This document shows, in pieces, positions 1 to 39,794 of a DNA stretch of 39,794 nt. Numbering within the stretch: position 1 is the first letter of the stretch; the number at the start of each line of letters is the position of its first letter. The stretch comes from an uncultured Lachnospiraceae bacterium (GTDB lineage: Bacteria > Bacillota > Clostridia > Lachnospirales > Lachnospiraceae), in NCBI GenBank assembly GCA_948470755.1, contig CAOKPU010000023.1:1-39794 (forward strand). The letters are read 5' to 3'. A program made the position numbers and the translations under genes. Under the pieces are notes generated by a model that saw nothing but the letters and a program-made list of their open reading frames with translations, did not search any database and was not told where the DNA came from.

Positions 1-73
1 AGCGCGAGACGGGACTCGAACCCGCGGCCTCGACCTTGGCAAGGTCGCGCTCCACCAACTGAGCCACTCGCGC
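1..73 (-). tRNA. tRNA-Gly (anticodon GCC)
   Basis: Read on the minus strand, this folds as a full cloverleaf. The 7-bp acceptor stem is GCGCGAG/CTCGCGC. The D arm is GCTC/GAGC. The anticodon arm is CGACC-TTGCCAA-GGTCG, which puts GCC at the anticodon. The T arm is GCGGG-TTCGAGT-CCCGT. GCC reads GGC/GGU glycine codons. The discriminator base is position 1, the first base of the window, so I cannot see whether CCA is encoded or whether more tRNA genes follow. Confidence 0.96.
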
Positions 74-79
74 AAATAA

Positions 80-120
80 AATAATAAATGTCGATTTCCG
101 TTGCATCAACATTTATTATT
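80..120 (-). terminator. Stem-loop downstream of the VanW gene
   Basis: AATAATAAATGT (80-91) and ACATTTATTATT (109-120) form a perfect 12-bp stem with a 17-base loop. It lies between the 3' end of the minus-strand VanW gene and the tRNA gene. The stem is all A/T except one pair, so it would be weak. It may separate the two transcripts or protect the VanW mRNA 3' end. Confidence 0.45.
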
Positions 121-183
121 CTACATACGATTAGTTGATTTGTCAACTATTAATTTATATTTTTCATTAGCCTTTATACAGGC

Positions 184-1005
184 TTATTCTTCTTTGCTGA
201 TGCTGACAGTCAATGTCCCGTCTTCCGCAGAGGAATTAATACGGATCGGGTAATCATATGGATTCCGGAAGCGGAGGTCTTTCATTCCTTCTACGATGGC
301 GGAGTCCAATCCTTTTGGAACATAGTCTACGTTGAGAGAATGGGCGTATCGTTCCGATGCCGGGATAGAGGAAAGCATCATCGTAACATATAAAGTGGAT
401 GATACCTGACAAATCCCTCCGCCTACGCTGGACACCACTCGTCCGGAGGCAAAAGAAGGAGCTACCACGTAGCCGTTTTCCGTCGTCCGGGACATGATGG
501 AATTGCTGAAAGAAAAAGATTTCCCGGGCTGGATGACGATGCCGTTAATGCGTTGGGATGCCAGTTCCACGTTGATGGCCCTGTCTTCTTCGGTATTGTA
601 CTGAGTGGAGAAAGAGGCGATCTCATTAGTGCCGCCTGCCTGAGCGGCGGCTGAACGGCCTTCTGCTTTTCCTGATTGAAGGTAGTGGTAGTAATAGGAG
701 CTTAAGTCTTTAATGCCATATACGGACAACAAATCCAGATTATTCTTCATATAAGCCCTTACATTAAAGTCGGCTTTCCCGGTGCGCCCTTCTTTCATCC
801 CGGAATTAATAAAGTGTTCCAGCAGCTTGTCCGCATCATGGCCTACCGTCTGTTGCACATCGGGATAATTATTGTAATAATATTCCGCATCGAAAACGGC
901 AGAGTAGTCTATGCTGCCGGAAGATAATTCCGCTGCCTGTACTGCCATAACGGAGAAGAGGCTAAGGCATAATGTTAAGGCGGCTATTTTCTTTAGTTTA
1001 TTCAT
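184..1005 (-). CDS. Secreted VanW-family protein with two N-terminal YYxxNYPDV-type repeats
   Basis: 273 residues. An N-terminal signal peptide (about 1-25, ending VQA-A) predicts export. Residues 38-75 (FDAEYYYNNYPDV ... INSGMKEGR) and 80-117 (FNVRAYMKNNLDLL ... LQSGKAEGR) are two copies of a tyrosine/asparagine-rich module seen in secreted Clostridia proteins. The VanW domain fills about 130-270, with its hallmark GGGICQVSSTLY at 195-206. VanW occurs in some vancomycin-resistance clusters, but its biochemical role is unknown and most copies are unrelated to resistance. No other van gene is near. An aaggag ribosome site precedes the ATG. A second VanW protein lies at 10794-12500. Confidence 0.88.
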   Translation of the reverse strand: MNKLKKIAALTLCLSLFSVMAVQAAELSSGSIDYSAVFDAEYYYNNYPDVQQTVGHDADKLLEHFINSGMKEGRTGKADFNVRAYMKNNLDLLSVYGIKDLSSYYYHYLQSGKAEGRSAAAQAGGTNEIASFSTQYNTEEDRAINVELASQRINGIVIQPGKSFSFSNSIMSRTTENGYVVAPSFASGRVVSSVGGGICQVSSTLYVTMMLSSIPASERYAHSLNVDYVPKGLDSAIVEGMKDLRFRNPYDYPIRINSSAEDGTLTVSISKEE

Positions 1006-1250
1006 TTTCCCACTCCTTAGTATCTTGTTGTTTTTCTTTCATTTTTCAACTTGCCAGATAGGCGCGTTTATTTTTTATGCGGCTTTCTGCCGGATGTATA
1101 TCCGCTGCGCATGGCTGCGGCATATCCAAAACTGCAATATAGAAAGACTGGATTGCAATGCTTATTTAGCGTAACATAAATCCTGCTCATTTGCCAGCGG
1201 TAATGTCCTTTTTTTAAAGAAAAATTAAGAAAATATTAAACCCGCCTACA

Positions 1251-1279
1251 TTGACCCTGTTTAATCATCTTGCTATGAT
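1251..1279 (+). promoter_or_regulatory. Sigma-A promoter for the acyltransferase
   Basis: TTGACC (1251-1256), a 17-base spacer and TATGAT (1274-1279) make a near-consensus vegetative promoter about 80 bases before the ATG at 1359. The rest of the gap between the VanW start (1005) and 1358 is A/T-rich. I see no further gene or structured element in it. Confidence 0.7.
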
Positions 1280-1358
1280 TCATATGATTTACAGTTATGG
1301 ATGACTGCAGATGCGTTTATTTGTCCATCTGCCATATATAGCATTGGTGAGGAGAAGT

Positions 1359-2363
1359 ATGGAGAAAAGAGCAGGAAGGCAGCTTATGCCAAAAAGGGAG
1401 ACAGATTGGTTCCGGGGAATCGCTGCGGTAATGGTAGTCTTATCGCATTATGCGGAATGGTGGTCATGGTTTACGCCGACGGAAGGGAATGCGGAGATGT
1501 TCCGGCTGGCATTGACAAAGCTTGGGGTATATGGGGTAGACATTTTCTTCCTTTTTTCCGGATATTCTATGGTAAAGTCTTTAGGGCGGGAAAGGATATA
1601 TGGGTTGTTTATATGGAAGAGGGTGAAAAATGTGTATATTCCGTATTTTGTCGTTGTGGGGACAATAGAGCTTTTGTCGGGGGGTTTTAGTTCTGCGCGG
1701 GATTTCATTAATTTTGTAACCGGTTATGATTATTGGTATATGTTTGTTTTGTTTTTGTTTTATATAGGATTCATTGTTGTTTATACGGTAGCCGGGGGCA
1801 AGGCGCCCAGGGTCTTTATATTCTGCGCTTTTACTTACTTTATGTCGGATGCCTTTTACCAGAGAGGGATGCACGATTTCTGGTATGTTTCCAATATTGC
1901 TTTTGCATTGGGGGTAATTGCGGGGGAATATGAGGAATCGTTTATAAAGATACTGGATAAGGCGTGGCTTTTTATATCGGCCGCCCTTGCTGTAAGTATG
2001 GTGTTTGTGGTAAAATGGGGATTAGATGACGGATCGGGTATAGGTGAAAATCTGGCAAGGTATCGGCTGCAGTTTCAGATTGGGGCAACTGTGGTATGGA
2101 CTTTGCTGATCTTGATTATGGCTGCAAAATGCAGGATAAAGGAAAAAGTATTTGCCTTTCTCGGAAAAAGTTCTCTTTACATATATTTGACGCATACCTA
2201 TATATTTATGGGCTGTGTCAATAGTCTGGAATTAAGCTATGTATGGAGGTTTGCGGTTAGTGCATTGCTTACGGTTGCTGTTTCTTTATTATGCAGCCGG
2301 CTGATTGCGGCAGCATGGAACGCCGGTTCCAAAGAGAGGTTGGGAAATGGAGAAAGCTTATGA
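1359..2363 (+). CDS. Acyltransferase family 3 membrane protein (OafA-like)
   Basis: 334 residues from the ATG at 1359, chosen because gaggag lies just upstream; a reading 16 codons longer has no such site. It is an integral membrane protein with about ten hydrophobic segments. The start RETDWFRGIAAVMVVLSHY matches acyltransferase family 3 proteins, which O-acetylate cell-surface sugars, peptidoglycan or exopolysaccharide. The basic-residue/RGIA.MVVLSHY region carries the family's conserved histidine. The C-terminal LGKSSLYIYLTHTYIF is also typical. The end overlaps the next gene by 17 bases, so the two are probably cotranscribed. The substrate cannot be told from sequence. Confidence 0.85.
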   Translation: MEKRAGRQLMPKRETDWFRGIAAVMVVLSHYAEWWSWFTPTEGNAEMFRLALTKLGVYGVDIFFLFSGYSMVKSLGRERIYGLFIWKRVKNVYIPYFVVVGTIELLSGGFSSARDFINFVTGYDYWYMFVLFLFYIGFIVVYTVAGGKAPRVFIFCAFTYFMSDAFYQRGMHDFWYVSNIAFALGVIAGEYEESFIKILDKAWLFISAALAVSMVFVVKWGLDDGSGIGENLARYRLQFQIGATVVWTLLILIMAAKCRIKEKVFAFLGKSSLYIYLTHTYIFMGCVNSLELSYVWRFAVSALLTVAVSLLCSRLIAAAWNAGSKERLGNGESL

Positions 2364-3249
2364 GCTGGAATTCGGGGGCGAGAAATCAGGGAGTTTATAT
2401 GTCAATTGCTGCGGCTGTTCAAAGACGGGACCGCTGCATAGCTTTGGTCCTGCATGGAAGCCCCATTATTTGATTCATTATGTTTTGAGCGGGAAAGGAA
2501 AATTCATGATTGGCGGAAAAACATATCCGTTGGAGGCAGGGTATGGTTTTTTGATTATGCCGGAAGAGTTGGCTTTTTACCAGTCGGATGAAAAGGAACC
2601 GTGGACATATGTATGGGTAGGCTTTAGTGGGACGAAGGCAAAGGAATATATGAAAACAATGGGCCTCTCCGTGGAACATCCGGTATTTGCTTCAGGACGT
2701 TCTGACGAGTTGTATCAGACGGTTAAGGATATGATGGAGCATAATACATATGGGATTTCCAATGAATTGCGCAGGACGGGGCAGCTATCCATCTTTCTTT
2801 CCATTATTGCGGAGAGTTCGGTGATAAGAGAGAAGGAGCAGGGTGATTGGGCGAACCGTTATGTGAGCAAGGCAATAGAATTTATCCAGGGCAATTACTG
2901 CAATCCCATCAAAGTGACGGATGTGGCGAATTATGTTTGTGTCAATCGAAGTTATCTGTATACGTTATTCCAGAGTTCTCTTGGCCTTTCGCCGCAGCAG
3001 TTTCTTATGACTTTCCGGATTACAAAGGCGGCGGAGCTTTTGCAGCACACCTCGTTATCCATAGAAAGCATAGCTATTTCCTGCGGGTATCAGGATCCTC
3101 TCGTATTTACCAAAGCCTTCCGTCAAATGAAAAAAACGTCGCCTTCCGCTTACCGTAAGGAAATGAAGAAGGGGGAAACGAGGAAGAACAAGGAACACCT
3201 GGAGCAGGTGGAAGAATTTATCAGCAAGACAAAGAAGTCAACATTTTGA
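2347..3249 (+). CDS. AraC-family transcriptional regulator, probably of galactose genes
   Basis: 300 residues from the ATG at 2347 (MEKAYELEFG). The N-terminal half (about 20-150) has an AraC-type cupin pattern with HYVLSGKGKFMIGGKTYPLEAGYGF-like spacing, the sugar-sensing domain of this class. The C-terminal half (about 180-280) has the double helix-turn-helix, ending CGYQDPLVFTKAFRQMKKTSPSAYR. The last 20 residues are a charged tail. The gene overlaps the acyltransferase end and precedes galK, so control of galactose or galactoside use is likely. That assignment is inferred from position, not shown. Confidence 0.88.
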   Translation: MEKAYELEFGGEKSGSLYVNCCGCSKTGPLHSFGPAWKPHYLIHYVLSGKGKFMIGGKTYPLEAGYGFLIMPEELAFYQSDEKEPWTYVWVGFSGTKAKEYMKTMGLSVEHPVFASGRSDELYQTVKDMMEHNTYGISNELRRTGQLSIFLSIIAESSVIREKEQGDWANRYVSKAIEFIQGNYCNPIKVTDVANYVCVNRSYLYTLFQSSLGLSPQQFLMTFRITKAAELLQHTSLSIESIAISCGYQDPLVFTKAFRQMKKTSPSAYRKEMKKGETRKNKEHLEQVEEFISKTKKSTF

Positions 3250-3425
3250 CAAGTAATTGCAACAATGGATTATGGATTTTTAAAAGAGGCTTACTATAAT
3301 TTATTGTATGGGGTCCGGGCATTGGGAAGCCTGATCAAAAACTGGGAAGAACAAGGCCCCGGGAAAGGAAAAGCATTTAAAACAAAAACACAAGCGTCCA
3401 TGGCATGGACAGAAAGGGATGGGTT

Positions 3426-4613
3426 ATGGCAGAAAAAACAGCAAAGGAAATGAAGGAAATTATTCTTAACAAATTTGCAGAAGTATTTGGTGATACGGAA
3501 GGAGTAAAGGCATATTTTGCACCGGGCCGTGTGAATATGATCGGCGAACATACCGACTATAACGGCGGACATGTATTTCCCTGCGCACTGACGATAGGCA
3601 CTTATGGGGCGGCCCGGAAAAGGGAAGACAGGAAACTTCGTTTTTACTCCATGAATTTTAGCCATTTAGGAATTATAGAATCAAGCCTGGATGATTTGAA
3701 GCCGGCAAAGGAGGCGGGATGGACAAATTATCCCAAAGGAGTTATGTGGGCATTTGGGGAAAGGGGTTATGAGATTCCCTGCGGCATGGATTTGATGCTG
3801 AACGGGAATATACCGAATGGTTCAGGGCTTTCTTCTTCCGCATCGGTGGAAGTATTGACAGGCTTCATCCTGAGGGATTTTTTTGGTTTTGATGTAAGCA
3901 ATCAGGATTTGGCGCTGATCGGCCAGTTTTCTGAAAATAATTTTAACGGGGTTAATTGCGGCATTATGGATCAGTTCGCGATTGCAATGGGGAAGGAAGG
4001 CCATGCGATCTTCCTGGATACGGCGGACTTATCTTATGAATATGCGCCGATCAAGCTGGAAAACGCAAAGATAGTCATTTCCTGCAGCAATAAGAAACGC
4101 GGGCTGGGGGATTCCAAATATAATGAAAGAAGAAGCGAGTGCGAGACGGCCCTTGCGGAGATTCAGACGGTTGTGGGGATTAACGGCTTAGGGGATCTGA
4201 CGGAAGAACAGTTTGAGCAGTATAAATCGGCAATTAAAGATGAAGTCCGTGTAAAGAGGGCAAAACATGCGGTTTATGAAAACAGGAGAACCGTAAAAGC
4301 TGTGGAAGCGTTGAAAAATAATGACGTGGAGCTGTTTGGGAAATTGATGAATGCTTCCCATATCTCCCTTCAGTATGATTATGAAGTGACGGGGATTGAG
4401 CTGGATACATTGGTGGAAGAGGCATGGAAAGTAGACGGCGTGATTGGTTCGAGAATGACGGGCGCCGGTTTTGGAGGCTGCACGGTGAGCATCGTAAAAA
4501 CGGATGCGATTGATTCCTTTATTGAGAAGGTTGGGAAAGCCTATAAGGAGAAAATAGGGTATGCGGCAGATTTTTATGTAGTGGAAATCGGTGACGGTCC
4601 GGTAGTTTTATAA
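3426..4613 (+). CDS. galK: Galactokinase
   Basis: Phosphorylates alpha-D-galactose to galactose-1-phosphate with ATP, the first committed Leloir step, in the cytosol. The protein shows the galactokinase signature GRVNMIGEHTDYNGG near the N-terminus, the GHMP kinase ATP motif PNGSGLSSSASVEV and the C-terminal GSRMTGAGFGGCTVSI. At 395 residues it is of normal length. I chose the ATG at 3426 (MAEKTAKEM), which has aaaggga upstream; an ATG 7 codons earlier is less well placed. It is followed 23 bases later by galT. The 176 bases before it contain TTGACA at 3246-3251 but no convincing matched -10. Confidence 0.97.
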   Translation: MAEKTAKEMKEIILNKFAEVFGDTEGVKAYFAPGRVNMIGEHTDYNGGHVFPCALTIGTYGAARKREDRKLRFYSMNFSHLGIIESSLDDLKPAKEAGWTNYPKGVMWAFGERGYEIPCGMDLMLNGNIPNGSGLSSSASVEVLTGFILRDFFGFDVSNQDLALIGQFSENNFNGVNCGIMDQFAIAMGKEGHAIFLDTADLSYEYAPIKLENAKIVISCSNKKRGLGDSKYNERRSECETALAEIQTVVGINGLGDLTEEQFEQYKSAIKDEVRVKRAKHAVYENRRTVKAVEALKNNDVELFGKLMNASHISLQYDYEVTGIELDTLVEEAWKVDGVIGSRMTGAGFGGCTVSIVKTDAIDSFIEKVGKAYKEKIGYAADFYVVEIGDGPVVL

Positions 4614-4636
4614 AGGAAGAAGGGGGCGGTCAGGAT

Positions 4637-6157
4637 ATGATAGAGCAGGATATAAGGAAGCTGGTGGCTTACGGGTTAAAAACAGGGCTGGTGGAAGAGG
4701 AAGATGAGATCTATACCACAAACAGGTTGTTGGAGCTTTTTGGCCTGGATGGCCTGACAGATGAAGGAGCGGGCGGTTCCGGGGAAGTTCCCATGGAAGT
4801 GGAAGAATTAGAAGAAACGCTTGGGAGAATGATGGATTATGCTGTAGAAGCAGGGATTATGAAAGAAGACGGCATTGTTTACAGGGATTTGTTTGACACG
4901 AAAATTATGAGTATGCTTGTGCCGAGACCCAGCGAGGTGATCCGCGGATTTTGGGATTTGTATGAACAGGATCCGAAAAGCGCAACGGATTTTTATTATA
5001 AGTTTAGCCAGGATACGGATTATATAAGAAGATACCGGATCAAAAAGGATCAGAAATGGACGGCGGATACCAAATACGGAGATTTGGATATTACGATCAA
5101 TCTGTCGAAGCCGGAAAAGGATCCAAAAGCAATTGCGGCAGCCAAGAGCGCAAAACAGGGCGGTTATCCCAAATGTCTGCTTTGTGTGGAAAACGAAGGA
5201 TATGCAGGGCGCGTCAATCATCCGGCCAGACAGAACCATAGGGTGATTCCGGTAAAAATCCATGGCTCCAAATGGGGTTTCCAGTATTCGCCATATGTTT
5301 ATTATAATGAACACTGTATTGTATTTAATTCGGAACATATCCCGATGAAGATAGAACATGACACCTTTTGCAAACTGTTTGATTTTGTAAAGCAGTTCCC
5401 TCATTATTTTGTTGGATCCAATGCGGATCTGCCGATTGTGGGCGGCTCTATTCTAAGCCATGATCATTTCCAGGGAGGGAATTATGAATTTGCCATGGCG
5501 AAAGCGGGAGTGGAAAAGACCTTTTCCGTAAAGGGGTTTGAGGATGTGGAAGCAGGGATTGTCAACTGGCCGATGTCGGTAATCCGGATTGCGTGTGAAG
5601 ACAGCGACAGGGTCATTGCTTTGGCGGATGTGATACTGGAAAAATGGAGAGGATATACGGATGAGAATGCATTCATCTATGCATATACGGATGGGGAACC
5701 TCATAATACCATTACCCCGATTGCCAGAAAGAGGGATGGGAAATACGAACTGGATCTGGTGCTGCGCAATAATATTACGACAAGCGAACATCCTTTGGGT
5801 GTATATCACCCTCATGCAAAGCTTCATCATATTAAGAAAGAAAACATCGGCCTGATTGAAGTCATGGGCCTGGCTGTTCTCCCCGCCCGGCTGAAAGGGG
5901 AAATGGACAAATTGGCGGACGCCATCTTGGCCAAAGAAGATATCCGCAGCGACGCCGAACTGGAGAAACATGCGGACTGGGTGGACGGATTCCTTCCGGG
6001 GTATGAGCCGGAGGAAAGGGACACAAAAGAAAAAATGATGGAGATCCTGCATAAAGAGATAGGCGATGTATTTATGCAGGTACTGGAAGATGCCGGAGTT
6101 TATAAGCGGACGGACGAAGGAAAAGCGGCATTTGAGAGATTCCTGGATATATTATAA
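4637..6157 (+). CDS. galT: UDP-glucose--hexose-1-phosphate uridylyltransferase (long Firmicutes form)
   Basis: Transfers UMP from UDP-glucose to galactose-1-phosphate, giving UDP-galactose and glucose-1-phosphate. At 506 residues it belongs to the long GalT family of Firmicutes, not the roughly 350-residue E. coli type. Visible family features include GGSILSHDHFQGGNYEFAM, which carries histidines of the active-site region, and EHPLGVYHPHAKLHHIKKENIG. It follows galK by 23 bases and ends just before a strong terminator, so galK-galT form the end of this operon. No galE or transporter lies in the window. Confidence 0.96.
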   Translation: MIEQDIRKLVAYGLKTGLVEEEDEIYTTNRLLELFGLDGLTDEGAGGSGEVPMEVEELEETLGRMMDYAVEAGIMKEDGIVYRDLFDTKIMSMLVPRPSEVIRGFWDLYEQDPKSATDFYYKFSQDTDYIRRYRIKKDQKWTADTKYGDLDITINLSKPEKDPKAIAAAKSAKQGGYPKCLLCVENEGYAGRVNHPARQNHRVIPVKIHGSKWGFQYSPYVYYNEHCIVFNSEHIPMKIEHDTFCKLFDFVKQFPHYFVGSNADLPIVGGSILSHDHFQGGNYEFAMAKAGVEKTFSVKGFEDVEAGIVNWPMSVIRIACEDSDRVIALADVILEKWRGYTDENAFIYAYTDGEPHNTITPIARKRDGKYELDLVLRNNITTSEHPLGVYHPHAKLHHIKKENIGLIEVMGLAVLPARLKGEMDKLADAILAKEDIRSDAELEKHADWVDGFLPGYEPEERDTKEKMMEILHKEIGDVFMQVLEDAGVYKRTDEGKAAFERFLDIL

Positions 6158-6174
6158 AAATATCTTCTAAGAAG

Positions 6175-6220
6175 GATTGACATGGGAAGCGGAATTGCAT
6201 CCTGATGTCAATCTTTTTTT
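6175..6220 (+). terminator. Rho-independent terminator after galT
   Basis: GATTGACAT (6175-6183) pairs perfectly with ATGTCAATC (6205-6213), and seven T residues follow at 6214-6220. It lies 18 bases after the galT stop codon and is a convincing intrinsic terminator for the galactose genes. Confidence 0.88.
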
Positions 6221-6362
6221 GCATCATAGGATTTGGTCGTCAAAAGGCTCATCCGGAGTCCCCGTCTGGCAGATGGTGCGCACTCTGTTGCACGGGACAT
6301 TCCGATGAGCCTTTTGACGACCGAATCATCATAGGAAATTGCCCTGCAATTTCCTATGATGC
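6221..6362. repeat. Nested inverted-repeat element, about 142 bp
   Basis: The outer arms GCATCATAGGA (6221-6231) and TCCTATGATGC (6352-6362) are perfect complements. Inside, 6235-6257 and 6301-6322 (GGTCGTCAAAAGGCTCATC and its complement) form a 22-bp stem with one bulged C and a partly paired loop. A further perfect 15-bp hairpin is 6328-6342/6346-6360, with loop cct. The 3' strand of that hairpin is also the 3' outer arm, so two foldings compete. A 31-base stretch (6226-6256) recurs at 15290-15320 with 26 of 31 identical bases. It has no coding potential. It may be a small non-autonomous mobile repeat or a structured transcript. Confidence 0.72.
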
Positions 6363-6385
6363 AAAAACCTCCGGGGCTATGGCAG

Positions 6386-6721
6386 TCAATAGAGCCCGCT
6401 GATGCTTTCTAAAAAATGCTGCAGATGAATGCGCTGGATAGGATTAAGTTTTTGGAGCAGTTTTATTTGGGATTGGTAACGGCGGCTGTCGATGTTTTTC
6501 TCCGTTGTCCTGCCGTAGGAGAGGCGTTGGTCGGAGAGGCAGAGGATATAATCCGCCGATACGTGAAAGGCATTGGAAAGCCTGACGATTAAATCGGCAT
6601 CCGGGATGCTGATTCCGCATTCGATCCGGCTTAATGCAGTCTGGTTTGCCCCTATTTTTACGGCGAGATATTCCTGCGTGTAATGTTTTTCTTGTCTTAA
6701 TTGTTTGATTCTGGTTTTCAT
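6386..6721 (-). CDS. Small XRE-family HTH regulator
   Basis: 111 residues. Residues 1-60 (MKTRIKQLRQEKHYTQEYLAVKIG ... SRIECGISIPDADLIVRLSNAFHVSADYIL) form a standard Cro/C1-type helix-turn-helix. The C-terminal half is short and carries no recognised domain. A strong aggggga-type ribosome site precedes the ATG. It is transcribed away from the radical SAM gene and shares the 154-base divergent region 6722-6875 with it, so it may regulate that gene or itself. The target is unknown. Confidence 0.85.
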   Translation of the reverse strand: MKTRIKQLRQEKHYTQEYLAVKIGANQTALSRIECGISIPDADLIVRLSNAFHVSADYILCLSDQRLSYGRTTEKNIDSRRYQSQIKLLQKLNPIQRIHLQHFLESISGLY

Positions 6722-6829
6722 TATGAAATCCCCCTTCTCTTAAGCATGGCAAAGTAATAATAGCAATTTCAATATCCCATAGGTATTTTCAAGATGCAAG
6801 GAAAAGTTGTATGTCAAAACAGTATTATG

Positions 6830-6838
6830 TGTTATACT
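6830..6838 (+). promoter_or_regulatory. Extended -10 promoter for the radical SAM/nth operon
   Basis: TGTTATACT matches the extended -10 form TGnTATAAT with one mismatch. It lies 37 bases before the ATG at 6876. No good -35 is visible at 16-18 bases upstream, as is common for extended -10 promoters. Confidence 0.5.
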
Positions 6839-6875
6839 TGCAAAAAGAAAAAGGAATTATTGAAAGAGGAGAAAT

Positions 6876-8636
6876 ATGAAATTTTTATTAGTGGCGGTAA
6901 ATGCCAAATACATCCATTCCAACCCGGCGGTATATAGCCTGAAAGCTTATGCCGGGGCGGAATATGAAAAGGAAATTGAGATTGCAGAGTATACCATTAA
7001 TAATCCCATGGAGGATATTCTTTCCGATATATACAAAAAAAGGCCGGACGTCATAGGCTTTTCCTGTTATATATGGAACTGGCGGTTGGTCAGCGAGCTG
7101 ACGGCGGAGCTGCACAAGCTCATGCCCGGGCTGCCCATCTGGCTGGGGGGTCCGGAAGTAAGTTTCGATGACGGGGCAATCATTAGTAAAAATAACGGGA
7201 TAACAGGGATCATGGTAGGGGAAGGGGAGGAAACGTTCCGCGAATTGGCTGGTTATTACAAGGAAAGGGATGATGGAAGGGAGCCGGAAAGAGGGCTGGA
7301 TGAAATTGCGGGAATTGCCTTTTGGCAGGAGGGGCGGGTTGTCAGGACGAAAGAAAGAGGATGGCTGGAAATGGATAAATTGCCTTTTTTATATGAAGAC
7401 ACCGGAAAATTTCAAAACAGGATTATATATTACGAGTCTTCCAGAGGGTGTCCGTTCCGGTGCAGTTATTGTCTCTCCTCTATTGACAAGAAAGTGCGCC
7501 TCCGGCGGATAGAGACGGTAAAAGAGGAACTGCAGTTTTTTCTGGACGGCAAAGTGGGACAGGTAAAATTCGTAGACAGGACGTTTAACTGCAGCCATAT
7601 GCATACGGTGGAAATATGGAGGTATCTTGCTTCTCATGACAATGGAGTGACGAATTTCCATTTTGAGATAGCGGGGGACAGGCTGGAGGAGGATGAACTG
7701 GCAATCCTTAAACAGATGCGTCCGGGGCTGGTGCAGTTGGAAATTGGCGTGCAGTCGGCGAACCCACTTACCTTGCAGGCCATTCAAAGGAATATGGACA
7801 TGGAAAGGCTGAAAAAAACGGTGGAATATATCCGTAAAGGGAGAAATGTGCATATTCATCTGGATCTGATTGCGGGCCTCCCTTATGAAGATTATGAGAG
7901 CTTTGGAAGGTCTTTTGATGTGGTATATGAGATGAAGCCTGAGCAACTGCAGTTAGGTTTCCTGAAAGTGCTGAAAGGCTCCCCCATGCATGAGAACGCA
8001 AGGGAATACGGGATAAAATACATGTCTTTACCGCCTTATGAAGTTTTGTGTTCAAACTGGCTTTCGTTTGGGGAAATCTGCAGATTGAAAAAGATTGAGG
8101 AAATGGTGGAACTGTATTATAACAGCAACCAGTTTACCCATACTTTGCCGGTGTTGGAAAGACTGTTTCCAAGCCCTTTTGCCATGTTTGATAAACTGGC
8201 GGAATATTATGAGGAAAAAGGATATTTTATCAACAACCCGTCCCGGACGTACCGTTATAGGATCCTTCTGGATTTTGCCCTATGCTATGGGGAGGATGAG
8301 GAAGGGCTATATAAAGAGCTTTTGACTTACGATATATATCTTAGGGAAAATATAAAAAGCCGTCCTGATTTTGCCAGGGATCTGTCGGGATATAAGGAAA
8401 GGTTCCGGGATTTTTATAATAAAGGAGAGGAAATCGGGAATGTATTGGCCGGATATGAAGGGTATCAGCCAAAGCAAATAGCCAGGATGACCCATATGGA
8501 AGTATTTTCCTATCCGGTCTGGGAGCCTGAGGGAGATATGGGCAGGCTGGAGAGGGATGTAATAGTGCTTTTTGATTATAAGAAAAGAAATCCGCTGACA
8601 AAGGAAGCAATGGCGGTGGTGTTGGATAAACGGTAA
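6876..8636 (+). CDS. B12-binding-domain radical SAM protein (DUF4080 type)
   Basis: 586 residues. The N-terminal 150 residues (MKFLLVAVNAKYIHSNPAVYSLKAYA ... WLGGPEVSF) match the cobalamin-binding domain of B12-dependent radical SAM proteins. The iron-sulfur motif CPFRCSYC in SSRGCPFRCSYCLSS follows, then the radical SAM barrel (GDRLEEDELAILKQMRPG, EIGVQSANP). The C-terminal 200 residues fit DUF4080. These proteins use S-adenosylmethionine radicals, often for methyl transfer, but no substrate is known for this subgroup. The next gene, nth, starts 27 bases later with its own ribosome site, so the two are probably cotranscribed. Family assignment is firm; function is unknown. Confidence 0.88.
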   Translation: MKFLLVAVNAKYIHSNPAVYSLKAYAGAEYEKEIEIAEYTINNPMEDILSDIYKKRPDVIGFSCYIWNWRLVSELTAELHKLMPGLPIWLGGPEVSFDDGAIISKNNGITGIMVGEGEETFRELAGYYKERDDGREPERGLDEIAGIAFWQEGRVVRTKERGWLEMDKLPFLYEDTGKFQNRIIYYESSRGCPFRCSYCLSSIDKKVRLRRIETVKEELQFFLDGKVGQVKFVDRTFNCSHMHTVEIWRYLASHDNGVTNFHFEIAGDRLEEDELAILKQMRPGLVQLEIGVQSANPLTLQAIQRNMDMERLKKTVEYIRKGRNVHIHLDLIAGLPYEDYESFGRSFDVVYEMKPEQLQLGFLKVLKGSPMHENAREYGIKYMSLPPYEVLCSNWLSFGEICRLKKIEEMVELYYNSNQFTHTLPVLERLFPSPFAMFDKLAEYYEEKGYFINNPSRTYRYRILLDFALCYGEDEEGLYKELLTYDIYLRENIKSRPDFARDLSGYKERFRDFYNKGEEIGNVLAGYEGYQPKQIARMTHMEVFSYPVWEPEGDMGRLERDVIVLFDYKKRNPLTKEAMAVVLDKR

Positions 8637-8663
8637 CGGAGATCGGGAAGAAAGGCGGATAAT

Positions 8664-9314
8664 ATGACGAAAAATACAAAAGCGATTTTGGATTTACTGG
8701 ATGAAAGGTATGGAACGGATTACAGATGTTATTTAAACCATGAAAATGCGTGGCAGCTTTTGATTGCCACCATCCTAAGCGCTCAATGCACGGATGCAAG
8801 GGTGAATATAGTGACTGAGAGCTTGTTCCGAAAATATCCGGATGTTGCAGCCTTTGCGGCCGCAGATCTGAAGGAATTGGAAAAAGATATCCATTCTACC
8901 GGTTTTTACCATAATAAGGCAAAAAATATCATTGCATGTTGTAAAGACTTAATGGAAAAATTTGGAGGTGAAGTCCCAAGGAGTTTGGAGGATCTCACGT
9001 CCCTGGCAGGGGTGGGAAGAAAAACGGCGAATGTGATCAGGGGGAATATATACAATGAGCCGAGCATTGTGGTGGATACCCATGTGAAGCGGATATCAAG
9101 AAAGCTGGGACTGACGGAAGAGGAGGATCCTTATAAGGTGGAACAGGATTTGATGAAGGCATTGCCGAAAGAGCGTTGGATTCTATGGAACATACATTTG
9201 ATTACGCTTGGGCGGGGAATCTGTAAAGCGCCCACCCCCAAATGCGAGGAATGTTTTTTAACAGGATATTGCAAAGATTATAAAAAAAGAAACAAGAAGA
9301 AGGTGAGGCGATGA
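8664..9314 (+). CDS. nth: Endonuclease III
   Basis: DNA glycosylase/AP lyase that removes oxidised pyrimidines in base-excision repair. The 216 residues show LLIATILSAQCTDARVN, the helix-hairpin-helix LAGVGRKTANVIRG with its catalytic lysine, and VDTHVKRISRKLGL with the catalytic aspartate. The C-terminal 4Fe-4S ligand pattern C-x6-C-x2-C-x5-C is intact (CKAPTPKC, CEEC, CFLTGYC). Its stop overlaps the next start (ATGA at 9311-9314), which predicts translational coupling with the exonuclease. Confidence 0.97.
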   Translation: MTKNTKAILDLLDERYGTDYRCYLNHENAWQLLIATILSAQCTDARVNIVTESLFRKYPDVAAFAAADLKELEKDIHSTGFYHNKAKNIIACCKDLMEKFGGEVPRSLEDLTSLAGVGRKTANVIRGNIYNEPSIVVDTHVKRISRKLGLTEEEDPYKVEQDLMKALPKERWILWNIHLITLGRGICKAPTPKCEECFLTGYCKDYKKRNKKKVRR

Positions 9315-10012
9315 CGGATACGTATACGGCATTGGATTTGGAGACGACAGGGCTGAACCCGAAAACGGACAGGATTATTGAAATCGGCGCAGTCAAGGTA
9401 AGAAGGGGAGAAGCGACGGATCGGTTTTGGAGTTTTGTAAACCCCGGGAGGGCCTTGGATGAGCGGGTGGTTGGCCTGACGGGGATATGTGACGGAATGT
9501 TGGCCGATGCTCCTAAGATAAATGATCTGACCGGGCCTTTGCTGGAATTTATCGGAGATGATGTTTTGGTAGGCCATAGGATCTTATTTGATTATTCTTT
9601 CGTGAAAAAGGCAGCCGTCGATCAGTCTATGGTTTTTCATAAGATGGGGATCGATACGCTGAAATTATCAAGGAAGCTATTGCCGGAACTGGAAAGCAGG
9701 AGGCTGGGTTTCTTGTGCAGGCATTATGGAATAGAGCATACAGCCCATAGGGCGTTGGGGGATGCGTTGGCGGCATCGGATTTATACCGGAAACTGGTGG
9801 AATTATATTATGAAGGGAATGAAGAGGAATTTGCCCCTAAGGAGCTTGTTTTTAAGGTAAAAAAAGATACCCCTGTTACAAAGCGGCAAAAAGAGCGGTT
9901 ATATAAATTGCTGGACAGGCATAAACTAACTATAGGATGCAACGTGGATAAGCTGACGAGAAGTGAAGCGGACCGGATTATGAATCAAATTCTTGCAAAA
10001 TACGGACGATGA
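9311..10012 (+). CDS. DEDDh 3'-5' exonuclease, DnaQ/epsilon-like
   Basis: 233 residues. The exonuclease domain (about 1-170) has ExoI TALDLETTGL (Asp9, Glu11), ExoII GHRILFDYSF and ExoIII HRALGDAL (H-x4-D), the full DEDDh set, so it should be an active metal-dependent 3'-5' exonuclease. It may act in repair or as a proofreading-type protein. The C-terminal 60 residues (VTKRQKERLYKLLDRHKL ... LTRSEADRIMNQIL) resemble a short accessory helical domain found behind such exonucleases in Firmicutes. Translation is coupled to nth. The last 35 bases overlap the convergent gene on the other strand. Confidence 0.9.
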   Translation: MTDTYTALDLETTGLNPKTDRIIEIGAVKVRRGEATDRFWSFVNPGRALDERVVGLTGICDGMLADAPKINDLTGPLLEFIGDDVLVGHRILFDYSFVKKAAVDQSMVFHKMGIDTLKLSRKLLPELESRRLGFLCRHYGIEHTAHRALGDALAASDLYRKLVELYYEGNEEEFAPKELVFKVKKDTPVTKRQKERLYKLLDRHKLTIGCNVDKLTRSEADRIMNQILAKYGR

Positions 10013-10586
10013 TATTCCGGCTTGCGGATTTCAGTGTTTTTGCCTGTTCCATCAATCCTGCAATCTTATCTTTCCTGCCTTGTGCGGCATATATATCGGC
10101 TAACAAGCGATAAGAACCACTCACGTCGGTATTAGTGGACATAGAAAATTCCAGGATTTGTTCCGCCTCCTGTATATGGCCGGCATCGTAGAGCAGCTTG
10201 GCCCATTGCTGTAAAGTACGGGCGAGGGTGGTATAGCTTTGATCATAGCGCATCAGCAGATCGATATTCGGCGCGCCGTATTCCAATTTTAAATCGGTAT
10301 TGCTTAGTCCCGTAAAGTTGACAATAGGGGAGCCGGAAAGAAGCCGGAGAGTTTTATGGCATTCCGCTACTCGTTCATCTTCTTTTAAAGTATCCATAGG
10401 GAGGGAGTCAAAGGGGATGGCGATATAGTTTAAATTGTCCAAAGGTTTGCGCCTCGTACTGTTGGCGGCATTTTCCCTGTCCCAGTAAGTCTGCCGGTTT
10501 TTCCGGCTTTGCCTCCTGCTTTTGGAGATTTCATAGGAAACCAATATGATGAAGATGATAAAACTTGCAAAAAAGGGCATTTTCAT
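9978..10586 (-). CDS. Membrane-anchored hypothetical protein with TPR-like C-terminus
   Basis: 202 residues. An N-terminal hydrophobic anchor (MKMPFFASFIIFIILVSYEI) is followed by a basic stretch RRQSRKNRQ, so the bulk is predicted cytosolic. The C-terminal 100 residues are helical, with TLARTLQQWAKLLYDAGHIQEAEQIL and GSYRLLADIYAAQGRKDKIAGLM, which resemble two tetratricopeptide repeats. aaaggat precedes the ATG. The 3' end overlaps the convergent exonuclease gene by 35 bases. I do not recognise a named family. The overlap could produce antisense pairing between the two mRNAs, but this is inference. Confidence 0.75.
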   Translation of the reverse strand: MKMPFFASFIIFIILVSYEISKSRRQSRKNRQTYWDRENAANSTRRKPLDNLNYIAIPFDSLPMDTLKEDERVAECHKTLRLLSGSPIVNFTGLSNTDLKLEYGAPNIDLLMRYDQSYTTLARTLQQWAKLLYDAGHIQEAEQILEFSMSTNTDVSGSYRLLADIYAAQGRKDKIAGLMEQAKTLKSASRNIIVRILQEFDS

Positions 10587-10659
10587 TTATAATCCTTTCA
10601 GAGACAAGAGTTTTTGTGTGGTAAATTTACACTGCTTTTATAACGGCATGGAGGTTCTT

Positions 10660-10767
10660 ATGTTTCATATGCATAACCGTAAAACGAAGAAAATGATTTC
10701 ATCGATTATTATTATATTAATTGTAATCGCAATGTTTATTCCAACTTTATCATATTTTATTTTTTAG
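10660..10767 (+). CDS. 35-residue single-pass membrane peptide
   Basis: The predicted peptide has a basic head (MFHMHNRKTKKM) and one transmembrane helix (ISSIIIILIVIAMFIPTLSYFIF). GGAGG at 10650-10654 lies five bases before the ATG at 10660, a strong translation signal; the longer in-frame reading from 10546 overlaps the neighbour's start and has no such site. It ends 26 bases before the VanW gene, so they are probably cotranscribed. The head-plus-helix form fits a small membrane regulator or partner protein. Function unknown. Confidence 0.7.
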   Translation: MFHMHNRKTKKMISSIIIILIVIAMFIPTLSYFIF

Positions 10768-10793
10768 TACAATATATACTTTGAGGAGAGTCT

Positions 10794-12500
10794 ATGAAAA
10801 TTGAGAAAAGGAAAATTGCGGCAGGGGTATTTTGGGCTATATTGATAGCAATAGGGCCGATGAGGGCCGTACATGCCCAATCGATCGATGATGCCCAGGA
10901 GGTTGATTCCGTGGCGGTAGAAGGGACGGCGGAAGAAACAGAGGGCGTGCAGGAGGATGTGGGCAGCGCGGCAGCGGTACCGGAGGATAGTTCAAAAAAG
11001 ACAGATGCGGGGCCGCTTACAACATTTGGCAATAGCAATACGATTTCTGAGGGCGTTTATATAGGCGGGATTGATGTATCAGGCAAGACGGCAGGGGAAG
11101 CAAAGCAGGATATAGAAGCTTACATAGAAGGGCTGAAGGATATTACGATAACTTTCCAGGTAATGGATGGGAATGAAGTGGAAGTTGCCATAGGGGATCT
11201 GGGCATTGCCTGGGCAAACCAGGATGTCGTCCAGGATGCGGTTGCGCTTGGGAAAAAAGGGAATATCATACAACGGTATAAGGCGCTGCAGGATCTGCGC
11301 TATGAAAATAAAGTTTTTGAGCTTGCGTATGATTTTGATAAGGAAGCGATCCGCAGGGTCTTGACGGAGCAGTGCGGGGAATATAATACGGAAGCAAAGG
11401 ATGCGGTCCTGACAAGGGAAAACGGGGTTTTCTCCGTTACGCCGGGCCAAAGCGGTTATGTGATTGACGAGGAGGCATCTTTAAACCAGATCTATGAATA
11501 TCTGGTCAATGAGTGGGATTATAAGGATGCATCGGTGGAAGTCGTGGCGAAGATACAGGAACCAAGAGGATCGGAAGAAGAGCTGATGCAGGTAAAGGAT
11601 GTGCTTGGGACATTTACGACAAGCTACAGTACTTCCGGTTCGTCCAGGAGCGCGAATGTGTCTAACGGATGCAATCTGATTGCCGGGGCAACCCTATATC
11701 CTGGCGATGAGTTTTCCACATATGAGGCGGTATCCCCGTTCTCTGTAGAAAACGGGTATTTTATGGCGGGATCGTATATGAACGGACAGGTGGTGGATAG
11801 TCTGGGCGGAGGGATCTGCCAGGTGTCGACGACTTTGTATAATGCAGTGCTGTTATCGGAGCTGGAAGTGACAGAGAGGCATAACCATTCAATGATTGTC
11901 ACTTATGTGGATCCATCGGCGGATGCGGCAATTGCGGAATCGGCAGGAAAAGACTTTAAATTTATAAATAATACGGAACATCCTATTTATATCGATGGAT
12001 ATTGTGAAAATAAAAATATTACATTTACTATTTATGGAGTGGAAACGAGGCCGTCTAACCGTGAAGTAGTTTATGAGAGTGAGATTCTTTCCGTAATCAA
12101 TCCGGATCATGAGGTGATCTACACAAATGTGGCAATGCCGATTGGCCAGGTGGTTACGCAGTCGGCCCATATCGGGTATAAAGCCCAGCTTTGGAAGATA
12201 GTAAAGGAAAATGGCATGGAAGTAAGCCGGGAACAAATTAACAGCAGCAGCTACAAGATGGTTCCAAGGACGGCAACGGTGGGGCTTTCTACAAACGACG
12301 TAAATGCATATAATGAAATGCTGGCAGCGGTGGCAACGAATAACATCGATCATGTAAAAAATGTGGCCGCGGCGCTGGCGCAGTTTGCAATTCCCCCGGA
12401 ACAGGCACAGCCTGCGGAGCAGCCTCCGGCCGAACAGCCTCCGGCGGAACAGGCGCCGCCGGTAGAACAGCCGCCTGTGGAGCAGCCTCCGGCGGAGTAA
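10794..12500 (+). CDS. Secreted VanW-family protein with PG-binding-like domain and Pro-rich tail
   Basis: 568 residues. The signal peptide (about 1-28, ending VHAQS) predicts export. An acidic linker follows (30-75). Residues 85-250 resemble the peptidoglycan-binding-like domain that often precedes VanW (EGVYIGGIDVSGKTAGEA ... GDLGIAW). The VanW domain is at about 270-440, with GGGICQVSTTLYN at 338-350. The last 25 residues are repeats of PAEQPP/PVEQPP, a typical flexible wall-spanning or surface segment. No LPxTG anchor is seen. A cell-wall role is likely. It follows the 35-residue membrane peptide closely. Confidence 0.9.
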   Translation: MKIEKRKIAAGVFWAILIAIGPMRAVHAQSIDDAQEVDSVAVEGTAEETEGVQEDVGSAAAVPEDSSKKTDAGPLTTFGNSNTISEGVYIGGIDVSGKTAGEAKQDIEAYIEGLKDITITFQVMDGNEVEVAIGDLGIAWANQDVVQDAVALGKKGNIIQRYKALQDLRYENKVFELAYDFDKEAIRRVLTEQCGEYNTEAKDAVLTRENGVFSVTPGQSGYVIDEEASLNQIYEYLVNEWDYKDASVEVVAKIQEPRGSEEELMQVKDVLGTFTTSYSTSGSSRSANVSNGCNLIAGATLYPGDEFSTYEAVSPFSVENGYFMAGSYMNGQVVDSLGGGICQVSTTLYNAVLLSELEVTERHNHSMIVTYVDPSADAAIAESAGKDFKFINNTEHPIYIDGYCENKNITFTIYGVETRPSNREVVYESEILSVINPDHEVIYTNVAMPIGQVVTQSAHIGYKAQLWKIVKENGMEVSREQINSSSYKMVPRTATVGLSTNDVNAYNEMLAAVATNNIDHVKNVAAALAQFAIPPEQAQPAEQPPAEQPPAEQAPPVEQPPVEQPPAE

Positions 12501-12579
12501 GATTTCCTGGGGGATTATGACTACGGAAAAACACTGTGTCAAAAGTGAGAGCGCGCTGTAAAAATGGCGGGAAGAGAAT

Positions 12580-13569
12580 ATGAAAACAGGGAAAATACCG
12601 GAAAACGTGTGGAAACGTTCGGTTTTGAAAAATATACAAACAAAACGTAAAGAAGTAACGACTGGCGCAGGAAAAGGGGGAAACTGCGCCATTTTTTCAT
12701 TGGGCGGCCAAAAAATGACGGCTGTGTCATCTTATACCGGGCATTGGATAGGGAAAAGCGCTCCAAGGTTTGCACTGCACGGAAGCATAAATGCTCTGGC
12801 GGCTTCGGGAGCGGATGTTGTAGCGGCGGAAGTTTCCGTGCTTTTACCAGAGGAGTCGGAAGAGGCTGACATAAAAGCCCTGACGGTACAATTGGAGGAA
12901 GAGTGCGCCGTGCTGGGGATACAGATAGCCGGCTGTTGTATGGGGATCTCCGATGCGGTAAGATATCCGGTGATTACTGTGACGGGAGTCGGAACGCTGC
13001 AAGAAGGAGATGCGGTATCTATTGAAAGAATGACGCCGGGGCTGGATATTGTGGCCAGCAAATGGATTGGTTTGACAGGAACGTTATTTATAGTGGAAAA
13101 TAAGGAAAGCGAGCTGCTTTCCAGATATCCTGCCCGTTTTTTGAAGGAAGCAAAGGGTTTCGACAGGTTCCTGTCCGTAGTCCCGGAGGCCGCCACCGCC
13201 ATTAAGTCCGGCGTTTGCGCTATGCATAGCGTGGAAGAGGGCGGGATATTCGGCGCTCTTTGGGAAATGGCGGCAGGGGCAGGCGTTGGACTGGAAATTG
13301 ATTTGAAAAAGATTCCGGTAAGACAGGAAACGATAGAAATATGCGAGTTTTTTGAGTTGAATCCTTATGAAACGGCATCTGGCGGATGTCTGCTGATGGC
13401 CGCAGACAGAGGAGGGGACTTGGTTGCGGAACTGGAAAAAATGCATATCCCGGCGACAGTGATCGGAAAAACGACAGGAAATAATGATAGAATTGTCATG
13501 AATGGGGAAGAACGGCGTTTTTTGGAACCAAGAAAGCCGGATGAAATTTATAAAGTAATGGTGCGCTAA
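12580..13569 (+). CDS. AIR-synthase-like (PurM/HypE superfamily) protein
   Basis: 329 residues. GGQKMTAVSSYTGHW and ALHGSINALAASGADVVAAEVSVLLP resemble the N-terminal AIR-synthase-related ATP-binding fold, and the C-terminal half (GASGGCLLMAADRGG-like ETASGGCLLMAA, IPATVIGKTT) is the usual second PurM-type domain. It lacks the C-terminal cysteine motif of true HypE, and no hydrogenase genes are near, so hydrogenase maturation is unlikely. ATP-dependent activation of a carbonyl or carboxylate is plausible from the fold. It sits 19 bases before an Lrp-type regulator and an aminotransferase, so an amino-acid link is possible. Confidence 0.75.
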   Translation: MKTGKIPENVWKRSVLKNIQTKRKEVTTGAGKGGNCAIFSLGGQKMTAVSSYTGHWIGKSAPRFALHGSINALAASGADVVAAEVSVLLPEESEEADIKALTVQLEEECAVLGIQIAGCCMGISDAVRYPVITVTGVGTLQEGDAVSIERMTPGLDIVASKWIGLTGTLFIVENKESELLSRYPARFLKEAKGFDRFLSVVPEAATAIKSGVCAMHSVEEGGIFGALWEMAAGAGVGLEIDLKKIPVRQETIEICEFFELNPYETASGGCLLMAADRGGDLVAELEKMHIPATVIGKTTGNNDRIVMNGEERRFLEPRKPDEIYKVMVR

Positions 13570-13588
13570 AAGGCAGAATGGAGGAAGT

Positions 13589-14071
13589 ATGAGAGAGAAG
13601 ATATTATCCATTATAGAAAGGAACAGCCGCATTGATTTGAAAGAACTGGCGGTTATCCTTGGAGTGGAAGAGCCGGATGTGGTAAATGAGATGGCGACAA
13701 TGGAAAAAGAAGGGATTATCTGTGGTTATCATACTATGATCGACTGGGAGAAGACATCGGTGGAAAAAGTGACAGCATTGATTGAAGTGCGTGTGACTCC
13801 GCAGAGGGGACAGGGGTTTGACAATATTGCAGAACGGATCTATAAGTATCCGGAGGTAAACAGTGTTTATCTTATTTCCGGCGGGTATGATCTTTTGGTA
13901 ACATTAGAGGGTAAGACGCTAAAAGAAGTTTCTGCGTTCGTATCGGATAAATTATCGGCTTTGGATACCGTGCTGAGTACGGCTACGCATTTTATCCTAA
14001 AGAAATATAAAGATCACGGGACGATACTTGCAAAAAAATATGAAGATGAAAGAGAGAAGATTACACCATGA
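13589..14071 (+). CDS. Lrp/AsnC-family transcriptional regulator
   Basis: 160 residues. The N-terminal helix-turn-helix (about 1-55: KILSIIERNSRIDLKELAVILGVEEPDVVNEMA) and the RAM ligand-binding domain (about 60-145: VTALIEVRVTPQRGQGFDNIAERI ... VYLISGGYDLLVTLEG) match the Lrp/AsnC family, whose members sense amino acids. ggagga precedes the ATG. The stop overlaps the aminotransferase start (ATGA at 14068-14071), so the two are translationally coupled. It probably controls this operon. Confidence 0.93.
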   Translation: MREKILSIIERNSRIDLKELAVILGVEEPDVVNEMATMEKEGIICGYHTMIDWEKTSVEKVTALIEVRVTPQRGQGFDNIAERIYKYPEVNSVYLISGGYDLLVTLEGKTLKEVSAFVSDKLSALDTVLSTATHFILKKYKDHGTILAKKYEDEREKITP

Positions 14072-15243
14072 GGAATCCATTAGCTGATAAAGTGGTAGAC
14101 ATCAAGCCCTCGGGCATCCGCAAATTCTTTGACATCGTAAGTGAGATGGAGGATGCGATTTCGCTTGGCGTTGGTGAACCTGATTTTGATACGCCTTGGC
14201 ATATCAGGGATGAAGGGATTTATTCTTTAGAGAAAGGGCGTACGTTCTATACTTCAAATGCAGGGCTGAAGGATTTGAAGATAGAGATTTGTAATTATTT
14301 AAAAAGAAAACAGGGAATAACCTATGATTATAATACGGAAGTAATCGTGACAGTGGGCGGTTCGGAAGCCATCGACATTGCGCTCAGGGCAATGATCAAT
14401 GAGGGGGAAGAAGTGCTGATCCCACAGCCCAGTTATGTATCATATGAGCCATGCGCAATCTTGGCCAATGCGGTGCCGGTTATCATTGAACTAAAAGCGG
14501 AAAATGAATTCCGGCTGACGGCGCAGGAACTTCTGGATGCTGTGACCGATAAGACAAAAGCCCTGATTCTGCCGTTCCCCAATAACCCTACGGGGGCTAT
14601 TATGGAGAAAAAGGATTTGGAGGAGATTGCGAAAGTAATTATTGAAAAAGATATTTTTGTGATTTCCGATGAGATTTATGCGGAACTTACTTATAAAGGG
14701 GAGCATGTATCGATTGCATCTTTGCCGGGGATGAAGGAGCGGACAATTCTGATCAATGGATTTTCCAAGGCCTATGCAATGACCGGATGGCGGCTTGGAT
14801 ATGCCTGCGGGCCAAAGGGAATCATGGAGCAGATGATTAAGATTCATCAGTTTGCTATTATGTGTGCGCCTACTACAAGCCAGTATGCGGCAGTGGAAGC
14901 ATTGAAAAATGGGGATGAAGATGTAAAAGAGATGAGGGAAGCTTATAATCAGAGGAGAAGATATCTGATGTATGCTTTTAAGGAAATGGGGCTGGAGTGC
15001 TTTGAACCTTTCGGCGCATTTTATGTATTCCCTTGTATTAAGGAATTCGGTATGACGAGCGAGGAGTTTGCAGACCGTTTTTTGAAAGAGGAGAAGGTGG
15101 CCGTTGTGCCGGGAACCGCTTTTGGCGGATGCGGAGAAGGATTTTTGAGGATTTCTTATGCGTATTCCCTGGAAAACCTGAAAGTGGCCATCGGCAAATT
15201 GAAGGTTTTTGTGGAAAGGCTGCGGAAAGAAAAAGAATTGTAA
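14068..15243 (+). CDS. PLP-dependent class I/II aminotransferase
   Basis: 391 residues, the usual length for fold-type I aspartate or aromatic aminotransferases. Visible motifs are VGEPDFDTP, the NNPTG loop (PFPNNPTGA), Asp201 and Tyr204 that contact pyridoxal phosphate, and the PLP lysine Lys234 in NGFSKAYAMTGWRLGY. The C-terminal arginine region EGFLRISYAYS binds the substrate carboxylate. It would move an amino group between an amino acid and 2-oxoglutarate; the preferred amino acid cannot be told. The upstream Lrp regulator supports amino-acid metabolism. Confidence 0.93.
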   Translation: MRNPLADKVVDIKPSGIRKFFDIVSEMEDAISLGVGEPDFDTPWHIRDEGIYSLEKGRTFYTSNAGLKDLKIEICNYLKRKQGITYDYNTEVIVTVGGSEAIDIALRAMINEGEEVLIPQPSYVSYEPCAILANAVPVIIELKAENEFRLTAQELLDAVTDKTKALILPFPNNPTGAIMEKKDLEEIAKVIIEKDIFVISDEIYAELTYKGEHVSIASLPGMKERTILINGFSKAYAMTGWRLGYACGPKGIMEQMIKIHQFAIMCAPTTSQYAAVEALKNGDEDVKEMREAYNQRRRYLMYAFKEMGLECFEPFGAFYVFPCIKEFGMTSEEFADRFLKEEKVAVVPGTAFGGCGEGFLRISYAYSLENLKVAIGKLKVFVERLRKEKEL

Positions 15244-15256
15244 AAAGACTATAAAA

Positions 15257-15284
15257 AAGTGTGCGTTCTGACGCACACTTTTTT
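15257..15284 (+). terminator. Rho-independent terminator after the aminotransferase
   Basis: AAGTGTGCGT (15257-15266) and ACGCACACTT (15271-15280) form a perfect 10-bp stem with a tctg loop. T residues follow, with A residues before, so it could work in both directions and also serve the convergent gene at 15335-16324. Confidence 0.9.
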
Positions 15285-15289
15285 GCTTT

Positions 15290-15320
15290 ATAGGATTCGG
15301 GCATCAAAAAGCCCATCCGG
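15290..15320. repeat. Partial copy of the 6221-6362 repeat
   Basis: 31 bases beginning ATAGGATTCGG and ending CATCCGG match 6226-6256 at 26 positions. Only one arm is present, with a short internal GGGC...GCCC pairing. It lies right after the terminator, in the same relative place as the larger copy after galT. Confidence 0.55.
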
Positions 15321-15334
15321 CAGCCATATGTACT

Positions 15335-16324
15335 TTAATTATCATCAGCGGGGGATGCGCTTGTTACGGAGGCTACCATGCGTGCCTTTGTTCCGCCGGA
15401 AGTGCTCTTGTATGCCTGCCGGATCGTTCCCCAGGCGCCTACCGCCATTAATATATATCCCATAATAATATCACCGATGACCGCTGCCTTCAGATCCGGC
15501 TCTTCCAGGAAGGATGGAACGCTGCGGAAGGCATCGAAAAAGCTGATCTCATAATAATCCTTGTAAACGTTGAAAATCTCAATAGCGACACATACCTGTT
15601 CCGCTACGAGAACCATGATTATTGAAATAATGCAGCTAATAATGACTCCGGCTTTGCTTAAATGGCCTCCCAGCATTTCATAGCCTTTCAATGAGCAGAT
15701 GATCATGACTAACCCGGCAATGCCTGAAATATAGCCGAGCTGATAAATAAGCACCCATACGATAACGCCAAGCACGGATCCCAGCAAAGCCCCTACGATC
15801 CCGCCGACCATATTGCCGTTTCCTTTTTTGGAAGCTTCCGCCGCCTTACGCTGAAGGCTGTCTGCCGTGTTGGAATAACAGGAAGAACAAAGCATATGCT
15901 CCACACCTCCTATCTGATACAGGCTTAAACCAAGTCCGGAGCTGCAGGATTCGCAGCAGGAAACCAATCCGTTGGAACGGCAGAAGGAGGTAAATTCCTG
16001 TAGAAAGGCGTCCAGGCACGGCGTGTACTCTTTCTGCCATTTGAAACCGATGCCTTGGAACTCTGCGGTAACTTTTGTGCCGCTGTAGGAAGCGGACTGA
16101 AGATATTGATGTTTGCTCGTGCATTGGTTTAAAAAGTCCGGAATAGAAGGTATTGCCGTTATCTTATCTTCTTTGACCCAAAGGTGTACGGTGTGTTTCG
16201 CCATGGTTGCGGGATCCTGATAAATGGAGAAAAAGAAACCATTCATGCGGCCGTAAATCAACCCGTTTTTTTCTTCTACGGTAAACCCGTTATTAATTGC
16301 ATATTGCTTTACTTTTTTGTACAT
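15335..16324 (-). CDS. Membrane protein with N-terminal cytosolic domain and two CxxC pairs
   Basis: 329 residues. Residues 1-115 are soluble (MYKKVKQYAINNGFTVEEKNGLIYGRMNG). Then come CCESCSS and CSSCYSN (about 123-148), two CxxC-type pairs that could bind zinc, followed by about four transmembrane helices (GGIVGALLGSVLGVIVWVLI, ISGIAGLVMIICSL, AGVIISCIISIIMVLVA, IGDIIMGYILMAVGAW). gaggaggag just before the ATG makes the start certain. Similar proteins are found in Clostridia as unnamed membrane proteins. Function unknown. Confidence 0.82.
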   Translation of the reverse strand: MYKKVKQYAINNGFTVEEKNGLIYGRMNGFFFSIYQDPATMAKHTVHLWVKEDKITAIPSIPDFLNQCTSKHQYLQSASYSGTKVTAEFQGIGFKWQKEYTPCLDAFLQEFTSFCRSNGLVSCCESCSSGLGLSLYQIGGVEHMLCSSCYSNTADSLQRKAAEASKKGNGNMVGGIVGALLGSVLGVIVWVLIYQLGYISGIAGLVMIICSLKGYEMLGGHLSKAGVIISCIISIIMVLVAEQVCVAIEIFNVYKDYYEISFFDAFRSVPSFLEEPDLKAAVIGDIIMGYILMAVGAWGTIRQAYKSTSGGTKARMVASVTSASPADDN

Positions 16325-16384
16325 AGCATTCTCCTCCTCATTAGCATATGATGCATTGTATTTGGCTTATGCAAAATAATATCT

Positions 16385-16393
16385 ATTATAACA
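16385..16393 (-). promoter_or_regulatory. Extended -10 promoter for the CxxC membrane protein
   Basis: On the minus strand this reads TGTTATAAT, the consensus extended -10 element. It lies about 60 bases before the start at 16324. The -35 position holds TTTCTC, which is weak. The same nine bases occur before the genes at 31476 and 34255. Confidence 0.5.
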
Positions 16394-16597
16394 CGGAAAC
16401 GTAAAAAGAGAAACTATTTTCTTGTTGTAGCGCAACGATAAAAGAAGAGGATTCCCTATAAAACTAGCCCCTTCGGGGAATATCCGGGGATAAAAGTAAC
16501 CGTGCTATTTTTTTTTATAAAGTTGTAGTAAAATAAAGGAGTATTCATTAAAATTACTGCGTTGGCCTTAGATGTTGTGATGACTGTGGACTGCCTA

Positions 16598-17434
16598 TTA
16601 GGGAGTGGCGGGCCGGATCAGATAGTCTACGGTGATATTCACTTCAATATTGATCTCGCCGGGCATAACGGCAGATTCATCTAAGGAACTTTCCAATGCC
16701 AGGCTGCCTGCTTCGCGCATTTTTGAGCTGAGGGCATTGTCGGTGTAACGGGCTTCGCCGTAGTTGCTGTTTTCGCGGACTCCAACTACGTTTCCCAAAG
16801 AGCAATTGCCTGCTTCCGCGAGGGCGGATGCCTTCGTTTCTGCTGATCGCATAGCCAGTTTTAGCGCATCGGAATAGGCTTCGTCGTATTGGCTGGACAT
16901 ATAGGTGATGGATTGGATATTGTTTATTCCGGCTTCCACGGATTTTGCCAGGACATTCCCCAGATCATCGATCGCCAGCTTAGATACAGTTAAAGAGGTA
17001 GAGGCTTCGTAACCGGTAATCTTTTGAGTGTTGCCGCTATAGTTATATATAGGGTACATATAATAATCCGACGTCCTAACGGCTGTTTCTTCTATGCCCA
17101 GGCTCTTGAGAAGATTTATCACGTTGTTTACATCCGCATTGTTCTGCTGCTGGCAGCCGGCCGCATCTTTGGCTTCAGTGCGGACGGCGTAAACAACTTC
17201 CGCAATGTCCGGAATAACGGCAACCTTTTCGCTGCTGTTTACGGAAATGGTATCCCTGTAATAGGTGGAATCAGGAATGCCTGCGGAAGGCGGCGCGGCC
17301 TGGACGGTTTCTATAGAGGGGGTTGTTCCGTTGGAATCATTGCCGCAGGCGGTACAATATAAAATAGCTGCGGAAAAAAACGATGTAAGCAGAAAAAATT
17401 TTTTAAACGGATTTGGCTTTGTTTGTTGTTTCAT
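16598..17434 (-). CDS. SIMPL-domain (DUF541) lipoprotein
   Basis: 278 residues. The N-terminus is a lipoprotein signal: basic start, hydrophobic FFLLTSFFSAAILY, then CTAC with the likely lipidated Cys30. The mature protein starts with a short Thr/Pro-rich linker. About 60-275 is a SIMPL domain: ISVNSSEKVAVIPDIAEVVYAV, the central NVNDVINLLKSLGIEETAVRTSDYYMYPIYN-like segment, and the C-terminal YGEARYTDN and NIEVNITVDYLIRP. SIMPL proteins are exported and of unclear role, linked to envelope stress. The downstream gap 16325-16597 has only a weak CCCCGAAGGGG hairpin. Confidence 0.88.
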   Translation of the reverse strand: MKQQTKPNPFKKFFLLTSFFSAAILYCTACGNDSNGTTPSIETVQAAPPSAGIPDSTYYRDTISVNSSEKVAVIPDIAEVVYAVRTEAKDAAGCQQQNNADVNNVINLLKSLGIEETAVRTSDYYMYPIYNYSGNTQKITGYEASTSLTVSKLAIDDLGNVLAKSVEAGINNIQSITYMSSQYDEAYSDALKLAMRSAETKASALAEAGNCSLGNVVGVRENSNYGEARYTDNALSSKMREAGSLALESSLDESAVMPGEINIEVNITVDYLIRPATP

Positions 17435-17731
17435 GTGTTATCCTCCTTATCAAGACAGTGAACCAGCAACGGCGAAATGATATGTTTGTGGGATCTTTTA
17501 TAAGTCCTGCGCATCCGGCAGGCTGTTGGAAGAAGCTTTCTGCCCGTAGATTACCACTAGTATAGCATTAAGCCATAAAAAGAAGAAGAGGGCGGATTCT
17601 TAATTTTGTATAATCAAATGGTAGAAATATAATAAGCAAAGGCGGCGTCAGCGCTGCATCCGAAGCCTTTGCCGTGTCTATATGCAATGACGCGGCTGTC
17701 ATCATAAAAGCGGCGCAGAAAAGAGGTAAAA
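17435..17731. other. Divergent intergenic region with a hairpin before trmL
   Basis: No gene is seen between the SIMPL lipoprotein (minus) and trmL (plus). GCAAAGGC (17636-17643) and GCCTTTGC (17665-17672) form an 8-bp stem about 60 bases before the trmL ATG. TATAAT occurs at 17609-17614 and 17628-17633, but neither has a convincing -35. A leader hairpin for trmL is possible. Confidence 0.35.
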
Positions 17732-18223
17732 ATGCATATTGTACTTCATCAGCCGGAGATACCGGCTAACACAGGGAATATTGGGAGGACATGCGTGGCT
17801 ACAGGAACTTCCCTGCACTTGATAGAACCGCTGGGATTCCGTCTGAATGAAAAAGAAATCAGGCGGGCGGGCATGGACTACTGGGAGCATCTGGATGTAA
17901 AACGTTACATCAATTTCAAGGAGTTCTTGGAAAAAAACCCGGGCGCCAAAGTGTGGATGGCCACTACGAAGGCGAAAAAGGTATATTCGGATGTGGAGTT
18001 TGGGGAAGATGATTATATTATGTTTGGGAAGGAAAGCGCCGGGATCCCGGAGGAAATCCTTGTGGATTATGAAGAAGCCTGTATCCGCATCCCGATGCGG
18101 GATCAGATCAGGTCGCTGAATTTATCCAATTCAGTGGCTGTCGTTCTCTATGAGGCGCTTAGGCAGAATGGGTTCGGCAATATGCAGATGGAGGGTGAAC
18201 TTCATAGGTTGCATTGGAGATAA
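17732..18223 (+). CDS. trmL: tRNA (cytidine/uridine-2'-O)-methyltransferase, TrmL-like
   Basis: 163 residues, the length of single-domain SPOUT methyltransferases. Motif 1 is PEIPANTGNIGRTCVATGTSLHLI, motif 2 FGKESAGIPEEIL and motif 3 IPMRDQIRSLNLSNSVAVVLYEALRQ, which form the trefoil-knot SAM site. TrmL methylates the 2'-OH of the wobble base 34 of tRNA-Leu isoacceptors. An aaagaggt site precedes the ATG. The gene stands alone between the SIMPL lipoprotein and the ECF operon. Confidence 0.95.
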   Translation: MHIVLHQPEIPANTGNIGRTCVATGTSLHLIEPLGFRLNEKEIRRAGMDYWEHLDVKRYINFKEFLEKNPGAKVWMATTKAKKVYSDVEFGEDDYIMFGKESAGIPEEILVDYEEACIRIPMRDQIRSLNLSNSVAVVLYEALRQNGFGNMQMEGELHRLHWR

Positions 18224-18299
18224 AAGGTTTTCCCGACTTTTTTTGTTTTGTTTGTAACGAAAGGGACTTTTGCCGCACCTATTGACAGGAGGTGAAAAA

Positions 18300-18803
18300 G
18301 TGGATAAGCAGAAGGTAAAGGAAGTGTATGAAGAGAACGTGAAGGCGGTTTATAAGTACCTGTTCTGCTTAACCCATAATGCCGATTTGGCGGAAGAGCT
18401 GACGCAGGAAACCTTTTATCAGGCGGCGAAGGGGATCGGCAAATTCAGAGGGGAATGCAAGGTGTCGGTATGGCTTTGCCAGATTGCAAAAAGGCTGTGG
18501 TATAAAGAACTGGAAAGGCGCAAATATAAGGAAGTACCGATGGCGGAAATCACGGAAGGAACGGGGGCCTTTGCTGATATTGAAAATGCATATCTGCTCA
18601 ATATAGAGAAGGTGGAATTGTTCCGGATGATGCATAATCTGGATGCGGTGACGAGGGAAGTGATGTATCTGCGGCTGACCGGGGAACTTAGCTTTTCCGA
18701 AATCGGGAGCATTATGGGGAAGACGGAAAACTGGGCAAGAGTTACCTTTTACAGGGGCAAACAAAAATTAGTGAAAGGAAGAGAAGAATGGAACAACGGT
18801 TAG
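18300..18803 (+). CDS. ECF-type RNA polymerase sigma factor
   Basis: 168 residues from a GTG at 18300, chosen because AGGAGG at 18287-18292 is ideally placed; a TTG ten codons upstream has no ribosome site. Region 2 is seen in EENVKAVYKYLFCLTHNADLAEELTQETFYQA, and region 4 in LDAVTREVMYLRLTGELSFSEIGSIMGKTENWARVTFYRGKQKL. It directs polymerase to a stress-type regulon and is paired with the anti-sigma gene that overlaps its 3' end. TGTAAC at 18253-18258 upstream could be the -35 of an autoregulated promoter, but I see no clear -10. Confidence 0.93.
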   Translation: MDKQKVKEVYEENVKAVYKYLFCLTHNADLAEELTQETFYQAAKGIGKFRGECKVSVWLCQIAKRLWYKELERRKYKEVPMAEITEGTGAFADIENAYLLNIEKVELFRMMHNLDAVTREVMYLRLTGELSFSEIGSIMGKTENWARVTFYRGKQKLVKGREEWNNG

Positions 18804-19579
18804 TGTGTGATACGGTAAGGGATTTGCTGCCGATGTATATTGAACAGATGACCAGCGAGGCGTCCAATGAATCGATCAAACAGCATATGCAGGATTGTGG
18901 GGAATGTAAAGCAATATTGGAGCAGATGCAACATCCGGTCAGGACAGAGACGGCGCCGGAGATCAGCGATTTTAAGAAGTTTATGAAAAAATCGAAAATG
19001 CGTTTGTTTTACTGGATTATGGGGGCGGCTGCAGCGATTGCAGTGATAACCTGTTTTATTGTAAATCTGGCAATCGATAAGAGGCTGACGTGGTTTTATA
19101 TTGTATGTGCGGGAATTATGACCGCCTATCTGCCTGCTTATGCCTGTATTATTTCTAAGAAACATAAATTTGGGAAAATGCTGGCGGTTTTGAGTGTATG
19201 TACGGTAGGACTGGTAGGAGTCGTCCAGGCTGTGTTATATTATCTTATGGGTATAGGGAGAATGTGGTTTTGGGATATAGGGCTGCCGGTGAGTGCGTTA
19301 TGGCTTTTGATCGTTTGGCTTGGGGCTTCCATGCATCTGGTATTTAAGACTAATCTCCTGATCTCTTTAGCAGTGATATCGTTTTTGGCGGCTCCGGGCA
19401 ATGCGCTGACGAAATTCTTGATCGGGGATTATCAGGAGATCGGGGATATTTATGTTAATTTTATTTTCGACGGCATGGGGGATTTGTTTGTGGCGGTTAT
19501 ATCGCTGCTGGCAGGGATTGCTTTACAGGCAAGGAAAGGAAAGAAAGAAGAGAAAAATGGAGAACAGCTACTTTCATGA
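18788..19579 (+). CDS. Membrane anti-sigma factor with zf-HC2 domain
   Basis: 263 residues. The N-terminus (CDTVRDLLPMYIEQMTSEASNESIKQHMQDCGECKAIL) holds the zinc-binding pattern of zf-HC2 anti-sigma domains: an early Cys, then H-x3-C-x2-C. About six hydrophobic segments follow from residue 78 on, so the sigma-binding domain is held at the membrane. It overlaps the sigma gene by 16 bases, the usual coupled layout. The signal that releases the sigma factor is unknown. Confidence 0.9.
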   Translation: MEQRLVCDTVRDLLPMYIEQMTSEASNESIKQHMQDCGECKAILEQMQHPVRTETAPEISDFKKFMKKSKMRLFYWIMGAAAAIAVITCFIVNLAIDKRLTWFYIVCAGIMTAYLPAYACIISKKHKFGKMLAVLSVCTVGLVGVVQAVLYYLMGIGRMWFWDIGLPVSALWLLIVWLGASMHLVFKTNLLISLAVISFLAAPGNALTKFLIGDYQEIGDIYVNFIFDGMGDLFVAVISLLAGIALQARKGKKEEKNGEQLLS

Positions 19580-19754
19580 GGCATTGTCTAATTTTACAAA
19601 AGATTTTGCATATGGCGGCGCAATCCGCCATTTGGTGGATAAAGGATATACGGCGGACCGTATTATTAAAGAATTTCATTATCCGCTTTCCAAAGAAAGC
19701 ATTGAAAAAATGGTGGATGATTATACCCGCCGGAAAGATGGGAAAGGCTTCTAG
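19557..19754 (+). CDS. 65-residue conserved small protein in the ECF operon
   Basis: The protein begins MENSYFHEALSNFTKDFA and is charged and soluble (GGAIRHLVDKGYTADRIIKEFHYPLSKESIEKMVDDYTRR). The start at 19557 lies inside the last 23 bases of the anti-sigma gene with aaggaaaggaaag upstream. I know similar short proteins from other Lachnospiraceae as hypotheticals with a GxxIRHLxDxGYT core. It is probably the third gene of this operon. The role is unknown; a helical regulatory protein is possible. Confidence 0.72.
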   Translation: MENSYFHEALSNFTKDFAYGGAIRHLVDKGYTADRIIKEFHYPLSKESIEKMVDDYTRRKDGKGF

Positions 19755-19771
19755 CTGTCTTTGATAATTTC

Positions 19772-19797
19772 AGCTCAACAGCAAGGGCTGTTGAGCT
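19772..19797. terminator. Perfect hairpin between convergent genes
   Basis: AGCTCAACAGC (19772-19782), loop aagg, and GCTGTTGAGCT (19787-19797) form an 11-bp perfect stem between the small ECF-operon gene and the convergent kinase gene. There is no T run, so it is not a classical terminator. The same stem core, with the flanking aatttcagctcaacagcaag, is part of the larger repeat at 24414-24600, so this is a fragment of that family. Confidence 0.6.
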
Positions 19798-19835
19798 AAG
19801 GATCTCTAATTCCATATTCCGGATTTGCATGCCCG

Positions 19836-21260
19836 TTAATCATCGTCTTCGACGTCGGAAACAGGTAGGGAGAAGATGAATTCGGAGCCTGCGCCTTCCG
19901 TGCTTATGACGTTGATGTGCTCCCCATGGGCATAGATGATTTCTTTTGTAATGGAAAGCCCGAGTCCGGTGCCTTTTTTATCTTTGCCCCGGGAAGCGTC
20001 CGATTTATAAAAGCGGTTCCAAATTAATTTTAAGTCGTCTTTGGGAATGCCGATGCCGCTGTCCTTTACAGAAATATAGACTTTATTGCTTTTTTCGTTT
20101 GTTTCAATCTTAATGATGGAATCATGGTGGCTGAATTTTATGGCATTGTCCAGCAGGTTGTAAAAGACTTGCTGGATTTTTCCCATGTCTGCGTTGACGT
20201 ATATCGTATCCCCGGTCAGCACCAGCTCGATGGCGATTGCCTTTTGCTTGCATGTCCCTTCAAAAGCGGCCGCTGTGTTGCGGATAACCTGGTTCAGTTC
20301 AAAATCCGTCCGGTCCAGCAGCATTCCCTTTGTATTGATATTGTTCAAAGTAAGAAGGCCGTTTGTCAGTTTTGTCAGGCGTTCGGTTTCGTTTAGGACG
20401 ATGTTTAAATACTTCTCATACATTTCCGGCGGTATGGTGCCGTCCAACATGGCTTCCAGATATCCTTTAACCGATGTCAGCGGAGAACGGAAATCGTGGG
20501 ATACATTGGCGACAAATTTTTTCTGGTCGTCCTCGGAACGGGCGATTTCGCTGGCCATATAGGACAGAGTGGCGGCAAGGTATCCGATCTCGTCTTCACT
20601 GTCAACCTGAAATTCATAATGCATATTACCGCTGGCATATTGCTCGGTGGCTTCCGTAATCTTGCGGAGAGGGAGATAGACGATCTCCGTAAAGAAAATC
20701 AATATAATCAAAGACAGCAGGAACAGGATGACAAGCATAATATAAGAAATATTCAAAAGGCTGTTGGAAGAAGCCTGAATGGCGTTCATAGGCGCATGAA
20801 TAACCACATAGCCTTTTACTTTAAAGTTGGAGGTAATCGGTGAATAAACACTCAGCATCTGCTCCTCGAAAGAACCGAAAAAATTGCCGACAGTGTAGTA
20901 AGAGCCGGAGGCTATGGTGGGATCAAAATTCTCGATCACCACTTCATTTTCCACATTAACGGGAGCGGAGGAATCCAGCACCATCCGCCCGGAAGGGTTG
21001 ATAATCCATATAGTAGCCGAAAGATAGGTGTCTAAAGCGTCTAACTGCCTTTTTACGGTATCTAAGGAGGTCTCACTGTTATATAAGTCGGAAGCGTAGG
21101 TCTTGGCGATTAAGGTAGCTTCCGCATATAGGGCATCGGCTTTTTCCCGTTTCAAATGTTCCAAAGTCATATTGGAAACGAAAGTGGCTACTACAACAAA
21201 GCCGAAAAAACCGAAGATAAAATACCCCAATATGAATTTTAGGTAAAGCGTTTTTCTCAT
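19836..21260 (-). CDS. Sensor histidine kinase
   Basis: 474 residues from the ATG at 21260 (MRKTLYLKF); a TTG 10 codons earlier is the alternative. Two transmembrane helices flank an extracytoplasmic sensor of about 130 residues. A HAMP segment follows (LPLRKITEATEQYASGNMHYEF), then the phospho-acceptor box VSHDFRSPLTSVKGYL, the N box NLLDNAIKFS and the G boxes DSGIGIPKDD and GTGLGLSI. It phosphorylates the response regulator encoded just upstream in the same operon. The stimulus is unknown. Confidence 0.94.
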   Translation of the reverse strand: MRKTLYLKFILGYFIFGFFGFVVVATFVSNMTLEHLKREKADALYAEATLIAKTYASDLYNSETSLDTVKRQLDALDTYLSATIWIINPSGRMVLDSSAPVNVENEVVIENFDPTIASGSYYTVGNFFGSFEEQMLSVYSPITSNFKVKGYVVIHAPMNAIQASSNSLLNISYIMLVILFLLSLIILIFFTEIVYLPLRKITEATEQYASGNMHYEFQVDSEDEIGYLAATLSYMASEIARSEDDQKKFVANVSHDFRSPLTSVKGYLEAMLDGTIPPEMYEKYLNIVLNETERLTKLTNGLLTLNNINTKGMLLDRTDFELNQVIRNTAAAFEGTCKQKAIAIELVLTGDTIYVNADMGKIQQVFYNLLDNAIKFSHHDSIIKIETNEKSNKVYISVKDSGIGIPKDDLKLIWNRFYKSDASRGKDKKGTGLGLSITKEIIYAHGEHINVISTEGAGSEFIFSLPVSDVEDDD

Positions 21261-21291
21261 AGCGATAACCGGTTCCCTTCCTGTCCCCAAA

Positions 21292-21993
21292 TTATGATTT
21301 TACTTCAAATTTATATCCTACGCCCCATACGGTGACAATGCGCCAGGATGCATGGTCTTTGATTTTTTCCCGGAGGCGCTTGATATGTACGTCTACCGTG
21401 CGGCTGTCGCCGATATACTCATATCCCCATATTTGATCCAAAAGCTGTTCCCTGCCGAAAACCTGATTGGGGGAAGAAGCGAGAAAATATAAAAGTTCCA
21501 ATTCCTTAGGAGGCATATCGACAGTCTGCCCCATATAGACAACGGAATAGTTGGTCTGGTTGATGCTTAAATCGGGGTATTCCACGCTTTTAATATTAGA
21601 AGCGGCAGGAACTGCGGGGACGGGCTTGTAGCGCCGCAGTACGGCTTTGACGCGGGCTACCAGTTCTTTGGAATCAAAAGGCTTTTCCATATAATCGTCT
21701 GCGCCCAGCTCTAATCCTAATACTTTGTCAAAGATCTCTCCCTTGGCAGAGAGCATAATAATGGGAATGGATGATTTTGCCCTGACTTCCCGGCAGACTT
21801 GATAGCCGTCGATGCCCGGAAGCATTAAATCCAAAAGGATCAAGTTAGGGGAAAAGGAATCCGCTGCCGTCAGCGCCGATTCCCCATCGTTGACAATCAT
21901 TGTCTCAAAACATTCCTTGGTAAGGTATAACGCAATTAATTCCGCGATGTTGTTATCGTCGTCTACGATCAATATTTTTTGCTTACTAACCAT
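21292..21993 (-). CDS. OmpR/PhoB-family response regulator
   Basis: 233 residues. The receiver domain (1-120) has the acidic pocket DDD near residue 11, phospho-accepting Asp in LILLDLMLPGIDGYQV, and the conserved Lys in MEKPFDSKEL. The winged-helix output domain (about 135-230) ends RTVDVHIKRLREKI ... VWGVGYKFE. It sits between mutS2 and its kinase; the gap to the mutS2 stop is 15 bases and to the kinase is short, so all three are probably one minus-strand transcript. Confidence 0.96.
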   Translation of the reverse strand: MVSKQKILIVDDDNNIAELIALYLTKECFETMIVNDGESALTAADSFSPNLILLDLMLPGIDGYQVCREVRAKSSIPIIMLSAKGEIFDKVLGLELGADDYMEKPFDSKELVARVKAVLRRYKPVPAVPAASNIKSVEYPDLSINQTNYSVVYMGQTVDMPPKELELLYFLASSPNQVFGREQLLDQIWGYEYIGDSRTVDVHIKRLREKIKDHASWRIVTVWGVGYKFEVKS

Positions 21994-22008
21994 TTTTTCG
22001 TGCCTCCA

Positions 22009-24387
22009 TCAGGATTGAAAAGTTGCAATTGTGACGCCGGCATCGCCTTCCCCATGTTCTCCTTGACGGAAAGATTGTACATATTTGACCTTTTTTAGAT
22101 GTCCCTGCACTGCTTTCCTAAGAGCTCCTGTGCCTTTACCGTGTACAATGCGTACGCTGGAAAGATGGGAAAGATAGGCGTCGTCCAAATATTTGTCCAG
22201 TTCTGCAATGGCTTCGTCCACTGTTTTCCCAAGAAGGTTGATTTCCGGGGATATGCTGTAGGATTTGGACATTTTTATATTTCCGGCGCCTGTCCGGGGG
22301 GAAAATGACTTTTTTGTCATTGGTTCGTCTTCGATAAGGACGATGTCGTTGATGTTTGTCTGGGAGCGGAGGATGCCGCATTGGACAAACAGATTTCCTT
22401 TGTGGTCAGGCAGGGAACTGATTGTGCCTTTTAAGCCCATGGAAAGTATTTGCACACTGTCGCCTAATTTTAGCTGTCTCGGGGCAGGCTGCTTCTTTTT
22501 AGGTTGTCTGGCTTTTAAGGAAAGGCTGTCGTTTTTTTCGGAAATTTTGTTCCTTACCTGTTCCCTTGTCTTCTCTAAGTCTTTCATGGAAGCGCCGGGG
22601 CCTGCCTTTTGGAAAACACGTATCGTTTCGTCGGCTATTTCTTTGGCTTCCTGAAGAATGTCTTTGGCCTTTTCATTGGCTTCCCTAAGAATGCGTTCTT
22701 TCGTTTCCTGGATTTTATCTTCTTTTTTCTGGAGTTTGTCTTTTAACTGTTTGATTTCATTTTTATAAGCTGCGATTTCCAGGCGTTCGTTTTCGATCGT
22801 AATGCGGTTGTTTTCCAAATCGGCAAGCAAATCTTCAAAACTGGCGTCGCCCTGGTCAATTTGGGCTTTGGCGGACCGGATGATATGTTCCGGCAGCCCT
22901 AGTTTGGAGGAAATGGCAAAAGCATTGCTCTTGCCGGGAATACCGATTAAAAGCCGGTAAGTAGGCTGCAGCGTATTGATGTCAAATTCGCAGCAGGCAT
23001 TCTCCACATGGGGAGTGGAAAGGGCATATACTTTCAGCTCGCTGTAGTGGGTGGTTGCCATGGTGCGGATATCCTTCCGGTGAAGATAATCCAGAATGGC
23101 AATAGCCAGCGCGGCTCCTTCGGTAGGATCCGTTCCGGCTCCCAGCTCGTCGAAGAGACAGAGGGAGCCTTTATCTGCATGTTTCAATATGGAAACGATG
23201 CGGGTCATATGGGAAGAAAAAGTGCTAAGGTTCTGCTCGATGCTTTGTTCATCGCCGATGTCCGCATAGACTTTGGTAAAAACGGAAAGTTCGGAACGGT
23301 CCAAAGCAGGAATATGAAGGCCCGCTTGCCCCATCAAAGTGAAAAGCCCGACTGTCTTCAGGGAAACCGTCTTTCCTCCGGTGTTGGGGCCGGTAATGAT
23401 CAAAAGGTCAAAATCTCTGCCGAGATAGATGTCAATGGGCACTACCTTTTTTTTATCCAGCAGGGGATGCCTGCCCTTCCTAATGTTGACATATCCGTCA
23501 GTATTAAAAATGGGCGCGGTGGCGTTCTGCTCCATGGCGAGGGAAGCCTTGGCGAAAATAAAATCCAGGGTCGTCATTATTTTTTGATTCTGGGAAATCT
23601 CTTCTATATGGGCAGATGCTTGTATGCTTAAAGCGGCAAGTATTTCTTTGATCTCATCTTGTTCCTTTAAGGCCAGTTCTTTTAGCTGGTTGTTGAGGGC
23701 GACAACGGCAGCCGGCTCAATAAATAAGGTGGAACCGGTAGAGGACTGGTCGTGGATCATGCCGGGAACCTGATTCTTGTATTCGGCTTTGACCGGAATG
23801 CAGTAACGATCGTTGCGCATAGTAATGACTGCATCCTGTAGATAAGTACGGTAAGAACCGCCCAACATCCCTGTAAGCTGGGAGTGTATTTTATCATTTG
23901 TGATGCGGATGCTTCTGCGGATATGTTTTAATTGGGCGCTGGCGTCATCGTTGATTTCTTCTTCGGACAGAATGCAGCGGCGGATTTCATGGGCGAGAGG
24001 GCTAAGAGGTTCCAAAGTGCTGAAAAAATCATCCAGAGAATCTTTTTCCTCGTCTTCCCGTTCCCTTTTACCGTAGGACTTGACGCGGTTTACGTTTTCC
24101 AGAAGGCCTGCGATTTTTAAAAGTTCCCCGATCGATAAAACGCTGCCTATGGTTAAGGATTTTAAAGTATATCCTAAGTCCTTATTTCCACCAAACGAGA
24201 TGGAGCCTTTTCTAAAAAGGCGGGATAAGGCATCGGCGGTTTGCGTCTGCGCTTCATTTATGACATAAATGTCTGTGCATGGCCTTAAATCTTGGCATAA
24301 TTTCCGGCCCAAGTCAGAAGTTGCTTTTTCGGTGAGCATGTCTATAATTTTATTATATTCTAAGGTGTGTAATACTTTTTCATTCAT
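22009..24387 (-). CDS. mutS2: MutS2 ATPase
   Basis: 792 residues, normal for MutS2, which suppresses recombination or rescues collided ribosomes depending on species. Walker A is GPNTGGKTVSLKT and Walker B LCLFDELGAGTDPTEG, followed by the coiled-coil clamp (DKLQKKEDKIQETKERIL). The C-terminal Smr domain has the RIVHGKGTGALR motif. The Smr catalytic segment, normally LDLRG, reads EINLLG here, so the key Asp is Asn and the Arg is Leu; endonuclease activity may be lost. The start is at the edge of repeat copy A. It leads a probable operon with the response regulator and kinase. Confidence 0.96.
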   Translation of the reverse strand: MNEKVLHTLEYNKIIDMLTEKATSDLGRKLCQDLRPCTDIYVINEAQTQTADALSRLFRKGSISFGGNKDLGYTLKSLTIGSVLSIGELLKIAGLLENVNRVKSYGKREREDEEKDSLDDFFSTLEPLSPLAHEIRRCILSEEEINDDASAQLKHIRRSIRITNDKIHSQLTGMLGGSYRTYLQDAVITMRNDRYCIPVKAEYKNQVPGMIHDQSSTGSTLFIEPAAVVALNNQLKELALKEQDEIKEILAALSIQASAHIEEISQNQKIMTTLDFIFAKASLAMEQNATAPIFNTDGYVNIRKGRHPLLDKKKVVPIDIYLGRDFDLLIITGPNTGGKTVSLKTVGLFTLMGQAGLHIPALDRSELSVFTKVYADIGDEQSIEQNLSTFSSHMTRIVSILKHADKGSLCLFDELGAGTDPTEGAALAIAILDYLHRKDIRTMATTHYSELKVYALSTPHVENACCEFDINTLQPTYRLLIGIPGKSNAFAISSKLGLPEHIIRSAKAQIDQGDASFEDLLADLENNRITIENERLEIAAYKNEIKQLKDKLQKKEDKIQETKERILREANEKAKDILQEAKEIADETIRVFQKAGPGASMKDLEKTREQVRNKISEKNDSLSLKARQPKKKQPAPRQLKLGDSVQILSMGLKGTISSLPDHKGNLFVQCGILRSQTNINDIVLIEDEPMTKKSFSPRTGAGNIKMSKSYSISPEINLLGKTVDEAIAELDKYLDDAYLSHLSSVRIVHGKGTGALRKAVQGHLKKVKYVQSFRQGEHGEGDAGVTIATFQS

Positions 24388-24413
24388 AATATTCTCTTTC
24401 TATAAAGTTATTA

Positions 24414-24600
24414 GTGTGAGAAGGACTTCTAATTGCCTTTGGCAATTTCAGCTCAACAGCAAGGGCTGTTTCGCTAAGAAGTCCTACGACTTGCTTTGCA
24501 AGTCTTTCTCACACCGAAAAATGCCTAAAATGCGGCATTTTTCCAGACAAGCTTGCTTGTCTTGGGATTTTGAGATTCCGCGAAGCGGAATCATAGGGGT
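24414..24600 (+). repeat. Modular hairpin repeat, copy A (most complete)
   Basis: Domain 1: GTGTGAGAA (24414-24422) pairs with TTCTCACAC (24506-24514), and GGACTTCT (24423-24430) with AGAAGTCC (24477-24484). Inside this closed stem are three hairpins: AATTGCC/GGCAATT, AACAGC/GCTGTT and GACTTGC/GCAAGTC. Domain 2: GAAAAATGCC/GGCATTTTTC (24516-24543), AGACAAGC/GCTTGTCT (24545-24562) and GATTCCGC/GCGGAATC (24574-24592). It ends ATCATAGGGG. It lies between mutS2 and the HtrA-like gene. The 590-base gap also contains a TTGAAAAATCAG hairpin near 24605-24638 and copy B. It has no coding potential. Confidence 0.85.
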
Positions 24601-24807
24601 TAGATTGAAAAATCAGTTTCATAACTGGTTTTTCAATCGGCAATTTGAGTTAGATTTTATTATAACATATGAAATAAAAAAATACTATTGGGGAAAATTG
24701 TGGATTAAATTGGCTATTTATGCCGGGCGGTATGAAAGGCGCGGGATTAAAGAAATATATCCATTTACATTACCTGGGAAACAGGCTATACTTATCAAAG
24801 CAGCTTG

Positions 24808-24972
24808 AAGAGAAGTCCTGGGGCTTAACAGCAGAGGCTGTTTCGTCAAGGATATCCGGGGTTCGCGCAGCGAACCGTTCTTCACGCGGGAGAATGCCTG
24901 AAATGAGTCATTTCCCTGAACAAGAAAGTTTGTCCGGGGATTTTGAGATTCCGTGAAACGGGATCATGGAGG
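24808..24972 (+). repeat. Modular hairpin repeat, copy B (diverged)
   Basis: The order of blocks matches copy A: aacagc/gctgtt core, the GGGAGAATGCC block, the ATTTTGAGATTCC block. The third domain-1 hairpin is replaced by GGTTCGC/GCGAACC (24860-24876), and the last hairpin is GATTCCGTGAAACGGGATC. The outer stem is lost. The terminal ATCATGGAGG ends six bases before the ATG at 24978, so the repeat end supplies the ribosome site of that gene. Confidence 0.75.
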
Positions 24973-24977
24973 TTTAT

Positions 24978-26333
24978 ATGAACGGAGAGAAACAAAAAAA
25001 AAATACGGGGCCGGAAAATGGGGTGCAGAAACAGGATTCTGATTTTATAACAGAAACAATCAAGCAGCGTCCGATCAATAAAAGAAAACTGTTAAGACAG
25101 ACTTTAATTACGGCAGCTATGGCGGTTGTTTTTTCTTTGGTGGCGTGTCTGACATTTTTGCTGTTAGAGCCGGTAATCAGTAATTGGCTGTATCCGGAGG
25201 AAGAACCGGAACCGATTGAATTTTTGGAAGAGGCGGAAGAAATGCTGCCGGAAGATATGATTGTGGATGATTCGGAGATGGAGCAGGAAGAGGCCCCTGC
25301 GGAAACCATCATTCGGGATGAACAGATACAAAAAATACTGGATAGTATACAGTTGGATATGGAAGACTATGCTGCTATGTACAATTCCATGGCGGAGATT
25401 GCGTCTCGGGCCGGCAAATCGGTGGTTATGGTGACTGGTTCCGTATCGAATGTAGACTGGTTTAACGATCCTTATGAAAGCAAAGGGCAGACGTCGGGGA
25501 TCATTGTGGCAAAACAGCCGAAGGAGATACTAATCCTTGTAAATTATGAAAAGGTAATCGATGCGGAAAGCATTGTGGTAACGTTCTGGAATGGTACGCA
25601 GGGAGAGGCGCGGATACAGGAAAAAGATGTCAATACGAAACTGGCGGTAATTTCCGTATCAATGGAAGGGATGGACAAAGAAACCGCAGACGCGGTTACG
25701 GTAGCAGACCTGACAGCAAGTTCCAGCAGCCGTGCCATAATTGGAAAGCCTGTCATAGCCATTGGCAGTCCGCTGGGAAATGGGGATTCGGTATGTTATG
25801 GGGTGATTACTTCCAATAACGGGATCCTGAATATGGTGGATTCCTATTATAAGATGGTGACGACCAATATTTATGGGAGCCAGAAGGCATCAGGGGTACT
25901 GATCAATATGAAGGGACAGGTGCTGGGGATCATTGATAATTCCCATAACGGCGATGATATGAAAAATCTTGTGTCAGGCATTGGAATTACGGAACTCCGG
26001 AAGGTGGTTGAGCGGATGAGCAACGGGAGGAAACAGGCGTACTTAGGCACCCATGGAACGGACGTGACGGTAGATGCGAATGAAAACCTGGGCGTGCCGT
26101 ATGGGGCGTATATTACGGAAATAGAGATGGATTCCCCCGCAATGGAGGCGGGAATCCAAAGCGGTGACGTTATTGTCAGCATGAAAGAAAAGGAAATCCA
26201 CAATTATGGCGATTTGGTCAATGCTATTATGGAAAGGCAGCCGAATGAAATCGTACCCATTACATTAATGCGGCAGGGGCCGGAAGAATATGTGCAGATG
26301 GATATTAGTGTCACCTTGGGAAATATAGATTGA
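24978..26333 (+). CDS. HtrA/S1C-like pseudoprotease with PDZ domain, membrane anchored
   Basis: 451 residues from the ATG at 24978, chosen for GGAGG. A cytosolic basic N-terminus is followed by one transmembrane helix (about 42-64), an acidic linker, a trypsin-like domain (about 140-345) and a PDZ domain (about 355-450). Compared with HtrA proteases, the catalytic His position is Tyr190, the Asp position is Lys221 (DVNTKLAVI instead of DPxTDLAVL), and GNSGG is replaced by QKASG, putting Ala304 at the nucleophile. The fold is recognisable (IAIGSPLG, MKGQVLGII) but it should not cut protein. It may sense, bind or scaffold. Repeat copies lie both before and after it. Confidence 0.85.
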   Translation: MNGEKQKKNTGPENGVQKQDSDFITETIKQRPINKRKLLRQTLITAAMAVVFSLVACLTFLLLEPVISNWLYPEEEPEPIEFLEEAEEMLPEDMIVDDSEMEQEEAPAETIIRDEQIQKILDSIQLDMEDYAAMYNSMAEIASRAGKSVVMVTGSVSNVDWFNDPYESKGQTSGIIVAKQPKEILILVNYEKVIDAESIVVTFWNGTQGEARIQEKDVNTKLAVISVSMEGMDKETADAVTVADLTASSSSRAIIGKPVIAIGSPLGNGDSVCYGVITSNNGILNMVDSYYKMVTTNIYGSQKASGVLINMKGQVLGIIDNSHNGDDMKNLVSGIGITELRKVVERMSNGRKQAYLGTHGTDVTVDANENLGVPYGAYITEIEMDSPAMEAGIQSGDVIVSMKEKEIHNYGDLVNAIMERQPNEIVPITLMRQGPEEYVQMDISVTLGNID

Positions 26334-26452
26334 AAATCAGCCCGGCCGTTGATCTTACCGCATGATAATCTGTTCTTTTTGGTTATTTTTGCTCATGACA
26401 AAGGCGGTTTCGCTGTTATAAACTATTTGGGACGGTATGGTGGTTGGCGTCA

Positions 26453-26615
26453 AGAGAAGTTCTAAGGCTCAACAGCAAGGGCTGTTTCGCTAAGAACTTC
26501 TAGGCTTTGTGTAGCGAACCGTCCTTCACGCGGAAAAATGCTTAAAATACGGTATTTTTCAAGACAAGCAGGTTTGTCTGGGGATTTTGAGATCCTTCGG
26601 AGCGGAATCATAGGG
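26453..26615 (+). repeat. Modular hairpin repeat, copy C
   Basis: AGAAGTTCT (26455-26463) pairs with AGAACTTCT (26493-26501) around AACAGC/GCTGTT. The arms are swapped compared with copies A and D, while pairing is kept. GGAAAAATGC/GTATTTTTC, AGACAA/TTGTCT and a weakened GATCC...GGAATC hairpin follow. It ends ATCATAGGGG, 40 bases before the yhaM ATG. The remaining gap 26334-26452 holds nothing I can name. Confidence 0.75.
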
Positions 26616-26655
26616 GTAAGGTGGAGAAACAAAAAAAGAAAAGGGATGGAAACAT

Positions 26656-27600
26656 ATGAAGTATATTAAAGATTATAAAGAAGGCGACAGGATATTTGAT
26701 ATTTATTTATGCAAGCATAAGCAATCGGCGGTGACAAAGAATGGAAAAGCATATGATAATGTGATCTTACAGGATAAGACGGGGACGTTGGATGCAAAGG
26801 TCTGGGATCCCCATAATCCGGGAATTGGGGAATTTGATTCTTTGGATTATATTGAAGTGTATGGCGATGTTACCAGCTTTCAGAATTCCCTTCAAGTTAA
26901 TGTAAAACGCATACGTAAATGTCAGGAAGGGGAATATGCCCCGGCGGACTATCTTCCGGTAAGCAGTAAGGATATCGAGGAGATGTATACGGAACTGCTT
27001 GGATACATAAGCGGGATAGGAAACAAATATTTGAAAACTTTGATGGAGTCGTTCTTTGTAATGGATAAGGATTTTATCAAGGCGTTTAAGCAATCGTCGG
27101 CAGCAAAAACGGTGCATCATGGTTTTGTTGGCGGTTTGCTGGAACATACTTTGGGAGTGACGAAGCTGTGTGAATATTATTGCACGGCATATCCGCTGCT
27201 GAAAAAAGATCTGCTGATCAGTGCGGCAATTTGTCATGATATTGGAAAAATAAAGGAGTTGTCGCTTTTTCCGGAAAACGATTATACCGATGAAGGGCAG
27301 CTTCTTGGGCATATTGTGATGGGAGCTGAAATGGTAGGGGAAAAAATAAAGGCTGTCGAGGGATTCCCCCCAACGCTTGCCGGGGAATTGAAACATTGCA
27401 TCCTTGCCCATCATGGGGAATACGAATTCGGCTCTCCGAAAAAGCCGGCCATTATGGAAGCAATGGCGCTGAATTTTGCGGATAATACGGATGCAAAAAT
27501 GGAAACGTTTAAGGAATTGCTGAATAATACAAAGGAAACGGGATGGCTTGGGTTTAACAGGCTATTTGAATCTAATCTTAGGGCAACAAGGATGGAGTAA
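26656..27600 (+). CDS. yhaM: 3'-5' exoribonuclease YhaM family (OB fold plus HD domain)
   Basis: 314 residues. The OB-fold nucleic-acid-binding domain (about 1-95: AVTKNGKAYDNVILQDKTGTLDAKVWDP) is followed by an HD phosphohydrolase-like domain (HHGFVGGLLEHTLGVTKLC, AAICHDIGKIKEL, HCILAHHGEYEFGSP) with the metal-binding histidines and HD pair. YhaM trims RNA 3' ends and has some DNA activity. gene length fits. rlmD starts only 2 bases after its stop, so they are one transcript. Confidence 0.93.
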   Translation: MKYIKDYKEGDRIFDIYLCKHKQSAVTKNGKAYDNVILQDKTGTLDAKVWDPHNPGIGEFDSLDYIEVYGDVTSFQNSLQVNVKRIRKCQEGEYAPADYLPVSSKDIEEMYTELLGYISGIGNKYLKTLMESFFVMDKDFIKAFKQSSAAKTVHHGFVGGLLEHTLGVTKLCEYYCTAYPLLKKDLLISAAICHDIGKIKELSLFPENDYTDEGQLLGHIVMGAEMVGEKIKAVEGFPPTLAGELKHCILAHHGEYEFGSPKKPAIMEAMALNFADNTDAKMETFKELLNNTKETGWLGFNRLFESNLRATRME

Positions 27601-27602
27601 GG

Positions 27603-29075
27603 ATGGAATATAAGAAAAATGATATTCTTACAGTGAAGATCGAAGATATCGGCAACGGCGGAGAGGGTATAGGCAAAGTAAACGGCTATACCCTTTTTGT
27701 AAAGGATGCGGTAATTGGGGACACAGTAAGATGCAAGGTGATGAAGGCGAAAAAAAATTACGGTTACGCGAAGCTGGAAGAGATTATCGTTCCTTCCGCT
27801 GTCCGCATAAAGCCGCAGTGCCAGTATCATAGACAGTGCGGAGGATGCCAGATACAGGCAATGGATTATCCGGCGCAGCTTATTTTTAAACAAAATAAAG
27901 TAAAAAACAGCCTGATGCGGATAGGGGGATTTGAGGAAGAGGCCGTAGAGCAGATAATGGAGCCGATTGTGGGGATGGAGGATGCATATCATTACCGGAA
28001 TAAAGCGCAGTTCCCGGTGGGAAGGGATAAGGAAGGGAATCCGGTGGCCGGGTTTTATGCAGGGAGGACGCATGACATTATTGTCAATACAGATTGCGCT
28101 TTAGGAGCGGAGGAAAATAAGGAAATATTGGAAAATATTTTGACATATATGAAGAAATATCACATTCCGCCCTATGATGAAAAGACGGGAGCCGGATTGG
28201 TTCGGCATGTATTGATACGCAAGGGGTTTGCCAGCGGGGAGATTATGGTTTGCCTTGTGATTAATTATAACGGCAAAAAGGGAAGGGGTGCGGAAGAGGA
28301 GGAAAAGGGGAATGCGGATTTCCTGCCTTATCAGACGGAACTGATAAAAGAGTTGGAAAAAACACATGGTATGACAAGTGTGTCGGTATGTATCAATACG
28401 GAACGGACAAACGTAATTATGGGGGATAAGGTTTATACTATATGGGGAAAGGATAAAATTTGCGATACCATATATAGAAGGAATACAAAAGATTTTTCCC
28501 TGACGGGCGATGGGATTGTCTTTCAGATATCCCCGCTTTCTTTTTATCAGGTAAATCCGTTGCAGACGGAAAAACTGTACAGCCTGGTATTGGAATATGC
28601 CGGATTGGACGGGAAAGAAACGGTATGGGATTTATATTGCGGGATTGGAACGATTTCTCTCTTCTTGGCGGGGAGGGCAAAACAAGTTTATGGCGTGGAG
28701 GTGATTCCGCAGGCCGTTCAGGACGCTAAAGAAAACGCAGAACGCAATGGGATACGAAATGCGGAGTTTTTTGTAGGAAAAGCGGAAGATATATTGCCGA
28801 ATAAGTATGAAGAGGAAGGGATCAGGGCTGACGTGATCGTGGTGGATCCGCCGAGGAAAGGCTGCGATAAAGAATGTCTTGATACTATGCTGAAAATGTG
28901 TCCGGAAAGGATCGTATATGTAAGCTGTGATCCGGCAACGCTGGCCAGGGATCTTAGAGTGCTGTGCGATGGGGGGTATGAGGTGAGAAGGGTTAGGGCG
29001 GTGGATCAGTTTGGGGGGACGGTGCATGTTGAGGTAGTAATAATGATGCAGTATTGTGGAAAAAGAGGGAAATAG
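27603..29075 (+). CDS. rlmD: 23S rRNA (uracil-C5)-methyltransferase RlmD/RumA type
   Basis: 490 residues. An N-terminal TRAM domain (about 1-60) is followed by the 4Fe-4S cysteines CQYHRQCGGCQ and the C-terminal methyltransferase: FQVNPLQTEKL-like ISPLSFYQVNPLQTEKLY, SAM motif DLYCGIGTISLFLA, VDPPRKGCDKEC, and YVSCDPATLARDL with the catalytic cysteine. It adds a 5-methyl group to 23S rRNA uridines. In many Gram-positives the 3' end of this gene is an attachment site for integrative elements, and a recombinase and an accessory island lie just downstream here. Confidence 0.95.
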   Translation: MEYKKNDILTVKIEDIGNGGEGIGKVNGYTLFVKDAVIGDTVRCKVMKAKKNYGYAKLEEIIVPSAVRIKPQCQYHRQCGGCQIQAMDYPAQLIFKQNKVKNSLMRIGGFEEEAVEQIMEPIVGMEDAYHYRNKAQFPVGRDKEGNPVAGFYAGRTHDIIVNTDCALGAEENKEILENILTYMKKYHIPPYDEKTGAGLVRHVLIRKGFASGEIMVCLVINYNGKKGRGAEEEEKGNADFLPYQTELIKELEKTHGMTSVSVCINTERTNVIMGDKVYTIWGKDKICDTIYRRNTKDFSLTGDGIVFQISPLSFYQVNPLQTEKLYSLVLEYAGLDGKETVWDLYCGIGTISLFLAGRAKQVYGVEVIPQAVQDAKENAERNGIRNAEFFVGKAEDILPNKYEEEGIRADVIVVDPPRKGCDKECLDTMLKMCPERIVYVSCDPATLARDLRVLCDGGYEVRRVRAVDQFGGTVHVEVVIMMQYCGKRGK

Positions 29076-29106
29076 GGTGGTTGGGCCACAAGATGTTGTG
29101 GCTTGA

Positions 29107-29154
29107 GGGCAAAAATTGAGCCGAAAAATGGCTGGTTTTTGCCCTATTTTTTTT
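29107..29154 (+). terminator. Rho-independent terminator after rlmD
   Basis: GGGCAAAAA (29107-29115) pairs with TTTTTGCCC (29136-29144), with an inner AGCC/GGCT stem, followed by a T-rich run to 29154. It closes the yhaM-rlmD transcript. The rest of 29076-29561 holds this terminator, repeat copy D and no gene. Confidence 0.88.
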
Positions 29155-29370
29155 ACCCGTTTTTATAGATGCATAGTGCTTTTCTGAGGATGTGCATGGG
29201 TAAAATGGGGATTTGGAGTGATTTGGAGAGAATATGAAGGAGGGATGAGTAAAAAAGATGAATACGGGAAGAAATTCCTTATGAAAGCGCAGAGGAAGGA
29301 ATGCAGATGAATATGTGATGCTGTATGCCGGCGGCATGATGATGACTGCCAGGGTATTGCATGTGAAGTA

Positions 29371-29540
29371 GCGTGAGAAGAACTTCTAATCACTCGCAGC
29401 AGAGGCTGCTTCGCGAAGAAGTTCTACGACTTGCTTTGCAAGTCTTTCTCACACGGGAGAATGCCTGAAATGCGGCATTCTCCGCATTGATTTGAGATTC
29501 CGCGAAGCGGAATCATGGTGGTTAGTGTGAATCATAGGGG
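29371..29540 (+). repeat. Modular hairpin repeat, copy D, at the island's left edge
   Basis: GTGAGAA/TTCTCAC and GAACTTCT (29380-29387)/AGAAGTTC (29417-29424) enclose GCAGC/GCTGC and the GACTTGC/GCAAGTC hairpin, identical to copy A. GGAGAATGCC/GGCATTCTCC (29456-29483) and GATTCCGC/GCGGAATC (29496-29514) follow. The AGACAAGC hairpin is missing. The right end reads ATCATGGTGGTTAGTGTGAATCATAGGGG, as if a second, internally deleted copy (start TTAGTGTGA, end ATCATAGGGG) were fused. It ends 21 bases before the recombinase ATG at 29562. Confidence 0.82.
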
Positions 29541-29561
29541 AACAATTATATCGGAGAGTTT

Positions 29562-31234
29562 ATGACAACAGGGAATACGGCAAAAGAGATTTTACGCTGC
29601 TGGCGCAGGAAAAAAAGAAAGTATCCATAATCCCGGCAAAGCCCCAGTATGACAGGAGCATCAAGCTGTCAGAGAAGGAACTGCGGGTAGCCGCCTACTG
29701 CAGGGTCAGCACCGGGCTGGAAGAGCAGGAAAGCAGTTGTGAGGCACAGGTGGAATACTACACCGGAAAAATACAGGAAACAGAGAACTGGAAACTGGCG
29801 GGCATTTATGCCGATGACGGAAAGAGCGCGGCCAACACCAGGAAGCGTGGCGATTTCAATGCCATGATCAGGGATGCAGAAGACGGCAAGACCGACATGA
29901 TACTGACAAAATCCGTCAGCCGTTTCGCCAGAAATACCGTAGACTCCCTGCTGACCATCCGCAGGCTGAAAGAAAAGAATGTGGCGGTGGTCTTTGAAAA
30001 AGAGGGCATCAACACGCTGGACGGGACCGGGGAAATCCTGATCACCATCTTAAGCAGCCTGGCACAGGAGGAGAGCCGCAACATCAGCGAGAACACCAGA
30101 TGGGGCGTGGTAAGGAAGTTTGAAAAGGGAAAGGCCACTGTCAACCATAACAAATTCATGGGGTACACCAAGAATGAAAACGGGGACCTTGTCATAGCCC
30201 CGGAAGAGGCAGAAACCGTCCGGCTGGTTTTCCGGCTTTATCTGGAGGGATACAGTGCAGGAAAGATAGCAAAGTATCTGGAGGAGCAGAAGATAAAAAC
30301 GGCAACCGGGCTGGAAAAATGGCATGGCACGGTTGTGCTGAAGATGCTCCGGAATGAGAAGTACATGGGTGACGCCCTGCTGCAGAAGACTTACACGGTG
30401 GATTTCATGACCAAGAAAAAGGTCATGAATAAAGGGATCGTGCCGCAGTATTATGTGGAGGATGACCATGAAGCGATCATACCGAAGGATCTTTTTTACC
30501 GGGTGCAGGAGGAACTGGCAAGACGGGCTTCCGTCAATAAGTCAGCAGTCACAAGAAAGAAAAACATGAAAAGCAAATATTCTTCCGGATATGCCCTGAC
30601 GGGAATCCTGCCCTGCGGGGAATGCGGGCAGGACTACCGGAGAGTCGCCTGGGCGAGAAACGGAAAGAAAAAGGTTGTCTGGAGATGCAGCAACCGTCTG
30701 GCCAACGGCACCAAGAACTGTAAGGATTCCGCCACACTGGAAGAGGGTGCATTGAACCGGGCGGTCATGGAGGCCATCCGCCGGACCGCCTGCAATGACG
30801 GAAACTTCGCATCCGCACTCAGGCAGAATGTCATCCGGGTCATCGGAAGCTACGGGAGGGAGCAGAAGCTGGATGAATACGACGAAAAAATCAAGGCAAG
30901 GCAGGAAGAAATGGTGTCGCTGATCGCAGAGAATGCAGCCATCAGCTCCTACACAGACGAATTCGACGAGAGGTACCGCAGGATTGCAGAGGAGATCAGC
31001 GCCTTAAAAGAGGAACAGCCGGAAGCCAGAAGAAGGAAAAAACTGGCAGACAGTTATAACCAGCGGATGAAGAATGTGGATGATTTCCTAAAACAGCAGA
31101 CCTGCCAGATGCCGGAATCTGGCAACGACCTTGTGCGGAGACTGGTGGAAAATATCAAAGTGGTGTCAGCGGACAAGCTGCTGATACAGTTCCAGTCGGG
31201 AATCGTCATGGAACAGGAAATCAGAAGTGACTGA
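29562..31234 (+). CDS. Large serine recombinase, 5' end frameshifted
   Basis: The catalytic domain begins with RVAAYCRVST, whose Ser is codon 29708-29710, and includes KSVSRFARNTVDSL. A recombinase domain, a zinc ribbon (CGECGQDY ... CSNRLANGTKNCKD) and a coiled-coil tail follow, as in transposon and ICE integrases. The catalytic frame is open from 29531 but has no ATG, GTG or TTG before the Ser. The best start is ATG 29562 with cggagag upstream, in another frame; it runs 22 codons to a stop. A run of seven A at 29610-29616 joins the two frames by a -1 shift. An in-frame GTG at 29750 would lose the catalytic Ser. Possibly a pseudogene, a sequencing error or slippage. It is richer in GC than the next genes. 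Confidence 0.85.
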
Positions 31235-31311
31235 AGTTCAGGCAGGGATGACAACGGAACAGGGAAATGTGGTTCCTGCCTGTGAAAGAAATTCTGTGGA
31301 TTTACGGTAAG

Positions 31312-31343
31312 AATAAAATGCCTGGAGAGCCGGGCGTTTTATT
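31312..31343 (+). terminator. Hairpin terminator after the recombinase
   Basis: AATAAAATGCCTGG (31312-31325), loop agag, and CCGGGCGTTTTATT (31330-31343) form a 14-bp stem with two G-T pairs. The T/A-rich flanks suit termination in either direction. Another paired segment, CAGGCA...TGCCTG with GGAAC/GTTCC inside, lies at about 31237-31282. Confidence 0.75.
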
Positions 31344-31394
31344 GTTGGCGTAAGCACAACAGGAAATGCCACAGCAGAAAAAGTAGAAAATGAA

Positions 31395-31423
31395 TTGAGA
31401 GTTGATGTGCATATTGTTATAAT
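31395..31423 (+). promoter_or_regulatory. Strong promoter for the DUF5677/HEPN pair
   Basis: TTGAGA (31395-31400), a 17-base spacer and TATAAT (31418-31423), with TGT just before the -10 (31415-31417), form a near-perfect extended promoter 53 bases before the start at 31476. The -10 nine bases TGTTATAAT are identical to those at 34200-34208. Confidence 0.75.
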
Positions 31424-31475
31424 GAAGATGTATCATTTGGAGTTATGAATAGATTTAGTGAAATGGAGAACCGTT

Positions 31476-32444
31476 ATGAATAACGATTATATAAAAATTT
31501 TTAATGAACTGTTTTATGATGTTCAGAAAGATGAAGAAATGAATGCACTGGTAGCAGATATTTGTGAGTGGTTAGGTAGTGTTATTATAAAGTATGGGGA
31601 AGTGGTAAATGAGTTTCAATATCGGAAGGAGGAAGAAAAAGATGTACTTACTGATATGGTGGTTGCATTGTTTTTGAGAAAAGTAATGGAGCACATAGAT
31701 GCAATAATTATTTTAATAGAAAAGAGTGCATTTTCGCAGGCTCAAATTATATTACGAACCTTGTTAGAAACGGTAGTAAGTCTGAAGTTTATATTAAAAG
31801 AAGATACGGAAAGGCGAGCTGCAGCATATTATTTGTATCATCACTATGAGGAATTAGAAAAAATTTCATTTTTTGATGAGAGAAAGAAAATTGGAAAAAT
31901 GATGAAAGAGAATATAGGCGAGGAAGCACATAAAGATGTTCTAAAAAAAATAGAGGCAAAGAAAGAAGCGTTTAAGAGATTAATAGCGAATAATGATTTG
32001 TTTAAAGAGATAGATGACTTAAGAAACCAAAAGATAAAAGAAAAGATAAAGAAATACCCAAAGGAGCAACCACATATCCAATGGTATCAGATATGTGGTA
32101 GTGTAAAGAATTTTGCTGGACTTATGAGAGATGTAGGATGGCAGACATATTATAGTACTATATATGGCGGGATGTCTATGGAAACACATGGATACAATGC
32201 AACAGTAGAGGTGGTGCCGGATAAGGATGGTTTACATATGAAATGTTTACGAAATCCATTGAATGGTTATAGTACTGTTGAATTAACAGGAACATTTAGT
32301 GTGAGTGCATTGAATGATGTATATGAGTATCTACAGGATGGAAAAGAGGAAAGAGAAGAATTTAGGGAGTATTACAGAGGGTATATGGAGAAAAGAAAAT
32401 ATATACAAACGAGATATGAACAACTTGTTAATTCTGGTGAATAA
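31476..32444 (+). CDS. DUF5677-like protein
   Basis: 322 residues from the ATG at 31476, preceded by GGAG seven bases upstream; a GTG six codons earlier is poorer. It is mostly helical. SQAQIILRTLLETVVSLKFIL (R94-x3-E98) and RAAAYYLYHHYEEL, with the later GGMSMETHGY (His238), resemble DUF5677, a family of unknown function found in accessory regions. No signal or membrane segment is seen. It is followed 24 bases later by the HEPN-motif gene, so the two are cotranscribed. Codon use is more A/T-rich than in the recombinase. The family call is from memory of its pattern. Confidence 0.68.
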   Translation: MNNDYIKIFNELFYDVQKDEEMNALVADICEWLGSVIIKYGEVVNEFQYRKEEEKDVLTDMVVALFLRKVMEHIDAIIILIEKSAFSQAQIILRTLLETVVSLKFILKEDTERRAAAYYLYHHYEELEKISFFDERKKIGKMMKENIGEEAHKDVLKKIEAKKEAFKRLIANNDLFKEIDDLRNQKIKEKIKKYPKEQPHIQWYQICGSVKNFAGLMRDVGWQTYYSTIYGGMSMETHGYNATVEVVPDKDGLHMKCLRNPLNGYSTVELTGTFSVSALNDVYEYLQDGKEEREEFREYYRGYMEKRKYIQTRYEQLVNSGE

Positions 32445-32468
32445 GATTTGAAATTATGAGGGTGAAAT

Positions 32469-34076
32469 ATGGATTATGAAATAGAATTTACAATGATTGA
32501 GATAAAAGATATCGGCAAATTACAAAAAAGTGAGTTAGTAAAAGATGAAACTTTTGCGGCAGAGATAACGCAGGTAAGTGATTTATCAGAAGCATATTGT
32601 AGGGAAATAATGAGCAGGGTTGAGTCTATGATGCCAGAAGGATGTAGTGTCAGGTATATTGGGTGTACAGAGAGAATTGGGAATTATGAGTTTTGCATAT
32701 CTGGCGGTCAACTTGAGTATACAGTAATTCTTCAACAAAACACTTATGAGTGGAATCTGCAATTGGCAGTTAAGATTGGCTATAAAAAGAATAGAAATGG
32801 GTTGTCAGTTATTAAAACTAAAGAAACATTGACAGGATATGACCATTTATTGGAAGACATAAAATTATGCATTAAAAATGCCATAATAAGAGACTGGTAT
32901 AAATGCGTTTGGATAAAAGACAATCAGTCATTGGCTTTATCGGGAGAAGTATACTCAGAAATATATAAGGCTGAAAATGAACTTCGTGCATTTATCAATA
33001 AAGTAATGGTAGAGCATTTTGGAATTGAGTGGAATGACAGACCGGAATTTTATAAATTGAATGCGAGCATTGAGGAGAATAGTGTAAATATAAAAAGAAA
33101 TGTACCTAATTTCAGTAATATAGATGTCAGCCTTTATACTGTAACATTGGAAAAGTTAATGGAAACGATAAAGGCTGATATTTATTCAGATGCTATGCCT
33201 GACAGTCCTGAAATCCAAAAAATGATAAAAGAGAGAATATTTGAAACAACACAGTTGGAAAAAATGAGAGCAGCATTGGATTTTTTGAAAAACAGATATA
33301 TTAAGAAATATAATATATGGGAAAGATTCTTTTTGCCGTTCATTAGTGAACCAACAAAATGGGAAGACTTATTAAGTGCTTTTATTTCTAATAGAAATCA
33401 TGTGGCACATAATAAATTATTAGATTATTCGGCAAAAGAAAAAATGCTTGAAGATGTAAGAGAATTTAGAAAATGTATTCGAGAAGCTGTTGCACAGTTT
33501 GATTTAGAAAATCGTTCTGAAGAAGTGGAAGAGACATTGCAAGCCATCGAGGATCAGCGAGAATATGAAAGAGAAGCAAGATTAGAAATAATTGAATCTG
33601 AATCTGGCGTAAAGATAAGAGACAAAAAGGCGATATTAGAATTGTTTCAGGATACGCTAGATGATATCTACACAGATACGGTTGACACATTGTATTTTAA
33701 TGAATATATTGAAATTTCAGAACAGAATGATTTACAAAATATAACAAGTGATCAATTATTACTTGCTATAGGCAATAAGCATGGCAAGCGGTTAGAAATT
33801 TATGGTGAGTTGGATATTGATGATTCAGAAGGGGCAGGAAGTACACTGAATGTTAAGATATTTGACGGAGATGAAAATGTCTCTAATGTAACGATTGAAT
33901 ATACGAATGGAGAAGCTGAGTATTATTCTGAGCAGACATCTTATATGCCGGTGGTGCAGGATCAGTATGATGCCGGTGGTGCTGAAACTATCAAAGAAGT
34001 CATTGGAGAGTTTTTATTGAGGGAAGAAGATGCGGTTGCTGATTATTTAGCAAGAAGACAAGCTGAAGAAGATTGA
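32469..34076 (+). CDS. HEPN-motif protein, possible RNase, in a candidate defence cassette
   Basis: 535 residues. A helical segment YKAENELRAFINKVMVEHFGIEW (about 166-188) and the later SNRNHVAHNKLLDYSAKEKMLEDVREF (about 307-333) resemble HEPN domains. R309-NHVA-H314 fits the RX4-6H motif that forms the active site of many HEPN RNases. About 340-390 is a charged coiled coil. The C-terminal 150 residues (DTLYFNEYIEISEQND ... GEAEYYSEQTSYM) are beta-rich and unrecognised. The first 165 residues are also unrecognised. It sits behind the DUF5677 gene in an island. RNase activity is predicted, not shown. Confidence 0.72.
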   Translation: MDYEIEFTMIEIKDIGKLQKSELVKDETFAAEITQVSDLSEAYCREIMSRVESMMPEGCSVRYIGCTERIGNYEFCISGGQLEYTVILQQNTYEWNLQLAVKIGYKKNRNGLSVIKTKETLTGYDHLLEDIKLCIKNAIIRDWYKCVWIKDNQSLALSGEVYSEIYKAENELRAFINKVMVEHFGIEWNDRPEFYKLNASIEENSVNIKRNVPNFSNIDVSLYTVTLEKLMETIKADIYSDAMPDSPEIQKMIKERIFETTQLEKMRAALDFLKNRYIKKYNIWERFFLPFISEPTKWEDLLSAFISNRNHVAHNKLLDYSAKEKMLEDVREFRKCIREAVAQFDLENRSEEVEETLQAIEDQREYEREARLEIIESESGVKIRDKKAILELFQDTLDDIYTDTVDTLYFNEYIEISEQNDLQNITSDQLLLAIGNKHGKRLEIYGELDIDDSEGAGSTLNVKIFDGDENVSNVTIEYTNGEAEYYSEQTSYMPVVQDQYDAGGAETIKEVIGEFLLREEDAVADYLARRQAEED

Positions 34077-34199
34077 AATGCAGATGCAGCGGATATTACA
34101 GAAAGTAACTAGTTCTCCATAAATAAGGAAGGACATTTTTGCTTTTTATAGCATAAGAGGAAAAGAGTATACTGAACAGTGGTAAAATAGTACAAGGGT

Positions 34200-34208
34200 T
34201 GTTATAAT
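34200..34208 (+). promoter_or_regulatory. Extended -10 promoter for the AlbA_2 gene
   Basis: TGTTATAAT is the exact extended -10 consensus, 46 bases before the ATG at 34255. TGGTAA lies at the -35 position with a 17-base spacer. So the AlbA_2 gene can be expressed apart from the DUF5677/HEPN pair. Confidence 0.65.
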
Positions 34209-34254
34209 TTATTGTAGATAAAAATGGCAGAAAAGGAAGAGGAGATATGTTTGT

Positions 34255-35652
34255 ATGAACTTAGAAGAAATTCTTGCAGGAGAATCTAAAACCATAGAAT
34301 TTAAAGAAGAGCTGCCGGCAGATAGCAAAAAATACATGAAAACAGTAGTTGCCTTTTCCAATACTGCTGGCGGAAAAATAATTATTGGAATTTCAGACAG
34401 AACAAAGGAAATTATAGGAGTTCCCAAAGAGAAAGTATTCCAGATTATGGATGGAATTATGAACGCGATAACTGATATGTGTACACCGCAGATTATTCCA
34501 AATATAACATTGCAGGGCATAGAAGATAAAACATTAATAGTAATCGAGGTTTACCCCGGAAAACAAAGACCATATTATCTTGTGTCAGAAGGTAAGGAAA
34601 GTGGGACTTATATAAGAACAAACGGAAGTTCAAGGCATGTAGATAGTACACAATTAAAGGAATTAGAATTTGAAGGGGCGAATAAATATTTTGATCAGAC
34701 CTATGCAGTAGGTCATGAAGCCACAGAAGAACAAATCACCGGATTGTGCAAGGAGATGAAGCAGTTTGCTCTTACAGCTTGTGAGACAGAGAACGAAAGA
34801 AAATCTGTAAAAGAGGTAACACAGGGAAATTTGTTGTCATGGGGAATATTGATAAAACAGGAAAATAAGATATTGCCGACAAATGCATTTGTGCTGTTGA
34901 CAGAAAATGATTTCCCGCAGGCAAAAATTCAATGTGCGGTATTTAAAGGAACAACAAGAAGCGTCTTTATTGATAAGAAAGAGTATACAGGCCCTATTTT
35001 TAGACAGATAGATGAAGCATATCAATTTGTGCTTCGAAACATTAAGTTAGGTGCTAAAATTAAGGGGTTGGTCCGGGTGGATTCTTATGAAATTCCAGTA
35101 GACAGTATTCGAGAGTTGATAATTAATGCCGTAACACATCGAAGTTATTTGGATGAGGGTTGTGTTCAGGTTGCAATTTTCGATGATCGTATAGAGATAA
35201 CTTCTCCTGGAATGCTGTTTGGCGGTTTGTCGATTGAGGATATTAAGGCAGGTCAATCTCGTCCTAGAAATAGAGCAATTGCGGCAGCATTTTCTGCAAT
35301 GAAATTGATTGAACAATGGGGCTCAGGAATTCCCAGAGTAATTGAAGAATGTAAGGGATATGGTTTGAGAGAACCAGATTTGATTGAATTAGGAATGAGC
35401 TTTAGGGTTAATGTTTATAGACCATCTGAGGAACAAAGTGAGGTGGTGTCAATACAAAAGAAAAAAGTGTCAAAGGTGGATATGGTTATAGAATACCTAG
35501 AAAAAAATGGTACAATCTCAACATCAGAAGTAATGCAGTTATGTGGATATAAGTCTAGAGGAGCAGCAAGAAAGGTGCTTAGCAAAATGGCAGATGATAA
35601 TTTAATTATTTGTGCTGGCAGAGGGGCACAAATACATTATGAGAAGAAATAG
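34255..35652 (+). CDS. Schlafen/AlbA_2-domain protein with ATPase-like and winged-helix domains
   Basis: 465 residues. The N-terminal AlbA_2 (Schlafen-like) domain is seen in ESKTIEFKEELPADSKKYMK, VVAFSNTAGGKIIIGISD and GTYIRTNGSSRHVD. A GHKL/HATPase_c_4-like segment follows (PVDSIRELIINAVTHRSYLD, with VAIFDDRIEITSPGML and QSRPRNRAIAAAF ... LIEQWGSGIPRVIEECKGYGL). The last 60 residues form a helix-turn-helix (ISTSEVMQLCGYKSRGAARKVLSKM). Such proteins act as regulators or as parts of anti-phage systems. ggaagaggag lies 13 bases before the ATG, rather far. It is in the same strand and island as the DUF5677/HEPN pair. Confidence 0.85.
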   Translation: MNLEEILAGESKTIEFKEELPADSKKYMKTVVAFSNTAGGKIIIGISDRTKEIIGVPKEKVFQIMDGIMNAITDMCTPQIIPNITLQGIEDKTLIVIEVYPGKQRPYYLVSEGKESGTYIRTNGSSRHVDSTQLKELEFEGANKYFDQTYAVGHEATEEQITGLCKEMKQFALTACETENERKSVKEVTQGNLLSWGILIKQENKILPTNAFVLLTENDFPQAKIQCAVFKGTTRSVFIDKKEYTGPIFRQIDEAYQFVLRNIKLGAKIKGLVRVDSYEIPVDSIRELIINAVTHRSYLDEGCVQVAIFDDRIEITSPGMLFGGLSIEDIKAGQSRPRNRAIAAAFSAMKLIEQWGSGIPRVIEECKGYGLREPDLIELGMSFRVNVYRPSEEQSEVVSIQKKKVSKVDMVIEYLEKNGTISTSEVMQLCGYKSRGAARKVLSKMADDNLIICAGRGAQIHYEKK

Positions 35653-35680
35653 TGGTCATTTATAAAGAAGAATGACCACT
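35651..35680 (+). terminator. Hairpin at the end of the AlbA_2 gene
   Basis: AGTGGTCATT (35651-35660) and AATGACCACT (35671-35680) form a perfect 10-bp stem that starts inside the stop codon. A third AATGACCA follows at 35682. There is no T run, so it may be a weak terminator, a binding site or a repeat. Confidence 0.45.
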
Positions 35681-35752
35681 AAATGACCAGTAAATAGCCA
35701 CTAATAGTGCTGGCTGTGGTAATTGTGTTTTGAATATAGTGTGAGGTTTCAT

Positions 35753-35986
35753 ATGAAAGATTATGAGAAAATAGGGGATCATACAATTAAAAAATTTGAA
35801 CTTGTCAGTGAGTATGCAAAAGGCTGGGCTCATAATCAAAAGTAGGAAATACCTACAGAGGAAAGTGTCGAAGAGGTTTTTTATTCTGTGACGCAAATGC
35901 TGTCAACAGAAAGCAGAAACCATGCGAGGCTGGGAGAACTGGCAGATATATCGGTGTATAGTCTGCCTATTACTTTCCGGCAATAA
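35753..35986 (+). pseudogene. Small gene interrupted by one TAG codon
   Basis: MKDYEKIGDHTIKKFELVS...AHNQK runs 30 codons, then TAG at 35843-35845. The same frame continues EIPTEESVEEVFYSVTQML...ADISVYSLPITFRQ to TAA. The two halves share one frame with no other stop, which supports one gene of about 77 residues disabled by a single nonsense change. I do not recognise the family. The first half weakly resembles N-termini of three-Cys-motif partner proteins. If the stop is real, only the 30-residue fragment is made. Confidence 0.5.
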
Positions 35987-36014
35987 GTTTGCCTATTATA
36001 TAAATATTGAACTA

Positions 36015-36043
36015 CTGACAATTTGCGGTTCAAAAAGTACAAT
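36015..36043 (+). promoter_or_regulatory. Promoter for the large XRE regulator
   Basis: CTGACA (36015-36020), a 17-base spacer and TACAAT (36038-36043) each differ from consensus by one base. The start codon is at 36075, giving a short leader. Confidence 0.65.
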
Positions 36044-36074
36044 GAAGGTACAAAATACGAACGGAGGAATGATG

Positions 36075-37028
36075 ATGTCACGCAAATTTGATGAATATAT
36101 GGAAGACAAATTTGAAATATACGGAGAGTTGTTCTCTTTAATAGAGCCGGAAAGCACAAAAGACTTGATGGAAGCATTAGATATAAAGGAAAAGATTCAG
36201 AATCAGATAAATAGTCTGATGCACGATGAAGACTCCTCTGGATGGTGTAATCTTCTTAAACAACAAGAAGACTACATATCCCAATATATAGAGTCTTTGG
36301 GTGATTTTGATAACACTGTGCTTACAAACAATATAGGATATTTTCTTAAGAAGAATAATATGCGTATTGGTGAGTTGGAGGAACTCTTGGGTATCAGTGC
36401 AGGTTATATTTCCAGAACAGTCAAAGAAGACTCAAAGAAAAAGATGAGCATTGATATCGTTTGGAAAATTGCCAAAGTATTTGATACCGATATAAGAACC
36501 TTAACAGAAATCGAATTGTGGGTTTCTCATAACAATACGGATTTGTTAAAGAAATTTCTTGAGAAACTTTATATAGACACGAGGGATAATTACTTCAGTT
36601 GGGAGTATGAAGGTGGTGTAATGGTTGCCCTCAGTGAACGTTTTGAAAAATCGGGTCTTATAACAACTGAGAAAGATGACAAGTGCGTTTATCATCCACA
36701 GCATTTGAACAAAGAAGTGAAGTGGATTTTAAATAAGGACATTGTAAGTCTTGAGTGTTTTGATAAGACCAAAGATTTGGCAATTATCCCTTATATTGCT
36801 GAAAGAAAAGAGAACCTTCGAGGGTATGATTTTATCTTAATTTGGGAAGACGGAGAAGAGGTATGTTGGCAGAAAGTATTCTATACAGCAGATGACCCAT
36901 TTGGGCATTTATTAGAAGGTGCTGACAAATTATACTCTTTAATTGAGGATGCAGAGTTTGATGCAAAGCTAACACCGAATATACATCAACTTATATCTGA
37001 ATATGTGGAAGGAGGTAGACCTGATTGA
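36075..37028 (+). CDS. XRE-type HTH protein with unknown sensor domain
   Basis: 317 residues from the third of three tandem ATG codons (36069, 36072, 36075); GGAGG at 36063-36067 best fits the last. Residues 1-75 are helical and acidic. A helix-turn-helix follows at about 78-135 (NNIGYFLKKNNMRIGELEELLGISAGYISRTVKEDSKKKMSIDIVWKIAKVFD). The C-terminal 180 residues (YFSWEYEGGVMVALSERFEKSGL ... GYDFILIWEDGEEVCWQKVFY) are unrecognised and could sense a ligand. It may control the island cassette. It has its own promoter. Confidence 0.8.
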   Translation: MSRKFDEYMEDKFEIYGELFSLIEPESTKDLMEALDIKEKIQNQINSLMHDEDSSGWCNLLKQQEDYISQYIESLGDFDNTVLTNNIGYFLKKNNMRIGELEELLGISAGYISRTVKEDSKKKMSIDIVWKIAKVFDTDIRTLTEIELWVSHNNTDLLKKFLEKLYIDTRDNYFSWEYEGGVMVALSERFEKSGLITTEKDDKCVYHPQHLNKEVKWILNKDIVSLECFDKTKDLAIIPYIAERKENLRGYDFILIWEDGEEVCWQKVFYTADDPFGHLLEGADKLYSLIEDAEFDAKLTPNIHQLISEYVEGGRPD

Positions 37029-37114
37029 TAAAAACTCCTATTAGAAATCTGCACAGCGACAAGCGAGTTCCTTCATGCTTCTATGATGTGGTGATTGAAA
37101 ACGGTAAAGCTTAA
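37025..37114 (+). CDS. 29-residue ORF overlapping the XRE stop codon (doubtful)
   Basis: TTG at 37025 overlaps the preceding TGA in the form aTTGA, with AGGAGG about ten bases upstream. It encodes a short peptide ending RVPSCFYDVVIENGKA. The coupled layout suggests the start of a real second gene that has been truncated. I do not recognise the peptide. Apart from the repeat at 37339-37397, I see no gene in 37115-37539. Confidence 0.3.
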   Translation: MIKTPIRNLHSDKRVPSCFYDVVIENGKA

Positions 37115-37338
37115 CGGAAAGCTAAGCGCCTGGCATCTTTATTGGCAACTCATGGCATGTGGAAACCGTCACGCTTCTCGTGCGGAAACCTTGATTCCAT
37201 GCGGGGGTGCGGGATTATTTGGGGAAAATGGAGTTGTGTTTTTAAAGGAATAGAGATGGATAAGTTTCCGCAGATAGGGGGACGGGGATAACGCCGGATA
37301 GTTTGAAAATGAGGGCTTTGTTGGAGAAAAGATACAAT

Positions 37339-37397
37339 CCGGCAAAACCCTTACTATTTGGCAAAAGTGTATACTGTCTGGCAAAAGATATACTCTG
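37339..37397. repeat. Three short tandem repeats, period 19-20 bp
   Basis: GGCAAAA recurs at 37341, 37360 and 37380. The two better units are TTTGGCAAAAGTGTATACT and TCTGGCAAAAGATATACT, and the first is CCGGCAAAACCCTTACT. Regular spacing of about two helix turns places them on one DNA face. They could be binding sites for a regulator or recombinase, or a remnant of a repeat-rich att region. They end before a GTG-start GNAT gene at 37540. Confidence 0.6.
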
Positions 37398-37539
37398 AGG
37401 CAGTGAGAAGCCCCCAATAGGAAAACTATGGCCGGACATTTCTCTCACATTCCAAATACTCCTCTTATTATGGACGGTTAACCTTAAGTGTAGTAAACTG
37501 TACTTAGAGAAAACATGGGGAGTTGCGGAGGTGAGCATA

Positions 37540-38049
37540 GTGGAAATCCGGTATATTATGCCTACCGATGACAAAATGACAATCAGCAGGATATATGAAG
37601 AAAGCTGGAAATATACATATAAAGGCATAATACCGCAGGGGTATCTGGAGTCAATTCCAGAGGGTCGTTGGATTACGAATTTAGAAAATTCAAATCGGAG
37701 TACGCTGGTTTGTGTTGATAACGGAAGGATTGTGGGCACAAGTAGTTTTTGTGAATCACGTTTTAATCAGTTTAAAGGGTGGGGAGAAATTATTTCTATT
37801 TATCTATTGCCGGAATATATGGGCAAAGGCTTTGGGAAAGCCCTTTTTCATTCGGTTATTGTCGAGTTGAAAAAAATGGGTTATAGAAATATTTTTTTGT
37901 GGGTTCTTGAAAAGAACCTGAGAGCGAGAAAATTTTACGAAAAAGAAGGATTTTCAATGTCTGATGATTATTTAGATGATAACATTGGCGGAAAAGATGT
38001 GCGTGAAATCAGATATATTTACAGAGAAGAATGGCCTGTAATTCATTGA
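37540..38049 (+). CDS. GNAT-family N-acetyltransferase
   Basis: 169 residues from a GTG at 37540 with GGAGG upstream; an earlier GTG at 37531 overlaps that site. The acetyl-CoA loop is seen in IYLLPEYMGKGFGKALFHSVI (R/Q-x-x-G-x-G/A type, here MGKGFGKAL), followed by NIFLWVLEKNLRARKFYEKEGF, the usual C-terminal GNAT signature. The acceptor is unknown. It lies at the right edge of the island. Confidence 0.88.
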   Translation: MEIRYIMPTDDKMTISRIYEESWKYTYKGIIPQGYLESIPEGRWITNLENSNRSTLVCVDNGRIVGTSSFCESRFNQFKGWGEIISIYLLPEYMGKGFGKALFHSVIVELKKMGYRNIFLWVLEKNLRARKFYEKEGFSMSDDYLDDNIGGKDVREIRYIYREEWPVIH

Positions 38050-38145
38050 AGACTGAGTTGCAAGAGAATCAAAATTATGGAGGAGCTGCTATGTGTGGGA
38101 TAAAAGCCGATTGATAAATATTATTTTGATAAATCGGAGGTATCC

Positions 38146-38610
38146 ATGAATTATAGGATCAGAGAACTATTGCAAGAAGAATATAGTTTGTTTGAAAATT
38201 TTTTGTATGAAGCTATATTTGTACCTGAAGGCATGACTGCCCCGCCTGGATCAATTATAAAACAGCCTGAATTACAGGTATATTTAACGGATTTTGGAAA
38301 AAAAGAAGATGTAGGTTTGGTTGCGGAAGCCGGCTCGAAAGTTGTAGGTGCCGTATGAGTTCGCATCATGAATGACTATGGACATATCGATGATATGACA
38401 CCTTCGTTTGCTATTTCCTTGTATAAAGAATACCGTGGAATAGGGATAGGTACTGCTTTGATGAAAGAAATGCTCTGCATATTGAAGCAAAGAGGATATA
38501 AACAAATTTCACTTGCAGTACAAAAGGCAAATTATGCGGTAGAGATGTATAAAAAAGTAGGGTTTGTTATAAGCATTGTTATCATAGAAAGCCATGCGCA
38601 GGTTGTCTGA
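38146..38610 (+). pseudogene. GNAT acetyltransferase with an in-frame TGA
   Basis: MNYRIRELLQEEYSLFENFLYEAIFVPEG ... AGSKVVGAV is followed by TGA at 38356-38358. The same frame then continues VRIMNDYGHIDDMTPSFAISLYKEYRGIGIGTALMKEML ... ANYAVEMYKKVGF, the acetyl-CoA-binding part. In relatives the motif usually reads VGAxW, so TGG to TGA is likely. After KKVGF the sequence no longer resembles a GNAT end and fuses with a DUF3795 fragment, so the C-terminus also seems deleted. Confidence 0.78.
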
Positions 38611-38909
38611 AAAGCGACCAGGGAAAACCAGAGCATTGCCGGAAATGCAAGATTAAAGATTGCGTGGCAAAGCGGCAGATTACATATTGTTTTGAATGCC
38701 CTGAATATCCCTATAAGCAGATATAGCGGCTGGAAAAAAGTTATAATATCCGCTACCATGCCAGTTTGATGGGAAACAGCCAAGGGGTAAAGGAGCAGGG
38801 AATGGCCGGATTTCTTGCACAGCAAAAAGAGAAATATACCTGTCCGGAATGTGGAGGAATCATTTCTATCCATGATGCAGAGTGCAGTGAGTGTCAACGG
38901 AAAATCTGA
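38589..38909 (+). pseudogene. DUF3795-like cysteine-rich gene, 5'-truncated and with an in-frame TAG
   Basis: The frame reads KPCAGCLKSDQGKPEHCRKC, then KIKDCVAKRQITYCFECPEYPYKQI, then TAG at 38724-38726, then RLEKSYNIRYHASLMGNSQG ... KYTCPECGGIISIHDAECSECQRKI. Many CxxC pairs and the FECPEYP segment fit DUF3795 proteins, which may bind metal. The N-terminal start is absent: it begins within the end of the broken GNAT frame, consistent with a deletion that fused two genes. A relative begins at 39620. Confidence 0.72.
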
Positions 38910-38916
38910 GGAGAAA

Positions 38917-39299
38917 ATGCCCATAGAAAAGAAAATAAGTTGTTGCGGTACTGTATGTCCGGATTGTGAGTATTACCCGGCAGATTATCAGGACGTGGCG
39001 AGATAAAAGGCAAGGTGTTCTGGCCGGAATGCACAGGAGAAAACTGCCGTGACATTTGTAAATGCTGTATCAAACAAAGAAAATATGAACACCGCGGTCA
39101 ATGTGAGGAATTGCTATGTAGTCGCTATGACCGTGAAGGCGCGACCAAAACGAAGGGTGAAAATGAAGCGAACCATGCTATGCAGATGAAGAATTTAAAA
39201 AATACAAGGAGTGATAAAGATGAAAAGAGAATTGGGGATTGCCAGGTGCGGGCTTGCCTGCTGTTTATGTTCGGAAAATACAAATTGTGCAGGCTGTGA
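38917..39299 (+). pseudogene. DUF3795-like gene with internal deletion/frameshift
   Basis: ATG 38917, with gaggag before it, gives MPIEKKISCCGTVCPDCEYYPADYQDVAR, then TAA at 39004. The next frame continues IKGKVFWPECTGENCRDICKCC, then IKQRKYEHRGQCEELLCSRYD. The cysteine-rich GxVFWPExTG...EHCGQCxELPCSRYD layout is typical of DUF3795. The CxxC-containing segment usually between these halves seems lost. The recovered frame runs on to 39299 but overlaps the next gene from 39220, so the true end was probably near 39210. Confidence 0.68.
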
Positions 39300-39597
39300 T
39301 TCCGGGGAATGTCCGGGGAAAGACTGGTGTGAGAACCGAAAATGTTCATTAGAGAAGGAAATTGGACATTGCTATGCGTGTGATGAAGGCTGCCGGAAAG
39401 GTTTATTAACCAAGATAAAGCCATATGCGTTTAACCTGTTTGCAAAAAGGTATGGGGAAAAGCAGCTTTTAGACTGTTTGGAGGCAAACGAGAAGGCGGG
39501 AGTTATTTATCACCGTGAAGGGATAAGCGGAGATTATGATAATTTTGAGGATGTGGAGAAGCTGATTGAATTTATCAGAACAGGCAGCCGTACTTGA
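39220..39597 (+). CDS. DUF3795-like cysteine-rich protein, intact
   Basis: 125 residues from the ATG at 39220, with AAGGAG eight bases upstream. The first half has 14 cysteines in CxxC and CxxxC groups (RCGLACCLCSENTNCAGCDSG, CPGKDWCENRKCSLEKEIGHCYACDEGCRKG). The second half is helical (NLFAKRYGEKQLLDCLEANEKAGVIYHREG ... VEKLIEFIRTG). The family is common in Clostridia and of unknown function; metal binding or redox sensing is plausible. It is the only complete member in the cluster. Confidence 0.82.
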   Translation: MKRELGIARCGLACCLCSENTNCAGCDSGECPGKDWCENRKCSLEKEIGHCYACDEGCRKGLLTKIKPYAFNLFAKRYGEKQLLDCLEANEKAGVIYHREGISGDYDNFEDVEKLIEFIRTGSRT

Positions 39598-39619
39598 TTT
39601 TGGAGAAAGGGGGAAGGAA

Positions 39620-39794
39620 ATGAAGGATTTTATAAGAGATAACCTCTGGTTCTCCCTCTGCGGCTTGAACTGCGGATTGTGTCCTATGAGGCTGGACGGA
39701 CATTGTCCGGGCTGCGGAGGCGGAGAGGGAAACCAATCCTGTAAAATAGCCAGGTGTAGTATCCAACATGGTAAGATAGAATACTGCAGTCAAT
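39620..39794 (+). CDS. DUF3795-like cysteine-rich protein, cut by window end
   Basis: A gene starting at ATG 39620 with gggggaagga before it. The visible part is MKDFIRDNLWFSLCGLNCGL, CPMRLDGHCPGCGGGEGNQS and CKIARCSIQHGKIEYCSQ. The CGLNCGLCP start and the CxxC pairs fit DUF3795. The order of motifs (GHCPGC ... CKIARC ... YC) matches the broken gene at 38589, so they are probably paralogues. The 3' end lies outside the window. Confidence 0.8.
   Translation, partial: MKDFIRDNLWFSLCGLNCGLCPMRLDGHCPGCGGGEGNQSCKIARCSIQHGKIEYCSQ

Follow-up and report, generated by a model that had tools for sequence, protein, structure and literature searches.

A folded, modular interspersed repeat of Lachnospiraceae with ends resembling translation signals, probably a non-autonomous mobile element

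Four copies of a hairpin-rich repeat in a 39,794-nucleotide stretch of DNA from an uncultured Lachnospiraceae bacterium (contig CAOKPU010000023.1, hereafter the window) belong to a large dispersed family, and we place at roughly two in three the probability that these copies represent a non-autonomous mobile element of Lachnospiraceae, ~110-190 nt long and adapted to operon mRNAs. An earlier note on this DNA had described four copies with paired stem changes in gaps between housekeeping genes, and had suggested selection on folding as RNA or as DNA cruciform. That observation is confirmed as correct, and indeed understated, with chance excluded; judged from alignments of relatives, the family has a conserved, covarying fold on the sense strand. 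It is rated here as a small interspersed repeat whose ends are adapted in an unusual way to translation signals.

All four copies (A to D, each on the + strand) are present in the window. Copy A (24412-24603; E 1.2e-45 with model R1, our covariance model of 31 copies) is intact and, at 192 nt, carries an extra hairpin, ATTGCCTTTGGCAAT, in addition to a P5 module. In its MFE structure, a P1/P2/P3 junction (24414-24514, +) places GTGTGAGA...TTCTCACAC around GGACTTCT...AGAAGTCC and GACTTGCTTTGCAAGTC, with covariation in helices 1, 2 and 4; this is followed by P4 (24516-24543, +; GAAAAATGCC...GGCATTTTTC, from the MFE structure and covariation analysis), the optional P5 module (24544-24564, +; CAGACAAGCTTGCTTGTCTTG, a block that is present or absent among the 31 aligned copies), and P6 with the tail (24574-24603, +; GATTCCGCGAAGCGGAATC, then ATAGGGGTTAG, from the alignment and MFE structure). 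Directly 3' of copy A a second kind of element, 'type 2', has left a remnant (24604-24649, +; ATTGAAAAATCAG...CTGGTTTTTCAATCGGCAATTTGAG), recognized by an inverted repeat (I7) and by its intact relatives. Copy D (29369-29525; E 2.0e-54) is the other intact copy, 157 nt long with the tail ATGGTGGTTAG at 29515-29525. Copies B (24801-24976; E 2.8e-36) and C (26445-26620; E 1.9e-35) are decayed: the predicted folds of A and D lie far beyond those of dinucleotide shuffles (z -8.0 and -6.4, with 0/200 shuffles as good for each), while those of B and C barely do so (z -2.1 and -1.9, with 5/200 and 9/200 as good), so B and C look older.

The genes around these copies agree only in part with the proposed housekeeping context, which holds for A to C and fails for D, a copy flanked by genes for an RNA methyltransferase and a serine recombinase. 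Copy A lies between divergent mutS2-like and htrA-like genes and is antisense to the former, since it begins 24 nt past the divergent start codon; this site is not intercistronic, an exception in the family that counts against our reading. Copy B sits between the htrA-like gene and a promoter-like site (24764-24792, +; TTTACA-17-TATACT), and it ends in GGAGG (24968-24972) before the ATG at 24978, with another in-frame ATG at 24966. Copy C separates the htrA-like gene from an HD-domain (YhaM-like) gene. Close orthologues of the htrA-like gene occur in 13 other genus members, most of which have a similar promoter-like site 5' of this gene in the absence of copy B. Both models recovered copies A, B and C at the htrA locus of the home genome, and all 13 others lacked a match there at E up to 0.1, in a comparison that spanned ~1.5 kb of flank each, with one locus (L093) shortened and showing no upstream region.

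The fold has a fixed direction, and the same helix order was seen in 31/31 full copies chosen for alignment: P1 (GTGTGAGA/TTCTCACAC) encloses P2 with its inner hairpin and an optional P3, and is followed by P4, optional P5 and P6. Copies A and D do show the three paired stem changes that had been reported between them, and one of these changes (AACAGC/GCTGTT to CGCAGC/GCTGCT) also leaves a C-T mismatch at the outer end of the stem. In an alignment of 88 other-genome matches (85 sense and three weak antisense echoes), two-sided changes were found in 45/48 pairs and 97.8% of cells could pair, compared to 78.6% in shuffles; sliding the partner by one base lowered pairing to 40-44%. The proposed selection on folding is also supported by a relatedness-aware test on the 85 sense rows, in which 11/39 structure pairs and 0/8739 other column pairs reached E<0.05. 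In this test the substitutions inferred for each column were placed randomly on a FastTree tree in 60 simulations, the statistic was a G-test with average-product correction, the 39 pairs were those in well-filled columns, and E was taken over all pairs; the tree is approximate owing to recombination among copies, and an alignment fitted to the model leans toward the structure.

The choice between RNA and DNA cruciform had been left open in the earlier note, and the data favor a fold adopted by the sense strand on its own, with RNA as the simplest form. Selection on a double-strand DNA cruciform would fit the many long perfect stems, but extrusion of both strands predicts equal tolerance of G-T and A-C pairs, and in paired columns of two alignments G-U plus U-G cells outnumbered A-C plus C-A cells by 208 to 80 (antisense rows were dropped from this count, 26/112 in the home genome and 3/88 in other genomes). 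Because of this G-U excess, the preferred direction of the fold relative to genes and the fusion of the repeat to translation signals, we prefer sense single-strand folding and consider a cruciform very improbable. The GU/AC ratio may be inflated by strand-biased mutation, which could account for part of the skew, and by model fitting.

The family is abundant in its home genome (assembly size 3.0 Mb), where copy A as a BLAST query gave 82 matches and the covariance model gave at least 113 at E up to 0.01, some of them fragments (150/1066 candidates were scored, making this a lower bound). Units usually measure 139, 157 or ~175 nt, and complete hairpin modules account for the difference; in the 31-copy alignment each of P3, P5 and a TTGCCTTTGGCAA hairpin is either there or missing as a block, a modular order like that of BOX elements. 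Exact ATGGNGGTTAG tails number 66, compared to 5 for a reversed control. Between contigs, the best-matching copies reach 98.7% identity in the 157-nt form and 99.3% in the 139-nt form, so some of the dispersal is recent, and the location of several copies at contig ends implies that the family probably breaks assemblies. The copies were unmatched in Rfam at the gathering threshold, where the only match in the window was a tRNA, and a permissive scan of 24000-30000 yielded two unrelated sub-threshold matches only. No annotation was found for the family, nor was an earlier description in Rfam or in a literature search that largely excluded subscription papers.

The covariance-model search of Lachnospiraceae that had been advised was run with the 31-copy model and found the family beyond its home genome. 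Matches at E up to 1e-5 occur in 11/16 genus genomes, including the home genome (73 candidates scored, a lower bound). A broader model matched 30/397 sampled Lachnospiraceae genomes, from 25/334 genera, and 4 of 391 genomes in a class-wide sample, one of which (G730, with two matches) lies outside Lachnospiraceae; 8 candidates were scored per genome in both samples, and 20 in another model search, so these counts too are lower bounds. 'No match' in these other-genome searches is to be read in light of stringent filtering and of a model fitted to copies already known. A degenerate DNA pattern run over a collection of 84,980 species found at least 113 stretches; by our count, 67 of the 80 matches listed were named Lachnospiraceae or Acetatifactor, Roseburia, Lachnoclostridium or Kineothrix. 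When these 80 stretches and two viral contigs were examined, 80/82 contained a model match, the two without one being L235 (Clostridium sp.) and L239 (labelled Flavobacteriales). Model matches also appeared in two bins with unrelated names, Gastranaerophilales and Muribaculum, which probably reflect mis-binning.

Codon scoring of both flanks placed the next gene in the sense of the element in 91/98 determined copies, 51/52 in the home genome and 40/46 in same-genus species, with 17 and 8 further copies, respectively, undetermined or short of flank. The copies used for these context counts were 69/112 matches from the home genome, once antisense echoes, fragmentary matches and some of the tandem neighbours had been set aside, and 54/88 matches from same-genus loci, not every one of which was included. 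The 5' end offers a stop codon in each of two frames, as TAG and as the TGA within TGTGA, and in 50/78 testable copies one of these is the stop of the upstream gene (TAG in 36, TGA in 14); the other upstream stops abut the element (9), precede it by 1-3 bases (3), lie further upstream (12) or fall inside it (4). The 78 were those of 123 copies with a co-directional upstream gene, as 8 had too little flank and 37 had no co-directional coding upstream. Before TAG, native left flanks (n=89) are purine-rich and C-poor, as expected of a Shine-Dalgarno sequence.

At the 3' end, intact tails were found in 70/123 copies examined, and 21 of these run head-to-tail into another element start. In 18 of the 49 non-tandem intact copies the Shine-Dalgarno-like tail, GGNGGTTAG, ends one base before a start codon that opens a frame of at least 60 codons, and no other offset from 0 to 40 occurs more than 4 times. 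Both the share of copies with an intact tail and the 31/49 that lack a start codon at +1 count against the mobile-element reading. Comparable ends occur in relatives from other genera, among them copies in ribosomal-protein operons that follow genes identified as rpsE and rpsH by reading, and the first bases of the element differ between species.

Such a Shine-Dalgarno-like end, together with a conserved multi-branched fold before genes, could instead belong to a class of cis-regulatory RNAs (a riboswitch, an attenuator or a Shine-Dalgarno-masking element) placed by function rather than by mobility. Consistent with masking, the tail bases are predicted to pair with probability >0.5 in 35/53 intact-tail copies, mostly in a weak interaction with a conserved AUUU 33-35 nt before the end, so a ribosome-binding role for the tail is not assured. 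However, averaged over the same 53 copies, the pairing probability of the four tail bases that follow ATG is 0.58, compared to 0.75 with shuffled upstream sequence; in these predictions the tail appears more open than its composition would lead one to expect, yet partial masking is possible. No gene class common to the neighbours was noticed in an informal look, and tandem arrays, mosaics, near-identical copies at unrelated genes and very unequal numbers across species also speak against placement by function, which we regard as quite improbable.

In favor of mobility, near-identical copies stand at unrelated loci, some run in head-to-tail tandems, and occupancy varies among species, as judged from the assembled sequences. 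For example, L220 and L219 present a filled and an empty site with flanks that are 96.5% identical, in which the left junction coincides with the stop codon and the right junction is imprecise. Occupancy also differs at syntenic sites of G153 and G164, one of which (site 4) keeps a remnant of the element start in the 'empty' genome and resembles loss. Imprecise right junctions across the empty-site comparisons count against the mobile-element reading. Most copies have TAG or TA at both ends, and left flank and tail agree no further than TAG, although one table of left flanks and tails is only indicative because some tail positions in it are mis-set; one type-2 insertion in G164 has TAAAAG on either side. 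The earlier note had named a match to a known transposon end as a refutation. In the tests run here the head did not resemble the reverse complement of the tail above the 95% shuffle value in any of 10 copies tested (of 69 from the home genome), leaving no terminal inverted repeat among them, and distant blastn with copy D found no match in plasmids or phages.

If the repeat moves, a trans-acting enzyme is required, as units of 139-192 nt are too short to encode a transposase; being this short and multi-copy is a trait shared with miniature elements (MITEs). No mobilising enzyme was found, which counts against the mobile-element reading. One candidate is a Y1 (HUH) transposase that acts in trans on an element derived from, or similar to, REP/REPIN or IS200/IS605 sequences and reads hairpins as single-stranded DNA, with the RNA fold being incidental. 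The lack of terminal inverted repeats in the 10 copies, the lack of a visible duplication, the strand-specific fold, tandem copies, a hairpin that lies ~12 nt short of the 3' end and the preference for TAG at the insertion point all speak for it, and REPINs are likewise described as having compensatory stem changes and tandem clusters (PMC3116915, in the portion that treats these features). The Y1 transposase domain PF01797 is nevertheless absent from the home genome (assembly 92.5% complete) despite its 113 matches. It is present in 13/16 genus members without tracking copy number: there is none in G150, G153 (37 matches) has only a fragment in a 60-residue frame with a stop, and the domain occurs in species with no model match (1 in G156, 3 in G157, 5 in G158 and 10 in G160). 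A Y1 transposase was rejected as the mobiliser on this disagreement with copy number. REPINs, moreover, are inverted doublets, in contrast to the directional multi-helix unit of the Lachnospiraceae repeat, and this explanation does not account for the fusion to stop and Shine-Dalgarno-like signals; we consider it unlikely.

Retroposition, in which a reverse transcriptase copies the co-transcribed folded RNA and inserts it at junctions matching the RNA 3' end, would accommodate the sense orientation, the tolerance of G-U, the mRNA-signal-like ends and the imprecise right junctions. The reverse transcriptase domain RVT_1 lies above cut-off in 8/11 genus members with a model match and in 1/5 without one, an association that is weak because 4 of the 5 match-free members are small or less complete assemblies. 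Against retroposition, no RVT_1 was detected in the home genome (92.5% complete) or in G159, and we consider this route unlikely. Neither enzyme clearly follows copy number in the genus. A search for a longer autonomous version, by means of tail sites without a model match, revealed no enclosed gene in the 7 regions read, which proved to be truncated copies, type-2 units or native tail-like sequence.

Returning to the favored reading, we propose a mobile, non-autonomous element suited to operon mRNAs: its hairpin modules can be present, absent or swapped, it would spread by sense-direction insertion at gene junctions and within 5' leaders, and it would be carried on mRNA. Its 5' stop codons end many upstream genes and its Shine-Dalgarno-like 3' end often stands directly before a start codon, so both ends may keep neighbour genes translatable and thereby allow persistence inside operons. 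The fold may be kept by a mobilising machinery that recognises the sense strand, as RNA or single-stranded DNA; alternatively or additionally, a folded spacer may be tolerated or useful in mRNA.

The second, type-2 unit begins ATTGAAAAATC and has its tail and context in common with the first element. Mosaics of the two types occur in L013, L176 and L181. The type-2 loop is able to pair downstream in L216, L090 and L084, forming a predicted pseudoknot in which L090 and L084 differ by a compensated change; this count leaves out two weaker script matches, L268 and L116. The common ends of the two types suggest a common mobiliser. A bolder proposal is that these elements propagate via sense RNA and home on translation signals, inserting at the stop/Shine-Dalgarno/start junction and rebuilding it at their own ends such that the operon keeps working, with two types, one containing a pseudoknot, sharing one end design and one mobiliser; taken as a whole, we regard this as speculative and unlikely.

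By analogy with known systems, the Lachnospiraceae repeat appears to work most like the BOX elements of Streptococcus pneumoniae, in being modular, folded and, by position, co-transcribed. In the sections of the report that concern these features, BOX elements are transcribed, have terminal inverted repeats and target duplications, and are enriched between convergent genes (Croucher et al. 2011, PMC3049150). Both are modular interspersed repeats, mostly <200 nt, with a stable predicted RNA fold and clustered or nested copies, and both are proposed non-autonomous mobile elements, transcription having been shown for BOX and being indicated by position only for the Lachnospiraceae repeat (PMC3049150). 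Compared with BOX as described there, the Lachnospiraceae repeat differs in its lack of inverted ends (10 copies), in having no established duplication, in lying mostly sense before the next gene, and in the fusion of its ends to stop and Shine-Dalgarno-like signals. REPINs, which are proposed to be moved by RAYT, are also small non-autonomous hairpin elements that are extragenic, sometimes tandem, and show compensatory changes (PMC3116915, same portion). REPIN identity was rejected on the features tested, as the home genome has no Y1/RAYT enzyme and the repeat is a directional multi-helix structure rather than an inverted doublet of short palindromes. Prokaryotic MITEs are similarly short, non-autonomous, folded and mostly intergenic, according to the part of a review devoted to them (PMC10969869); the terminal inverted repeats that define them (definition in PMC3049150) were not seen in the 10 Lachnospiraceae copies.

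Small interspersed repeats are usually thought to persist where they do little harm, as in the placement of BOX between convergent genes (PMC3049150). The Lachnospiraceae repeat does the opposite: most copies are sense and before a gene, many are inside operons, and the repeat appears to bring its own stop codons and a ribosome-binding-like end. If a mobiliser and a target rule were found, this would provide a natural example of insertion that preserves polycistronic expression. In addition, the repeat gives many Lachnospiraceae genomes a feature that is strongly folded and can be counted.

Group II introns begin at the 5' end with GUGYG, which the 5' GTGTG of the repeat resembles, and the strand-specific fold is a further likeness; the repeat differs in being much shorter, in its variable first bases and in having no group II match in the Rfam scans. 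A GTTAG core is, likewise, a possible resemblance to integron attC.

Comparison of two other species of the same genus (genomes G153 and G164) revealed that different versions of the element occupy the same intergenic sites (site pairs L107/L138, L126/L115 and L131/L110:5056), suggesting that these sites have long been occupied and that the resident element was later replaced or converted. The family seems to grow through the uptake of whole hairpins, since one copy (L017:1326-1601) contains three additional ones between helices P3 and P4.

Recombination has also occurred between the reported family and a second folded element, the type 2 repeat, which is found in the window as a remnant directly behind copy A (24604-24649) and at other loci (L003:1349-1482, L090 around 2921, and L216:3639). 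Three type 2 copies can form a pseudoknot between the loop and downstream sequence. Both families end in GGNGGTTAG as their tail and have the same insertion context.

One insertion hints that the tail motif of the repeat doubles as the target: the copy at L328 (minus strand near 2941; C19:50-60) lies directly behind a native-looking coding sequence that reads ATGGCGGTTAG, which matches the element tail exactly. In addition, an AUUU stretch located 5' of P6, some 33-35 nt upstream of the element's 3' terminus, is conserved in most intact copies and is predicted to pair weakly with the Shine-Dalgarno-like tail, largely by G-U pairs, in a manner that resembles fourU thermometers.

Copies of the repeat were also present on two IMG/VR contigs (L307:9434-9746 and L308:7154-7290), one of which carries them in tandem; their source is perhaps prophages or host flanks. 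Within the window, the region behind copy D (29750-37028) is perhaps an integrated mobile segment, and it encodes, in order, a large serine recombinase, a DUF5677 protein, a product without a Pfam match, an AlbA_2/Schlafen-type protein and an HTH protein.
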